Source: an uncultured Pelagibacteraceae bacterium (GTDB lineage Bacteria > Pseudomonadota > Alphaproteobacteria > Pelagibacterales > Pelagibacteraceae). From it: DNA of 64,000 nt. How positions within the stretch are numbered: position 1 is the first letter of the stretch; every line of letters starts with the position of its first letter. Shown here one piece after another: positions 1 through 64,000 of the stretch. Below the pieces are notes generated by a model that had not been told where the DNA came from, searched no databases, and worked only from the letters and a program-made list of their open reading frames with translations. The stretch is from the NCBI GenBank assembly GCA_902595625.1, contig CACJQQ010000001.1, forward strand, positions 1 to 64,000. Direction: 5' to 3'. The translations under genes and the position numbers were made by a program.

Positions 1-179
1 CTACGATAATTTTTTATGACAGGTTTATATTTCCTAATAATATTAAGATTTTTTTGTCTTTAATCATAATGGGAGTGATATTAGGCAATCTTATTAATCA
101 TTATGTTGAAAGCAAAACTTATAAAATAATGGTAAATTGTTTAGCATTTATATCCGCTTTAATATTAGTAGCAGTTTAA
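1..179 (+). CDS. C-terminal fragment of a multi-spanning membrane protein, TauE/SafE (sulfite exporter)-like permease, truncated by the window edge
   Basis: Open frame from base 3 to TAA at 177-179: ...TIIFYDRFIFPNNIKIFLSLIIMGVILGNLINHYVESKTYKIMVNCLAFISALILVAV*; hydrophobic with a TauE-like 'GxxLGNxI' C-terminal pattern. Not in the supplied ORF track. Confidence 0.6.
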   Translation, partial: TIIFYDRFIFPNNIKIFLSLIIMGVILGNLINHYVESKTYKIMVNCLAFISALILVAV

Positions 180-202
180 TTTAAAAAATTTTTTTCAGTG
201 CA

Positions 203-2956
<2,754 letters not shown>

Positions 2957-3104
2957 GCACAGAAAAAAATTTTCTGTATAAATTAAATTTTTATAAAATA
3001 TTCATCTATTCGAACATTTTTAGATTGTTCATCTATTCGAACAATCGGATATAGATATTGTTTGATTGTTCTTACTGTTTGAACAATCAAAATTGATATT
3101 CATT

Positions 3105-3126
3105 ATTTACAATTTGAAAAAGCTAA
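3105..3126 (-). promoter_or_regulatory. Candidate boxA-like antitermination element upstream of 23S (ITS copy)
   Basis: Reverse complement TTAGCTTTTTCAAATTGTAAAT resembles boxA (E. coli rrn TGCTCTTTAACAATT) and is nearly identical to the copy in the 16S leader. Confidence 0.6.
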
Positions 3127-3133
3127 AGTGTTT

Positions 3134-3209
3134 TGGTGGAGGATAGCGGGATCGAACCGCTGACCTCCTGAATGCAAATCAGGCGCTCTCCCAGCTGAGC
3201 TAATCCCCC
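3134..3209 (-). tRNA. tRNA-Ala (anticodon TGC), CCA encoded
   Basis: Reverse complement GGGGGATTAGCTCAGCTGGGAGAGCGCCTGATTTGCATTCAGGAGGTCAGCGGTTCGATCCCGCTATCCTCCACCA folds as a cloverleaf; anticodon TGC. Confidence 0.97.
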
Positions 3210-3217
3210 GTGAAAAA

Positions 3218-3295
<78 letters not shown>

Positions 3296-3393
3296 TAAGC
3301 ATTTATGAGACACTTTAATTAATAAGAAGAGAAATGAGGACGGCCACATTAACTTAATTTTTTGAGACCAAAAGAAATTTTTTGGTCTTCCTT

Positions 3394-4870
<1,477 letters not shown>

Positions 4871-4980
4871 ATAACGGCGCACACTAGCTTTAATAACTTT
4901 GAGGTAATCAAAGTTATTTTTCGTTAAAGCGTGTACGACAATTTCTTTATTAACCTAGCCGTCCACACTTCTCTTCTTAA

Positions 4981-5002
4981 AATTTACAATTTAAAAAAGC
5001 TA
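4981..5002 (-). promoter_or_regulatory. Candidate boxA-like antitermination element in the 16S leader
   Basis: Reverse complement TTAGCTTTTTTAAATTGTAAAT(T); differs at one position from the ITS copy at 3105-3126. Confidence 0.6.
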
Positions 5003-5072
5003 AGATTTTAATGATTAAAATCTACACACCTCTAGCTACGTTAAAATATTAATTTCGTAGAGGTGAGCGCTG

Positions 5073-5100
5073 GTTTTATTACAATTTTGTTATAAGTCAA
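5073..5100 (-). promoter_or_regulatory. Candidate rrn promoter: -35 TTGACT (5095-5100), 16-nt spacer, weak -10 TAAAAC (5073-5078)
   Basis: Pattern match on the minus strand upstream of the 16S leader; the -10 is poor. Confidence 0.35.
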
Positions 5101-5189
5101 GGCGTATATTCCCTAAAATAACTAGTAAAATAAGGCTTTTTTTGACTACTAACGTTGCAATGGAAAGCTTATTTTTATAAAAAACAACT

Positions 5190-6536
5190 ATGACGATTAT
5201 TCAGAAAATTAATGCCTTTTTAAAAAAAAAACATAGTTTTTTTTCTCTTTTAGACACAAGGGCTCTTCAGATTAATAAGTTTAACCCATTTATAATAGTT
5301 TCTTTTTTAATAATTTTTTCTACTATTTTTTTTATTTCTTCAAACTTAATAGAAAACAAAAATAAGAAAAATGAGGCAAGTTTAGAAGAAATTACTAAAA
5401 CTAATGAATTCTCAAAATTAACAAATTTTTTAATTTCTAAAATAAACAGTCCTTATGAAGAGATAAACTATGTTATCAAGAATAATGATACAATAGAACA
5501 AATACTAAAAAGACTTAAAGTAAGAAATGAAGATATAAGTAATATTTCTATCAAATTAAAACAAAAAAAACTTACTAATATTTATTCAGGAAGAAAACTT
5601 GCACTGGTTATAAAAAAATTAGAAGATGGAACTAGTACCTTAGTAGATCTAAGATATCCAATAAACAACACCTCAAGTATAGAGATAAGAAAGTTTAATG
5701 ATAGCTTTACAGTAAAAGAAAATATTTTACAGCTTTATAAGAAAGAAGTTGTTATAAAAAACGTCATTAAAAATAACTTGTACAATTCAGCTATGGAGTC
5801 TGGTGTAGAGCCAAATATAATTGTTGAGTTTGCTAGAATTTTTGGGTTTGAAGTAGATTTTCAAAGAGATATTAGAAAAGGTGATTGGTTTGAGATTTTA
5901 TATGAAAAATTTGAAGATGATAATAATAAAGTAAGAGATACCGGTAAAATAATTTACGCTTCTATGTATGTAAATGGAGAAGAAATAAATCTTTATAATT
6001 TTAAATTTAATAATGAAGAGGAATACTATGATATTAAAGGAAAAAGCATAACTAAGTCTTTAATGAAAACTCCAATTAATGGTGCTCGATTGTCTTCTTC
6101 TTTCGGAATGAGAAAACATCCAATTCTTGGATATAACAAAATGCACAGAGGAACTGATTTTGCTGCACCCAGTGGCACTCCAATTATGGCCTCGGGATCT
6201 GGAACAGTCACTAGAGCTCGTTGGTGTGGTGGAGGTGGTAACTGCGTTAAGATAAAACATAATTCAACTTATGAAACTATTTATGCTCACATGAAATCGT
6301 TTGCGAAGGGAATTAAAGAAGGAAGAAAAGTAAAACAAGGTCAAATAATAGGTTACGTTGGATCAACGGGACTATCTACCGGTCCTCATTTACATTACGA
6401 AGTAATAGTAAATGGCAAAAAAGTAAATTCTCAAAAATTAAAGTTACCCTCTGGTAAAATTCTCAAAGGTGAAGAAAGAAAGCAATTTGAGTTAGACAGA
6501 ATTAAGATAGATTTAAGATTAGCAAATCTCAGATAA
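5190..6536 (+). CDS. M23 family metallopeptidase (murein endopeptidase, membrane anchored)
   Basis: GMRKHPILGYNKMHRGTDFAAPSGTPIMASGSGTV...GLSTGPHLHYEV LytM/M23 signature; N-terminal hydrophobic segment. Confidence 0.93.
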   Translation: MTIIQKINAFLKKKHSFFSLLDTRALQINKFNPFIIVSFLIIFSTIFFISSNLIENKNKKNEASLEEITKTNEFSKLTNFLISKINSPYEEINYVIKNNDTIEQILKRLKVRNEDISNISIKLKQKKLTNIYSGRKLALVIKKLEDGTSTLVDLRYPINNTSSIEIRKFNDSFTVKENILQLYKKEVVIKNVIKNNLYNSAMESGVEPNIIVEFARIFGFEVDFQRDIRKGDWFEILYEKFEDDNNKVRDTGKIIYASMYVNGEEINLYNFKFNNEEEYYDIKGKSITKSLMKTPINGARLSSSFGMRKHPILGYNKMHRGTDFAAPSGTPIMASGSGTVTRARWCGGGGNCVKIKHNSTYETIYAHMKSFAKGIKEGRKVKQGQIIGYVGSTGLSTGPHLHYEVIVNGKKVNSQKLKLPSGKILKGEERKQFELDRIKIDLRLANLR

Positions 6537-6540
6537 AAGT

Positions 6541-6921
6541 TTAATTTGTAGAAGGTTGGTTTTTTTCTTCTAAAGATTCTTCTTTAGTTAATGATTTATC
6601 TTCTGTAACTGTTTTTTCCACGGACATCTCTCTTCTATCGTTTAATTCATTATACCTTCTTAGGTAATGATCTGCATGTTGTAAATAATTCTGAGCAAGA
6701 ACTGGATCTCCATTGCTTTGAGCATCTTTAGCTAGTTGCTGATATTTTTGCATAGTTTTTTCAACATTGTGAATATTATTCATAGATCCATTTCTACTAA
6801 AGTTTAAATTGCCATTATTGCTAACACCTCCAGTATTAGTATTATTTAATGACCCGCTTCTTCTTCTGAAATTATTTTTTTGTGGTCTAGATCTAAAATT
6901 TCTTCTTCTATTGTTGTTCAT
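6541..6921 (-). CDS. DUF4167 domain-containing protein
   Basis: Arg/Asn-rich N-terminus, then KYQQLAKDAQSNGDPVLAQNYLQHADHYLRRYNE; located next to prmC-prfA as in other alphaproteobacteria. Confidence 0.85.
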   Translation of the reverse strand: MNNNRRRNFRSRPQKNNFRRRSGSLNNTNTGGVSNNGNLNFSRNGSMNNIHNVEKTMQKYQQLAKDAQSNGDPVLAQNYLQHADHYLRRYNELNDRREMSVEKTVTEDKSLTKEESLEEKNQPSTN

Positions 6922-7761
6922 TTATTTGTAGCTGGCTAAAACGCACCTAACGTTGTTTTTATAATCCTTAATAACATGTTTTGTTCTAAAGTTGTTATCA
7001 ATTAATATTTTTGAAACTTTTTTAATCTGCTCATTTCCAATTTCTAGGGCGAGCAATCCTTTAATCTTTAAAATATCTTTGGATTTGTAGATAACTTTTC
7101 TAATAAGGTCAAGCCCATCATTTCCACCATCCAAGGCCATTCTAGGTTCATATTTTTTAATATCATCACTTAAATTTTTAATATCTTTTTTTTTTACGTA
7201 CGGAGGGTTGGATACTATTAGATCAAACCTATTAAAAAATAGATTTTCAAATGATTTATTATAAAATCTTACTCTATTATTTAATTTATGTTTTACAGCA
7301 TTTTTTTTTGCTATTAAAATAGCATCTTTGGAGATATCTACTCCAGTACCAGTAGATTTTGATAAGCTGCTTAAAAGGCTTATAACAATGCAACCTGATC
7401 CTGTGCCAATGTCTAAAATTGATATTTTTTTTCCATTATAAATTTTTACTAGTTCGTCTACTAAAAGCTCTGTCTCAGGCCTAGGTATTAATGTATGTTT
7501 ATTTACTATGAATTTTTTACTCCAAAACTCTTTTTCCTCAAAAATATATGCCATTGGCTCATTTTTAGATCTTCTGTGCAAGAATTCTTGAAAAATTAAA
7601 AAGTCTTTATTATTAATTTTTTGATCTAAATTTGTTAGAATTTCTTCTCTTGATTGATTTAATGTTTTTGAAAGCAAGATTTCAGAATCTAAAATAAAAG
7701 ATGGAATTTTTTTTTCTTTTAATAAATTGGATCCTTTTTTGATTATTTCAAAAGCTCTCAT
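6922..7761 (-). CDS. prmC: Peptide chain release factor N5-glutamine methyltransferase
   Basis: [16 protein letters not shown] and NPPY motifs; adjacent to prfA. Confidence 0.95.
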
Positions 7762-8834
7762 GTATTTAAGTTTTCTAGTTTTAAATTTTGCTCTTTAAGT
7801 CTAAGTTCTTGATTCATTTCCTCATGAATTTCTCCACTTAGAAATTCTTCCAGTTTGTGTAGAGTAAGATTAATTCTATGATCTGTAACCCTTCCTTGCG
7901 GGAAATTATAAGTCCTTATTCTTTCAGATCTGTCTCCCGATCCAATTTGACTTCTTCTATTGCTCGATCTCTCTTGATCTTTTTTTCTTTTTTCGGCTTC
8001 ATAAACTCTAGACCTTAATATTTTTAATGCTTTAGCTTTATTTTTGTGTTGAGATTTTTCGTCTTGCTGACTAACGACAACTCCACTTGGAATGTGGGTT
8101 ATTCTAACAGCACTATCCGTAGTGTTCACAGATTGCCCACCCGGTCCTCCAGCTCTAAAAACATCAATTCTTAAATCAGACTCTTTTATTTCAACATCAA
8201 CATCCTCGGCTTCGGGTAATACTGCCACTGTCGCGGCTGACGTATGTACTCTTCCTTGAGTTTCAGTTTCAGGTATTCTTTGTACACGATGAACTCCCGA
8301 CTCATACTTTAAATATGAGTATATATTATCTCCGTTTACAGAAAAAATAACCTCTTTGTATCCTCCAGCTTCACTTTTAGAGATATTAATTATTTCTAAT
8401 CTCCATTTTTTTTTTGAACAAACTTTTTCATACATTTTGAATAAATCAGCACAAAAGAGTGAGGCTTCTAGACCTCCAGTTCCTGCTCTGATCTCTACTA
8501 TTGCGTTTTTATTATCATCTTCATCTTTTGGTAAAAGAAAAATTTTTAAATCATTTTCATATTTTTCTTTTTTTTTTATTAAATCATTTAAATCCTTTTG
8601 AGCTAAATCAATTATTTCTTGATCATTAGATTTATCCTGAACCATTTGAAGTAAGTCTTTTTTCTCATTTTCAAAATTTACGTATTCTCTTGCAGTAGAA
8701 ATAATATTGCCAAAATTTGAGTATTCTTTTGATTTTTTTGCAAATAATTTTGAGTCAATACTACCTGAAGATAGCTCTTTTTCTAAAGCATCATGCTTTG
8801 CGATAATATCCTTAACTTTATCTAGTGGAATCAT
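7758..8834 (-). CDS. prfA: Peptide chain release factor 1
   Basis: GGQ motif ([26 protein letters not shown]). Confidence 0.97.
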
Positions 8835-8843
8835 AAATTAATT

Positions 8844-9929
8844 TTAGTCTTTAGTTTTTTCTTCAACTAATTTGACTACCTTGTCAATAATTTCTGAACT
8901 TGCAACTTTTGTATGAGGAACTCCGGAAAGATATAATAAATTGTTATCCTGGCCACCACCAGTTAAACCAATTTCTGTTTGAGCAGCTTCCCCAGGACCA
9001 TTAACTACACATCCTATGATAGACAGGTTGATTGGTTTTTTTATATGTGCTAATTTTTTTTCTAATAACTTGACTGTTTCAATAACTGGAAATGCTTGAC
9101 GAGCACAAGAAGGGCAAGAAATAATGTTTACTCCTTTTGAACGTATTCCCAGAGATTTTAATATTTCGTATCCTGCTTTTACTTCATCCACAGGGTCAGA
9201 TGATAATGAAACTCGTATAGTGTCACCAATTCCTTCCATTAAAAGTTGACCAATACCGATTGAGGATTTAATGCTGCCAGTCAATAACCCTCCTGCCTCT
9301 GTAACACCAAGATGCAAAGGATAATCACAAATTTTTGATAATTCTCTATAAGCTTTAACAGTTAAAAATATGTCAGATGATTTTACACTTATTTTAAAAT
9401 TAAAAAAATCATTGTCTTCAAGAAGTTTTACATTATGTAGAGCGCTCTCTACTAAAGCCTCAGGGCAAGGTTCCTTATATTTTTCTAATAAATTTTTATC
9501 TAATGAGCCAGCGTTAACACCTATTCGTATAGAACAATCATTGTTTTTGGCAGCCTTTATAACTTCTAATATTTTTTGATTTGATCCTATATTTCCGGGA
9601 TTTATTCTTAAACAATTAGCACCCATTTCTGCAGCCTCAATAGCTCTTTTGTAGTGAAAATGTATATCAGCAACGATAGGAACTGAGACTTCCTTAATAA
9701 TTTTTTTAAGCGCTTTAGTAGAGTCTTCATCTGGACAAGAAACTCTAACAATGTCAGCTCCGGCTTCTTCTAAAGAATGGATTTGATTTATTGTTGCCTT
9801 TATGTCCGTAGTTAAAGTGTTTGTCATTGATTGAACCGTTATAGGTGAACCTCCCCCAATAAATACATTTCCAACTTTAATTTTTTTCGTATTTTTTCTC
9901 TTAATTATTCTATGAGGTCTCACTTCCAT
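8844..9929 (-). CDS. ispG: 4-hydroxy-3-methylbut-2-enyl diphosphate synthase
   Basis: [42 protein letters not shown] motifs. Confidence 0.97.
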
Positions 9930-9930
9930 T

Positions 9931-11142
9931 TTATTCTAATTCAAAAGTTGTGTGTAATTTTTTAATAGCTTTTAAGGTATTATCCTCTTCAATAATAACT
10001 GAGAGTTTTATTTCAGAAGTGGAAATGGCCAAAATATTTATATTTTCATCAGATAAGGCTCTAAACATTCTGTAAGTTACCCCTGGAGTAGAAACCATTC
10101 CTGCACCAACAATCGAAATCTTTGCAACTTTATTATTTTCTACAATCTCTCTATATTTTATTTTAGCGCTCTCTTTAAGTATTTGTTTTGTTTTTAAAAC
10201 ATCATCTCTTTTCACTGTAAACGTTATATCTGTTGTTTTGTGATCTGAAGAAATATTTTGAATTACCATATCTACATTTATTTGAGCTTTGCTCAAAGGC
10301 TCAAAAATATTTGCTGCTACACCAGGTCTATCTTCAACCCCAATAATTGTTACTTTCGCATCATCTTTTGAGTACGCTACACCTGTAACACTTTTTGTAT
10401 AGTCTATATTATCCTGGTTAAAAATTTTTGTTCCTTTTCTTTCGCTAAAGGTTGATTTTACTTCAAGTGGAATATCATACATCATTGCTGTTTGGACAGC
10501 AGATGATTGCATTACTTTTGCTCCTAGTGAGGATAATTCAAGCATCTCATCATAAGAAATTTTATCAATTTTTTTTGCAACTGGTATTTTATTAGGATCC
10601 GACGAATAAACTCCATCTACATCTGTATATATCTCGCAAGTATCCGCACTTAATATTTTAGCTACTGCTACTGCAGTGGCATCGGAGCCACCACGTCCAA
10701 TAGTCGTTATGTCGCCATTTTTTGAAATACCTTGAAAACCAGGTATGATTACCACACCGTCCTCATCTAAAAATTTATTAATCTTGTCTATGTGCATATT
10801 TATTATTCTAGCATTAGAATGCTCGCCATCTGTTAAAATAGGTATCTGCCAATTCATCCATGACTTAGCTTTAATGCCTAATTTTATTAATGCTCCAGAT
10901 AAAAGTGCACTAGTTACTTGCTCTCCAGAAGATAAAAGGACGTCTAATTCTCTCTTGCTAAATTCTTCTGAAATTTCTTTCGAAATTTTAATAAGTTCAT
11001 TGGTCTTTCCTGACATTGCTGAAACTACAGCTATGATTTTATTTCCTGTAGAATGCTCTTTTTTAATAATATTAGCAACATACGATATTCTTTCAACCGT
11101 TCCAACAGAGGTGCCGCCAAACTTTAATACTTTTTTAACCAT
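9931..11142 (-). CDS. lysC: Aspartate kinase
   Basis: KFGGTSVG start; [13 protein letters not shown]-terminal ACT domains. Confidence 0.95.
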
Positions 11143-11199
11143 TTAAGAATGTAATATAATAATTTATAGATATTTATGTTAAATTAAAAATATTTTTAA

Positions 11200-11928
11200 A
11201 TGAGTACTACTATAAATAAAGAGGAAATTCAAAAGTTTTCAAGATTGGCTGAAGAATGGTGGGATGTTAATGGAAAATTCAAACCACTTCATATGTTTAA
11301 TCCTATAAGAATAGAGTACATAACTGAAATTATAATCAAACATTTCAAATTGGAAAAAGATAAAGATACTTTTTTAAAAGGACTAAATATTTTAGATATT
11401 GGTTGTGGTGGAGGCCTTATAAGTGAGCCTATGGCTAGATTAGGAGCTAATGTGACTGGCATTGATGCTTCGGAAAAAAATATTAAAATAGCAAAGTTAC
11501 ATTCAAAAAAAAACGGCCTGCAAATAGATTATATAAATAAGTCTCCAGAAAATTTAAACGAGAAAGAAAAATTTGATATTATATTAAATCTTGAAATCGT
11601 TGAACACGTAGATAATGTAAAATTGTATATGGCTTCGTGTTATAATTTATTAAAAAAAGGAGGCCTAATGTTTACAGCTACCTTAAATAGATCATTTACT
11701 TCTTACTTAAAAGCTATAATAGGTGCTGAATATATATTAAGATGGCTTCCGATAGGAACTCATGATTGGAACAAATTCATAAAGCCTGAAGAACTGGAGA
11801 AAATACTCAATCAGGAAAAATTTTCTACATTAGATATAAAAGGATTAAAATTTAATCCATTTTTTAAGAAGTGGAAAAAATCAAACGATTTGTCAGTTAA
11901 TTATATTGTAAGTAGTTCAAAAAACTAA
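11200..11928 (+). CDS. ubiG: Ubiquinone biosynthesis O-methyltransferase
   Basis: EEWWDVNGKFKPLHMFNPIRIEYI; LDIGCGGGLISEPMARLGA. Confidence 0.95.
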   Translation: MSTTINKEEIQKFSRLAEEWWDVNGKFKPLHMFNPIRIEYITEIIIKHFKLEKDKDTFLKGLNILDIGCGGGLISEPMARLGANVTGIDASEKNIKIAKLHSKKNGLQIDYINKSPENLNEKEKFDIILNLEIVEHVDNVKLYMASCYNLLKKGGLMFTATLNRSFTSYLKAIIGAEYILRWLPIGTHDWNKFIKPEELEKILNQEKFSTLDIKGLKFNPFFKKWKKSNDLSVNYIVSSSKN

Positions 11929-12347
11929 TTATCTTTGTTGACCCATGGTATTGACAATAAATCTATACCCTCTTCAGCTAAATCTTCTCTCTCTTTAGCG
12001 GTAGTTGTCCCGTATATAGCTTTTTTATTTTTTTTATCGTAATAAACTTCTCTTACTTTTTTGCTAAAATCTTTACCAACATATTCAAAATTTTTTTCAA
12101 TATAATTCCTTAATTTTAAATATTTATTTTTTTCATTCAGAATTTCTTTATCAGTAATTTCAATTTGTTCCTCTTTGATCTTAGAGCTAGACACCATTGG
12201 AGCCATTATAGATTTTTTTATTTTTTTTGAGTTGCAATAAATACATTCTAACATATTTTTTTTGTTTAATTTTTCAAATTCAAATGAGTTAGAAAACCAG
12301 CTTTCAAATTCATGGTCTTGATCACATTTTAAATTATATTTTATCAT
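11925..12347 (-). CDS. DUF1178 family protein
   Basis: MIKYNLKCDQDHEFESWFSNSFEFEKL... N-terminal pattern typical of DUF1178. Confidence 0.85.
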   Translation of the reverse strand: MIKYNLKCDQDHEFESWFSNSFEFEKLNKKNMLECIYCNSKKIKKSIMAPMVSSSKIKEEQIEITDKEILNEKNKYLKLRNYIEKNFEYVGKDFSKKVREVYYDKKNKKAIYGTTTAKEREDLAEEGIDLLSIPWVNKDN

Positions 12348-13652
12348 TCAATTTCTATAATCTGCGTTTATATCTATGTAATCGTGAGTGAAGTCACATG
12401 TATAGCACTTAAAAGCATCATTACCAAGTTTTAAATTTATTTCGATTTCTATTGAACCCCATTGCATATATTCTTTTAATTTTTTTTCATCATATGACTC
12501 AGAGATTTTACCGTTTTCAGCAACAATAAAATTTCCAATCTTTATTTTTAATTTTTTTTGATCAACTATCTCACCTGATTTTCCGATGCCCATTGCAATT
12601 CTTCCCCAATTAGGGTCTTCTCCAGCAACTGCGGTTTTCACTAATGGTGAATTTGCAATTGAAAAAGCAATATTTTTTGCACTTCCTAAAGATTTTGCAT
12701 TTATCACGTTTATGGTTACAAATTTTTTTGCTCCCTCTCCGTCTACAACTACTTGTTTAGCTAGATTTAAACAAAGTTTTTTTAATGCAATTTCAAATTT
12801 TTGAACTGATTTATCATTTAGAGAAATATTTTGACCTATTTTTATTTCTCTAGTAGAAAAAATTGAGATCATGTCATTGGTCGATTGATCGCTATCAACT
12901 GTTATTGCATTAAAAGAATTAGCAACTGATCTTTTTAAAAGAGTTTTCAATAAATTAGAGTTGATGTCAGCGTTAGTAAAGATAAACGATAACATTGTTG
13001 CTAAATTTGGAGCAATCATTCCAGATCCTTTAGCGATACCGCAAATTTTTATTAATTCGTCTCCTATAATTACCTCTTCGTAAGCTAATTTCGGTTTAGT
13101 ATCAGTGGTCATAATTGCAGAAGCCATTTTAATCCAATACATCTTATTATGCTCTTTTCTAAGTCTATCCACTAAATCTGGAAGGCGATCTTTTATTGGT
13201 TCAACTGGAAACTCTTCTCCAATTACACCAGTCGAAGCAAAAATTAAATCTTTAACTTTTACTGTTTCACTAGTGCCTTTTTGATTTTTAGACTCCTTAA
13301 TTGTCAAAACTCTGGACAAATTCTTAGCTAAAGTATCTATGCTCTCTTTCCCTTGCTTGCCAGTAAAAGTATTTGCATTTTTAGTGTTTACTAATAATCC
13401 TTTAATAATTTTTTTATGTGAATTATTATTCCAAGGAATAAATTCAGCTGTAATACTATTTGAAGTAGTTAATGTTGCATAATTTGCACCCTTGGAAAAA
13501 TAAAATAATGCAAGGTCATCTCTTCCGTCTTTGTATAAATCAGCAGATATAGAAGCCATTTCTAATCCATCTATTTGCTTAAGGCTTTGAAACTCGCCCA
13601 TTTTTGATAATTTTGTTTTATCGTTGAGGAAATTTTTAATATTTATAGTCAT
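12348..13652 (-). CDS. argJ: Bifunctional glutamate N-acetyltransferase/amino-acid acetyltransferase
   Basis: GMIAPNLATMLSF; TVAGEDPNWGRI-type motif (KTAVAGEDPNWGRIAMGIGKSG). Confidence 0.95.
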   Translation of the reverse strand: MTINIKNFLNDKTKLSKMGEFQSLKQIDGLEMASISADLYKDGRDDLALFYFSKGANYATLTTSNSITAEFIPWNNNSHKKIIKGLLVNTKNANTFTGKQGKESIDTLAKNLSRVLTIKESKNQKGTSETVKVKDLIFASTGVIGEEFPVEPIKDRLPDLVDRLRKEHNKMYWIKMASAIMTTDTKPKLAYEEVIIGDELIKICGIAKGSGMIAPNLATMLSFIFTNADINSNLLKTLLKRSVANSFNAITVDSDQSTNDMISIFSTREIKIGQNISLNDKSVQKFEIALKKLCLNLAKQVVVDGEGAKKFVTINVINAKSLGSAKNIAFSIANSPLVKTAVAGEDPNWGRIAMGIGKSGEIVDQKKLKIKIGNFIVAENGKISESYDEKKLKEYMQWGSIEIEINLKLGNDAFKCYTCDFTHDYIDINADYRN

Positions 13653-13696
13653 TATTGCTGTTTAATTTCAATTAATAATACATATATAGATGTATA

Positions 13697-16261
13697 ATGA
13701 ATTTATTTACAAGAACTTTAAGTAAAATATTTAAAAGCTCTAATCAACAAGAATTAGACAAAATTCAAAATATAATAGAAGCCATAAACAGCAAAGAAAA
13801 TGTAACTAAAACTTTGTCTGAGGCTGATTTTAAGGAAAAGACATTTAATTTCAAAAAAAATGCTCAAAATGGAGATCTAAATGTTGACGAAATTATACCG
13901 GAAAGTTTCGCATTAGTCAGAGAAGCAGCGAAAAGGACGCTGGGCGAAAGACACTATGAAGTTCAGCTAGCAGGTGGATTAATACTTCACAAAGGTAAAA
14001 TAGCGGAAATGAAAACTGGAGAAGGTAAAACACTTGTATCAACATTGCCGGCGTATTTAAATTCATTAACAGGTAAAGGGGTTCATATAGTTACAGTAAA
14101 TGATTATTTGGCCAAAAGAGACTCTGAATGGATGGGTAAAGTATTTAATTATTTAGGTGTATCAACTGGATGTATAACAAGTGACATTGATGATATTGAA
14201 AGAAAAAAAAATTATTCCAACGATATTACTTATGCAACTAATAATGAGCTCGGATTTGATTATTTAAGAGATAATATGAAATATGAACTTGGTGAAATGG
14301 TTCAACGTGGCCATAATTTTTGTATTGTAGATGAAGTAGATAGCATCCTAATCGATGAATCTAGAACTCCGCTAATTATTTCTGGAAAACTTGATGATAA
14401 AACAACTCTTTATATTACTTCAAATGAATTTATTAAACACATTAATAAAAATGACTATGAATTAGATGAGAAAAATAAGAACGTAATTCTTACCGATTTA
14501 GGTATTGATAAGATTGAAAAACTTGCAATTCAAAAAAATATTTTAAAAAATAACAACTTCTATGATCCAGCAAATTTAGATCTTGTCCACCATGTTAATC
14601 AAGCCTTGAAAGCCAATTTACTTTTTAAGAAAGATACAGACTATATTGTAAGAAATGGTAAAGTTCAGATTATAGATGAATTTACTGGCAGAGTTTTAGA
14701 TGGCAGAAGGTTTTCAGATGGATTGCATCAAGCAATTGAAGCGAAAGAAAATGTAAAGGTTCAAGAGGAAAATCAAACATTAGCGTCTATCACCTATCAA
14801 AATTATTTTAGACTATATTCTAAGTTGGCTGGTATGACAGGTACAGCAATGACAGAGGCAGAGGAATTTTATGATATTTATAAATTAAATACTGTTGCTA
14901 TTCCCACGAATAGGCAAATGTTACGAAAGGATTTTAATGACCAGATCTATAGAACAGAAAAAGAAAAATATCACGCGATAACTAATAAAATTATAGAATG
15001 TAATAAAAAAGGTCAGCCGGTTCTTGTTGGAACAACAAGTATTGAGAAATCAGAAAAAATTTCAAGTTATTTGAACAATAAAAAAATTAAGCACAATGTG
15101 TTAAATGCTAAGCAACACGAAAAGGAAGCTCGAATTATTGCTGAGGCTGGTAAAGTAGGAGCAGTAACGATTGCAACTAACATGGCGGGCCGTGGAACTG
15201 ATATAAAATTAGGAGGTAATAAAGATTTTTTGTTTGATGGAAAAAAAGAAAATGAAAACGATATAAAGGAAAACGAAAAAAAAGTTAAAAACCTCGGAGG
15301 TTTATCTATTATTGGTACAGAGAGACATGAAAGCAGAAGAATCGATAATCAATTGAGAGGTAGAGCTGGAAGACAGGGTGATCCGGGAAATACAATTTTT
15401 TTTATAAGTCTACAAGATGAATTAATGAGAATTTTCGGTGGAGACTCTATTGACGGAATGCTACAAAAACTAGGTCTTAAAGAAAATGAATCTATTGATC
15501 ATCCATGGATAAATAAGGCTATGGAAAGAGCGCAAAAAAAAGTTGAAAGTAGAAACTTTGATATAAGAAAAACATTAATTAAATTTGATGATGTTATGAA
15601 TGATCAAAGACAGGTCATATTCTCTCAAAGATTAAAGATTTTGAAAGAACAGAACATTAATGAGATTTTAAGAGATTTTTTTGATGAAATTTTAATTAAT
15701 TTAAATAACGTTAGGATAAATTTCCAAAAATCTGGGGATGAAAAAAACTACCTTACAGAAATAAAAAATATCACTGGAAATGTTATTAATGATAAAGATC
15801 TGTTGAAATTTGGAAATTTAAAAGAAGCTGAATTCAACAAAAATATTCAAGACCTATATACCGAGAAGAAAATTTCAAGAATAAAGATTTTAGGTGAAAA
15901 TCAAAATAACAGTTTAGAGAAAAAAATTTTTTTACAAATAATTGACTTCTCGTGGAGATCACATCTTCAGTATTTAGAACAGCTAAGACAAGTAATTGGT
16001 TTAAGACAATATGGTCAAAAAGACCCTTTGTCTGAGTTTAAAAAAGAAGCTTATGTTTTATTTGAAGGTTTGTTATTAAAAATTAAAAATGATTTAATAA
16101 AATTTCTCCTAAATCTAAATATAGTTGTGTCAAATGAAGAAACTAATAATGAAAATCAAAGGGAGGCACAGCGGAATAATTTAGAGAAAAAAGTTGGTAG
16201 AAATGAAAAATGTCCTTGTGGGTCAGGAAAAAAATTCAAACATTGTCACGGAAATGTATAA
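13697..16261 (+). CDS. secA: Preprotein translocase ATPase subunit SecA
   Basis: GEGKTLVSTLPAYLN, VDEVDSILIDESRTPLIISG, C-terminal zinc site CPCGSGKKFKHCHG. Confidence 0.98.
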   Translation: MNLFTRTLSKIFKSSNQQELDKIQNIIEAINSKENVTKTLSEADFKEKTFNFKKNAQNGDLNVDEIIPESFALVREAAKRTLGERHYEVQLAGGLILHKGKIAEMKTGEGKTLVSTLPAYLNSLTGKGVHIVTVNDYLAKRDSEWMGKVFNYLGVSTGCITSDIDDIERKKNYSNDITYATNNELGFDYLRDNMKYELGEMVQRGHNFCIVDEVDSILIDESRTPLIISGKLDDKTTLYITSNEFIKHINKNDYELDEKNKNVILTDLGIDKIEKLAIQKNILKNNNFYDPANLDLVHHVNQALKANLLFKKDTDYIVRNGKVQIIDEFTGRVLDGRRFSDGLHQAIEAKENVKVQEENQTLASITYQNYFRLYSKLAGMTGTAMTEAEEFYDIYKLNTVAIPTNRQMLRKDFNDQIYRTEKEKYHAITNKIIECNKKGQPVLVGTTSIEKSEKISSYLNNKKIKHNVLNAKQHEKEARIIAEAGKVGAVTIATNMAGRGTDIKLGGNKDFLFDGKKENENDIKENEKKVKNLGGLSIIGTERHESRRIDNQLRGRAGRQGDPGNTIFFISLQDELMRIFGGDSIDGMLQKLGLKENESIDHPWINKAMERAQKKVESRNFDIRKTLIKFDDVMNDQRQVIFSQRLKILKEQNINEILRDFFDEILINLNNVRINFQKSGDEKNYLTEIKNITGNVINDKDLLKFGNLKEAEFNKNIQDLYTEKKISRIKILGENQNNSLEKKIFLQIIDFSWRSHLQYLEQLRQVIGLRQYGQKDPLSEFKKEAYVLFEGLLLKIKNDLIKFLLNLNIVVSNEETNNENQREAQRNNLEKKVGRNEKCPCGSGKKFKHCHGNV

Positions 16262-16263
16262 AA

Positions 16264-17664
16264 TTAAATTTTTTTAAATGCGTTTAAAGCTTTTGCCCTT
16301 GCTTCTTCATGCTTTACTATTGGGTAAGGATAATCTTTTCCTAATTTAAATTTTTCACTATTAAATTCCCAAGGCTTATGAATAAATTTTTTTGGTAAAT
16401 TTTTTAATTCAGGTACCCATTTTTTTACATATTTGCCTTCTTTATCAAATTTCTCTCCCTGTAAAATTGGATTAAATATTCTAAAGTAAGGAGCGGCATC
16501 CGCACCAGATCCAGCTACCCATTGCCACCCTGCAACATTATTAGCTGGACTATAGTCTAGCAAACAATTTTTAAAATATTTTTCACCTTCTTTCCAATTT
16601 ATCAATAAATGTTTCACTAAAAATGATCCTACTATCATTCTCACCCTATTGTGCATCCATCCAGTGGAATAGAGCTCTCTCATCCCAGCATCAACTATAG
16701 GATAACCAGTTAAACCTTTTTTCCAATCGTTTAAAAATTTAGAATTTTGTTCCCATGGAAATTTATCAAATTTTTTTGAGTAATTTTCTTTTAACATATG
16801 TGGAAAATAATTTATTAATGAATGATTAAATTCACGCCAGCCTATCTCGGCCAGAAATTTAGAAGTTCCTTTGATTTTTGATTTATTTTTAATACATTCT
16901 TGCCAGATTGTTTCGACATGGAGCTGGCCAAATTTTATAAATGGAGATAATTTTGATGTACCGACTAAATTTGGAAAATTCCGCTCCTCAGAATAATTAG
17001 TAATTCTCTTTTTAATAAAGTTGTTTAATTCATTAAGCGCAGATTGTTCTTCAGGTGACCATATTTTCTCAAAATTTTTAAACCAATTTTTTTTTGGTAA
17101 TATTTTCTCTGGTTCGATGCAATTTTGAAAATATTTAATTTTTTTTTTGCATTTTTTAATATTTTTTTCTTTTGAGGGTATTTTCTCCAAATAGCATTTT
17201 TCTGCATTTCTCCAAAAAGGTGTGAATACTTTGAAAGGAGTTCCATCGCTTTTCTTAACCTCACCTATTTCGTTAAGAACATTTCCTTTAAATCTTTTAC
17301 TACTTATTTTTGCATTTTCTAAACTTTTTAGTAAATATTCATCAAATTTTAAATAATCAGGCTCATAGACTTTATTCCAATAAATAGTAAAATTATTTCT
17401 TTTTAACAATTTATCGAAAAAAATTTTAAATGAATTAGTTTCAACTATTTCGAGGGATATATTTAAATTATTTAATTTTTTTTTAAAATTTTTAAGAGAT
17501 TCGCTCAACCACCATTTTTGAGCCTCTTGATTTTTATATGTGTCCTTTTTATAAAGGTAAAAAACCACAACTTGATCATGATTTATTGTGGCTTCAATCA
17601 ATCCTTTATTTTTAGCAAATCTAAAATCATCTCTTAGCCAAAAAAGTCCAATTTTTTTATCCAT
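16264..17664 (-). CDS. phrB: Deoxyribodipyrimidine photolyase (cryptochrome/photolyase family)
   Basis: LFWLRDDFRFAKNKGL N-terminus; TGYPIVDAGMRELYSTGWMHNRVRMIVGSFLVKHLLINWKEGEKYF FAD-binding region. Confidence 0.94.
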   Translation of the reverse strand: MDKKIGLFWLRDDFRFAKNKGLIEATINHDQVVVFYLYKKDTYKNQEAQKWWLSESLKNFKKKLNNLNISLEIVETNSFKIFFDKLLKRNNFTIYWNKVYEPDYLKFDEYLLKSLENAKISSKRFKGNVLNEIGEVKKSDGTPFKVFTPFWRNAEKCYLEKIPSKEKNIKKCKKKIKYFQNCIEPEKILPKKNWFKNFEKIWSPEEQSALNELNNFIKKRITNYSEERNFPNLVGTSKLSPFIKFGQLHVETIWQECIKNKSKIKGTSKFLAEIGWREFNHSLINYFPHMLKENYSKKFDKFPWEQNSKFLNDWKKGLTGYPIVDAGMRELYSTGWMHNRVRMIVGSFLVKHLLINWKEGEKYFKNCLLDYSPANNVAGWQWVAGSGADAAPYFRIFNPILQGEKFDKEGKYVKKWVPELKNLPKKFIHKPWEFNSEKFKLGKDYPYPIVKHEEARAKALNAFKKI

Positions 17665-17717
17665 AATTTAACGATTATCAGATTAATTTTTATTTTTCGA
17701 TGTGTAAAACTTGTTGG

Positions 17718-17792
17718 TGGTGGCCTTGGTAAGAATCGCACTTACGACACATACCTTTTCAGGGTACTGCTCTACTACTGAGCTACAAGGCC
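17718..17792 (-). tRNA. tRNA-Phe (anticodon GAA), CCA encoded
   Basis: Reverse complement GGCCTTGTAGCTCAGTAGTAGAGCAGTACCCTGAAAAGGTATGTGTCGTAAGTGCGATTCTTACCAAGGCCACCA; anticodon loop CTGAAAA. Confidence 0.93.
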
Positions 17793-18007
17793 TAAAATCT
17801 AAAAGTAATTCTACCTTTAGTTAAATCATATGGCGTCATTTCAACCATTACATTATCTCCAGCTAGAACTCTAATTCTATTCTTTCTTAATTTTCCCGCT
17901 GTGTGAGCTAAAATTTCGTGGTTATTTTCAAGCTTAACTCTAAACATTGCGTTCGGCAAAAGTTCTGTGACTTTTCCTTTAAATTCTAGAGTTTCTTGTT
18001 TAGCCAA
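17792..18007 (-). CDS. infA: Translation initiation factor IF-1
   Basis: [64 protein letters not shown]. Confidence 0.98.
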
Positions 18008-19306
18008 TTAATTTCCTTTTTTTAATCTCATTTTTACAGAGTAAGCATGTCCATCTAAATTTTCATGCTTCGCTAAATTTATAACCGATGAGCTTAATCT
18101 TTCAATACCTGTTTTTGTTATTTTTATTAATGAGTGTCTTTTTAAAAAATCATTTACAGACAGACCTGATGAAAATCTAGCTGATCCTGAGGTTGGTAAA
18201 ACATGGTTTGGTCCAGCTATATAATCTCCAATAGCCTCTGGGGAAAATTTTCCAATAAATATAGATCCTGCATTATATACTCCTTTTATCAGTTCTTTAT
18301 TCATACTTGTGTTTAATTCTAAATGCTCTGGTGCTATTGTATTAATTATTTCTAATATTTTTTTCTTACTATTTGTTAGAATTGCTAAACCAAAGTTTTT
18401 AAGACTTTTAGTTGCTATCTTTTTTTTAGGTAACTTAGCTAACTGTTTTTTTAAACAAAAATTAACTAATTTAATCAAATTTTTATTATTTGTAATTAAA
18501 ATTGACTGAGCAAAAATATCATGTTCTGCTTGTGCAATTAAATCAGCAGCAACTAAGTTTGGATCAGATGTCTTGTCTGCAACTATGCTTACCTCGGATG
18601 GCCCTGCAACCATGTCTATTCCGACATCGCCAAAAACTTCTTTCTTGGCACAGGCAACATACGCGTTACCCGGTCCAACTATCTTGTCTACTTTTTCAAT
18701 TTTTTTTGTACCGTATGCAAGTGCTGCAATAGTGTGAGCGCCTCCTGTTTTATAAATTTTTTTTACCCCACATTTTTTGGCAGCATATAATATCGCTGGA
18801 TTTATTTTAGAGCCTAGCGAAGGAGTTGTTAGATAAATTTTTTTGACCCCAGCAACAATCGCAGGAATACAATTCATTAAAACCGTGCTTGGGTAGCTCG
18901 CCATTCCTCCCGGTACATAAACACCTACTTTTTGTATTGGTGAATATTTATAAGAAAGTTCATTTTTATATTTATCTTTAAACTTAAATGATGAAAATTT
19001 TTGTTTTAGGTGAAACTTTTTAATTCTGCTGAAAGCTAAATCAATTGCTTTTTTTATATTTTTATCTGTTTTTTTTGAAATATTATCAATTTCTTTTTTG
19101 GAAAAAAAAATTTGATTATTTTTTGTTGTAATTTTTGAAAATTTTTTTTCATAATTTAAAACTGCTTTATCTCCATTTTTTTTAACATTATTTATGATTT
19201 TTGAAACCTCTGAGGTTTGTTTTTTTTGAACTAGTTTTCTCTTATTTAAAAAAATGTCTAATTTTTTTTGAGAATTTTTTTTGTTATAAATTAATATTTT
19301 TAACAT
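18008..19306 (-). CDS. hisD: Histidinol dehydrogenase
   Basis: VGVYVPGGMASYPSTVLMNCIPA; AGPSEVSIVAD; NHVLPTSGSARFSSGLSV. Confidence 0.97.
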   Translation of the reverse strand: MLKILIYNKKNSQKKLDIFLNKRKLVQKKQTSEVSKIINNVKKNGDKAVLNYEKKFSKITTKNNQIFFSKKEIDNISKKTDKNIKKAIDLAFSRIKKFHLKQKFSSFKFKDKYKNELSYKYSPIQKVGVYVPGGMASYPSTVLMNCIPAIVAGVKKIYLTTPSLGSKINPAILYAAKKCGVKKIYKTGGAHTIAALAYGTKKIEKVDKIVGPGNAYVACAKKEVFGDVGIDMVAGPSEVSIVADKTSDPNLVAADLIAQAEHDIFAQSILITNNKNLIKLVNFCLKKQLAKLPKKKIATKSLKNFGLAILTNSKKKILEIINTIAPEHLELNTSMNKELIKGVYNAGSIFIGKFSPEAIGDYIAGPNHVLPTSGSARFSSGLSVNDFLKRHSLIKITKTGIERLSSSVINLAKHENLDGHAYSVKMRLKKGN

Positions 19307-19749
19307 TATATAGCTTTATGTTTTGGTTTATTTTTTGTATCCCAAGCATTTCCTTGATCATCTAAAGTAACCTCTATTACTTCTGATAAGATTTTTATAA
19401 TTGAGTCTCCTGCAAAAATTATTTTCATTTCATAGTTATTATCAGGCATCACATTTGTTTCAATAGCTAGAAAATCTAAAAATTTGTCTTTTTTTGATTG
19501 ATTTATATTTTTTGATAATACGCTTATTACATTTTCAAATTTTAATATTGTCCTTATCCTTTTATTTTTTCGGAACACTCCTTTTTCAACATCCTCCCAC
19601 ATAAAACGATTTAATTGAATTAACAAGATCTTATTTTTTTTTAAGCTTGCTATATCAGATACGTTTACTATTGAGTCTTGGAGGTGTGCAGAGACCACTC
19701 TCAAATCTTCTTCAGTTCTAGCAATAAGTTTAAGGTTTTTTGGTTTCAT
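19306..19749 (-). CDS. DUF2948 family protein
   Basis: LKLIARTEEDLRVVSAHLQDSIV..., between hisD and murA as in other alphaproteobacteria. Confidence 0.85.
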   Translation of the reverse strand: MKPKNLKLIARTEEDLRVVSAHLQDSIVNVSDIASLKKNKILLIQLNRFMWEDVEKGVFRKNKRIRTILKFENVISVLSKNINQSKKDKFLDFLAIETNVMPDNNYEMKIIFAGDSIIKILSEVIEVTLDDQGNAWDTKNKPKHKAI

Positions 19750-19750
19750 T

Positions 19751-21013
19751 TTAAATCCGCTTTATCTTAGCTTGACAACTATTCAGCTTATTCTCTAAAA
19801 ACTCATATCCACGGTCAAGATGATACAATCTATTAATAATAGTTCTATTTTCCGCAACTAACCCTGCCAACACTAAACTTACTGAAGCTCTTAGGTCAGT
19901 AGCCATTACTTCTGCACCTGTTAATTTTGTAGGACCTTTTATTATTGCAGTTTTTCCTTTAATCTCTATTTGTGCTCCCATTCTTTTTAATTCCGGTACA
20001 TGCATAAATCTATTTTCAAATATATTTTCTTTTATTTTAGATATCCCGTTTACCTGAGTTAAAAGCACCATCAATTGTGCTTGTAAATCTGTAGGAAAGC
20101 CTGGATATGGTTTGGTAGTAATATTTATTTTTTTAAGATTAATACCTTTTTTAACAACGACTGAGGTTTTTTTCTTTATTATACTAACTCCTATTTTTTT
20201 TAAAACATCTATTTCACTCTTTATTATTTTTGGATTAACTTTATTTATTTTTAAATCTTTTTTTGCAAGTAAAGCGCTGGCGATCATATATGTCCCTAGC
20301 TCTATTCTGTCAAAAATTACCTCATGAATAATCTTTGATTTTTTTACCTTTCTCTCCTTAATAAAAATTGTTCTTCCTTTTAATTTTATGTTTGCTCCTA
20401 ATTTTTTAAGAAATATTATTAAATCTATTATTTCAGGTTCTATTGCACAATTTTTCATCACAGTTTCACCTTTTGCCTGAAAGGCAGCGAGTAAAGCATT
20501 TTCAGTTGCACCAACTGAAATGGACGGAAAACTAATATTGGTGCCCCTTAGACCATTCTTTGCTTGGGCCAATATGTATCCATCTTTAATTTTAATTTTC
20601 GCACCTAATTTTTTTAATGCAAATAAATGTAAGTCTACCGGTCTTGTTCCGATAGCACATCCGCCCGGTAAAGAAACTTTAGCTTTTTTATATCGCGTTA
20701 ACAACGGACCAAGAACTAATACTCCGGCTCTCATAGTTTTCACAAGTTTATAGGGGGCCAATGTATTGATTTTTGTGTTCTTATTTATAATTTCAATAAT
20801 TTTTTTTGATTTATTTAATTTAGTCTTTAAACCAATAAAATTTAATAATTCAATCATGGTAAAAATATCTTTTACTAAAGGAATATTTTTGATTGACACT
20901 TTGCTGGCAAGAATAGAAGCCGCTAGAATAGGTAAGGTTGCATTTTTAGATCCAGATATTGAAATTTTTCCACTTAATTCTTTTCTGCCTTTAATTATAA
21001 GCTTTTGCATCAA
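19751..21013 (-). CDS. murA: UDP-N-acetylglucosamine 1-carboxyvinyltransferase
   Basis: SGSKNATLPILAASIL; PGGCAIGTRPVDLHL; YPGFPTDLQAQ; DLRASVSLVLAGL. Confidence 0.97.
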   Translation of the reverse strand: MMQKLIIKGRKELSGKISISGSKNATLPILAASILASKVSIKNIPLVKDIFTMIELLNFIGLKTKLNKSKKIIEIINKNTKINTLAPYKLVKTMRAGVLVLGPLLTRYKKAKVSLPGGCAIGTRPVDLHLFALKKLGAKIKIKDGYILAQAKNGLRGTNISFPSISVGATENALLAAFQAKGETVMKNCAIEPEIIDLIIFLKKLGANIKLKGRTIFIKERKVKKSKIIHEVIFDRIELGTYMIASALLAKKDLKINKVNPKIIKSEIDVLKKIGVSIIKKKTSVVVKKGINLKKINITTKPYPGFPTDLQAQLMVLLTQVNGISKIKENIFENRFMHVPELKRMGAQIEIKGKTAIIKGPTKLTGAEVMATDLRASVSLVLAGLVAENRTIINRLYHLDRGYEFLENKLNSCQAKIKRI

Positions 21014-21018
21014 TGAAA

Positions 21019-21573
21019 CTAAACTTTTGGAAGTGTCACACCTTTTTGTTTCATATATTTGCCTTTTCTATTAGCGTAAGTGACACTTGGCTTCTCATTT
21101 CCTTTAAGAAAGACAAATTGAGCAACACCCTCATTAGCATAAATTTTTGCTGGTAAGGGAGTTGTGTTAGAAAATTCTAAAGTCACATGACCTTCCCACC
21201 CAGGTTCTAGAGGCGTTACATTCACAATGATTCCACATCTTGCGTAAGTTGATTTGCCTAGACAAATTACCAAAATGTCATCAGGAATTTTAAAATATTC
21301 TATTGTTCTCGCCAGTGCAAAAGAGTTAGGAGGGATTATACACTCATTTCCAATTTTTGTTACAAAGCTCTCCTTTTTAAAAACTTTTGGATCAACTATC
21401 CCTGAATTAACATTAGTAAAAATTTTAAATTCATTAGATACTCTGGCGTCATATCCATAAGAAGATAATCCGAAAGAAATTTTTCCTTTCCGCACCTGTT
21501 TGTCTACAAAAGGCTTTATCATTCCTTTTTGTTTTACAACTTTTTTAATCCATTTATCCGATAAAACTGTCAT
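21019..21573 (-). CDS. dcd: dCTP deaminase
   Basis: [64 protein letters not shown]. Confidence 0.97.
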
Positions 21574-21677
21574 TTTTTCTTTTTTTCTATTCTGATTTTT
21601 TTTCTCTTTTTAAGGTTTTTTTTTAGAGCAGCCTCACGGCTTTTAATATGGGAATCTTTTTTTTCAAAAGATTTCAT
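21570..21677 (-). CDS. 35-aa Lys-rich microprotein ([35 protein letters not shown])
   Basis: Complete ORF whose TGA overlaps the dcd ATG (ATGA); resembles the short 'REAxLxxxLxxNLKxRK' proteins near murA in alphaproteobacteria (recalled pattern, not searched). Too short for the ORF track. Confidence 0.6.
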
Positions 21678-21686
21678 TAAAAAAAA

Positions 21687-21881
21687 TTAATTTTTATCTG
21701 GGTTGGTTAAGTCCTCTAAAGTTATAGGTTTATCAATGTCATGCATCAATTTTTCCTGGGACTCTTTTAAGCTATTGACTGAACGCTTCGCTCTCCTTTG
21801 TTCAATTCTTGCTTTTCTCTTTGCTTCTTTTTTCATGGCTTTATCGCCACGAGTAGATTTGTAATCATAGTGAATTCCCAT
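21687..21881 (-). CDS. Small conserved-looking hypothetical protein (64 aa, charged)
   Basis: ORF MGIHYDYKSTRGDKAMKKEAKRKARIEQRRAKRSVNSLKE..., good codon usage, plausible intergenic placement. Confidence 0.6.
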   Translation of the reverse strand: MGIHYDYKSTRGDKAMKKEAKRKARIEQRRAKRSVNSLKESQEKLMHDIDKPITLEDLTNPDKN

Positions 21882-21897
21882 AATAAGCGTCCCTTCA

Positions 21898-22077
21898 TTA
21901 ATTCTTAAATTTACTTCCTGAGCTTGGTTTTTGCAAGTCTCTTGATCGAAGCTTATTGATAATAATAAATAATACCGACAAAATTACGGCAACTAATACA
22001 TCTTGAAGTGGAGTAGCATTTGGAAAACCGTAATTCCACAAAATTACTAATACCAGCCGTATTAACCAATTATTTTT
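21898..22077 (-). CDS. Candidate small membrane protein, no canonical start in frame (...NNWLIRLVLVILWNYGFPNATPLQDVLVAVILSVLFIIINKLRSRDLQKPSSGSKFKN*)
   Basis: 59 open codons directly after, and in frame with, the TAA of the upstream gene; two hydrophobic stretches. One more A in the A7 run would connect an ATG overlapping the upstream gene's end. Not in the ORF track. Confidence 0.5.
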   Translation of the reverse strand, partial: KNNWLIRLVLVILWNYGFPNATPLQDVLVAVILSVLFIIINKLRSRDLQKPSSGSKFKN

Positions 22078-23811
22078 TTAACCATCTGTTTTACATCCTT
22101 GATCATTACAATTTTTGCCAGAATTTATATTATTAAAAAAATCTAATGCTCTTATAGCTGTCATCATATGATTTTTATAAATGTTAAGATAGCCATTCAA
22201 GCTTTGAGATAATTTTTTTGCTTCATCCATCATCCCTAACTTTACTAAATTTATTAACATGATAGCGTTTCCATTAGGAATGGTATTATCACCAATATCT
22301 ATTGGTTTAAAAAAAACATCATTACAATTTTTAGAATTTTTTTGAAAAATATTTTTATCCTCTAAGAAAAATTTTTCTATTGCCTCTTGAGACAATTTTC
22401 TGGCTAAATCTTTGTATTTAAAGTTCATCGTTACATCTGATAAATCGTTAATAGCATTGATTAAAAAAGCATAATCTTCAATAAATACGATATCCTTTGA
22501 ATAACTATGGTAAATTTTATTTCCAATATATTTTTTTTCTATTTTAGAGAAAAAATCTTCAGCTAATTCTAAGTACCCATTTTTTGGTAAAATTTCATTT
22601 GCAGCGATTAACGCACTTATCATTAAGCAATTTAAATCTAATTGTGTTTTATCATCAAAAAAAGGTTTTTTTCTTTTCAGTCTAATATTTAAAAGTTTTT
22701 TTAAAATTACTTGAGTAGGTTTTTCTTTTTCAACTAAAATAATTTTGTTTTCCCAATTTCCTTCTGGCTTTATTTCAAAATATTTCTTAATATTTTCTAT
22801 ATCTTTGATTTCATTGTAATAATAAATATAGTATTTCCCTTCTTCTCCCTCGCTATCTGCATCGTAAGCGGAACCCATTAAACCCTCCTTATTTAAAAAA
22901 TTTTTTTTTAAAAACTCAATTGTTTGGTCTAATTTATCTTTGAAATAATTGTCGGAATTTATTTTACAATATTTTGAGAGTAATAGTACAAACTGAGTAT
23001 TGTCATAAAGCATTTTTTCAAAATGAGGAATTATCCAATCTTCATCTACAGTATAGCGAGCAATACCACCCTCAACATGATCATATATGCCTTTAGAGCA
23101 AAGCTGCTTTATGATTAGTTCTACGGGGTTTAAGTATTTTTTATTTTTGGTTGAATTGTAAAAGTAAAAAAGGGTCTCAAATAAATTAAAAGTTGGAAAC
23201 TTTGGAGCACCCTTAAAACCACCCTTGACTGGATCTAAATGGCTTAAGGACATTTCAATAATTGGTTCAAGATCTTGATTTAAAACAGAATTTTTTTTTA
23301 AATCTAAGTTTTTAATAATTAAATCTTTTTGATTTACTATTTTTTCTCTTTGATTTTTATAAGCATCAGAAACTTTTTTAAGAACTTCTTTAAACGATGG
23401 CAAACCATGTTTTGATTCTTTGGGAAAATAAGTTCCTCCCATAAAAGGTACTCCATTTTCATCCAGGAACATAGTTAATGGCCATCCTCCTCCAGTTTGA
23501 TTAAATAATTGAAACGAACTTTGAAAAATAAAATCTAAATCAGGTCTTTCCTCTCTATCAACTTTTATGTTTACAAATAATGCATTCATTAATTTTGCTG
23601 TTTCAATATCCTCAAAACTTTCATGGGCCATAACATGGCACCAGTGGCAACTCGAATATCCGATACTAAGCAAGATGGGTTTTTTATTTTGTTTTGAAAA
23701 TTCTAAAGTCTCTTTAGACCAAATTTGCCAATTTACTGGATTATCTTTATGTTGTTGAAGATACGGACTTAAATCATTAGAAAGAATATTTTCATTAATT
23801 TTTATCATCAA
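22078..23811 (-). CDS. Thioredoxin-domain protein (DUF255, YyaL/SSP411-like)
   Basis: NPVNWQIWSKETLEFSKQNKKPILLSIGYSSCHWCHVMAHESFED; GGWPLTMFLDENGVPFMGGTYFP. Confidence 0.93.
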   Translation of the reverse strand: MMIKINENILSNDLSPYLQQHKDNPVNWQIWSKETLEFSKQNKKPILLSIGYSSCHWCHVMAHESFEDIETAKLMNALFVNIKVDREERPDLDFIFQSSFQLFNQTGGGWPLTMFLDENGVPFMGGTYFPKESKHGLPSFKEVLKKVSDAYKNQREKIVNQKDLIIKNLDLKKNSVLNQDLEPIIEMSLSHLDPVKGGFKGAPKFPTFNLFETLFYFYNSTKNKKYLNPVELIIKQLCSKGIYDHVEGGIARYTVDEDWIIPHFEKMLYDNTQFVLLLSKYCKINSDNYFKDKLDQTIEFLKKNFLNKEGLMGSAYDADSEGEEGKYYIYYYNEIKDIENIKKYFEIKPEGNWENKIILVEKEKPTQVILKKLLNIRLKRKKPFFDDKTQLDLNCLMISALIAANEILPKNGYLELAEDFFSKIEKKYIGNKIYHSYSKDIVFIEDYAFLINAINDLSDVTMNFKYKDLARKLSQEAIEKFFLEDKNIFQKNSKNCNDVFFKPIDIGDNTIPNGNAIMLINLVKLGMMDEAKKLSQSLNGYLNIYKNHMMTAIRALDFFNNINSGKNCNDQGCKTDG

Positions 23812-24517
23812 AAAATTTTTTTTTTATTATTAAAGATATAAGCATCAGAGAAGCAAACATTAATATTGGTAAATAAATTCCTGGAGTTAATATGAATTGA
23901 AACATATCAAATTTATCTGACTGTTCTACATATGAATTTAGTCCAGCTCCGATGGTATTAAAAACAAAAAATCCTGGAATAAAACCAAAAAAACTTGAAA
24001 AAAAATAATTTAACTTCTTCATTCCAAATAAGATTGGAATTAAATTCTGTAACCCAAACGGAATTCCCAATCCTCCAATAAATCTATAAATAAAAAAATA
24101 GTAAAATTCATTTTTCTTGAATAAAAATATATATTTATCAAACTTTTGCTTTAAAATTATTTTAACTAAATCTCTAAAAAAAAAGTTTCCTATTGAATAC
24201 AAAATTAAAGCTCCAACTGATATTGAAATTACTGAAATAGTAGTTCCTAACCACTGACCAAATAAAATTCCAGAAATAATTAACAGCGGCGAACCAAAGC
24301 CAAGAAGTGCCACCCAAAATATTGCAAAAATAAAAAAATAAAATAAGTTTATTATAATGTTAGCACTTACGTAGCTGCTAAGCTCTTGCTGAAGTTCTTT
24401 ATAATAAGAAAAATCATTTAATCTGCTTATTTCGATACCTGTAAAAATAAAATACAAGAATGAAAAAAGTATGATTAAGTAAGAAATGCCTAAAAATATT
24501 TTTAAATTTTTGCTCAT
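23795..24517 (-). CDS. TVP38/TMEM64 (VTT/SNARE-associated) family membrane protein
   Basis: Multi-TM; FGSPLLIISGILFGQWLGT and RFIGGLGIPFGLQNLIPILFGM motifs. Confidence 0.85.
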   Translation of the reverse strand: MSKNLKIFLGISYLIILFSFLYFIFTGIEISRLNDFSYYKELQQELSSYVSANIIINLFYFFIFAIFWVALLGFGSPLLIISGILFGQWLGTTISVISISVGALILYSIGNFFFRDLVKIILKQKFDKYIFLFKKNEFYYFFIYRFIGGLGIPFGLQNLIPILFGMKKLNYFFSSFFGFIPGFFVFNTIGAGLNSYVEQSDKFDMFQFILTPGIYLPILMFASLMLISLIIKKKFFDDKN

Positions 24518-24567
24518 AATTTACCTGTACAATAGACAACATTTAAAATATATACCTTTAAATATTT

Positions 24568-24702
24568 ATGAAAAGAACATATCAGCCTAGCAATTTAGTA
24601 AGAAAAAGAAGGCACGGTTTTAGAGCAAGAATGGCTACAAAAACCGGAAGACAACTTATCGCTCGTAGACGAGCAAAAGGAAGAAAAACTCTTTCTACCT
24701 AG
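24568..24702 (+). CDS. rpmH: 50S ribosomal protein L34
   Basis: ATG AAA AGA ACA TAT CAG CCT AGC AAT TTA GTA AGA AAA AGA AGG CAC GGT... = [44 protein letters not shown]. Too short for the ORF track. Confidence 0.98.
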
Positions 24703-24708
24703 AAATTA

Positions 24709-25059
24709 ATGGTTAAGCTTGAAAGTTTAAAAAAAAGCAACCAATTCAGAAAAGCTCTTAAGGAAAAAAAAGTTCACACGGACTACTTTTCCATTTTTGC
24801 AGCTAAAAATTTTTTTAAACCCAGGTATAAGGCTAGTTTACTTATAAGTTTTGTAATGAAAAAAAAAATTGGAAATGCTGTTAAAAGAAACAAAATTAGA
24901 AGAAAATTAAAAGCAATTGTTCAAAAATTGTCAAAAAAAAGAGGTGCAATTAATAAGGATTACACTTATATAGTTTTCGGTAAATCTAATGCTTATGCTC
25001 AAAAACAAGATGTGCTTTTGCCATTAATGGAGAAAAGTTTTAGTAAATTAAAAAAGTAA
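24709..25059 (+). CDS. rnpA: Ribonuclease P protein component
   Basis: MKKKIGNAVKRNKIRRKLKAI motif; directly after rpmH. Confidence 0.95.
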   Translation: MVKLESLKKSNQFRKALKEKKVHTDYFSIFAAKNFFKPRYKASLLISFVMKKKIGNAVKRNKIRRKLKAIVQKLSKKRGAINKDYTYIVFGKSNAYAQKQDVLLPLMEKSFSKLKK

Positions 25060-25060
25060 A

Positions 25061-25312
25061 ATGACAAAAATTCTAATTTTAATTGTAAAATTTTATAAAT
25101 ATTTTATCTCTCCCTTATTAGGAACTAGATGTAGATTCTTGCCTACCTGTTCTGAATATTTTATAGAGGCTTTAAAAACTCAAGGTTTTAAAAAAGGGTT
25201 TTTACTAGGATTGAAAAGAATTTTAAAATGCCATCCCATAAAAACTTTTGGCGGTAGTCATGGTATAGATTTTGTACCAGAAACAAATCAAAAGGATAGT
25301 AAAAATGGATAA
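25061..25312 (+). CDS. yidD: Membrane protein insertion efficiency factor
   Basis: YKYFISPLLGTRCRFLPTCSEYFIEALKTQGFKKGFLLGLKRILKCHP. Confidence 0.96.
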   Translation: MTKILILIVKFYKYFISPLLGTRCRFLPTCSEYFIEALKTQGFKKGFLLGLKRILKCHPIKTFGGSHGIDFVPETNQKDSKNG

Positions 25313-26990
25313 CAAAAACGTATTTGTAGCTATCGCTCTTTCAATGTCTGTTTTGCTTTTCTGGGGAGCCTTTTTTGAAACACCAAAAAAACCTATTGAT
25401 CCAAAAAACAATCAAAAAGTTGAGCAGAAATCTGAAGCAGGCTCGATAGCCCCAACAATAAATCAGCCAACAATAGTTAAAAATATTTCTAGAGAGGACT
25501 CAATTAAAAAAGATAAAAGAATCAAAATTGAAAATAATAGTATTGTAGGTTCAATAAATTTAAAAGGTGCGCAGATTGATGATATTTCATTTAAAAATCA
25601 TAAACAAAAAGTTGAGGGAGATAAAAATATTATTTTTTTAAATCCAGCAGAGACAGAAAATGGTTTTTATATTGAAACTGGCTGGACCAGTGTTGGAAAT
25701 AAAATTAAGATACCTACAAAAGAGAGTATTTGGTCAGTAAAAGGTAATAATATTTTAGCTGATAACTCTCCAATAGTATTGCAATGGAATAACGGAGAAG
25801 GAATTATCTTCGAAAAAAAAATAGAACTGGACAATAAATATTTATTTAGAATTACCCAGCAAGTTAGAAATAATTCTAATTCTTCAATTGATTTGTACCC
25901 ATATGCTCAAATGACTAGAAATAAAGTTCCTGATGACATTCAGAATTTTTACATTCAGCATGAAGGGTTTATTGGAGTATTTGATGATGAGTTAAAAGAA
26001 GATGATTACGACGATATAAAAGAAAAGAAAATTGTTAGAGAGTCTAATGAAGGATGGCTAGGTATTACTGACAAATATTGGATGACAGCTTTTGTACCTG
26101 AAAAAGGAAAAAATTTTAAATCAACTTTTCTTTATGACAATGGCTATAAGGCCAATTATATAATTAATGAACCAACTACAATTAACAAGTCATCCACAGG
26201 AATTAATCAATTAAGATTATTTGTTTCGGCAAAAGAAGTTGAAACAATTGATGGATATGCTGCTGATCAAAATATTAATAAATTTGATTTAGTGATAGAC
26301 TGGGGTTGGTTTTACTTTTTTACAAAACCATTATTTTTTGTAATAGATTATCTATTTAAATTTTCAGGAAATTTTGGTTATGCTATAGTTTTACTAACAA
26401 TAGCGATAAGATTAATTTTTTACCCTCTAGCAAACTTCTCATTTAAATCCATGGCAAAAATGAAGGCAGTTCAACCTGAAATGATGAGGCTTAAAGAGCT
26501 ACATAAGGATGACAAAGTAAAGTTGCAACAAGAAATGATGGCTTTATATAGAAAAGAAAAAATCAATCCTGCTTCAGGTTGCTTACCAGTCTTGATTCAA
26601 ATACCATTCTTTTTTGCCATATATAAAATGTTGTTTATTTCTTTGGAAATGAGACATCAGCCTTTTTTTGGTTGGATAAAAGATCTATCAGCAGCAGACC
26701 CGACTACAATTTTTAATTTATTTGGACTAATACCATGGGATCCACCAAGTTTTATGATAATTGGTATTTGGCCAATTTTAATGGGTGCTTCTATGTGGGT
26801 TCAACAAAAATTAAACCCAGCTCCTGCAGATCCAATTCAAGCTAAAATTTTTGCCTTCTTTCCTTTATTTTTAACTATTATTTTAGCGTCTTTCCCATCG
26901 GGTCTGGTTGTTTATTGGACTGTTAACAACATTTTAACGATTGCTCAACAATACGTAATTGTAAAACAAACTACCGTAAAAACAAATTAA
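25305..26990 (+). CDS. yidC: Membrane protein insertase YidC
   Basis: NVFVAIALSMSVLLFWGAFF start; YPLANFSFKSMAKMKAVQPEMMRLKE; NPASGCLPVLIQIPFFFAIYKML. ATG at 25305 preferred to the track start at 25272. Confidence 0.97.
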   Translation: MDNKNVFVAIALSMSVLLFWGAFFETPKKPIDPKNNQKVEQKSEAGSIAPTINQPTIVKNISREDSIKKDKRIKIENNSIVGSINLKGAQIDDISFKNHKQKVEGDKNIIFLNPAETENGFYIETGWTSVGNKIKIPTKESIWSVKGNNILADNSPIVLQWNNGEGIIFEKKIELDNKYLFRITQQVRNNSNSSIDLYPYAQMTRNKVPDDIQNFYIQHEGFIGVFDDELKEDDYDDIKEKKIVRESNEGWLGITDKYWMTAFVPEKGKNFKSTFLYDNGYKANYIINEPTTINKSSTGINQLRLFVSAKEVETIDGYAADQNINKFDLVIDWGWFYFFTKPLFFVIDYLFKFSGNFGYAIVLLTIAIRLIFYPLANFSFKSMAKMKAVQPEMMRLKELHKDDKVKLQQEMMALYRKEKINPASGCLPVLIQIPFFFAIYKMLFISLEMRHQPFFGWIKDLSAADPTTIFNLFGLIPWDPPSFMIIGIWPILMGASMWVQQKLNPAPADPIQAKIFAFFPLFLTIILASFPSGLVVYWTVNNILTIAQQYVIVKQTTVKTN

Positions 26991-27860
26991 ATGTCTCAAA
27001 ACATTTCTCTTGAAGAAATTAAAAAGTTTTGGCCAAGAGGAGCTCCGAATATTAATAATGTTCAAAAATATGTTTCAAAATACAAGAATGAAAAAATTGT
27101 TATTAAGTATGGCGGTAACGTCTTAATTGATAGAGACGTGTTTAATAATTTTATTTTGGATATTAATATTCTTAATAAACTAGGACTATCTTTAATTGTT
27201 GTTCATGGTGGAGGGCCCAGAATTAAAAGGGAGTTAGAAAAAAAGAAAATTGAGTCAAAGTTTATTGATGGTTTAAGAGTGACTGATGAAAATATAGTCA
27301 ATATTGTTGAGAAGGTTCTTATTGATTTTAATAATGATATAGTTTCAAATTTAAAAAAGCTAGGATCAAAAGCTGTATCGTTTCACACAAAAGAAAATAA
27401 TATTATTGATGTTACACCTGAAAGGAAGGAATTGGGTTATGTGGGAATTCCAAATAAAATAAATTCTCAATTAATTGAAAATACGATTAATCAAAATCAA
27501 ATTCCCATTGTTGCTCCTCTTGGTTTGGGGGCTAATCAACAAACATATAATATAAATGGAGACACAGCAGCAAGTGCTATAGCCAAGAAACTTAAATCTA
27601 GAAGACTTTTGTTAATGACTAACGTTGAAGGTGTTTACGATGACAAAAAAAAACTAATTTCAGAGATAAAACCTTTGGATTTAGAAAACCTAATTAAATG
27701 GAAAGTGGTTCAGGGCGGCATGATACCTAAAATACAAAATTGTGTTGAAGCAGTAGAAAATGGAGTGAGAGGAGTCGTTATACTTGATGGAAGAAAACCA
27801 CATTCAATATTGCATGAAATTTTTTCTGATCAAGGTTCCGGGACTTTAATAAGAAAATGA
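26991..27860 (+). CDS. argB: Acetylglutamate kinase
   Basis: VIKYGGNVLID; VVHGGGPRIKRELEK; GGMIPKIQNCVEAV. Confidence 0.96.
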   Translation: MSQNISLEEIKKFWPRGAPNINNVQKYVSKYKNEKIVIKYGGNVLIDRDVFNNFILDINILNKLGLSLIVVHGGGPRIKRELEKKKIESKFIDGLRVTDENIVNIVEKVLIDFNNDIVSNLKKLGSKAVSFHTKENNIIDVTPERKELGYVGIPNKINSQLIENTINQNQIPIVAPLGLGANQQTYNINGDTAASAIAKKLKSRRLLLMTNVEGVYDDKKKLISEIKPLDLENLIKWKVVQGGMIPKIQNCVEAVENGVRGVVILDGRKPHSILHEIFSDQGSGTLIRK

Positions 27861-28522
27861 AAGACCTATCAAAAATAAAATTCTGGTTATTTGATTTAGA
27901 TAACACTTTATACGATGGTGCAACAAAAGTTTTTGATCAAGTAGATAAAAAAATGTCAAAATTTATATCTGAAAAACTTAATGTTGGTTTGGAAGAAGCT
28001 AAAAAAATTCAAAAAAGCTATTTTCAGGAATATAACACTACTTTAAATGGAATGATAAAGAACCATAAAATTGATGCTGATGAGTTTTTAGAATTTGTAC
28101 ATGATGTTGATCTTAGTTTCTTAGATAAAAATCAATTTTTAGAGGAAGAAATAAAGAAATTGAATGGAAAGAAAATAATTTTTACTAATGGATCAAGAGC
28201 TCATGCTTTAAACGTGACTAAAAGAATTGGAATCGATAGGCTTTTTGATGGAATTTTTGACATTCGAGATTGTGAATTTATTCCAAAACCTTCTAAAGAA
28301 CCTTACAAAAAATTAGTAGAAAATTACAAAATTGAGCCACAATATTGTATATTCTTTGAAGATATAGCAAGAAATTTAAAACCAGCATACGAATTAGGAA
28401 TGAAGACAGTTTGGATAAAAAATGATGAACCCTGGGCGGCAAAGTATTCGAATGAAGATTTTATTAACTATAAAATAGATAATTTAGCAAAATTTTTAAA
28501 GGAGATAAATGAGCTTAGATAA
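27857..28522 (+). CDS. Pyrimidine 5'-nucleotidase (HAD family)
   Basis: [43 protein letters not shown]. Confidence 0.92.
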
Positions 28523-29336
28523 ATTAGAAAAAATTATTAATGAAAGTTTTGAAATTAAGGAAAAAGTTGGACCTAGGTCAGATAAAAAACTTATCAAGGC
28601 AATAAACGAAACGATTAATTTAGTAGACTCAGGTAAAATTAGAGTTGCAAATAAAAATAACGGTACATGGGTTGTTAATCAATGGATTAAAAAAGCAATT
28701 CTTTTAAGTTTTAGAGTTAATAAAATGATAATGTCAAAAGGACCTTACACGACTTGGTACGATAAAGTTCCGGGAAAAACAGTTAAGTGGAAAGAAAAAG
28801 ATTGGAAGAAGGCTGGTTATCGTCACGTTCCTAATGGCGTTGTAAGAAGAGGATCTTTTATAGCAAAGAATGTAGTTCTGATGCCTTCGTTTGTAAATTT
28901 AGGTGCATACGTTGATGAAGGTACAATGATTGACACTTGGGCTTCAGTTGGTTCTTGCGCGCAAGTAGGTAAAAATTGTCATATCTCTGGTGGAGCTGGA
29001 ATCGGTGGAGTGCTTGAACCACTCCAAGCTGGTCCGGTCATAATTGAGGATAATTGTTTCGTAGGTGCTAGATCTGAAATAGCTGAAGGAGTTTTAGTTG
29101 AAGAAGGCGCAGTTATATCTATGGGTGTTTATATCGGTGCATCGACTAAGATTGTTGACAGGTCAACTGGTGAAATTACTTTTGGAAAAGTACCAGCATA
29201 TTCAGTTGTTGTGCCAGGAAGTTTGCCTAATAAGTCTAATCTTGACGGCCCTTCTTTATATTGTGCAGTAATTGTTAAGAAAGTTGACTCGAAAACAAGA
29301 AGTAAAACTTCGATAAATGATCTATTAAGAGACTAA
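28509..29336 (+). CDS. dapD: 2,3,4,5-tetrahydropyridine-2,6-dicarboxylate N-succinyltransferase
   Basis: [61 protein letters not shown]. Confidence 0.97.
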
Positions 29337-30499
29337 TGCCTAACATTAATGAATTAAAATTAGCTAAAGAGCTTATTAAATTTCCAAGTGTTACACCTGT
29401 GGATGCAGGTGCTATAGGTTTTTTAGCAAAACAATTAAGAAAGCTTGGCTTTGACTGCAAAATTTTGGAATTTAAAGACAAAAATAAAATAAGTAAGCCA
29501 ATAAAAAATATTTATGCAAGACTTGGTAAAAAAAGTCCAAATTTATGTTACGCTGGCCATACAGATGTTGTCCCTCCAGGAAATTTAAAAGATTGGACAG
29601 TAAATCCTTTTAAGCCAACAATCAAAAAAAATCATTTAATAGGAAGAGGAGCAAATGATATGAAAAGCTCTATCGCTTGTTTTGTATCTGCTGTCGAAAA
29701 ATTTTTAAAAAAAAGAAAAAAATTTAATGGCTCTATAAGTTTTCTTATCACTGGAGATGAAGAAGCTCTTGCGATCAACGGAACAAAAAAAGTAGTTGAC
29801 TACTTAAAAAAGAAAAAAGAGAAAATAGATTTTTGTATTGTTGGTGAGCCCACAAATCCTAATAAGCTTGGAGAAATGATAAAAATTGGAAGACGTGGTA
29901 GTATATCTGGAACTATAATTATTTCCGGGTCACAGGGGCATGTTGCTTACCCTCACCTATCAAATAATCCTATTAGTACATTGGTTAAAATATGTAAAAA
30001 ACTTAATGAACAAAAGTTGGATAGAGGAAATAAAAACTTCCAACCTTCAAATCTAGAAATTACTTCTATAAATGTTGATAATACTGCTACTAACGTCATT
30101 CCGGCTAGTGCTAGAGCTCAGTTCAATATTAGATTTAATAATCTTCACACATCATACGGTTTAAAGAAGAAAATTAGTTTAATAGTAAAAAATTTGAGTA
30201 AAAAAAATAAATGCAAATTTAAAATAGATTTTCATGTCAGCGGCGAGTCTTTTCTTACAAAACCAAACAAAACTATTTATATGGCTAGAGATATAATTAA
30301 GAGGGTTACTAAAATAACACCTGTATTTTCAACAACTGGGGGAACTTCTGATGCAAGGTTTATTAGAAAAATTTCACCTTGTCTAGAATTTGGTTTAGTA
30401 AATAAAACAATGCATAAAATTGATGAATGCGTTTCATTAAAAGATTTAAAAAATTTAACTAAAATATATCAAAATATCCTTGAGGATTACTTCGAGTGA
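29336..30499 (+). CDS. dapE: Succinyl-diaminopimelate desuccinylase
   Basis: YAGHTDVVPPGNLKDWTVNPF; RGANDMKSSIACFVSA; GGTSDARFI. Confidence 0.96.
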   Translation: MPNINELKLAKELIKFPSVTPVDAGAIGFLAKQLRKLGFDCKILEFKDKNKISKPIKNIYARLGKKSPNLCYAGHTDVVPPGNLKDWTVNPFKPTIKKNHLIGRGANDMKSSIACFVSAVEKFLKKRKKFNGSISFLITGDEEALAINGTKKVVDYLKKKKEKIDFCIVGEPTNPNKLGEMIKIGRRGSISGTIIISGSQGHVAYPHLSNNPISTLVKICKKLNEQKLDRGNKNFQPSNLEITSINVDNTATNVIPASARAQFNIRFNNLHTSYGLKKKISLIVKNLSKKNKCKFKIDFHVSGESFLTKPNKTIYMARDIIKRVTKITPVFSTTGGTSDARFIRKISPCLEFGLVNKTMHKIDECVSLKDLKNLTKIYQNILEDYFE

Positions 30500-30954
30500 A
30501 ATCTTACGAAATAAAAAGATCTAAAATTGATAATTTAGGTTTGTGCGCTTCTAGGAATATTAAAAAGGGTGAAAAAATAATAGAGTACAAAGGAAAAGTA
30601 ATTACAAGAAGAGAAGCAGAGGAAAATCCAAAATATGATAATGGAAAGGCAATTTATCTTTTTAATTTAAATAAAAGGTACGATCTTGACGGAGATTTTA
30701 AGTTCAATACTGCAAGATTGATAAATCACTCTTGCGATCCAAACTGCGAAGTAACTGGAACTGGCCTGAAGGTATGGGTACATGCGATTAAGAACATTAA
30801 AAAGGGTGAAGAGTTCTCATATGATTATGGATTTAGTTTCGATGAAGACTTTAAGAATTATCCTTGTAGATGTGGTTCAAAAAATTGTTGTGGTTATATA
30901 GTAAGAGAGGGATCAAGATGGAGGATTAGAAGAAAAAGAAAAAAGAAAGATTAA
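30496..30954 (+). CDS. SET domain-containing protein (putative protein-lysine methyltransferase), GTG start
   Basis: RLINHSCDPNCEV, FSYDYG, and post-SET Cys motif CRCGSKNCCGYI; GTGA overlap with dapE stop. Confidence 0.92.
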   Translation: MKSYEIKRSKIDNLGLCASRNIKKGEKIIEYKGKVITRREAEENPKYDNGKAIYLFNLNKRYDLDGDFKFNTARLINHSCDPNCEVTGTGLKVWVHAIKNIKKGEEFSYDYGFSFDEDFKNYPCRCGSKNCCGYIVREGSRWRIRRKRKKKD

Positions 30955-31691
30955 TATTTAACATCCATTAAATATAATCCCTCCGCAGGTGCAGGTGGTG
31001 CACAATTTGATCTTTTTTTAGATCTCATTGCATTTTTGAATTCAGAAACATTCCATTTACCAGTTGATAGATATTTCAAGCACCCAACCATAGACCGAAC
31101 TTGTGTTTGTAAAAATGATTTTGAAATAAATCTTATATAAATTTTTTCATTTTTTTTTCTGATTTTGACTAACTCTATCTTTTTTATTGGAGATTTAGCA
31201 GTGCATGATGATGCTCTAAAAGTAGAAAAATCATGAGTGCCTTGAAGAATATTTCCTCCTTTTTTAAGAAGATCTAAATTTAATTTTTTTTTTACGTGCC
31301 AAGCTTTACCTTTATCAATAGAGAGTGGACTTGACCTATTCATGATTAGGTATTCATAAATTCTCTTTTTAGCATTGAATCTTGCATGGAAATCAATTTT
31401 CTTAATAGTAATTTCTATAATAGATATTAATTTTTTACTCAAAAAAAAATTCAGTGAATCTATAAATTTTTTTCTATTTTCAATTTTTTTTTTATATTTA
31501 AAACACGCATACTGGCCAAAAGCATGAACACCTTTATCAGTTCTACCAGCTCCAATAATTCTAATTTTAGACTTTAAAATTTTTTTCAAAACTTTTTCTA
31601 TTTCGTCTTGTATGGACTTGCCGTTTTTTTGACTTTGCCATCCAGCGAAATTTGAACCGTTATACTCGATTTTAAGTAAATAATTAAACAT
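30951..31691 (-). CDS. truA: tRNA pseudouridine(38-40) synthase
   Basis: IEYNGSNFAGWQSQKNGKSIQDEIE; GAGRTDKGVHAFGQ. Confidence 0.96.
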   Translation of the reverse strand: MFNYLLKIEYNGSNFAGWQSQKNGKSIQDEIEKVLKKILKSKIRIIGAGRTDKGVHAFGQYACFKYKKKIENRKKFIDSLNFFLSKKLISIIEITIKKIDFHARFNAKKRIYEYLIMNRSSPLSIDKGKAWHVKKKLNLDLLKKGGNILQGTHDFSTFRASSCTAKSPIKKIELVKIRKKNEKIYIRFISKSFLQTQVRSMVGCLKYLSTGKWNVSEFKNAMRSKKRSNCAPPAPAEGLYLMDVKY

Positions 31692-32612
31692 CTAGTTTAA
31701 GATAAAACCAACTTCCAATTTATTACCTCTAAGAAATTCTTGGGCTGTTAGTTTTTTTTTTCCTTCTTTTTGAAGTTCTAAAATCTGAATAGCATTTTTA
31801 GAACAGGCAATTGAAAAATTTTCACTCATAATTTCACCCGGTTGTCCTTTAATATTAATCTCTTTAGCTCGAATAATCTTTATTCTAGATCCTAGTAAAT
31901 CAAACCAGGGTCCAGGGCTAGGATTTAAAGCATTTATTTTAGCGATTATATTACCGGCATCTTCCTTCCAGTTAATTTTTGATTCTTTTTTGGTTATTTT
32001 TTTAGCATATGTAGCTTCACTTTCATTTTGAGGAATAAAGTTAAGATCTCCAGATTTTATCATATTAAGAGCATCTAATATTAATTTTGCTCCCATAACT
32101 GACAATTCATTACTTATATCTTGGTAGTTGTTTTCTCTATTAATTTTAATTTTTGACTTTAACAAAACTGGTCCTGCATCTAATTTTTCAACAATTTTCA
32201 TTATTGATATGCCTGTTTCTTGATCCTTGTTCATGATTGCTCTTTGAATTGGAGCAGCTCCCCTCCATTTTGGCAACAAAGAAGCATGCACATTTAAAAA
32301 GTATATATTATTAAGATTTAAAATATCTGCTGGTAGAATTTGTCCGTATGCTACCACTACAACTACGTCAGGATTAAGTTTTTTTATATGATCTACTTCA
32401 TCACTATTTGCTAATGTAATGGGGCATCTAACTTGAAGATTTAGTTTTTGAGCACAATTATACACAGATGAATTTTGAATTTTTTGACCCCTGTCTTTTT
32501 TTTTTGGTGGCTGCGTGTAAATTTCTAAAATTTCATTATTAGAATTATGAATGGCCTCAAGTATTGGAACAGCAAAATCTGGTGTTCCCATAAATAAAAT
32601 TTTTAAAGACAT
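31692..32612 (-). CDS. fmt: Methionyl-tRNA formyltransferase
   Basis: LFMGTPDFAVPILEAI; LNVHASLLPKWRGAAPIQRAI. Confidence 0.97.
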   Translation of the reverse strand: MSLKILFMGTPDFAVPILEAIHNSNNEILEIYTQPPKKKDRGQKIQNSSVYNCAQKLNLQVRCPITLANSDEVDHIKKLNPDVVVVVAYGQILPADILNLNNIYFLNVHASLLPKWRGAAPIQRAIMNKDQETGISIMKIVEKLDAGPVLLKSKIKINRENNYQDISNELSVMGAKLILDALNMIKSGDLNFIPQNESEATYAKKITKKESKINWKEDAGNIIAKINALNPSPGPWFDLLGSRIKIIRAKEINIKGQPGEIMSENFSIACSKNAIQILELQKEGKKKLTAQEFLRGNKLEVGFILN

Positions 32613-32618
32613 TAAAAC

Positions 32619-33143
32619 TTAAACGACAATTCTCTCTAAATTTTTTTTTTGTTTAGAAAGTTTTTTAATAATCATGCTTTTTTTTAATTTTGATAAATAG
32701 TCAATGAATAATATGCCTTCAAGATGGTCCATCTCATGTTGTATACATGTTGCAAGTAATCCTTTGGTTTCTAAAATTTTTTCTTTTCCTTCATAGTCTA
32801 GATATTTAACTTTACATGTATCTGGTCTACTTACTTCTGCAAATTGATTAGGAACAGACAAACACCCTTCTTCGTAAGAAGCATTTTCCTCAGATTTTGT
32901 CATGATCTCTGGATTAACAAAATACATTGGTTCTTTTTTTTCTTTATCTTTGCTTAAATCAATAACGATTACTCTTTTTGGAACTCCTATTTGCACAGCT
33001 GCAAGCCCTATACCGGGAGCAGCATACATCGTTTCCAACATATCATCCATTAAAGTTCTTATTTCATCGTCTACCAACTCAACAGGTTTGGATTTCTGTC
33101 TAAGAAATGGATCAGGTTCAGTTAAAATCTTTCTAATCGTCAT
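32619..33143 (-). CDS. def: Peptide deformylase
   Basis: GIGLAAVQIG; EEGCLSVP; QHEMDHLEGILFIDYLS. Confidence 0.97.
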   Translation of the reverse strand: MTIRKILTEPDPFLRQKSKPVELVDDEIRTLMDDMLETMYAAPGIGLAAVQIGVPKRVIVIDLSKDKEKKEPMYFVNPEIMTKSEENASYEEGCLSVPNQFAEVSRPDTCKVKYLDYEGKEKILETKGLLATCIQHEMDHLEGILFIDYLSKLKKSMIIKKLSKQKKNLERIVV

Positions 33144-33162
33144 AACTGAATTTATATTCTAA

Positions 33163-34893
33163 TTAAGTTCTTAATGGTAGAGCAGAATTAAGAACTTTAT
33201 TTCTGATTGTTACTAAATTCATTTTATTTAAGAGATTGGTTACAAAATATATTGTTTCTGGATCAAGTTGATATGGCTCATCCTCACCTATTATTTCAAC
33301 TATTTTTAATGCTAAAAACGCTTTTTGATCATTATCAATTAATTGTAACAAATTTTTAGGAACTTCATATTTTTCTGATAAATCATTATATCTAAAATTT
33401 GAAGGTAAAATATAACCATCGGCTAATAATGAGTCAGCAAGAGCTAAATCTTTTGCTGATATAAAATATTTCTTGTTTTTTGATATTTTTTTAAAAATTT
33501 TATCTATATCTTTTTGAATTTTCTTTTTATTTTCACCCTCTAAATAATATTTCAATATTTTTGATTGATGAATAATTTTATCGTTATATTTCACTTTGCC
33601 TAAAAGCAAATCTTCATCTGAAACGACTCTAGCTTTTGCAGCCTCCTGATAATCTTGAGGTAAATTTTCGATACCAATTTCTTCAATTTTATCGCTTAAA
33701 AACTTAGAGTATACGTTTACTAAATTAGCTTTTTTGAATAACTCTTCTAATAAGAATAAATAATCTATTTTTGAATCGTTTGATTCGGATAGTAAATATT
33801 TTTGATAGATTAACGCTCTAGCGTCACTCTCATTTAAGGATTGATAACTATTTTTTGCATTAATTAAAGTACTTAAACTAAATGGAACCTGCTTATAAAT
33901 TTCAAAGATTTTTTTTTTATCTAGCTTATCGTTATTGGCAGCAACCTCTAATTCTTTTAACTTCTGTTTGTCAGATGCATCAGCTAGCTTGACAAGATTA
34001 GCAGCATTTAGATATTTCCAAATTTCTGGTTTAGTTTTTGCTGAAGGTTCATAATTAAAGTTAGGAATAGTAACACTAGATAGATAAAAATTTAAAAGGT
34101 TCTTTTCATTTATTTTGTTGGATGTTTTTTCTGATACGCCAAGAAGAAAATCTATTTTATCATCATAAAATTTACTTGATTGATTCTGCTCACGTAGTAA
34201 GTCTAACAAAAGTTGTGCGTCTGGTTTTTTTTTATTAAATACTAAACAATAAATTTTAAATTTTTCCAAATAAGCATCTTTAATATTTTCATCGATAAAT
34301 TTTATTTTTTCGCAGCCTTGTTTAATGTTTCCACTGGCTATGTTTTTATCTACTAAGTATTGTACAGCTTTACTTTTACTATCAAATTCCTTATTTTGTT
34401 TTAAAAAACTTTCTACTAATTCAACTCGGTCATTTTGAATTAACCAATTTACTTTTAAATTTACAAATTCCTTATCTGTCATACCTTTCGGTGGATATGA
34501 AAATGATAATAGTATTGCCTCTAATATTTCATTTGAAGACTTAGAAAGTTCAATTTTTTCTAATCTTTTCAGACTAGATCTTAGGTCTTCTGCTTTAGTT
34601 TTAGACCACATATTAAGATTAAAATTATAATTAGCAGGCTCGTAAATACCGTAAACTTTCTGCTCATTCATTTCAATTGAAGAACCATCTTGAATTTGAA
34701 TTTCATCTAAAGTTTTTATAGTTTGAGAGGATGTTAAATTATTATCCTGTACATTTTGCTCCTCTTTTTTAGGAGTCTCAGTATCACTTGCTTTTTTATT
34801 TTTCCAAATATCTATCTTTTCTTCACTAAAAAGAGGTGAACAAAAAAAAAATAATAATAAACCAATAAGATTATTAAAGTTTTTTAATTTCAT
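33163..34893 (-). CDS. Exported hypothetical protein, mostly alpha-helical
   Basis: N-terminal signal-like segment (LIGLLLFFFCSPLFSEE), long helical Lys/Asn-rich body; no recognised domain. Confidence 0.8.
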   Translation of the reverse strand: MKLKNFNNLIGLLLFFFCSPLFSEEKIDIWKNKKASDTETPKKEEQNVQDNNLTSSQTIKTLDEIQIQDGSSIEMNEQKVYGIYEPANYNFNLNMWSKTKAEDLRSSLKRLEKIELSKSSNEILEAILLSFSYPPKGMTDKEFVNLKVNWLIQNDRVELVESFLKQNKEFDSKSKAVQYLVDKNIASGNIKQGCEKIKFIDENIKDAYLEKFKIYCLVFNKKKPDAQLLLDLLREQNQSSKFYDDKIDFLLGVSEKTSNKINEKNLLNFYLSSVTIPNFNYEPSAKTKPEIWKYLNAANLVKLADASDKQKLKELEVAANNDKLDKKKIFEIYKQVPFSLSTLINAKNSYQSLNESDARALIYQKYLLSESNDSKIDYLFLLEELFKKANLVNVYSKFLSDKIEEIGIENLPQDYQEAAKARVVSDEDLLLGKVKYNDKIIHQSKILKYYLEGENKKKIQKDIDKIFKKISKNKKYFISAKDLALADSLLADGYILPSNFRYNDLSEKYEVPKNLLQLIDNDQKAFLALKIVEIIGEDEPYQLDPETIYFVTNLLNKMNLVTIRNKVLNSALPLRT

Positions 34894-35053
34894 TTGTTAC
34901 ATCGATTTGATATTTTTTTTCAGGGCTTGGAAAACTTATTTTTTCTATTAAAAAAATCACAACAACAAAAATAACAAAAACTAATAACAGTTTTAATAAA
35001 GTTTTAATGATTGAACTTCCTAAGCTTGGTTGTCTGTTGTATTTAAGTTGCAT
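34874..35053 (-). CDS. Small single-TM protein, 59 aa
   Basis: ATG...TAA: MQLKYNRQPSLGSSIIKTLLKLLLVFVIFVVVIFLIEKISFPSPEKKYQIDVTNEIKKL*; overlaps the start of the next gene by 20 nt. Below the ORF-track size limit. Confidence 0.65.
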   Translation of the reverse strand: MQLKYNRQPSLGSSIIKTLLKLLLVFVIFVVVIFLIEKISFPSPEKKYQIDVTNEIKKL

Positions 35054-35125
35054 ACTTTACGTTTTGATTTAAACTCAATAAATAAGACATATTTATGAAA
35101 AATCAAAATCAAAAAGGATAATAAA

Positions 35126-35642
35126 TTGGTAAAAAACCTTACTTTGACCGGAATGATGGGAGTGGGAAAATCTACTGTTGGTAAAAATTTGGCTAAAAAG
35201 CTTAATTATAAATTTGTAGATGTTGATAAACTAATAGAAACTAAAGAGGGCTCATCGATAAATTTAATATTCAAAAATAAAAGTGAGAGCTACTTCAGAA
35301 GAATTGAAAGTGAAATAACTTTATCAGAATTAAAAAGTGAAAAAACTGTCATATCTCTTGGCGGTGGAGCGTTTTTTAAATAATGTAGTTAGGAGAAAAA
35401 CAAAAAAATTATCTATAAGTTTTTGGTTAGATTTACCATTGGATCAGTTGGTGAAAAGACTAAAAAAAAACACTAATAGACCTCTTTTATTCCAGAAAAA
35501 TATAGCTGAAACAGTTAAAAAAATTTATTTTGATAGAAAAAAAATTTATAATAAAGCTGATTATAGAATTAAATGTGGTTCTCTTAAGCCAAATGAAATA
35601 GTAAACAAAATATTAGATTTATATGAAAAATCTGGAAGTTAA
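35126..35642 (+). CDS. aroK: Shikimate kinase, split by an apparent +1 frameshift near 35374-35383 (TTG start)
   Basis: First frame: LTGMMGVGKSTVGKNLAKKLNYKFVDVDKLIE...VISLGGGAFFK*; second frame continues NNVVRRKTKKLSISFWLDLPLDQLVKRLKKNTNRPLL...; aroB follows. Confidence 0.85.
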
Positions 35643-36729
35643 ATTAAAAAATCAAAATTATTCAATTATAATTGGACAAAATTCTATTAACGTTTTGCCT
35701 AAAAAAATTAAATTGATATGTCCGCATGTAAAGAAAATAGCACTTATAATAGACAAGAAAGTTCCTCAAAAATTTAAAAAAAAACTAAAAATAAAATTAA
35801 AAAGTTATAATGTTATTACTTGTACGTTTAAGGCTACTGAGAAAAATAAATCAATTAAATCAATTAACAAGTTTTTGAAAATTTTATTATCCAAAAACTT
35901 CAATCGTTCTGATTTAATTATTAGTGTTGGAGGAGGTATTACTGGTGATGTAGTTGGTTTTGTAGCAAGTATTTTTAAAAGAGGTATAAATTTTATAAAT
36001 ATCCCAACAACTTTGCTTGCGCAAGTTGACTCTTCGGTAGGTGGAAAAACTGGGATCAATTCCAATTTTGGAAAAAATCTTATTGGAGCTTTCTATCAAC
36101 CAAAATTAGTTATAAGTGACACGTCATTTATATATTCTTTGCCAAAACAAGAAATGATTTGTGGCTACGCTGAAATATTAAAACATTCTATTATAAAAGA
36201 TAAAAAATTTTTTAATTGGTTAGAAAAAAATACAAGATCTATTTTAGAAAAGAAACATAAAGAGTTAATTTACGCAATAAAGAAAAGTTGTGAGATAAAG
36301 ACGTATTTTGTAAATCGAGATTTCAATGAAAAAAATTTAAGGATGACCTTAAACTTTGGTCATACATTTGCCCATGCGATTGAGGTCAAAAGCAACTATT
36401 CTAAAAGGATTACACATGGTGAAGCTGTATTATCAGGAATGATACTAGCAACTAGACTTTCTGTAATTAAAAAAACCTGTTCTGCAAAAGTACTAAAAAA
36501 AATTTCAGATATTTATTTACAAAATAATTTAAATTATACATTTAAGAAATATTCTAAACAAAACGCTATCAATCAACTAATTCCTTATCTTAAAAATGAT
36601 AAAAAAAATAATGATGATAAAATTAATTTTATTTTGTTAAAAAAAATCGGAAAAACTTCTCCACCAAATAAAAATAAAATTTCAATTTTTAATTTAAAAA
36701 AGCTAAGCAAAGCTATTTCTCAATATTAA
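35623..36729 (+). CDS. aroB: 3-dehydroquinate synthase
   Basis: ISVGGGITGDVVGFVASIFKRGINFINIPTTLLAQVDSSVGGKTGIN. Confidence 0.97.
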   Translation: MKNLEVKLKNQNYSIIIGQNSINVLPKKIKLICPHVKKIALIIDKKVPQKFKKKLKIKLKSYNVITCTFKATEKNKSIKSINKFLKILLSKNFNRSDLIISVGGGITGDVVGFVASIFKRGINFINIPTTLLAQVDSSVGGKTGINSNFGKNLIGAFYQPKLVISDTSFIYSLPKQEMICGYAEILKHSIIKDKKFFNWLEKNTRSILEKKHKELIYAIKKSCEIKTYFVNRDFNEKNLRMTLNFGHTFAHAIEVKSNYSKRITHGEAVLSGMILATRLSVIKKTCSAKVLKKISDIYLQNNLNYTFKKYSKQNAINQLIPYLKNDKKNNDDKINFILLKKIGKTSPPNKNKISIFNLKKLSKAISQY

Positions 36730-36970
36730 TCTCCAAAGCGTGTATTTTTGTTTTGAGATCGTTGCTTAAAATCTTCATTATTATTTTTTGGGCACTAACT
36801 CTTGATAGAGAGCTTAAATATAAAGATTTTATTTTTAAATGTAGATGAAATTTTTCTGGTGTATAAAATTTATGTCCTACATGTTTATGAGAATTATCAA
36901 CAATTTCTATATCTTCTATTTCAATTTGTTGGTTTAATTTTGCTTTAATCTCATCAAAATAATTTTTCAT
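36713..36970 (-). CDS. BolA family protein
   Basis: EDIEIVDNSHKHVGHKFYTPEKFHLHLKIKSLYLSSLSRVSAQKII. Confidence 0.88.
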   Translation of the reverse strand: MKNYFDEIKAKLNQQIEIEDIEIVDNSHKHVGHKFYTPEKFHLHLKIKSLYLSSLSRVSAQKIIMKILSNDLKTKIHALEINIEK

Positions 36971-37000
36971 TAATTTAATTTTACTATATAGAATTATTCA

Positions 37001-37516
37001 ATGAAAATAATTTGTGATTGGGAAAACTGTAATGAAATTGGGGCCTATAAAGCTCCAGTGGAAAAGGATAATAGTAAAAAATTTAGATTACTATGCTTAA
37101 ATCATATTAAAATTTTCAATAAAAATTGGAATTATTTTGAAAATATGAATGATCAAGAAATAGAGTTTTTTATAAAGTCTGATTTAACTTGGCACAAATC
37201 GACTAAAACTTTTGGTTCATCTGAGAACTTTTTTAATATTTTATGGAATAATGCGCTAGAAGATAAATTGAACATTTTTAAAAGTTCAAATTTTCGGGAT
37301 TTTAAAAAAACGAAAATATCGCAGCAAGATAAGGATGCGTTGCAAGTGATGGACTTAAATGAAGATGTAAAATGGGAGCAAATTCACACAAAATTCAAAG
37401 AACTTGTAAAAAAATATCATCCTGATAAAAACCAAGGTAACAAGAAATTTGAAGATAAATTAAAAAAGATTACTTTGGCTTATAGTCAACTAAAAAAAAC
37501 TTTAGGAAAAAAATGA
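37001..37516 (+). CDS. J-domain (DnaJ-like) protein
   Basis: C-terminal [30 protein letters not shown] with HPD motif. Confidence 0.9.
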
Positions 37517-38490
37517 GTACCGAACAACTTTTACAAAAAACTGATATTAAATTGTCAGTAAAACAAACTTTTGGTTTTGAGAGCGACATGCAAGTTGGAG
37601 CATTCTCAAAAAAAAATGAATATGTTCCGAAAATAGATCCTGATTATAAATTTGATAAAGATACAACTTTGGCAATTTTGGCTGGCTTCTCTTTTAACAA
37701 GCGTGTTTTAATTCAAGGATACCATGGTACAGGAAAATCTACTCACATTGAGCAAGTTGCAGCTAGATTGAACTGGCCTTGTATTAGAGTGAACTTAGAT
37801 AGTCACATTAGCAGGATCGATCTAATTGGAAAAGATGCGATTATTTTAAAAGATGGAAAACAAATAACAGAATTTAAAGAGGGTATTTTACCATGGTCTA
37901 TACAAAACCCTGTCGCTTTAGTCTTTGATGAATATGATGCTGGAAGACCTGATGTAATGTTTGTTATTCAAAGAGTTTTAGAAAGTGAAGGAAATTTTAC
38001 ATTATTAGATAAAAATAAAGTTTTGCAGCAACACGATTTATTTAGAATTTTTGCAACAACAAATACTATTGGCTTGGGTGACACAACTGGTCTTTATCAT
38101 GGAACGCAGCAAATAAACCAAGGCCAAATGGATAGGTGGAATATAGTTTCAACATTGAATTATCTTCCTTTTGAAAAAGAATTAGAAATAGTTTTAGCAA
38201 AAAATAAAGACTTCAATAATAAAGAAGGAAAAGAGCTGTTATCAAATATGATTAAAGTTGCAGATTTAACAAGAAAAGGTTTTATCAATGGTGACATCTC
38301 AACGGTTATGAGCCCTCGTACTGTTTTACACTGGGCTGAAAATGCAAGTATATTTAAAGATAAAGGCTATTCTTTCAGAATTACATTTTTAAACAAATGT
38401 GATGAATTAGAAAAAAAAATAATTTCAGAATACTACCAAAGATGTTTTGGGGAAGACTTGCCAGAATCCTCTATTAATATCACTTTATAA
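37513..38490 (+). CDS. cobS: CobS-like MoxR-type AAA+ ATPase
   Basis: [66 protein letters not shown]. Confidence 0.92.
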
Positions 38491-38491
38491 A

Positions 38492-40291
38492 GTGGAAAAT
38501 AAAAAAGAAAAAATAGCTGATTTCAAAACTGCAATAAGTTCTACGGTAAGATCGCTGTCTAATTCAGAAAAAATTGAAGTTTCTTTTGGTAATGATAGTT
38601 CCAAATCTGGAACAAATTCAATTAGACTGCCGGAACTAAGCCCTATTAATAATAAATTAAATTATAATCAAATAAGAGCAATGGCAGATTCAAAATCTTT
38701 GAGGCATAGATTCTCAGATACAAAAACATTTAAGCAATATGAACCGGCAGGAAATATATCTAAACAGTTATATAGAATTTCAGAAAAAATTAGATGTGAA
38801 AAAATTGGTACTAGTTATTTTAAAGGAGTAAAAAACAATATTGAAACTTTTTACCAAGAAAGGATAAATGGGTTAGATCTTAAAAGCAGTGAAGATAAAA
38901 TTGTTGAGTCTTTTGAAAATTATTTAAGAACGAAAATCCTTAATTTTGAAAATAATAGCCAAATCGATAAAAAACTTAAATCGTACAAAAAAGATTTAAA
39001 TGAAAAATTTAAAAGTAAGATCGGTCAATTAAATGAATTAACCTTAGATCAAGAGAAATTTAATTCACTTATTTCTGAGCTTATTTCAGATATGAACCTT
39101 GATGAAAATCTAGATGAAGAAGAAAAGAAAGATGATGAAAAAAATAACGACGATAAACAAAATAAACCAGATAATCAGGAAAAACAGGCAAAAGAAAAAG
39201 AGGATAAACAAGAGGAAATGTCTATAGACTCTGGTATGCCTGATCTTGAAAATGAAGCCAAAGAATCAGACCAAGCTGAGGAAGATGTTGAAATAGAAGA
39301 CAGTTCTCAACCAGACTTAAGAAAAAAAGGAAAGAGTACTTTAGGCGACATAAATTATAAAACCTACACTGAAGAATTTGATGAGATTATTAAAGCAGAG
39401 GAATTGGAGAATACTGAAGAACTTACAAGGCTAAGAAAAAATTTAGATCAGCAACTATTACAGCTTAAAAATTTCATCTCAAAACTTGCAAACAAGTTAC
39501 AAAGAAAACTTTTAGCTAAACAAAATAGGTCTTGGAATTTTGACCTTGAAGAAGGTTTATTAGATACATCAAAATTGCCAAGAATAATTATGGATCCATT
39601 TAATTCTTTATCTTTTAAAAAAGAAAAAGATATTGAGTTCAAAGATACGTTAGTAACAATTTTAATTGATAACTCTGGTTCAATGAGAGGTAAACCTATT
39701 TCAGTAGCAGCAATTTGTGCTGACATACTTTCCAGAACATTAGAAAGATGTGCAGTCAAAGTAGAAATACTTGGCTTTACTACAAAACATTGGAAGGGGG
39801 GATCCTCTAGAGAGAAATGGATGAAAAATGATAAACCAACTTTACCAGGAAGATTAAATGATCTCAGACACATTATCTATAAATCAGCGGACACGCCTTG
39901 GAGACAGGCTAAAAATAATATGGGTCTTATGCTTAAAGAAGGGTTATTAAAAGAAAACATTGATGGTGAAGCACTTAGATGGGCTTACAATAAAATGAAC
40001 AGGAGAAAAGAAGAAAGAAAAATCCTCATGGTAATCTCAGACGGAGCTCCAGTGGACGATTCAACTTTATCTACAAATACAAGTGACTACCTAGAGTCCA
40101 ACCTTAAAAAAACAGTCAAGTGGATTGAAAATAAAACTAATATTGAATTATTAGCTATTGGCATTGGCCATGACGTTACAAGATACTACAATCAAGCTGT
40201 AAAAATTACAGACGTTCAAGATTTAGGTGATGTCATGATAAATCAGCTAACTGATCTTTTTGTTGAAAAAAATAAAAAAACAATTCACTAA
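38492..40291 (+). CDS. cobT: CobT-like VWA-domain protein, GTG start at 38492 preferred
   Basis: Acidic central region; [52 protein letters not shown]. Confidence 0.92.
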
Positions 40292-40863
40292 TTTTTTATT
40301 TCTGAAACCGAACTATCCGAAAAATCTTTTATTCTATTAATAAGCAATCTAAATGGAATTAACATTGCTAGTGCAATAAATAGCTTAACGGCTAAATCTC
40401 CAAAAGCTAAGGTCACCCAAGGAATTCCTGTTGCGTAAAAAGCAATTGAAAAAAATAGAAATGTATCAGTTACAGAACCAATTATTGATGATGTGAGAGG
40501 AGCCACATACCATATTTTTTTCCTCAAAGAGTCAAAGATTTGAACATCCAAGTTTTGTGCAATAAAAAATGCAACGCCAGAGCCAAAAGCAATTCTTATA
40601 GAAATAATATCTGAAAAATTTGTTGATACAAATAAAGTTAGAAGAATTCCAATAGTAAATCCTACATACACAACTTTTCTTGCGACCAATTTGCCATAAG
40701 CGCGGTTTGCTAAATCTGTTATTAAAAAAGTTACCGGATAACTAAATGCACCGTAAGTTAAGATTTCATTTAATCCAAAATATTGAATGGGAAATTGAAC
40801 TAAGTAGTTTGAAAGGACTACAACCAAACCCATTAAAATAGAGAGTTTGTAAAATAAATTCAT
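40288..40863 (-). CDS. VUT family protein / queuosine precursor transporter-like
   Basis: [63 protein letters not shown]. Confidence 0.9.
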
Positions 40864-40870
40864 TGTAGAA

Positions 40871-41149
40871 TTATGATTTTGCTGAAATAGATGCTTTAAT
40901 TTTTTTTACTTTTTTTGATAGTTTAGCGTTTTTTGCCGATATTAAAAACTTGTCTAAACCACCTTTGAAATCTACAGTTCTTAAAGCAGCATTAGCTACA
41001 TTTAATTTGATATCTTTTTTTAAGATATCGCTTCTAAAAGTGACTTTCTTTAAATTAGGTAAAAATCTTCTTTTAGTTTTATTTTTAGCGTGGCTAACGT
41101 TATGACCTTTTAAAGGTGATATTCCTGTTAATTCGCATCTTTTAGACAT
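40871..41149 (-). CDS. rpmB: 50S ribosomal protein L28
   Basis: MSKRCELTGISPLKGHNVSHAKNKTKRRFLPNLKKVTF. Confidence 0.98.
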   Translation of the reverse strand: MSKRCELTGISPLKGHNVSHAKNKTKRRFLPNLKKVTFRSDILKKDIKLNVANAALRTVDFKGGLDKFLISAKNAKLSKKVKKIKASISAKS

Positions 41150-41190
41150 ATTTTTTTCCTGGTGTTATATAATTCGTGTATACATTGGGG

Positions 41191-42237
41191 TCAAGCATTA
41201 ATTCCAACTGCTTCACTAACATTTTTGAGATTTTCTTTTTTTAAAATTGATATTAAGTCTTTTTTGATCTCTTTAACAATACCCGGCCCTTTGTAAACCA
41301 TACCTGTATATAGTTGCACCGCATCAGCGCCGGCTGTTATTTTTTCAAAAGCACTCTCTCCGGAGTCAACTCCGCCGACACCTATTATATTAATCTTACC
41401 CTTGGTTTCTTTGTAGAATTTTTTAATTAAATTTGTTGAAATATCTTTTAGCGGTTGTCCTGATAATCCGCCAACTTCATGCTTTTTAATATCATAGAGA
41501 TTGTCACGATTGCTATCTGTTGTATTAGAAACTATTATACCTTGTATTTTATAGCTAGTCACTAATTCAACTATTTTACTAATTTCATTATCATTTATAT
41601 CTGGTGATATTTTTATCGCTATTGGGCAATTGATTTTTTTTTCTTTTATAATTTTATTTATTCCAGTTAAAAGTTTTTTCATCTCACCTTGATCATGGAA
41701 ATCTCTTAAACCTTCAGTGTTCGGTGAAGAGATATTAATTGTTATATATCCAGCGTACATTCCAAGTCTTGAAAGACAAATAAAATAGTCATCTTCTTTA
41801 TTTTTTGTTTCTTTATTTGGCCCAATGTTAATTCCTAAAAACCCATCAGGGTGATTATTTGATATTCTCTTAGATACAGTTTCTGATCCATGATTGTTAA
41901 ATCCAAGACGATTTATAAGCGCCTGGTCTTTCTCAAGTCTAAATATTCTTGGTTTTGGATTTCCCAATTGCTGTTTTGGAGTGACGGTACCTACCTCGAT
42001 AAAACCAAATCCAAATTTAAAAAGAGAATTGTAAACCTCAGCACTTTTATCAAAACCTGCAGCTAAACCTATTGGATTTGAAACAGTTTTGCCTAAAAAA
42101 TTTGTCTCAAGCATTTCCTCACTTTCAACATTAAAAAAACTTTTCGGTATAATGTTTGCTTTCAGTGATTTTATAGCTAAATCATGAGCCACTTCGGGGT
42201 CTAACGAAAATATATAAGGTCTTAAAATTGAAAACAT
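41191..42237 (-). CDS. pyrD: Dihydroorotate dehydrogenase (quinone, class 2)
   Basis: NPIGLAAGFDKSAEVYNSLFKFGFGFIEVGTVTPKQQLGNPKPRIFRL; INISSPNTEGLRDFH. Confidence 0.97.
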   Translation of the reverse strand: MFSILRPYIFSLDPEVAHDLAIKSLKANIIPKSFFNVESEEMLETNFLGKTVSNPIGLAAGFDKSAEVYNSLFKFGFGFIEVGTVTPKQQLGNPKPRIFRLEKDQALINRLGFNNHGSETVSKRISNNHPDGFLGINIGPNKETKNKEDDYFICLSRLGMYAGYITINISSPNTEGLRDFHDQGEMKKLLTGINKIIKEKKINCPIAIKISPDINDNEISKIVELVTSYKIQGIIVSNTTDSNRDNLYDIKKHEVGGLSGQPLKDISTNLIKKFYKETKGKINIIGVGGVDSGESAFEKITAGADAVQLYTGMVYKGPGIVKEIKKDLISILKKENLKNVSEAVGINA

Positions 42238-43805
42238 TAATTATTACTTATTTTATCTTTCATTAACTCAATTGTCTCTTTCAATCCAAAAAAGCTGACA
42301 AAATAACCCATCCTTGGTCCATTTTCTTCTCCAAATACTACTTCATAAATTAATTTAAACCAATCTCTTAGATTTTGCTCGTACCCATTTTCTTTGCCTG
42401 TTGCATATACAATTGTTTGAATTTCTTCTGGTTTTAAATTTTGTTTTATTTCAGATAATTTTGAAACAAGGTTTTCTAAAGCTTTCTTCTCATCCAATGA
42501 GGGCCTTTTAAATTTTTTATTTGGTTCAACTTTATCTTTAAAATAGTTTATTGCAAATTTTGTTAATCCATCTAGAATTGGATAGTCTTTTGGTTTAATC
42601 TCTTGATGAAATCTATTTATAAACTTCCATAAAATTTCTTTACTGTCTGCATTGCTAGACCCAACTAAATTCAATAACATTGAAAAAGACATTACTATTT
42701 TCTCTGTTGGTGGCTTGCCATTATGTACATGCCAAACAGGATTTAAAATTTGGTCTTTTTCTTTTTGACTTGGGTATTTTTCAATACTTGTTAAATATTC
42801 ATCAACTGTTTTAGGTACAACTTCTGCATACAGTTTTTTTGCTCTTTTTGGATTTGGATACATATAAAGTGAGAGACTCTCTGGTGATGCGTATCTAAGC
42901 CACTGATCTATAGAAATTCCGTTTCCTTTTGATTTAGAAATTTTCTCTCCTTTTTCGTCTAAAAAAAGTTCATAAGCAAAACCATTTGGAGGATTTTTTC
43001 CAAGAGTTTTACAAATCTTATTTGATAAGATGGCGCTTTCAGTTAAATCCTTACCGTACATTTCAAAATCAACATCGAAAGTAAACCATCTCATTGCCCA
43101 GTCTACTTTCCACTGTAATTTACAGTTCCCGTCTAAAATACTTGTCTCTATTTTTTCTCCCCTGTTATCAAAAATTGCTTTTCCAGTTTTGTTGTCTATT
43201 TCTAACAATGGTATCTCTAATACCTTCCCTGTTTTTGGACAAATCGGCAAAAATGGACAGTATGTTTTTCTTCTTTCCTCTCGTAAAGTCGGAAGTATAA
43301 TGTTCATTACATCTTCATATTTTTCTGCAACTCTTGTAAGTGATTTATTAAAGATACCATTCTTATAATTTTCTGTTGAGCTCTTAAAAGTAAATTTGAA
43401 ATTAAATTTATTTAAAAATTCTTTAAGCATCTCATTATTGTGCTTGCCAAAGCTATCAAATTTTTTAAATGGATCTGGAATATTGGTTAAAGGTTTTCCT
43501 AAATTATCTTTTAAAACTTGATCATTAGGAATATTATCAGGAACTTTTCTCAATCCATCCATATCATCAGAAAAAGTAATAAGTTCATGGTTAATTTTTT
43601 CTATATGATTAAGAGCATTAATCATCATAGTGGTTCGGGCGACTTCACCAAAAGTCCCTATATGCGGTAATCCACTTGGCCCATAACCAGTTTGGAAAGT
43701 AATTATACCTTTTTTTTTTATAATATCTTTTCTATCTTTTAATAGCTTTCTAATTTCAACAAATGGCCAGGATGATGTAGATTGAATTAAGTTATTATCC
43801 AGCAT
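42237..43805 (-). CDS. lysS: Lysine--tRNA ligase, class I
   Basis: GYGPSGLPHIGTFGEVARTTMM (HIGH-like) and KISKSKGNGISIDQWL (KMSKS-like). Confidence 0.94.
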   Translation of the reverse strand: MLDNNLIQSTSSWPFVEIRKLLKDRKDIIKKKGIITFQTGYGPSGLPHIGTFGEVARTTMMINALNHIEKINHELITFSDDMDGLRKVPDNIPNDQVLKDNLGKPLTNIPDPFKKFDSFGKHNNEMLKEFLNKFNFKFTFKSSTENYKNGIFNKSLTRVAEKYEDVMNIILPTLREERRKTYCPFLPICPKTGKVLEIPLLEIDNKTGKAIFDNRGEKIETSILDGNCKLQWKVDWAMRWFTFDVDFEMYGKDLTESAILSNKICKTLGKNPPNGFAYELFLDEKGEKISKSKGNGISIDQWLRYASPESLSLYMYPNPKRAKKLYAEVVPKTVDEYLTSIEKYPSQKEKDQILNPVWHVHNGKPPTEKIVMSFSMLLNLVGSSNADSKEILWKFINRFHQEIKPKDYPILDGLTKFAINYFKDKVEPNKKFKRPSLDEKKALENLVSKLSEIKQNLKPEEIQTIVYATGKENGYEQNLRDWFKLIYEVVFGEENGPRMGYFVSFFGLKETIELMKDKISNN

Positions 43806-43898
43806 AGTAATGGTTTATTAAATTTTATATGCAAAATACAGATATAATTACGTCATATTAAGTTGAATTTTAAAACTATTTAAATAATCTCATTTTTA

Positions 43899-45347
43899 AT
43901 GACCAGTAACAAAACAGTTTTTTTCTTAATCGGCGTATTACTAATCGTGTTGGGACTTTCAATGCTTGCGCCGTATTCTATGCAAGTCATATATGAAGAA
44001 AATAGCCATAGCTTTATTTCATCTTCTTTTGTAACTATATTTATTGGTATTTTGTGCATACTAGCGAATCTTGAAAAAGATTTAAAATTAAACCTAAGGC
44101 AAACTTTTTTATTCTCAACACTTGCTTGGGTAACTGTTGCAATTTTTGGAAGTTTACCTTTTGTATTATCTAGTCAAACATTCTCATTCAGTGATGCTTT
44201 TTTCGAGAGTATGTCAGGCATAACCACTACTGGCGCAACTATTATATCTGACTTAGATAATAGTCCCAAAAGTATTTTGTTATGGAGAGCTATCATGCAG
44301 TGGTTAGGTGGAATTGGAATTGTAGTAATGGCTATTACAATTTTACCATTATTAAAAGTTGGAGGAATGCAACTATTTAAAATGGAAGGTCCAGATAGTA
44401 CTGAAAAAATTTTACCAAGAACTATTGAAGTGGCTGCAATTATTATTTCAACTTATTTAGTTCTTACATTGTTATGTGGTTTTTTATACTGGGTATTTGG
44501 TATGACAATATTTGATAGTATATGTCATGCTATGACCACTATAGCGACCGGTGGCTTCTCTACTCATAATGACTCGATTGGTTTTTTTAAAAATTCAAAC
44601 ATAGAAATTATAGCAAGTTTATTTATTATCTTGGGGAGTATTCCATTTATTTCATATTTAAAATTTTCTCAGGGAAATAGAAAAATTTTCTTTCAAGATG
44701 TTCAAATAAAAGGTTTGATTTATTTATTAATTATTTCAATAGTGATTATGTTTTTATATTTACTTTTTATAAATTATGAAAGTAACTTATTTGAAAAAAT
44801 AAGAATTTCTTCATTCAATGTTATTTCTATATTGTCTGGAACAGGATATGTTACTGATGACTTTGGTTTATGGGGAAAATTCTCTTTAATTTTTTTCCTA
44901 TTTTTAATGTTTATTGGTGGTTGCGCAGGGTCCACTGCATGCGGTATTAAAATCTTTAGATTGCAGATGCTCTTAATTTTTTTAAAGAATTATGTAAAAA
45001 AATTAATTTATCCAAACAGTGTAATTTTAACTAAATATAATAATCACAAAATTTCAGATGATTTTATAAGATCAGTTATAATTTTTATTTTTTCTTTTTT
45101 ATTTATCTTTTTGATCATTGCCATGCTTCTTTCCATAAGTGGTTTAGATTTTGTAACATCAATATCTGGAGCAGCGAGTTCAATTTCCAATGTAGGACCT
45201 GGACTAGGTGAAATAATTGGTCCTGACGGTAATTATAAAAGTTTACCGAATGTATCAAAGTGGATTTTAGCTACTGGAATGCTTCTGGGTAGGTTAGAAT
45301 TATTTGCCGTTCTTGTTCTTTTCTTTCCATCATTTTGGAGAAATTAA
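43899..45347 (+). CDS. trkH: TrkH family potassium uptake protein
   Basis: FFESMSGITTTGATIISDLDN; QWLGGIGIVVMAITILPLLKVGGMQLFKME; GGCAGSTACGIKIFR. Confidence 0.95.
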   Translation: MTSNKTVFFLIGVLLIVLGLSMLAPYSMQVIYEENSHSFISSSFVTIFIGILCILANLEKDLKLNLRQTFLFSTLAWVTVAIFGSLPFVLSSQTFSFSDAFFESMSGITTTGATIISDLDNSPKSILLWRAIMQWLGGIGIVVMAITILPLLKVGGMQLFKMEGPDSTEKILPRTIEVAAIIISTYLVLTLLCGFLYWVFGMTIFDSICHAMTTIATGGFSTHNDSIGFFKNSNIEIIASLFIILGSIPFISYLKFSQGNRKIFFQDVQIKGLIYLLIISIVIMFLYLLFINYESNLFEKIRISSFNVISILSGTGYVTDDFGLWGKFSLIFFLFLMFIGGCAGSTACGIKIFRLQMLLIFLKNYVKKLIYPNSVILTKYNNHKISDDFIRSVIIFIFSFLFIFLIIAMLLSISGLDFVTSISGAASSISNVGPGLGEIIGPDGNYKSLPNVSKWILATGMLLGRLELFAVLVLFFPSFWRN

Positions 45348-45350
45348 ATT

Positions 45351-46724
45351 ATGGAAATTTACAAAAAACAAACGCTTGCTGAAACTTTCTCAGTTTATTT
45401 TGATTCCAGAATGATAAAGATATTATTGCTGGGTGCAATAAGTGGTTTTCCTTGGGTCATTATTGGGAGTTGCCTAAGTCTTTGGTTAAAAGAAGATGGT
45501 TTAAGTCGAAGCACTATAGGCTGGGCTGGATTAATTTTTGCAGTTTATGCTTTCAATTATTTATGGGCTCCAATTATAGATAGAGTTAGAATTCCTTGGC
45601 TAACAAATAAAATTGGTCACAGACGAGGATGGATTGTTTTAATGCAATCTATCATTCTTTTAAGTTTAATATTTTGGAGTGTAATTAATCCCACTACAAA
45701 TTTAGCATTAGTGATAAGTGTTGGTCTGATAATTGCAATTGCTTCAGCCACACAAGATATAACTGTGGATGCATTAAGAATTGAACAAATAGGAGAGAAT
45801 GAGGGAAAATCTATGCAAGCTGGTGCTGCAATGGCGGTTGTAGGTTGGTGGACTGGATATAAGTTAGGCGGTGTAGTTGCTCTTACTTCAGCAGAATTCT
45901 TTCAAAATCTTGGTTTTAATAATTATTGGCAGATAACTTTTTTGGTACTAGGTGCTGTAATTATAGCCTGTAACATTGGTTTAATGTTTATAAACGAGGT
46001 TTTGCAAACAGATAGAAGCGAATCTCAAAAAAAAACTGACAAAATGATTGAAGATAAATTAGGTGCCTCAAACCTTTTAACAAAAATTATTGCATGGCTT
46101 ACGGGAACAGTTGCTGGTCCTATTATAAGTTTTTTTAAAAAAAATGGTTTTAATATTGCTTTAGCAATACTTGCTTTTATTTTTCTTTTTAAAATCGGGG
46201 AAGCTTTTCTTGGTAGAATGTCAGTGATTTTCTATAAGGAAATAGGCTTTACTAAGACAGATATAGCATTGTATTCCAAGGGTCTTGGTTGGTTAACAAC
46301 AGTAATTTTTACACTGCTAGGAGGGTTATTCGCTATTAGATCTGGTGTGATAAAAGCTATGTTTGTTTCAGGAATATTGATGGCCACAACAAATTTACTT
46401 TTTTCTTTATTAGCATGGTCAGGGAAATCAGAATTATTATTTGCTATCGCAGTAATATTTGATGATATGGCCGCAGCATTTGCAACGGTCGCCTTTGTTG
46501 CTTTCATTTCGATGCTGGTAGATAGGACTTACACTGCAACTCAATATGCTTTATTAGCTTCTATTGGAACAGCAGGACGAACAACTTTAGCGGCATCATC
46601 TGGAGCTTTGGTTGATTGGTTAAATGGAGACTGGGGTATATTTTTTATCATCACGGCAATAATGGTAATTCCATCTCTTATTTTTCTTTACATGATAAGA
46701 CATAAACTTAATTTAAATGACTAA
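45351..46724 (+). CDS. MFS transporter, AmpG-like
   Basis: GFPWVIIGSCLSLWLKEDGLSRSTIGWAGLIFAVYAFNYLWAPIIDR; ATQDITVDALRIE. Confidence 0.9.
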   Translation: MEIYKKQTLAETFSVYFDSRMIKILLLGAISGFPWVIIGSCLSLWLKEDGLSRSTIGWAGLIFAVYAFNYLWAPIIDRVRIPWLTNKIGHRRGWIVLMQSIILLSLIFWSVINPTTNLALVISVGLIIAIASATQDITVDALRIEQIGENEGKSMQAGAAMAVVGWWTGYKLGGVVALTSAEFFQNLGFNNYWQITFLVLGAVIIACNIGLMFINEVLQTDRSESQKKTDKMIEDKLGASNLLTKIIAWLTGTVAGPIISFFKKNGFNIALAILAFIFLFKIGEAFLGRMSVIFYKEIGFTKTDIALYSKGLGWLTTVIFTLLGGLFAIRSGVIKAMFVSGILMATTNLLFSLLAWSGKSELLFAIAVIFDDMAAAFATVAFVAFISMLVDRTYTATQYALLASIGTAGRTTLAASSGALVDWLNGDWGIFFIITAIMVIPSLIFLYMIRHKLNLND

Positions 46725-47454
46725 ATATTTTACAAATAATTTTCCAGTAATAAATCTTTATAAGAAACCTTCAGTGAAATCTGAGATTGTTACCCAGATG
46801 ATTTATGGAGAAAGCTTTTCTATATCTAAAAAGTCAAAAAGATGGATTAAAATTAAAATTAAAGAAGATAATTATAAAGGTTACATATTAAATAAAAAAT
46901 ACTCTAATTTTTTAAAACCTACACATAAAGTAATTGCTTTAAAGGCAAACATTTTTAAATTTCCGAATAGAGTAAAAAAAAATGAAATTACCTTTGGTTC
47001 TAAAATTAAAGTAATTGAAAATAATTCGAAATTTTTAAAATTTGCAAATGGGTGGCTAAAAAAGGATGATGTTAGACCTGTTGCATATAAAGAAAAAGAT
47101 CCTTTTAGAAAAATAACCTCTTTTAAAAACATAAGATATAAATGGGGTGGTAAATCTTTCAAAGGAATTGACTGTTCGGCACTTGTACAAGTATTTTTAA
47201 ATTTTAATAATAGATTCTGTCCTAGAGATGCCAAGGATCAAGTTAAGTATTTCAAAAAAAACATAAAATTAAAAAATATAAAAAAGAACGATATTATTTA
47301 TTGGAAGGGTCACGTTGCTGTAGCTTTGTCTAATAAAAAGCTAATTCATGCCTATGGGCCAATGAAAAAAACTGTAATCATGGATATTAATCAAACAATT
47401 AAAAGAATTGAGCGGACTGCTAAACTAAAAGTAATTGGAATTAAAAGGCTATAA
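46717..47454 (+). CDS. Bacterial SH3 plus NlpC/P60 family endopeptidase
   Basis: YKWGGKSFKGIDCSALVQVFLN catalytic Cys motif; WKGHVAVALSNKKLIHAYGP; SH3-like N-terminus. Confidence 0.92.
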   Translation: MTKYFTNNFPVINLYKKPSVKSEIVTQMIYGESFSISKKSKRWIKIKIKEDNYKGYILNKKYSNFLKPTHKVIALKANIFKFPNRVKKNEITFGSKIKVIENNSKFLKFANGWLKKDDVRPVAYKEKDPFRKITSFKNIRYKWGGKSFKGIDCSALVQVFLNFNNRFCPRDAKDQVKYFKKNIKLKNIKKNDIIYWKGHVAVALSNKKLIHAYGPMKKTVIMDINQTIKRIERTAKLKVIGIKRL

Positions 47455-47563
47455 ATAGCAAAGGCAGCTTCAGTCTCCCTCCACTGCCCTTAAAGATAAT
47501 TTATCCGATTCGTAAAATTTATTTAAGACTCTTTTTAGTTGTATGTGGATATTAAAACTATAT

Positions 47564-47800
47564 TTATTTTAATATTTTTCTATACGCAAAAATTACAGCA
47601 AAAACTATTATTAATGCCGCTATTCCTTGCTCACCTAAAGCGTTAAGTAAATTAATTAAATTTTTTGTTACTTGAGAGCCAAAAAAAGCTACATCCGGTC
47701 CAAATACAATCTCTGCTATTACTGAAACGGCTAGTAATAAAATTCCTAATTCTAAAAATTTATTTAAATATTTTGTTAATGTTGAAACCCAATTAAGCAT
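47564..47800 (-). CDS. Small hydrophobic protein (78 aa), paralogue of the neighbour
   Basis: ORF with an RBS-like AAGGAAAAAATTATG; aligns with the 47890-48105 product. Confidence 0.7.
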   Translation of the reverse strand: MLNWVSTLTKYLNKFLELGILLLAVSVIAEIVFGPDVAFFGSQVTKNLINLLNALGEQGIAALIIVFAVIFAYRKILK

Positions 47801-47820
47801 AATTTTTTCCTTTTTTTTAA

Positions 47821-47846
47821 CCGCCCTAATTATAAACTTAGGGCGG
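47821..47846. repeat. Perfect inverted repeat CCGCCCTAA-N8-TTAGGGCGG between the two small hydrophobic-protein genes
   Basis: 9-bp perfect GC-rich stem in AT-rich DNA. Function not determined. Confidence 0.85.
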
Positions 47847-47889
47847 CTATATAAAAAGCTAATTCGAGGGAAGTAGCTTTAGTTGTTTA

Positions 47890-48105
47890 TTACTTAAACA
47901 AGTTTAGGATGATTATAGCTGCAATTAATCCAACTATGCCTGCATCACCTAAAGATTGTACTAAACTAATAATGTTACCAGCTATTTCGCCTACGAATGG
48001 AACATTTCCACCTAATAGACTTACAGCGATACCTAACGCAAGTAATGAAACTACTACTTTTGTTAAGCTGTCAAACATTGAAGTTAATCCTGAGATTGCT
48101 TTCAT
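47890..48105 (-). CDS. Small hydrophobic protein (71 aa)
   Basis: MKAISGLTSMFDSLTKVVVSLLALGIAVSLLGGNVPFVGEIAGNIISLVQSLGDAGIVGLIAAIIILNLFK; strong AAAGGGGGATAACATG ribosome-binding site. Confidence 0.75.
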   Translation of the reverse strand: MKAISGLTSMFDSLTKVVVSLLALGIAVSLLGGNVPFVGEIAGNIISLVQSLGDAGIVGLIAAIIILNLFK

Positions 48106-48213
48106 GTTATCCCCCTTTTTTTATTAATAAAAAATCAAAACGAATCATATTCGCATTGAATTACGAACTTTTATCATCAAGAGAGTCTACCCACACTAGA
48201 AAAGAAATCTAAC

Positions 48214-48272
48214 GACTCATAATGAACTCTTTTTACAAGCAAATGACACTTTTAATGTGTGCAATATGAGTC
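48214..48272. repeat. Inverted repeat GACTCATA...TATGAGTC enclosing an inner GACAC...GTGTGC repeat
   Basis: 8-bp perfect outer arms (48214-48221 / 48265-48272), between tRNA-Ser and the small hydrophobic-protein genes. Confidence 0.7.
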
Positions 48273-48282
48273 TTGTTTTAAA

Positions 48283-48372
48283 TGGCGGAGAGAGAGGGAT
48301 TCGAACCCTCGAAACGGTTTCCCGTTTACACGCTTTCCAAGCGTGCGCCTTCAACCACTCGGCCACCTCTCC
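48283..48372 (-). tRNA. tRNA-Ser (anticodon GGA), long variable arm, CCA encoded
   Basis: Reverse complement GGAGAGGTGGCCGAGTGGTTGAAGGCGCACGCTTGGAAAGCGTGTAAACGGGAAACCGTTTCGAGGGTTCGAATCCCTCTCTCTCCGCCA. Confidence 0.97.
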
Positions 48373-49394
48373 TAGTTATAATCATCAATTAGTTTGATGA
48401 ATCTTTCTATGAACTCTTTATTGGTTGGTAGCTTATTTTTTTTCATATCTTTTTGAATTTTTTTATAATTTTTTTTAATATTGTTTAAAGTTCCTAGAAA
48501 ACTTAAAAAATTTCTTTTTGTAACAAAAATCCCTTTTTTATCTCCTATTATATGTTTGATTTCATCAAAAATTACTACTGGTCTTCTTCTTGCCAAAGCC
48601 TCGAGCAAAACCATTGGATGACCTTCTGTGAATGAAGGCAAAACAAAAATATTGTGATCGTCGTAATGTTTTATTAATTTGGTTTTATTACTCTGTGTGG
48701 GAAGTATTTTTATATTGCTTTGATTTATATTATTTGAGCTCCCTTTTTCAGCTCCAATAATTGTCAGAGAAATATCTCTTTTATTTCTTATCAACTCAGA
48801 CAAGGCAAAAATTCCTTTTTCTACTCTTATTCTACCAACGTATAACAATTTGAAATATTTAATTTCTATATTTTTAGGTTGTCTAAGCCAAACTGAGTCT
48901 AATTGTGATGGACTAATAATTTTTCCTTTTTTTCCTCGAAGAATGTAATCTCTGCAACTTATTAAATTTGAAATGGCACCAGTTATGCTAAACATAAAGT
49001 GATAGATAAGTGGGCCAATTTTTCCTAGAATTGCTTTGTATTCTCCATAACCATCACTTCTTAAATAAACAATAGGTTTTCGTCCTAAAATTTTTAGAAA
49101 TATCGAAATTAAGAAAGTATAAGGAGAAATAGAAATTATCAAAAATTTTGAGTCTGGATTTTTTGATGCACTTTTAACCTCTGACAAATAAGAAAAAATA
49201 TTATTAAATACTTTTATTCTTTTAATCTTAATTTCATGAGATCGCTTTTTGACTGATTTTCTTCCTAATAGATTAACTTCAAATTTCTTATTCAAACCCT
49301 CTGGGGTTGATTTTAAGTCTAGGTTATCACAATAATATTTGTCTTCTTCAATTGAAATACTTTCATTTGAAAAAATAAATAGTTTTTTTTTCAT
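48372..49394 (-). CDS. Glycosyltransferase (group 1 / GT4-like)
   Basis: [56 protein letters not shown]. Confidence 0.9.
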
Positions 49395-51202
49395 TATGCG
49401 TCTTTATTAATCTTTAAAACGCCGATAAAAGCTTCTTGAGGAATCTCAACTTTGCCGAATTGCTTTGATCTTGCTTTTCCTCTTTTTTGTTTTTCAAGAA
49501 GCTTTCTTTTTCGGTCAGTGGCTCCACCTCCGTGGATTTTTGTCAAAACATCTTTTTTAAAACCTTTTATAGATTCTCTTGCAACAATTTTTCCGCCTAT
49601 AGCTGCTTGAACTGGAATCATAAAATTGTGTCTTGGAATTAAATCTTTTAGTTTTTCACAAACTTGTCTGCCGGTCGTTTGTGCAAAATCTTTATGGATA
49701 ATCATTGCTAAAGCATCGACTGGTTCAGAATTAACTAAGATACCAAGTTTTACTAAGTCTCCTTCTCTATAACCAGATATTTCATAGTCAAAACTTGCGT
49801 AACCGCTAGAAATAGATTTAAGTTTGTCATTAAAATCAAATACGACTTCATTAAGCGGTAAGTCATATGATAAAACTGCTCTCTTGCCTGAGTAACTTAA
49901 ATTAGTTTGTATTCCTCTCTTGTCCTGACAAATTTTTATAATTGATCCTAAATATTCATCAGGAGTAATAATTGTTGACTTAATCCATGGCTCCTCTATT
50001 TTTTCAATTTGGGATGGATCAGGCATGTTAGTTGGATTTTGTAAATCTAAAACCTCTCCTTTAGTTTTATGAATTTTATAAATTACTCCTGGAGTTGTTG
50101 TAATTAGATTTACATCAAACTCTCTCTCAAGTCTTTCTGTAATAATTTCTAAATGAAGTAAACCTAGGAAACCACATCTAAATCCTAATCCTAATGCACT
50201 AGAAGACTCTGGTTCAAAAGAAAAACTTGCATCATTTAGTTTTAATTTTGCCAAACCATCTTTAAGTTTTTGATATTCGGAACTGTCAACTGGAAATAGT
50301 CCACAAAATACTACAGGTTTGCTTGGTTTAAAACCTGGAAGTGGAGTTTTAATAGGGGCGCTAGCGTCGCAAATTGTATCACCAACTTTTGTCTCTGATA
50401 AAGATTTAATACCTGTTATTATAAATCCGATCTCACCAGAGTTTAGCTCTCCAATATCATTAGGTTTAGGCGTGAATACTCCCACTTTTTCAACCACATA
50501 CTCTTGATCATTGGACATTAGTCTTACTTTCATATTTTTTTTTAATTTGCCGTTTATGACTCGAACTAGAATAACAACGCCGAGATAACTGTCATACCAG
50601 CTATCTACTAGTAAGCATTTTAATTTTTCATCTATAACCCCATTTGGAGCAGGTAACTTGTTTATAATTGCTTCTAAGATTTCATCTATCCCTTCTCCAG
50701 TTTTTCCAGAACAAGAAATTGCATTAGTTGTCTCAATTCCCACGACATCTTCTATTTCGGTTTTTGTTTTTTCAATATCTGAAGCTGGTAAATCAATTTT
50801 GTTTAAAATTGGTATAACCTCATGATTTATTTCTAGTGCTTGGTACACATTTGCTAAAGTTTGAGCCTCTACCCCTTGAGTGCTATCGACAATTAAAAGA
50901 GACCCTTCACATGCCGACAATGACCGGCTCACTTCATAACCAAAATCTACGTGACCAGGAGTGTCTATAATGTTTAATATATAATCTTTTCCGTCTTTAG
51001 CTCTATAATTGAGTTTTACAGTTTGCGCTTTGATTGTTATTCCTCTTTCTCGCTCAATATCCATTGAGTCTAGAACTTGTTGTTTCATCTCTCGATCAGT
51101 CAAACCTCCACATTTATGTATAATTCGATCCGCAATTGTAGATTTTCCATGATCTATGTGCGCAATTATAGAAAAATTACGTATTCTTTTTATATCTGAC
51201 AT
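49394..51202 (-). CDS. lepA: Elongation factor 4
   Basis: [55 protein letters not shown]. Confidence 0.98.
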
Positions 51203-53604
51203 TAGGACCTAATTGTAGCGCCAGTTTTTTTACTTACTGTATCGATAATTTTTTTACTAATTTCGTCTAAATCATTCTCTGTAAGAGTTTTATCAATAGC
51301 TTGTAAAGTAACACTAATCGCAACCGACTTTTTGTCTTTTGGAATATTGTCTCCTTCATAAACATCAAAAGTTGACACTTTTTGAATTAAATCTTCATCT
51401 ACTTCCCTTATTATTTTCTCAAGGGTGCCTATCTTAAAAATTTTATCTAATACAAACGCAAAATCTCTTTCCGATTTCTGAAAATCTGAAGCTTTAAAGC
51501 TTTTTTTGCTTTGTCTTAATTTTTTATTAGGTTCAGGGATATTTTTTAAGAAAATTTCAAATCCAAAAATATTTTTGTCTTTGTAATCTAAGTTCTTGGT
51601 AATCGCAGGATGTATTTCTCCGAAATAGGCTAAGTGAGGTCCTTTTTCTGATTTTAAAGTTACAGACCCTGATCTTCCAGGGTGATAGCTGTGTTTAGTG
51701 TTGTCACTTACAAAAAGATTTTTTTCTTCGATGCCTAATTCAATTAATGTTTTAACAACATCGCTTTTAATATCAAAGACGTCTACATCTCTTTCTTTAT
51801 CTAGCCAGCTCCTTCTATTTATTTTTCCAGATTTTAAACCTCCAATTACAACTTGTTGCTCACCGGGGTTTTTTCCAAAAAATGTTGGGCCTATTTCAAA
51901 TAAAGATAAGTCCTCATATCCCCTGTCTTGATTTTTTTTTAAATAAATTGATAAATTTGAGAAAATTGATCGTCTTAAAACATCCAGATCGGAGGAGATA
52001 GGATTAAAAATTGCTATTTCTTTTTCACCCTTAGAAAATTGCTTGTCGATTCTAGAGTCTGTAAATGACCAGGTAACTATTTCCATATATCCTTTTGAAG
52101 CTAAAGATCTTTGTGACAAATGAAACAGTTTTTGTTTATAGTTTAAAGTATCTTGGTTTCTATGTTTGTTTGGCTCAATTAATTTAATTTTATCAAATCC
52201 CTTGATCCTAATTAGCTCTTCAATTAAATCTTCGTCCAAACTAATATCTGGTCTCCAGCTAGGAACTTCCACTTTTACAGATTTTTGACTTTTTTTACAT
52301 TTAAAACCTAGAGAAGATAAAATTTTATCAATTTCGTTGGCGGTGATTGAAATACCAATAAGTTTTTCAAATTTTTCTATTTGAAAATTAATTACCTTAT
52401 TTTTTTGATTTTTTTTCCCAGTAATTTGAAAATTACTTACTTGACCACCACAAATCTTTAAAATTAGTTCAGTTGCATGTTCTAATCCCTCTTTGATTGA
52501 GTTTGGATCGATCCCTCTCTCAAATCTATATTTAGCATCAGTATTAATATTAAGTGTCCTTGCTGTTTTTCTTATTGATGAAGGTTGAAAATAAGCTGCT
52601 TCTAAAAGTATATTTTTAGTATCAAATTCTGTAGAGGTATTTGTTCCTCCAATAATCCCGCCCAAACCTAGAACACCTGATTGATCAGAGATGACACACA
52701 TATCTTTCTTTAACTTATATTTTTTATTATCTAATGCTTCAAATATTTCGCCTTCTTTAGCATTTCTTACTATGATCTCTTTTTTAATCTTATCTGCATC
52801 ATAAGCGTGTAATGGTCTGTTTAAATCAAACATTACATAGTTAGTAATATCCACTACAGCGGAAATTGGCTTTAAACCTAATGCGATTAATTTATTTTTA
52901 AGCCATTCAGGACTTTCCTTATTAGTAATATTTTTGATATAACAGCTTCCAAAAATATCACATCCTTGGTTTTTTTCTTTTGTAATTGACGTCTTAATTT
53001 GATGCTTTATTTGTTGTTTGATTTTTTTTCTTTTAGTTTGTATTAACTTTCCAACTCCAGCTGAAGCAAGATCTCTTGCGATACCTCTAATGCCTAAGCA
53101 ATCAGCACGGTTAGGAGTTATTGAAATATCAATAGCTTTTTGAGAGCTGCTTTTAAAATAACTTTTTCCAATTTCCTTCTCTCTATTTTTTATTTCAATT
53201 ATTCCATCACTCTCATCAGATAGATTAAGTTCACTTTCAGAGCAAAGCATCCCCTTAGACTCTACTCCTCTTATTTTGGCTATCTTTAATTCAAAATTAG
53301 TTTTGGGTATTACTGCACCTGGAGGAGCATAAATTGTGACAAGACCTTCTCTGGCATTTGGAGCTCCACAAACAACTTTTAAAACTTCCTTGCCCCCAAT
53401 TGTTACATCGCAGACTTTAAGTTTATCTGCATTAGGATGTTTTTCTGCTTTTAAAACTTTTGCTATTTTAAACTTACCCATCTCTCCTGAATTTTCTTTT
53501 ATACCTTCAACTTCAAGTCCGATGTTAGTAAGCTGATTAATTATTTCGCTTTCTTTAGCAGATGTTTTTAAATGCTCTTTAAGCCAAGGAATTGTAATTA
53601 TCAT
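51202..53604 (-). CDS. pheT: Phenylalanyl-tRNA synthetase beta subunit
   Basis: [57 protein letters not shown]. Confidence 0.97.
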
Positions 53605-54668
53605 TTGCTTAATCCTCTATAATTAGTTGGGACATCTAACGGATCAAATCCAAAATGACTTAGCCATCTATAGTCTGCCTCAAAGAAAGCTCTTAAATCA
53701 TTAATTCCATATTTTAACATAGCTAAACGATCAATCCCTATTCCGAAGGCGAAGCCTTGATATTTTTTTGTATCTATTTTAACATTTTTTAAAACGTTAG
53801 GATGAACCATTCCACATCCTAAAATTTCTAACCATTTATCACCATCTCCTATAACAATTTTTCCTTTTTCAATTTTATATCCAATATCAACCTCAGCTGA
53901 TGGTTCAGTAAAAGGAAAATGACTTGGTCTAAATCTCATCTTAACATTTTTAACTTCAAAAAATTCTTTTATAAAATAATCTAAACACCCTTTAAGATGT
54001 CCCATAGTTATACCTTTATCAATATGAAGACCTTCAAGTTGATGAAACATTGGGGCATGAGTTTGGTCACTATCACATCTGTACGTCCTACCTGGTACAA
54101 TTATTTTGAATGGTGGTTTGTTAGACAGCATCGTTCTAATTTGCACTGGCGATGTATGTGTTCTTAACAATAATTTTTTGTTTTCCTCTAGATAAAAAGT
54201 ATCGTGCATATCCCTGGCTGGGTGTTCCTCGGGAGTATTGAGTGCTGTAAAATTATTGTATTCTGACTCAACATCGGGCCCTTCTGCTACTGAAAAACCT
54301 ATTTCAGAAAAGATAGAAGATATTTCGTCTATAACTTGTGATACTGGATGAATTTTACCCTGTCGATCAGGTCTTATTGGAAGAGTAACATCAACTTTCT
54401 CATTTTTAAGTTTTTCATTTATTTCACTGGTTTCGATTTCAATATTTTTTTGTTCTAATTGATGTGTCAAATCATCTTTTATTTTATTTAGATTAGAAGC
54501 AAACTCTTTTCTTTTTTCTGGATCTAAAGATCCTAGAGATTTGAATTGTTGGGTAATTTGACCATTTTTTCCGAAAAATTCTGTCTTAATATTTTGAAGA
54601 TCTTCTTTTGTTTTAACGGAGTCAATCTTTGCATTAAATACTGAACTTATTTTATCTAAATCACTCAT
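53601..54668 (-). CDS. pheS: Phenylalanyl-tRNA synthetase alpha subunit
   Basis: [50 protein letters not shown]. Confidence 0.97.
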
Positions 54669-54716
54669 TAGGTAATTGATTTTTTATATTAAGTTGAGAT
54701 TAAATCAAAGACCCTT

Positions 54717-55073
54717 TTAAGCTAGGGAGGATTGAACTTTTTTTACTACTGTTTTAAAGACTTCAGGATTATTGTAAGCAAGCTCTGCTAGAACTTTTCT
54801 ATCTAGCTTAATTTTTGATTTAGCTAAACCGTTAATAAATTTTGCATAAGTCAATCCTTCAGCTCTTACACCAGCATTAATTCTTTGAATCCATAATGAT
54901 CTAAATTCTCTTTTTTTGGCCTTTCTATCACGATAAGCATATTGCATCGCCTTCTCCATTGCTTGCCTAGCTATACGGATAGTATTTTTTCTTCTACCTC
55001 TTTGGCCTTTTACAGATTTTAAAACTTTATTATGTTTTGCTCTACTAACTACACCACGCTTTGTTCTAGCCAT
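54717..55073 (-). CDS. rplT: 50S ribosomal protein L20
   Basis: [35 protein letters not shown]. Confidence 0.98.
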
Positions 55074-55074
55074 A

Positions 55075-55281
55075 TTATCCCCTTAAGTTATATGGCATAT
55101 ACGATTTGACTATTTTAGAGTCTTGTTTAGTCATAATTGTAGTGCCTCTTTGTTTTCTAATTTGTGAATTTGTTCTTTTAATCATACCATGTCTTTTACC
55201 GGCTTGTGGCATTTTAATTTTACCTGTAGCAGTAAATCTAAATCTTTTTTTCGCTGAGCTTTTTGTTTTAAGTTTTGGCAT
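55075..55281 (-). CDS. rpmI: 50S ribosomal protein L35
   Basis: [36 protein letters not shown]. Confidence 0.98.
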
Positions 55282-55340
55282 AAAATATTCGGACTTATAT
55301 AGCCATTAATAAATCTTTACAAGATGATATTATTGGTGAT

Positions 55341-55886
55341 TTACAGAGGTTGAATTATCATAACCATCTGTCTACCTTCAAATTTTGGCTTGCTTTCAAC
55401 TTTAGCTATATCTTTTGTCTCCTCTATAATCTTATTCATTAACTCCTTGCCTAAATCGGTATGTTGCATTTCTCTTCCTTTAAATTTAACAGTAAATTTT
55501 ACCTTATCACCTTTTGAAATAAATTTTTTTGCATTTTTGATTTTGAAATTGTAATCATGTGTTTCGGTACCAGGCCTTAGTTTAATTTCTTTGAGCGATA
55601 CTATTTTTTGTTTCTTCTTAGCTTGATTCGCTTTTTTTTGTAAATCATATTTGTACTTTCCCATATCCATAATTTTACATACAGGAGGGTTTGCATTTGG
55701 CGAGATTTCAATTAAATCTAATCCTTCATGTCTGGCTAACTCAATTGCTTTATTAAGAGGCATTGCTCCAAGGTTTCCACCATCACTTCCTATAACTTGT
55801 ACATCTAATGCTCTAATTTTCTCATTAGCTTTGGGGCCTTGAGGTTTGCTTCTTCTCTGAAAATAATTTGGTTTAAAGTTAGACAC
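55341..55886 (-). CDS. infC: Translation initiation factor IF-3
   Basis: ANEKIRALDVQVIGSDGGNLGAMPLNKAIELARHEGLDLIEISPNANPPVCKIMDMGKYKY. Confidence 0.97.
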   Translation of the reverse strand: MSNFKPNYFQRRSKPQGPKANEKIRALDVQVIGSDGGNLGAMPLNKAIELARHEGLDLIEISPNANPPVCKIMDMGKYKYDLQKKANQAKKKQKIVSLKEIKLRPGTETHDYNFKIKNAKKFISKGDKVKFTVKFKGREMQHTDLGKELMNKIIEETKDIAKVESKPKFEGRQMVMIIQPL

Positions 55887-57803
55887 TTAGTTTAAAGGCA
55901 ACTTATTTGATGTGAGCATATATTTTATTAAATCTTCTCTTTTCATTATCTCTTGTTTGTCAGAACCTAGTCTTCTTACTGTAACTGTTTTTTCTTTAAC
56001 TTCTTTTTTTCCACAAACAATAATAAATGGAACTTTTGCCAGAGAATGTTCTCTAATTTTATAATTTATTTTTTCGTTTCTCAAATCCATTTCACATTTT
56101 ATACCTTCTTTAAATAAATCTTCAAATAACTTTTTTACATAATCATTGTTTTCTTCAGCTATAGGACACACAACAGCTTGTGCTGGTGAAAGCCAAAAAG
56201 GTAATTTGCCGGCATAATTTTCAATTAAAATTCCAATAAATCTTTCTAAAGAGCCAAATAGTGCTCGATGCAACATGACAGGAACTTTTTTATTACCATC
56301 TTTAGCAACGTAAGATGCTCCTAATCTATTAGGTAGATTAAGATCAACTTGTAAAGTACCACATTGCCAGTCTCTTCCAATAGCATCTCTAAGAACAAAT
56401 TCAATTTTAGGTCCGTAAAAAGCTCCTTCTCCTTTATTAATTGTATACTCAAGTTTAGATTGTTTGATTGCAGCAAGTAGCGCTGCCTCAGATTTATCCC
56501 AAACACTGTCGTCGCCAACTCGTTTTTCAGGCCTGTCCGAGTACTTCAAAATTACATTTTCAAAACCTAAATCTTTATAAATTTCTAAAATTAAATTTGT
56601 AACTGACAATGACTCTTCGGTTATTTGATCTTCTGTACAAAATATATGAGCATCGTCTTGCGTAAATGCTCTAACTCTAAGTAATCCATGTAGAGCTCCT
56701 GAGGGCTCGTATCTATGTACCTTACCAAACTCAGATAATTTCAGTGGTAAATCTCTGTAACTTTTTAAACCTTGATTAAATACTTGAACACAACCAGGGC
56801 AGTTCATCGGTTTTACTGCAAAAATTTTTTCGTCAGGGGTTTCTGACGTGAACATATGCTCTCCAAATTTATCCCAATGACCGGATTTTTCCCAAAGAGT
56901 CTTATCTAAAAGTTCAGGAGTGTTAATTTCTTTATATCCAGCAAGTCTCTGTTTAGCTCTCATATATTCTACAAGTCTTTGAAATAACAACCAGCCCTTC
57001 TCGTGCCAGAATACTGCTCCCGGACTTTCCTCTCTAAAATGAAAAAGGTCCATTTCTTTTCCAAGTTTTCTATGGTCTCTTTTTTCAGCTTCCTCTAATC
57101 GATTTAGATAATCATCAAGTTCTTTTTTAGATGTCCAACAAGTCCCGTATATTCTTTGTAGCATTTCATTATTGGAATCTCCTCTCCAATAAGCGCCTGA
57201 CACCTTTGTCAATTTAAAAGCTTTTCCAATTTTTCCAGTAGAAGCCAGATGAGGACCTCGACATAAATCATGCCACTTACCATGGTGATATATAGAAACT
57301 TCCTCACCAGATGGAATACTTTCTATAATTTCTGCTTTATATTTTTCACCAATTTTTAGAAAATGTTTAACTGCATCGTCTCGTTTCCATACTTCTCTGT
57401 GAGTTTTTTCATCTCGATCAACTATTTCACTCATTTTTTTTTCAATCTTTTTTAAATCCTCCTCAGTAAATGGCTCTTTTCTAGAAAAGTCATAGTAGAA
57501 ACCATTATCAATAACTGGACCAATTGTAACCTGAGTTCCTGGGTAAAGTTCTTGAACTGCCATTGCTAAGATATGAGCAGCGTCATGCCTTATAACTTCA
57601 AGACCTTCTTTATCTTTAGGAGTAATGATTCTAACTTTAGCATCTTTTGTAATTGTATGACTTAAGTCCTTCAAATCACCGTCGACTTCCATTATTAAGG
57701 CAACTTTTTCTAATGACTTACTAATTTTTTTTGTTAAGTCAAAACCAGTAATAGATTTTTCAAAATCTATTTTTTTTCCGTCTAATAATTGAATTTGGGG
57801 CAT
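55887..57803 (-). CDS. thrS: Threonyl-tRNA synthetase
   Basis: RHDAAHILAMAVQELYPGTQVTIGPVIDNGFYYDF; MNCPGCVQVF; LHRALFGSLERFIGILIENYAGKLPFWL. Confidence 0.98.
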   Translation of the reverse strand: MPQIQLLDGKKIDFEKSITGFDLTKKISKSLEKVALIMEVDGDLKDLSHTITKDAKVRIITPKDKEGLEVIRHDAAHILAMAVQELYPGTQVTIGPVIDNGFYYDFSRKEPFTEEDLKKIEKKMSEIVDRDEKTHREVWKRDDAVKHFLKIGEKYKAEIIESIPSGEEVSIYHHGKWHDLCRGPHLASTGKIGKAFKLTKVSGAYWRGDSNNEMLQRIYGTCWTSKKELDDYLNRLEEAEKRDHRKLGKEMDLFHFREESPGAVFWHEKGWLLFQRLVEYMRAKQRLAGYKEINTPELLDKTLWEKSGHWDKFGEHMFTSETPDEKIFAVKPMNCPGCVQVFNQGLKSYRDLPLKLSEFGKVHRYEPSGALHGLLRVRAFTQDDAHIFCTEDQITEESLSVTNLILEIYKDLGFENVILKYSDRPEKRVGDDSVWDKSEAALLAAIKQSKLEYTINKGEGAFYGPKIEFVLRDAIGRDWQCGTLQVDLNLPNRLGASYVAKDGNKKVPVMLHRALFGSLERFIGILIENYAGKLPFWLSPAQAVVCPIAEENNDYVKKLFEDLFKEGIKCEMDLRNEKINYKIREHSLAKVPFIIVCGKKEVKEKTVTVRRLGSDKQEIMKREDLIKYMLTSNKLPLN

Positions 57804-58960
57804 TAATTTTTAATTAATTTTTTATATTCTTTTAAATTACTTTGACACATTGTTTCAACGTCAAATTTCTTAGTAATGTTTTTTCTTCCTTCATTTCCAA
57901 TAGATTTTAATTCATCCGGTGATAATTGAATAACAGTATTTAAACTTTTAGCAAGTTCTCTTGGGTCATCATGTTTATACAAAAACCCAGTTTTTTTATT
58001 AATAATTGTTTCTTTAGATCCGCCGATATTACTTGCAACAATAGGTTTCCCCATGGATTGGGCTTCGACAGAAACTCTTCCAAAAGCCTCTGGTTCAATT
58101 GAAGCTGAAACTACTACATCAGCTAAAGAATAAGCTAATGGCATCTCATTACAATGTTGAATAAATTTAATTTTTTTATTTAAATTGTACCTCTCGACTA
58201 AATTAACTAATTTTTTAGCATAAACTTTCCTTCCTTGATCTGAACCAAGTATTATGGCTTGAAAATTTGTAAAATTATAGTCTTCAATTAATATATTTAA
58301 AGACTCAATAAATTTTTCCTGTCCTTTCCAATATGTAAGCCTTCCGGGCAAAAGGATGGTAAATTTATTTGATGATAGACCCCATTCATGCTTAAGCTTT
58401 TCTTGTTTAAGTATTGAAATATTTTTAGAGTTATAATAATCCACATTGATACCTCTAAATATCACTCTAAGTTTTTTTTTTTTACTTAAATATTCACTAT
58501 AATTTTCATTGATGTGAGAAAAAATAAAATTAGATCCTGCAATAGTTAATTTTGCTTTTAACATTACACTATTATAAATTTTTTTAAGTTTGCTTCTAAA
58601 GTTATAGGTCCCATGAAATGTTGTAACAAAGATTCTTCCTGTCAAAAGAGATGCAAAATAACATGACCAAGCTGGCGCACGACTTCTAGCATGAACAATA
58701 TTTATTTTAAAAAAAATAATGTAGATCGATAATGCTAATGTATTTAAAATTATTAGAAGTGGATTTTTTGAATTAACTGGAAGTTTGAGTATTTTTACTT
58801 TATCTTTTTTTACAAATTTTAATAGTTCTCCCCCAGATGTAGCCACAAAGGATCCGCAGTCATTTTCTGGAAGAAAATGTGCGATATCATAGCAACCTGT
58901 TTCTGCCCCACCGTAACCTAGTTTCGGAATAACTTGAAGAACATTTATTTTAGTAGTCAT
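57803..58960 (-). CDS. Glycosyltransferase family 4-like protein
   Basis: LQVIPKLGYGGAETGCYDIAHFL; EPEAFGRVSVEAQSMGKPIVASNIGGSKETI. Confidence 0.92.
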   Translation of the reverse strand: MTTKINVLQVIPKLGYGGAETGCYDIAHFLPENDCGSFVATSGGELLKFVKKDKVKILKLPVNSKNPLLIILNTLALSIYIIFFKINIVHARSRAPAWSCYFASLLTGRIFVTTFHGTYNFRSKLKKIYNSVMLKAKLTIAGSNFIFSHINENYSEYLSKKKKLRVIFRGINVDYYNSKNISILKQEKLKHEWGLSSNKFTILLPGRLTYWKGQEKFIESLNILIEDYNFTNFQAIILGSDQGRKVYAKKLVNLVERYNLNKKIKFIQHCNEMPLAYSLADVVVSASIEPEAFGRVSVEAQSMGKPIVASNIGGSKETIINKKTGFLYKHDDPRELAKSLNTVIQLSPDELKSIGNEGRKNITKKFDVETMCQSNLKEYKKLIKN

Positions 58961-58996
58961 GTTAATTGTTATATAATAGCACTTAAATATTCTTAT

Positions 58997-59779
58997 ATGA
59001 AAAAATTCAAATATTTAAAATTATCAAAGACAAAAAAACTGAGATTTATAGACAATTATTATAAAAAAAATCTCTATATTGTTTTTCTTCCTGGTTTTAT
59101 GTCTGATATTGACGGAAAAAAACCTCAAGCCTTTAAAAAATATGCTGTAAAAAATAAATTAGGTTTTTTAGCTATTGAGTATTCAGGACACGGTAGGTCA
59201 ACCGGCAAATTTACAAAAGGAAATATAACCAAATGGTCCTATGATGCTAAGAATTCAATTAAAAAAATTGTAAAAAAAAATAAATTCATACTTGTTGGCT
59301 CAAGTATGGGAGCATGGATCTCTTTAAATCAATTTAAATATTTTAAAAATCAAATCGTAGGTTTTATTGGTATAGGCTCAGCTCCCGAATTTCTTGAAAG
59401 ATTAATGTGGAAAAAATTTCCAAAAAAAATTAAAAATGAAATTATTACTAAAGGATTAAGTGTTATTAAGAATGGGCAATATGAATACCCTATTACCTAT
59501 CAGCTAATAAAAGATGGAAGAAAAAATAAAATCCTATCTAAAAAAATAAGATCTAGAATTAAAGTAACAATGGTTCATGGCGGCAAAGATGAAGTTGTGC
59601 CGGTATCCTTTTCAAGAAAAGTTCTTTCGGTATTTCCAAATGCACAAAAGAAGTTAGTAGTAATTAAAAACGGGGACCATAGTTTATCAAATCAAGGTCC
59701 TTTAAAAAAAATCATTAAAGAATTAAAAGGTGTTGTTAAAAATATTATTAAGTCCTTCAACATAAGTTGGAAACTTTAA
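58997..59779 (+). CDS. Alpha/beta hydrolase
   Basis: IVFLPGFMSDIDGKKPQAFKKYA; EYSGHGRSTG; LVGSSMGAWISL. ATG at 58997 preferred to the track start at 58934. Confidence 0.9.
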   Translation: MKKFKYLKLSKTKKLRFIDNYYKKNLYIVFLPGFMSDIDGKKPQAFKKYAVKNKLGFLAIEYSGHGRSTGKFTKGNITKWSYDAKNSIKKIVKKNKFILVGSSMGAWISLNQFKYFKNQIVGFIGIGSAPEFLERLMWKKFPKKIKNEIITKGLSVIKNGQYEYPITYQLIKDGRKNKILSKKIRSRIKVTMVHGGKDEVVPVSFSRKVLSVFPNAQKKLVVIKNGDHSLSNQGPLKKIIKELKGVVKNIIKSFNISWKL

Positions 59780-60601
59780 TTTGTGATTAAAAAACTCTTT
59801 CATTTTTTTATTATCTACTTTTTTTGAGTCTTTATAAAAATTTCTTAACATTTCACTCTCAATTTCCTCGAGTTTTACTGAATTAGGTTTCTCAAGTTTT
59901 AGTAATTTAGCACCGTAGGCTACTACTTCAATTTGCGAAGCAGGTTTATCATCACAAATATTATAAATTTCATTATTTTTAAAATTATCAAGGGACTTAA
60001 ATAAAATGTTGGCTATGTCCTCAACATGAATTCTTGAAAAAAAGTGATTTTTTTTATCTACAATTTGTACTTTGCCGGTTTTTAATCTTTTCAAGATATT
60101 AAACTCATTTGAATATATGCCGGCTAATCTAAAAATCTGAAGCGGATAATTTTTTTTATTCGATAAACTTTTCCATTTTTTTTCTGCCTCTAATCTACTT
60201 ATCCCATTATTTGACGTAGGTTGAGTAGCACTATCTTCGTTAACCCAATCCCCTTTATGATCTCCGTATACACTAGTTGCTGATAAATATGTAATCCATT
60301 TACAATTTATAATTTTTTTTAAATTTGTATCAAGGTAATTTGCTACAATATCTTTACCTTCAATAGGCGGGATAGAAACTAAAATGTAATCTGCCTCCTC
60401 TATTTTTTTTTTAATAGAATTATCAAACTTATCTTCAGTAAATTGGTATGAATTTATTTTAATATTATTAAACTCTATCTGATGAGTTTCCTGTCTAGAA
60501 GTAACACTTAAATCAAAGTTTTTTTTTTCGTAAATTAATTTATTAATGAAACTTTCTGCGACTTGGCCAAAGCCAAAGCAAAAGATTTTAGTTTTGCTCA
60601 T
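59723..60601 (-). CDS. NAD-dependent epimerase/dehydratase-like (SDR) protein
   Basis: IFCFGFGQVAESFINKL; YLSATSVYGDHKGDWVNEDS; FSRIHVEDIANIL. Confidence 0.85.
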   Translation of the reverse strand: MSKTKIFCFGFGQVAESFINKLIYEKKNFDLSVTSRQETHQIEFNNIKINSYQFTEDKFDNSIKKKIEEADYILVSIPPIEGKDIVANYLDTNLKKIINCKWITYLSATSVYGDHKGDWVNEDSATQPTSNNGISRLEAEKKWKSLSNKKNYPLQIFRLAGIYSNEFNILKRLKTGKVQIVDKKNHFFSRIHVEDIANILFKSLDNFKNNEIYNICDDKPASQIEVVAYGAKLLKLEKPNSVKLEEIESEMLRNFYKDSKKVDNKKMKEFFNHKLKFPTYVEGLNNIFNNTF

Positions 60602-63600
60602 TAACCTGCTTTCTTAGTATGAGATCTTAAACTAATAGGATTGTCTAATTTATCAAGCATTTCTATTGGACAAATTTGTTTAAATTTTTTAAGTTCATTA
60701 TCAAAGTCATTTAATATTTTCTGAGCAATTTTTGAATTTGTTTCTTTAACAAAAGTACTTAAACTTTCTTTCAAAAACTTCTTCCAATAATCTGTTTCAA
60801 CTTCTTGCCAAACTATTGAAGTCGGATTAACAAAATTTTCAAATGTATTATTATCATCATAAACAAATGCCATTCCACCAGTCATGCCTGCTCCAAAATT
60901 GTCCCCTACTTCTCCTAGTATTATAGCTGTTCCACCAGTCATGTATTCACAACCATGGGCTCCACATCCTTCAACGATTGAAAAACTTCCAGAGTTTCTA
61001 ACTGCAAATCTCTCTCCTGCTTGCCCAGATGCAAAGAGTTTTCCTGAAGTTGCTCCATAAAGAACGGTGTTTCCTATTATTGTATTTTCGTTTGAAACTA
61101 ATGAACTTTTTGGTGATGGGTATACAACGATAGTCCCTCCAGATAATCCTTTACCAACATAATCATTGCAATCCCCTTCGACAGTAAGTTTTATTCCTTT
61201 AGTTAAAAAAGCGCCAAGAGATTGTCCCGCTGAACCTTCTAGTTTAATATTAACCGTATTTTCATCTAATTTATTGTTACCAAATTTTTTATAAATATGG
61301 TGAGATAATCTTGTTCCTACTGATCTTGAAGTATTTTCTATCTCATAATTAAATGTATTTTTTGAATCTGTTTTAATTTTATCTTTTATCTCAGACCAAA
61401 TCTTTTCATCGAGAGTATTTGGTACTTCATTTATATGTTTGTCTTTACAATATCTTAGATTTTCACCTGGATCAGCTTGAACTAATAGTGGATTTAAGTC
61501 TAAATCATCTAGGTTAGATGCACCTTTATTTACCTGGGTTAATAAATCAGTTCTTCCAATAATTTCATTAATTGACTTAAATCCTAATGAAGCAAGAATT
61601 TCTCTCACCTCAGTTGCCGCAAATTTGAATAAGTTAACAACTTTTTCTGGAGTGCCAGTAAATTTTTCACGTAGTGTTTCATCTTGACTACAAACACCAA
61701 CCGGACAAGTATTTGAATGACATTGCCTTACCATAATGCACCCCATCGCAACTAAAGATGAAGTTCCCATCCCGTATTCTTCTGCTCCCATCATTGCAGC
61801 CATAACAACGTCTCTTCCAGTTTTTAATCCACCGTCAGTTCTTAAAGTAACATTATGTCTTAAATTATTTAATGTAAGAATTTGGTTTGCTTCTGTTAAA
61901 CCCATCTCCCAAGGTATGCCAGCGTATTTGATACTCGTTTGCGGGCTCGCACCAGTTCCCCCTGAGTGACCTGAAATTAAAATAATATCAGCTTTCGCTT
62001 TAGCAACTCCTGCTGCTATTGTTCCAATACCCGTTGATGCTACTAACTTAACTCCAACCCTTGCACCCGGATTAATTTGTTTTAAATCGTAAATTAATTG
62101 TGCCAAATCTTCTATAGAATAAATGTCATGATGTGGTGGTGGTGATATTAATGTAACGCCAGGTGTAGAATGTCTTAGTCTCGCTATTTCTTTTGTTACT
62201 TTAAAACCAGGAAGCTGTCCACCTTCACCAGGTTTAGCGCCTTGAGCAATTTTTATTTCTATTTCATTAGCATTATTAAGATAGTCAACAGTTACTCCAA
62301 ATCTTGCGGATGCAATTTGTTTTACTCTTGAATTTGCACTATCCCCGTTGGGTAAAGTTTTAAATCTTTTGGCATCTTCGCCACCTTCTCCACTACATGA
62401 GGCGCCCTTAATTCTATTCATTCCCATAGCTAAAGTTTCATGCGCCTCTGCTGATAATGCGCCATGTGACATGCTTCCGCTTCCAAAACGTTTTAAAATT
62501 TCTTCAATGGGCTCTACTTCATCTATATCAATTGGTTTTCTTTGATTTTTAAACTCTAGCAAGTCCCTTATATTAATTGGTGGCAAGTTATGAATTCCTG
62601 CTGAATACTTTTTATACAATTCATAAGAACCACTTCCAACAGCGCTTTGTAATAAATGAATAAGTTTCCCTTGATATTGATGATCTTCTCCACTTTTTCT
62701 GTATCTATATAAACCACCGATGGGTAACGTGAATACATTTTTTGCATTAAATTTTTCATGAAGTTCTTTAATTTTTTTCTCAATTCCGATTATACCAATT
62801 CCTGAAATTCTCGAAGACATACCAGGAAAATAATCTGAAACTATTGCTCTACTTAAACCTACTGCTTCAAAATTACACCCACCTCTATAAGAACTAATTA
62901 CTGATATTCCCATCTTTGACATAATTTTTAAAAGACCGGCATCAATTGATTTTTTAAATTTAATCACACATGTTTCAAAATCTGATTTACCAAATAATTT
63001 CTTTTCAAATCTTTGATAAATACTATCTATAGCTAAATACGGATTTACTGTTGTAGCTCCTACACCTATTAAAATAGCAAATGAATGTGTATCCATCGCA
63101 TCAGAGCACTCAACATTCAGGGAGCAATAACCTCGTAAGCCATGTTTTACTAAGTGTGAATGAACTGCTCCAACGGTTAATATGCTTGGGATACTTGCTT
63201 TTTGATTTGTGATGTTTTTATCAGATAATACCAAACAGGTACTTCCCTCTCTAACAGCTGTTTCCGCCTCTTCTCTAATTATCTCAATTCTTTCTTTAAG
63301 GGATTTATCAATTTCAAAAGTGCAATCAATTACCTTAACTTTTTTTGAAAAAAATTTTTTAAATTTTTTGAATTGAACGTTAGTAAGTATAGGACTATCT
63401 AAAACATAAATATTTTCCTCTGTTAGATTATCAAAATCTAATATATTACCTAGATTTCCAAATCTTGTTTTTAGACTCATAACTTTATTTTCTCTTAGAG
63501 AATCTATTGGGGGATTAGTTACTTGACTGAAGTTTTGTCTAAAATAGTGTGAGACTGGCCTAAAATGACTAGATAAAACTGCAACGGGAGTGTCATCACC

Positions 63601-64000
63601 CATTGAGCCTGATGCTTCTTTCCCCTCTTCCGCCATTGGATGAAGTATCAGCTCTAAGTCCTCTATGCTTAGCCCTGACAAGTACTGTCTTTTTCTTAAT
63701 TCCTCATTTAAAAAATTTGGCTTTTCACTTTCAGATGAAATTTTTTTTTCTAAATCTATGATTTGTTTATTGTATTTTTTATAATCTTTTGCCAAAAGAT
63801 CTTTAATCTCTTTATCTTTAAATAATTTGCCTTTTTTTAAATCGATTGCGATTATTTGGCCTGGGCCAAGTTTTCCTTTCTCTATGATCTTTTCCTCAGG
63901 AATTTTAATCATACCAGTTTCCGAGCCCGCAAAAAATAAATCGTCAGAGGTTATTGAATATCTAAGAGGTCTCAGTCCATTTCTATCAGATGAAGCTAAA
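60601..64000 (-). CDS. gltB: Glutamate synthase large subunit, 5' end beyond the window
   Basis: Frame stays open to 64000 with ...LASSDRNGLRPLRYSITSDDLFFAGSETGMIKIPEEKI; GEGGEDAKRF, GAKPGEGGQLPGFKV, CPVGVCSQD motifs. Confidence 0.97.
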   Translation of the reverse strand, partial: LASSDRNGLRPLRYSITSDDLFFAGSETGMIKIPEEKIIEKGKLGPGQIIAIDLKKGKLFKDKEIKDLLAKDYKKYNKQIIDLEKKISSESEKPNFLNEELRKRQYLSGLSIEDLELILHPMAEEGKEASGSMGDDTPVAVLSSHFRPVSHYFRQNFSQVTNPPIDSLRENKVMSLKTRFGNLGNILDFDNLTEENIYVLDSPILTNVQFKKFKKFFSKKVKVIDCTFEIDKSLKERIEIIREEAETAVREGSTCLVLSDKNITNQKASIPSILTVGAVHSHLVKHGLRGYCSLNVECSDAMDTHSFAILIGVGATTVNPYLAIDSIYQRFEKKLFGKSDFETCVIKFKKSIDAGLLKIMSKMGISVISSYRGGCNFEAVGLSRAIVSDYFPGMSSRISGIGIIGIEKKIKELHEKFNAKNVFTLPIGGLYRYRKSGEDHQYQGKLIHLLQSAVGSGSYELYKKYSAGIHNLPPINIRDLLEFKNQRKPIDIDEVEPIEEILKRFGSGSMSHGALSAEAHETLAMGMNRIKGASCSGEGGEDAKRFKTLPNGDSANSRVKQIASARFGVTVDYLNNANEIEIKIAQGAKPGEGGQLPGFKVTKEIARLRHSTPGVTLISPPPHHDIYSIEDLAQLIYDLKQINPGARVGVKLVASTGIGTIAAGVAKAKADIILISGHSGGTGASPQTSIKYAGIPWEMGLTEANQILTLNNLRHNVTLRTDGGLKTGRDVVMAAMMGAEEYGMGTSSLVAMGCIMVRQCHSNTCPVGVCSQDETLREKFTGTPEKVVNLFKFAATEVREILASLGFKSINEIIGRTDLLTQVNKGASNLDDLDLNPLLVQADPGENLRYCKDKHINEVPNTLDEKIWSEIKDKIKTDSKNTFNYEIENTSRSVGTRLSHHIYKKFGNNKLDENTVNIKLEGSAGQSLGAFLTKGIKLTVEGDCNDYVGKGLSGGTIVVYPSPKSSLVSNENTIIGNTVLYGATSGKLFASGQAGERFAVRNSGSFSIVEGCGAHGCEYMTGGTAIILGEVGDNFGAGMTGGMAFVYDDNNTFENFVNPTSIVWQEVETDYWKKFLKESLSTFVKETNSKIAQKILNDFDNELKKFKQICPIEMLDKLDNPISLRSHTKKAG

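Follow-up and report, generated by a model that had tools for sequence, protein, structure and literature searches.

Two short reading frames lie one behind the other on the minus strand of the window, by which we mean the whole 64,000-nucleotide stretch of DNA that was analysed. The question they raise is whether such small hydrophobic products come from genuine genes and, if so, what a tandem pair of them could do in the membrane. The first-pass annotation had described the 78-aa and 71-aa products as paralogues with two hydrophobic segments each, and both points were borne out by our analysis. The two proteins, called A and B here (Table 1), share 33% identity over 63 aa (BLASTP as a single comparison, E = 8e-8), and they also match reciprocally at the profile level, the profile of B orthologues finding A with 36.9 bits and that of A orthologues finding B with 34.0 bits. 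Hydropathy places the hydrophobic segments at about residues 13-35 and 51-71 in A and at about 14-35 and 55-77 in B. AlphaFold2 returned two long helices for A and helices at 2-33, 44-54 and 57-77 for B, in both cases with moderate confidence (monomeric models, pTM 0.39-0.47). In the product of gene B, Glu30, close to where the first hydrophobic helix ends, is invariant, and an FGP motif is present. Lys/Arg residues are present at the N- and C-termini of both proteins; judged on sequence, the topology of A and B is probably N-in/C-in, with both ends in the cytoplasm. As to whether the frames are translated, nucleotide differences to relatives are mostly synonymous, which shows that A and B both encode protein: on comparing the window with a related locus (L062), 11 synonymous and 0 non-synonymous differences were found in gene A, and 17 and 4, respectively, in gene B. 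A and B are real genes under strong purifying selection and not chance ORFs. The strong ribosome-binding site that had been reported for one of the two genes is present on the upstream gene, A, and a comparable G-rich site is found in its relatives. The corresponding site of B is weak or absent in several relatives from a second SAR11 family (f2).

Table 1. Coordinates of the genes and of the sequence elements of the A-B locus within the window.
Feature	Position	Strand	Description
Gene A	47890..48105	minus	71 aa two-helix membrane microprotein, subfamily A; ORF, conserved family, purifying selection
Gene B	47564..47800	minus	78 aa paralogue, subfamily B; ORF, conserved family, purifying selection
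Shine-Dalgarno of A	48110..48117	minus	AAGGGGGA, four bases 5' of ATG
Shine-Dalgarno-like site of B	47809..47814	minus	AAAAGG, eight bases 5' of start
Intercistronic hairpin	47818..47849	minus	12 bp stem, then A-rich rather than U-rich sequence
Small hairpin just 3' of the A stop	47855..47880	minus	predicted fold; pyrimidine-rich loop CTTCCCTCG
Inverted repeat in the leader of A	48136..48158	minus	CAATGCGAAT-ATG-ATTCGTTTTG; by inspection

It had also been stated at first reading that the proteins belong to no recognised family, and searches of Pfam, NCBIfam and PHROGs indeed gave no relative. PDB sequences and the PDB and BFVD folds likewise offered nothing convincing for the family, and no published description of it was found in the open-access literature. 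Weak matches were obtained to TIGR03745 (12 of 37 members, best 2.5e-4) and to T4SS_pilin (3 of 37 members, 0.0076), and it may be noted that scores at this level are common for hydrophobic sequence. TIGR03745, the VirB2-like conjugative membrane proteins and the pilins of type IV secretion systems resemble the family in their short double-helix build and in these weak matches of some members; they differ from it in that neither A nor B of the window has a match and in that no conjugation genes were recognised among the neighbours identified.

Homologues in other strains were looked for and found in other SAR11 genomes, and all the close relatives with named records are Pelagibacterales (SAR11). 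A and B are the only family copies in the window's genome, which is 72% complete (0.79 Mb in 29 contigs). Profile searches of three overlapping samples of SAR11 genomes gave exactly two copies in every matching genome (26/26, 15/15 and 23/23), and the tandem order in the SAR11 loci read is A, hairpin, B. On going through the window's family, the pair was found in 15 of 198 genomes, and in 4 of the 122 that are at least 90% complete; as it is missing from most of these near-complete genomes, it is dispensable there. In family f2 it is present in most of the sampled genomes. A profile search of the Alphaproteobacteria matched 40 of 385 genomes (about 10%) from about twenty families. Many of those outside SAR11 have a single copy, and tandem second genes with a hairpin between them occur outside SAR11 in five families (f73, f47, f74, f62 and f218). 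The A profile gave no convincing match outside Alphaproteobacteria in a sample of other Pseudomonadota. Weak matches in three genomes (G018, G030 and G032) were discarded because neither profile found a relative there. A and B belong to an apparently unnamed family of two-helix membrane proteins of 70-80 aa that is found in Alphaproteobacteria and in phages.

The first-pass annotation implied a gene duplication inside a streamlined genome, and this is the part of it that was not supported. In the largest tree, SAR11 A groups with the A-like proteins of other Alphaproteobacteria and with two phage proteins (100/81), and the SAR11 B proteins lie outside that group. A tree in which all SAR11 copies are kept in one clade is worse by 16 to 19 log-likelihood units. 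AU tests against a SAR11-only origin gave p = 0.071 and p = 0.036, the rows of the second having been picked after the first, so that the rejection of such an origin is marginal. SAR11 A and B do not form one clade in the trees, and a recent SAR11-specific tandem duplication is not supported. As A and B fall in separate alphaproteobacterial subfamilies, the duplication probably predates SAR11, an origin which trees of fewer than 80 alignment columns favour and do not settle.

The large spacers noted at first reading are real, and they hold conserved structure. The A-B spacer of the window folds with -28.0 kcal/mol (z of -5.2), and a folding z below -2 was obtained for 41 of 46 distinct spacers (median -4.6), the sequence of the stem varying among lineages with its pairing kept. 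Three tandem loci (L138, L143 and L226) gave no significant spacer fold, and no Rfam family was found for the spacer elements. In the window, A residues come directly after the stem, which is therefore no canonical terminator; the intercistronic stem of some relatives is terminator-like. The hairpin may protect the upstream message or terminate it in part, by which A would be made in excess of B. This excess is suggested by the presence of a hairpin between the genes together with the position of the window's ribosome site for B just after it. A comparable arrangement is that of the puf operon of Rhodobacter (pufBA-pufLM), where a strong hairpin likewise separates small-membrane-protein genes from the next gene. 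The puf hairpin, in work attributed to Klug in 1987 and listed among the references of PMC6238624, reportedly affects the stability of the mRNA segment. There is no sequence relation between the two systems, and for the effect that we infer for the A-B hairpin, puf is an analogy rather than a relative. Loops similar to that of the small hairpin after the A stop are found in many related spacers of family f1. By eye, the pyrimidine-rich loop at 47855-47880 and those of the family-f1 relatives might form base pairs with A's G-rich ribosome site. The arms of the inverted repeat in the A leader vary in parallel among lineages (by inspection, no statistics).

Within the window's genus the two genes immediately precede a convergent NlpC/P60 gene, at the end of a variable interval that starts at lepA and holds a tRNA-Ser; neighbours here were assigned with Pfam. 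All seven pair-bearing loci read in this genus have the pair at this site. Other loci with the same flanks are without it, and in two of them the NlpC/P60 gene comes almost directly after the tRNA-Ser. That the pair is patchy within one SAR11 genus and keeps to a single site, by tRNA-Ser in a hypervariable interval, could be explained by a phage-exclusion or defence protein that spreads via this variable part of the genome and that phages copy or counter; the homologues in phages (see below) would fit. However, the diverse chromosomal sites in other Alphaproteobacteria and the presence in most sampled f2 genomes look like a cellular function, and we regard a defence protein as quite improbable. 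Outside the window's genus the neighbours vary from family to family, so that no partner gene betrays the function. No prophage context was seen in the bacterial neighbourhoods read. As a separate observation, the interval from lepA to NlpC/P60 (about 47460-49394 in the window; L170-L189), with its tRNA-Ser(GGA), is hypervariable across SAR11 genomes and has differing cargo, and one locus (L185) has two tRNA-Ser(GGA) predictions.

The family is also widespread in viral sequences. A search of IMG/VR with an alignment of alphaproteobacterial members and a few from phages gave relatives on 471 contigs, the best 80 of which were retained; a second alignment found 81. Each of the 126 viral contigs read has one family copy, and many of them carry T4-like phage genes; many are fragments, and their neighbours were partly read by eye. 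Among selected phage neighbours, gp23 major capsid, portal, prohead protease, RecA-like, ammonium transporter, tail fibre and terminase were assigned by Pfam/PHROGs; tblastn to annotated phages was used for gp23 and gp32 neighbours, and ThyX, dUTPase and Hsp20 were assigned by eye. Some contigs have the family gene in a late module, with gp23 on one side and a tail-tube-like gene on the other, flanked by portal and prohead protease, downstream of a tail fibre, or before a terminase-like gene, and in many contigs its neighbours are ThyX and gp32. Of the 84 distinct phage cases, 75% have a hairpin of at least 7 bp after the gene, compared with 30% of the 254 control genes (p = 4e-13, a value that is too small because the phage rows are related). 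No match was found in the cultured T4-like phages HTVC008M (whole), Mosig (two of three parts), Melnitz (20 kb) and P-SSM4 (20 kb), nor by blastn with the DNA of the phage gene. A tblastn search of plasmids and phages gave no real match, which is weak evidence of absence since the low-complexity filter probably masks the query.

Could the phage copies be holins, and the bacterial ones domesticated pairs of holin/antiholin type that control lysis? Class II holins are defined by their size, two helices and N-in/C-in topology (PMC9636201), and the family, being short, two-helical, probably N-in/C-in and present in phages, matches them (e.g. S68 of phage 21) on these points; the late-module location in some contigs would also agree. 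Yet the holin profiles of Pfam, NCBIfam and PHROGs gave no significant match, the best being 0.038 in 1 of 37 members, and of the 126 contigs, many of them fragments, only 11 have a recognised cell-wall-hydrolase-like gene, which is kilobases away from the family gene and not adjacent to it. The position by ThyX and gp32 in many contigs, and bacterial genes that are under purifying selection in neighbourhoods that, where read, are not prophages, also speak against lysis proteins. The family departs from class II holins in that no profile match or linked endolysin was found and in that its bacterial copies are mostly chromosomal and often paired, and we consider holins an unlikely explanation.

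A rather unlikely one, in our estimate, is that of a host protein for membrane homeostasis or an accessory to transport, which phages would carry as an auxiliary gene keeping the infected cell energised. In its favour are transporter-type genes beside the family gene. An AmtB-type ammonium-transporter gene is the neighbour in 7 phage contigs, and binding-protein genes of transporter type are in 4. In SAR11 family f2 the neighbour, read from sequence, is an amino-acid ABC transporter, and several bacterial copies adjoin transporters. But transporters are not significantly enriched: they make up 7 of the 50 nearest genes and 3 of the 50 distant ones (Fisher p = 0.32; a few of the assignments were made by eye). 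In L325, L331, L333 and related phage contigs, and in L308 and L317, the family gene is placed directly before an ammonium-transporter gene (Pfam 7e-102) or before transporter-type binding-protein genes.

The explanation that we prefer, tentatively and as possible rather than probable, is that A and B form a two-subunit assembly of the inner membrane in which A outnumbers B, and that it acts in permeability or homeostasis and has also been adopted by phages. This assembly would be small and oligomeric and would consist of A and B as its two types of subunit, each of them a helical hairpin with a short amphipathic helix after the turn. We infer the oligomerisation and the excess of A; in favour of the model as a whole are the two copies in every matching SAR11 genome with their tandem order, the spacer folds within and outside SAR11, the positive residues at both termini, the AlphaFold2 helices, which would agree with a hairpin, and the phage copies with the hairpin that follows them. 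The first-pass annotation had proposed oligomeric pore or membrane-organising peptides, and on the sequences such a putative role is possible. The assembly may alter or guard the permeability of the membrane (ion or proton leak) and so be useful to the cell and to phages; a role of this kind is proposed because it would explain most economically why cells and phages have the family in common, and a permeability function is speculative. The family does not require such an assembly of two subunits, since many Alphaproteobacteria, and every phage contig read, carry one copy only. Also against the model are the three tandem loci with no significant spacer fold, the moderate confidence of the monomeric structure models, the lack of a conserved partner gene and the absence of the pair from most near-complete genomes of the window's family. 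That the undescribed family as such is a two-component, RNA-tuned membrane device of Alphaproteobacteria, repeatedly acquired and kept by uncultured T4-like and other phages, is somewhat doubtful. If true, it would be a new class of small membrane effector between SAR11-like bacteria and phages. If the family controls permeability, it would be a candidate for host management or lysis by phages and for membrane tuning in SAR11 relatives, and with A and B on either side of a hairpin the subunit ratio can be tested directly. It may be added that a family under strong selection, present in ocean bacteria and on hundreds of phage contigs, is missing from Pfam, NCBIfam and PHROGs.

The stretch between B and the NlpC/P60 gene holds a further conserved noncoding element, with the hairpin AAGGGCAGTGGAGGGAGACTGAAGCTGCCTTT (47460-47491, minus strand; conserved to about 47560). 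Of 78 Pelagibacterales genomes, 19 have exactly one copy of the 15-mer GGAGGGAGACTGAAG, genomes without the pair included, and in another genus it is found within a terminator-like hairpin with a T-run. The AAGGGCAGTGGAGGGAGACTGAAGCTGCCTTT/GGAGGGAGACTGAAG element is a candidate small RNA, or a candidate terminator with a conserved loop.
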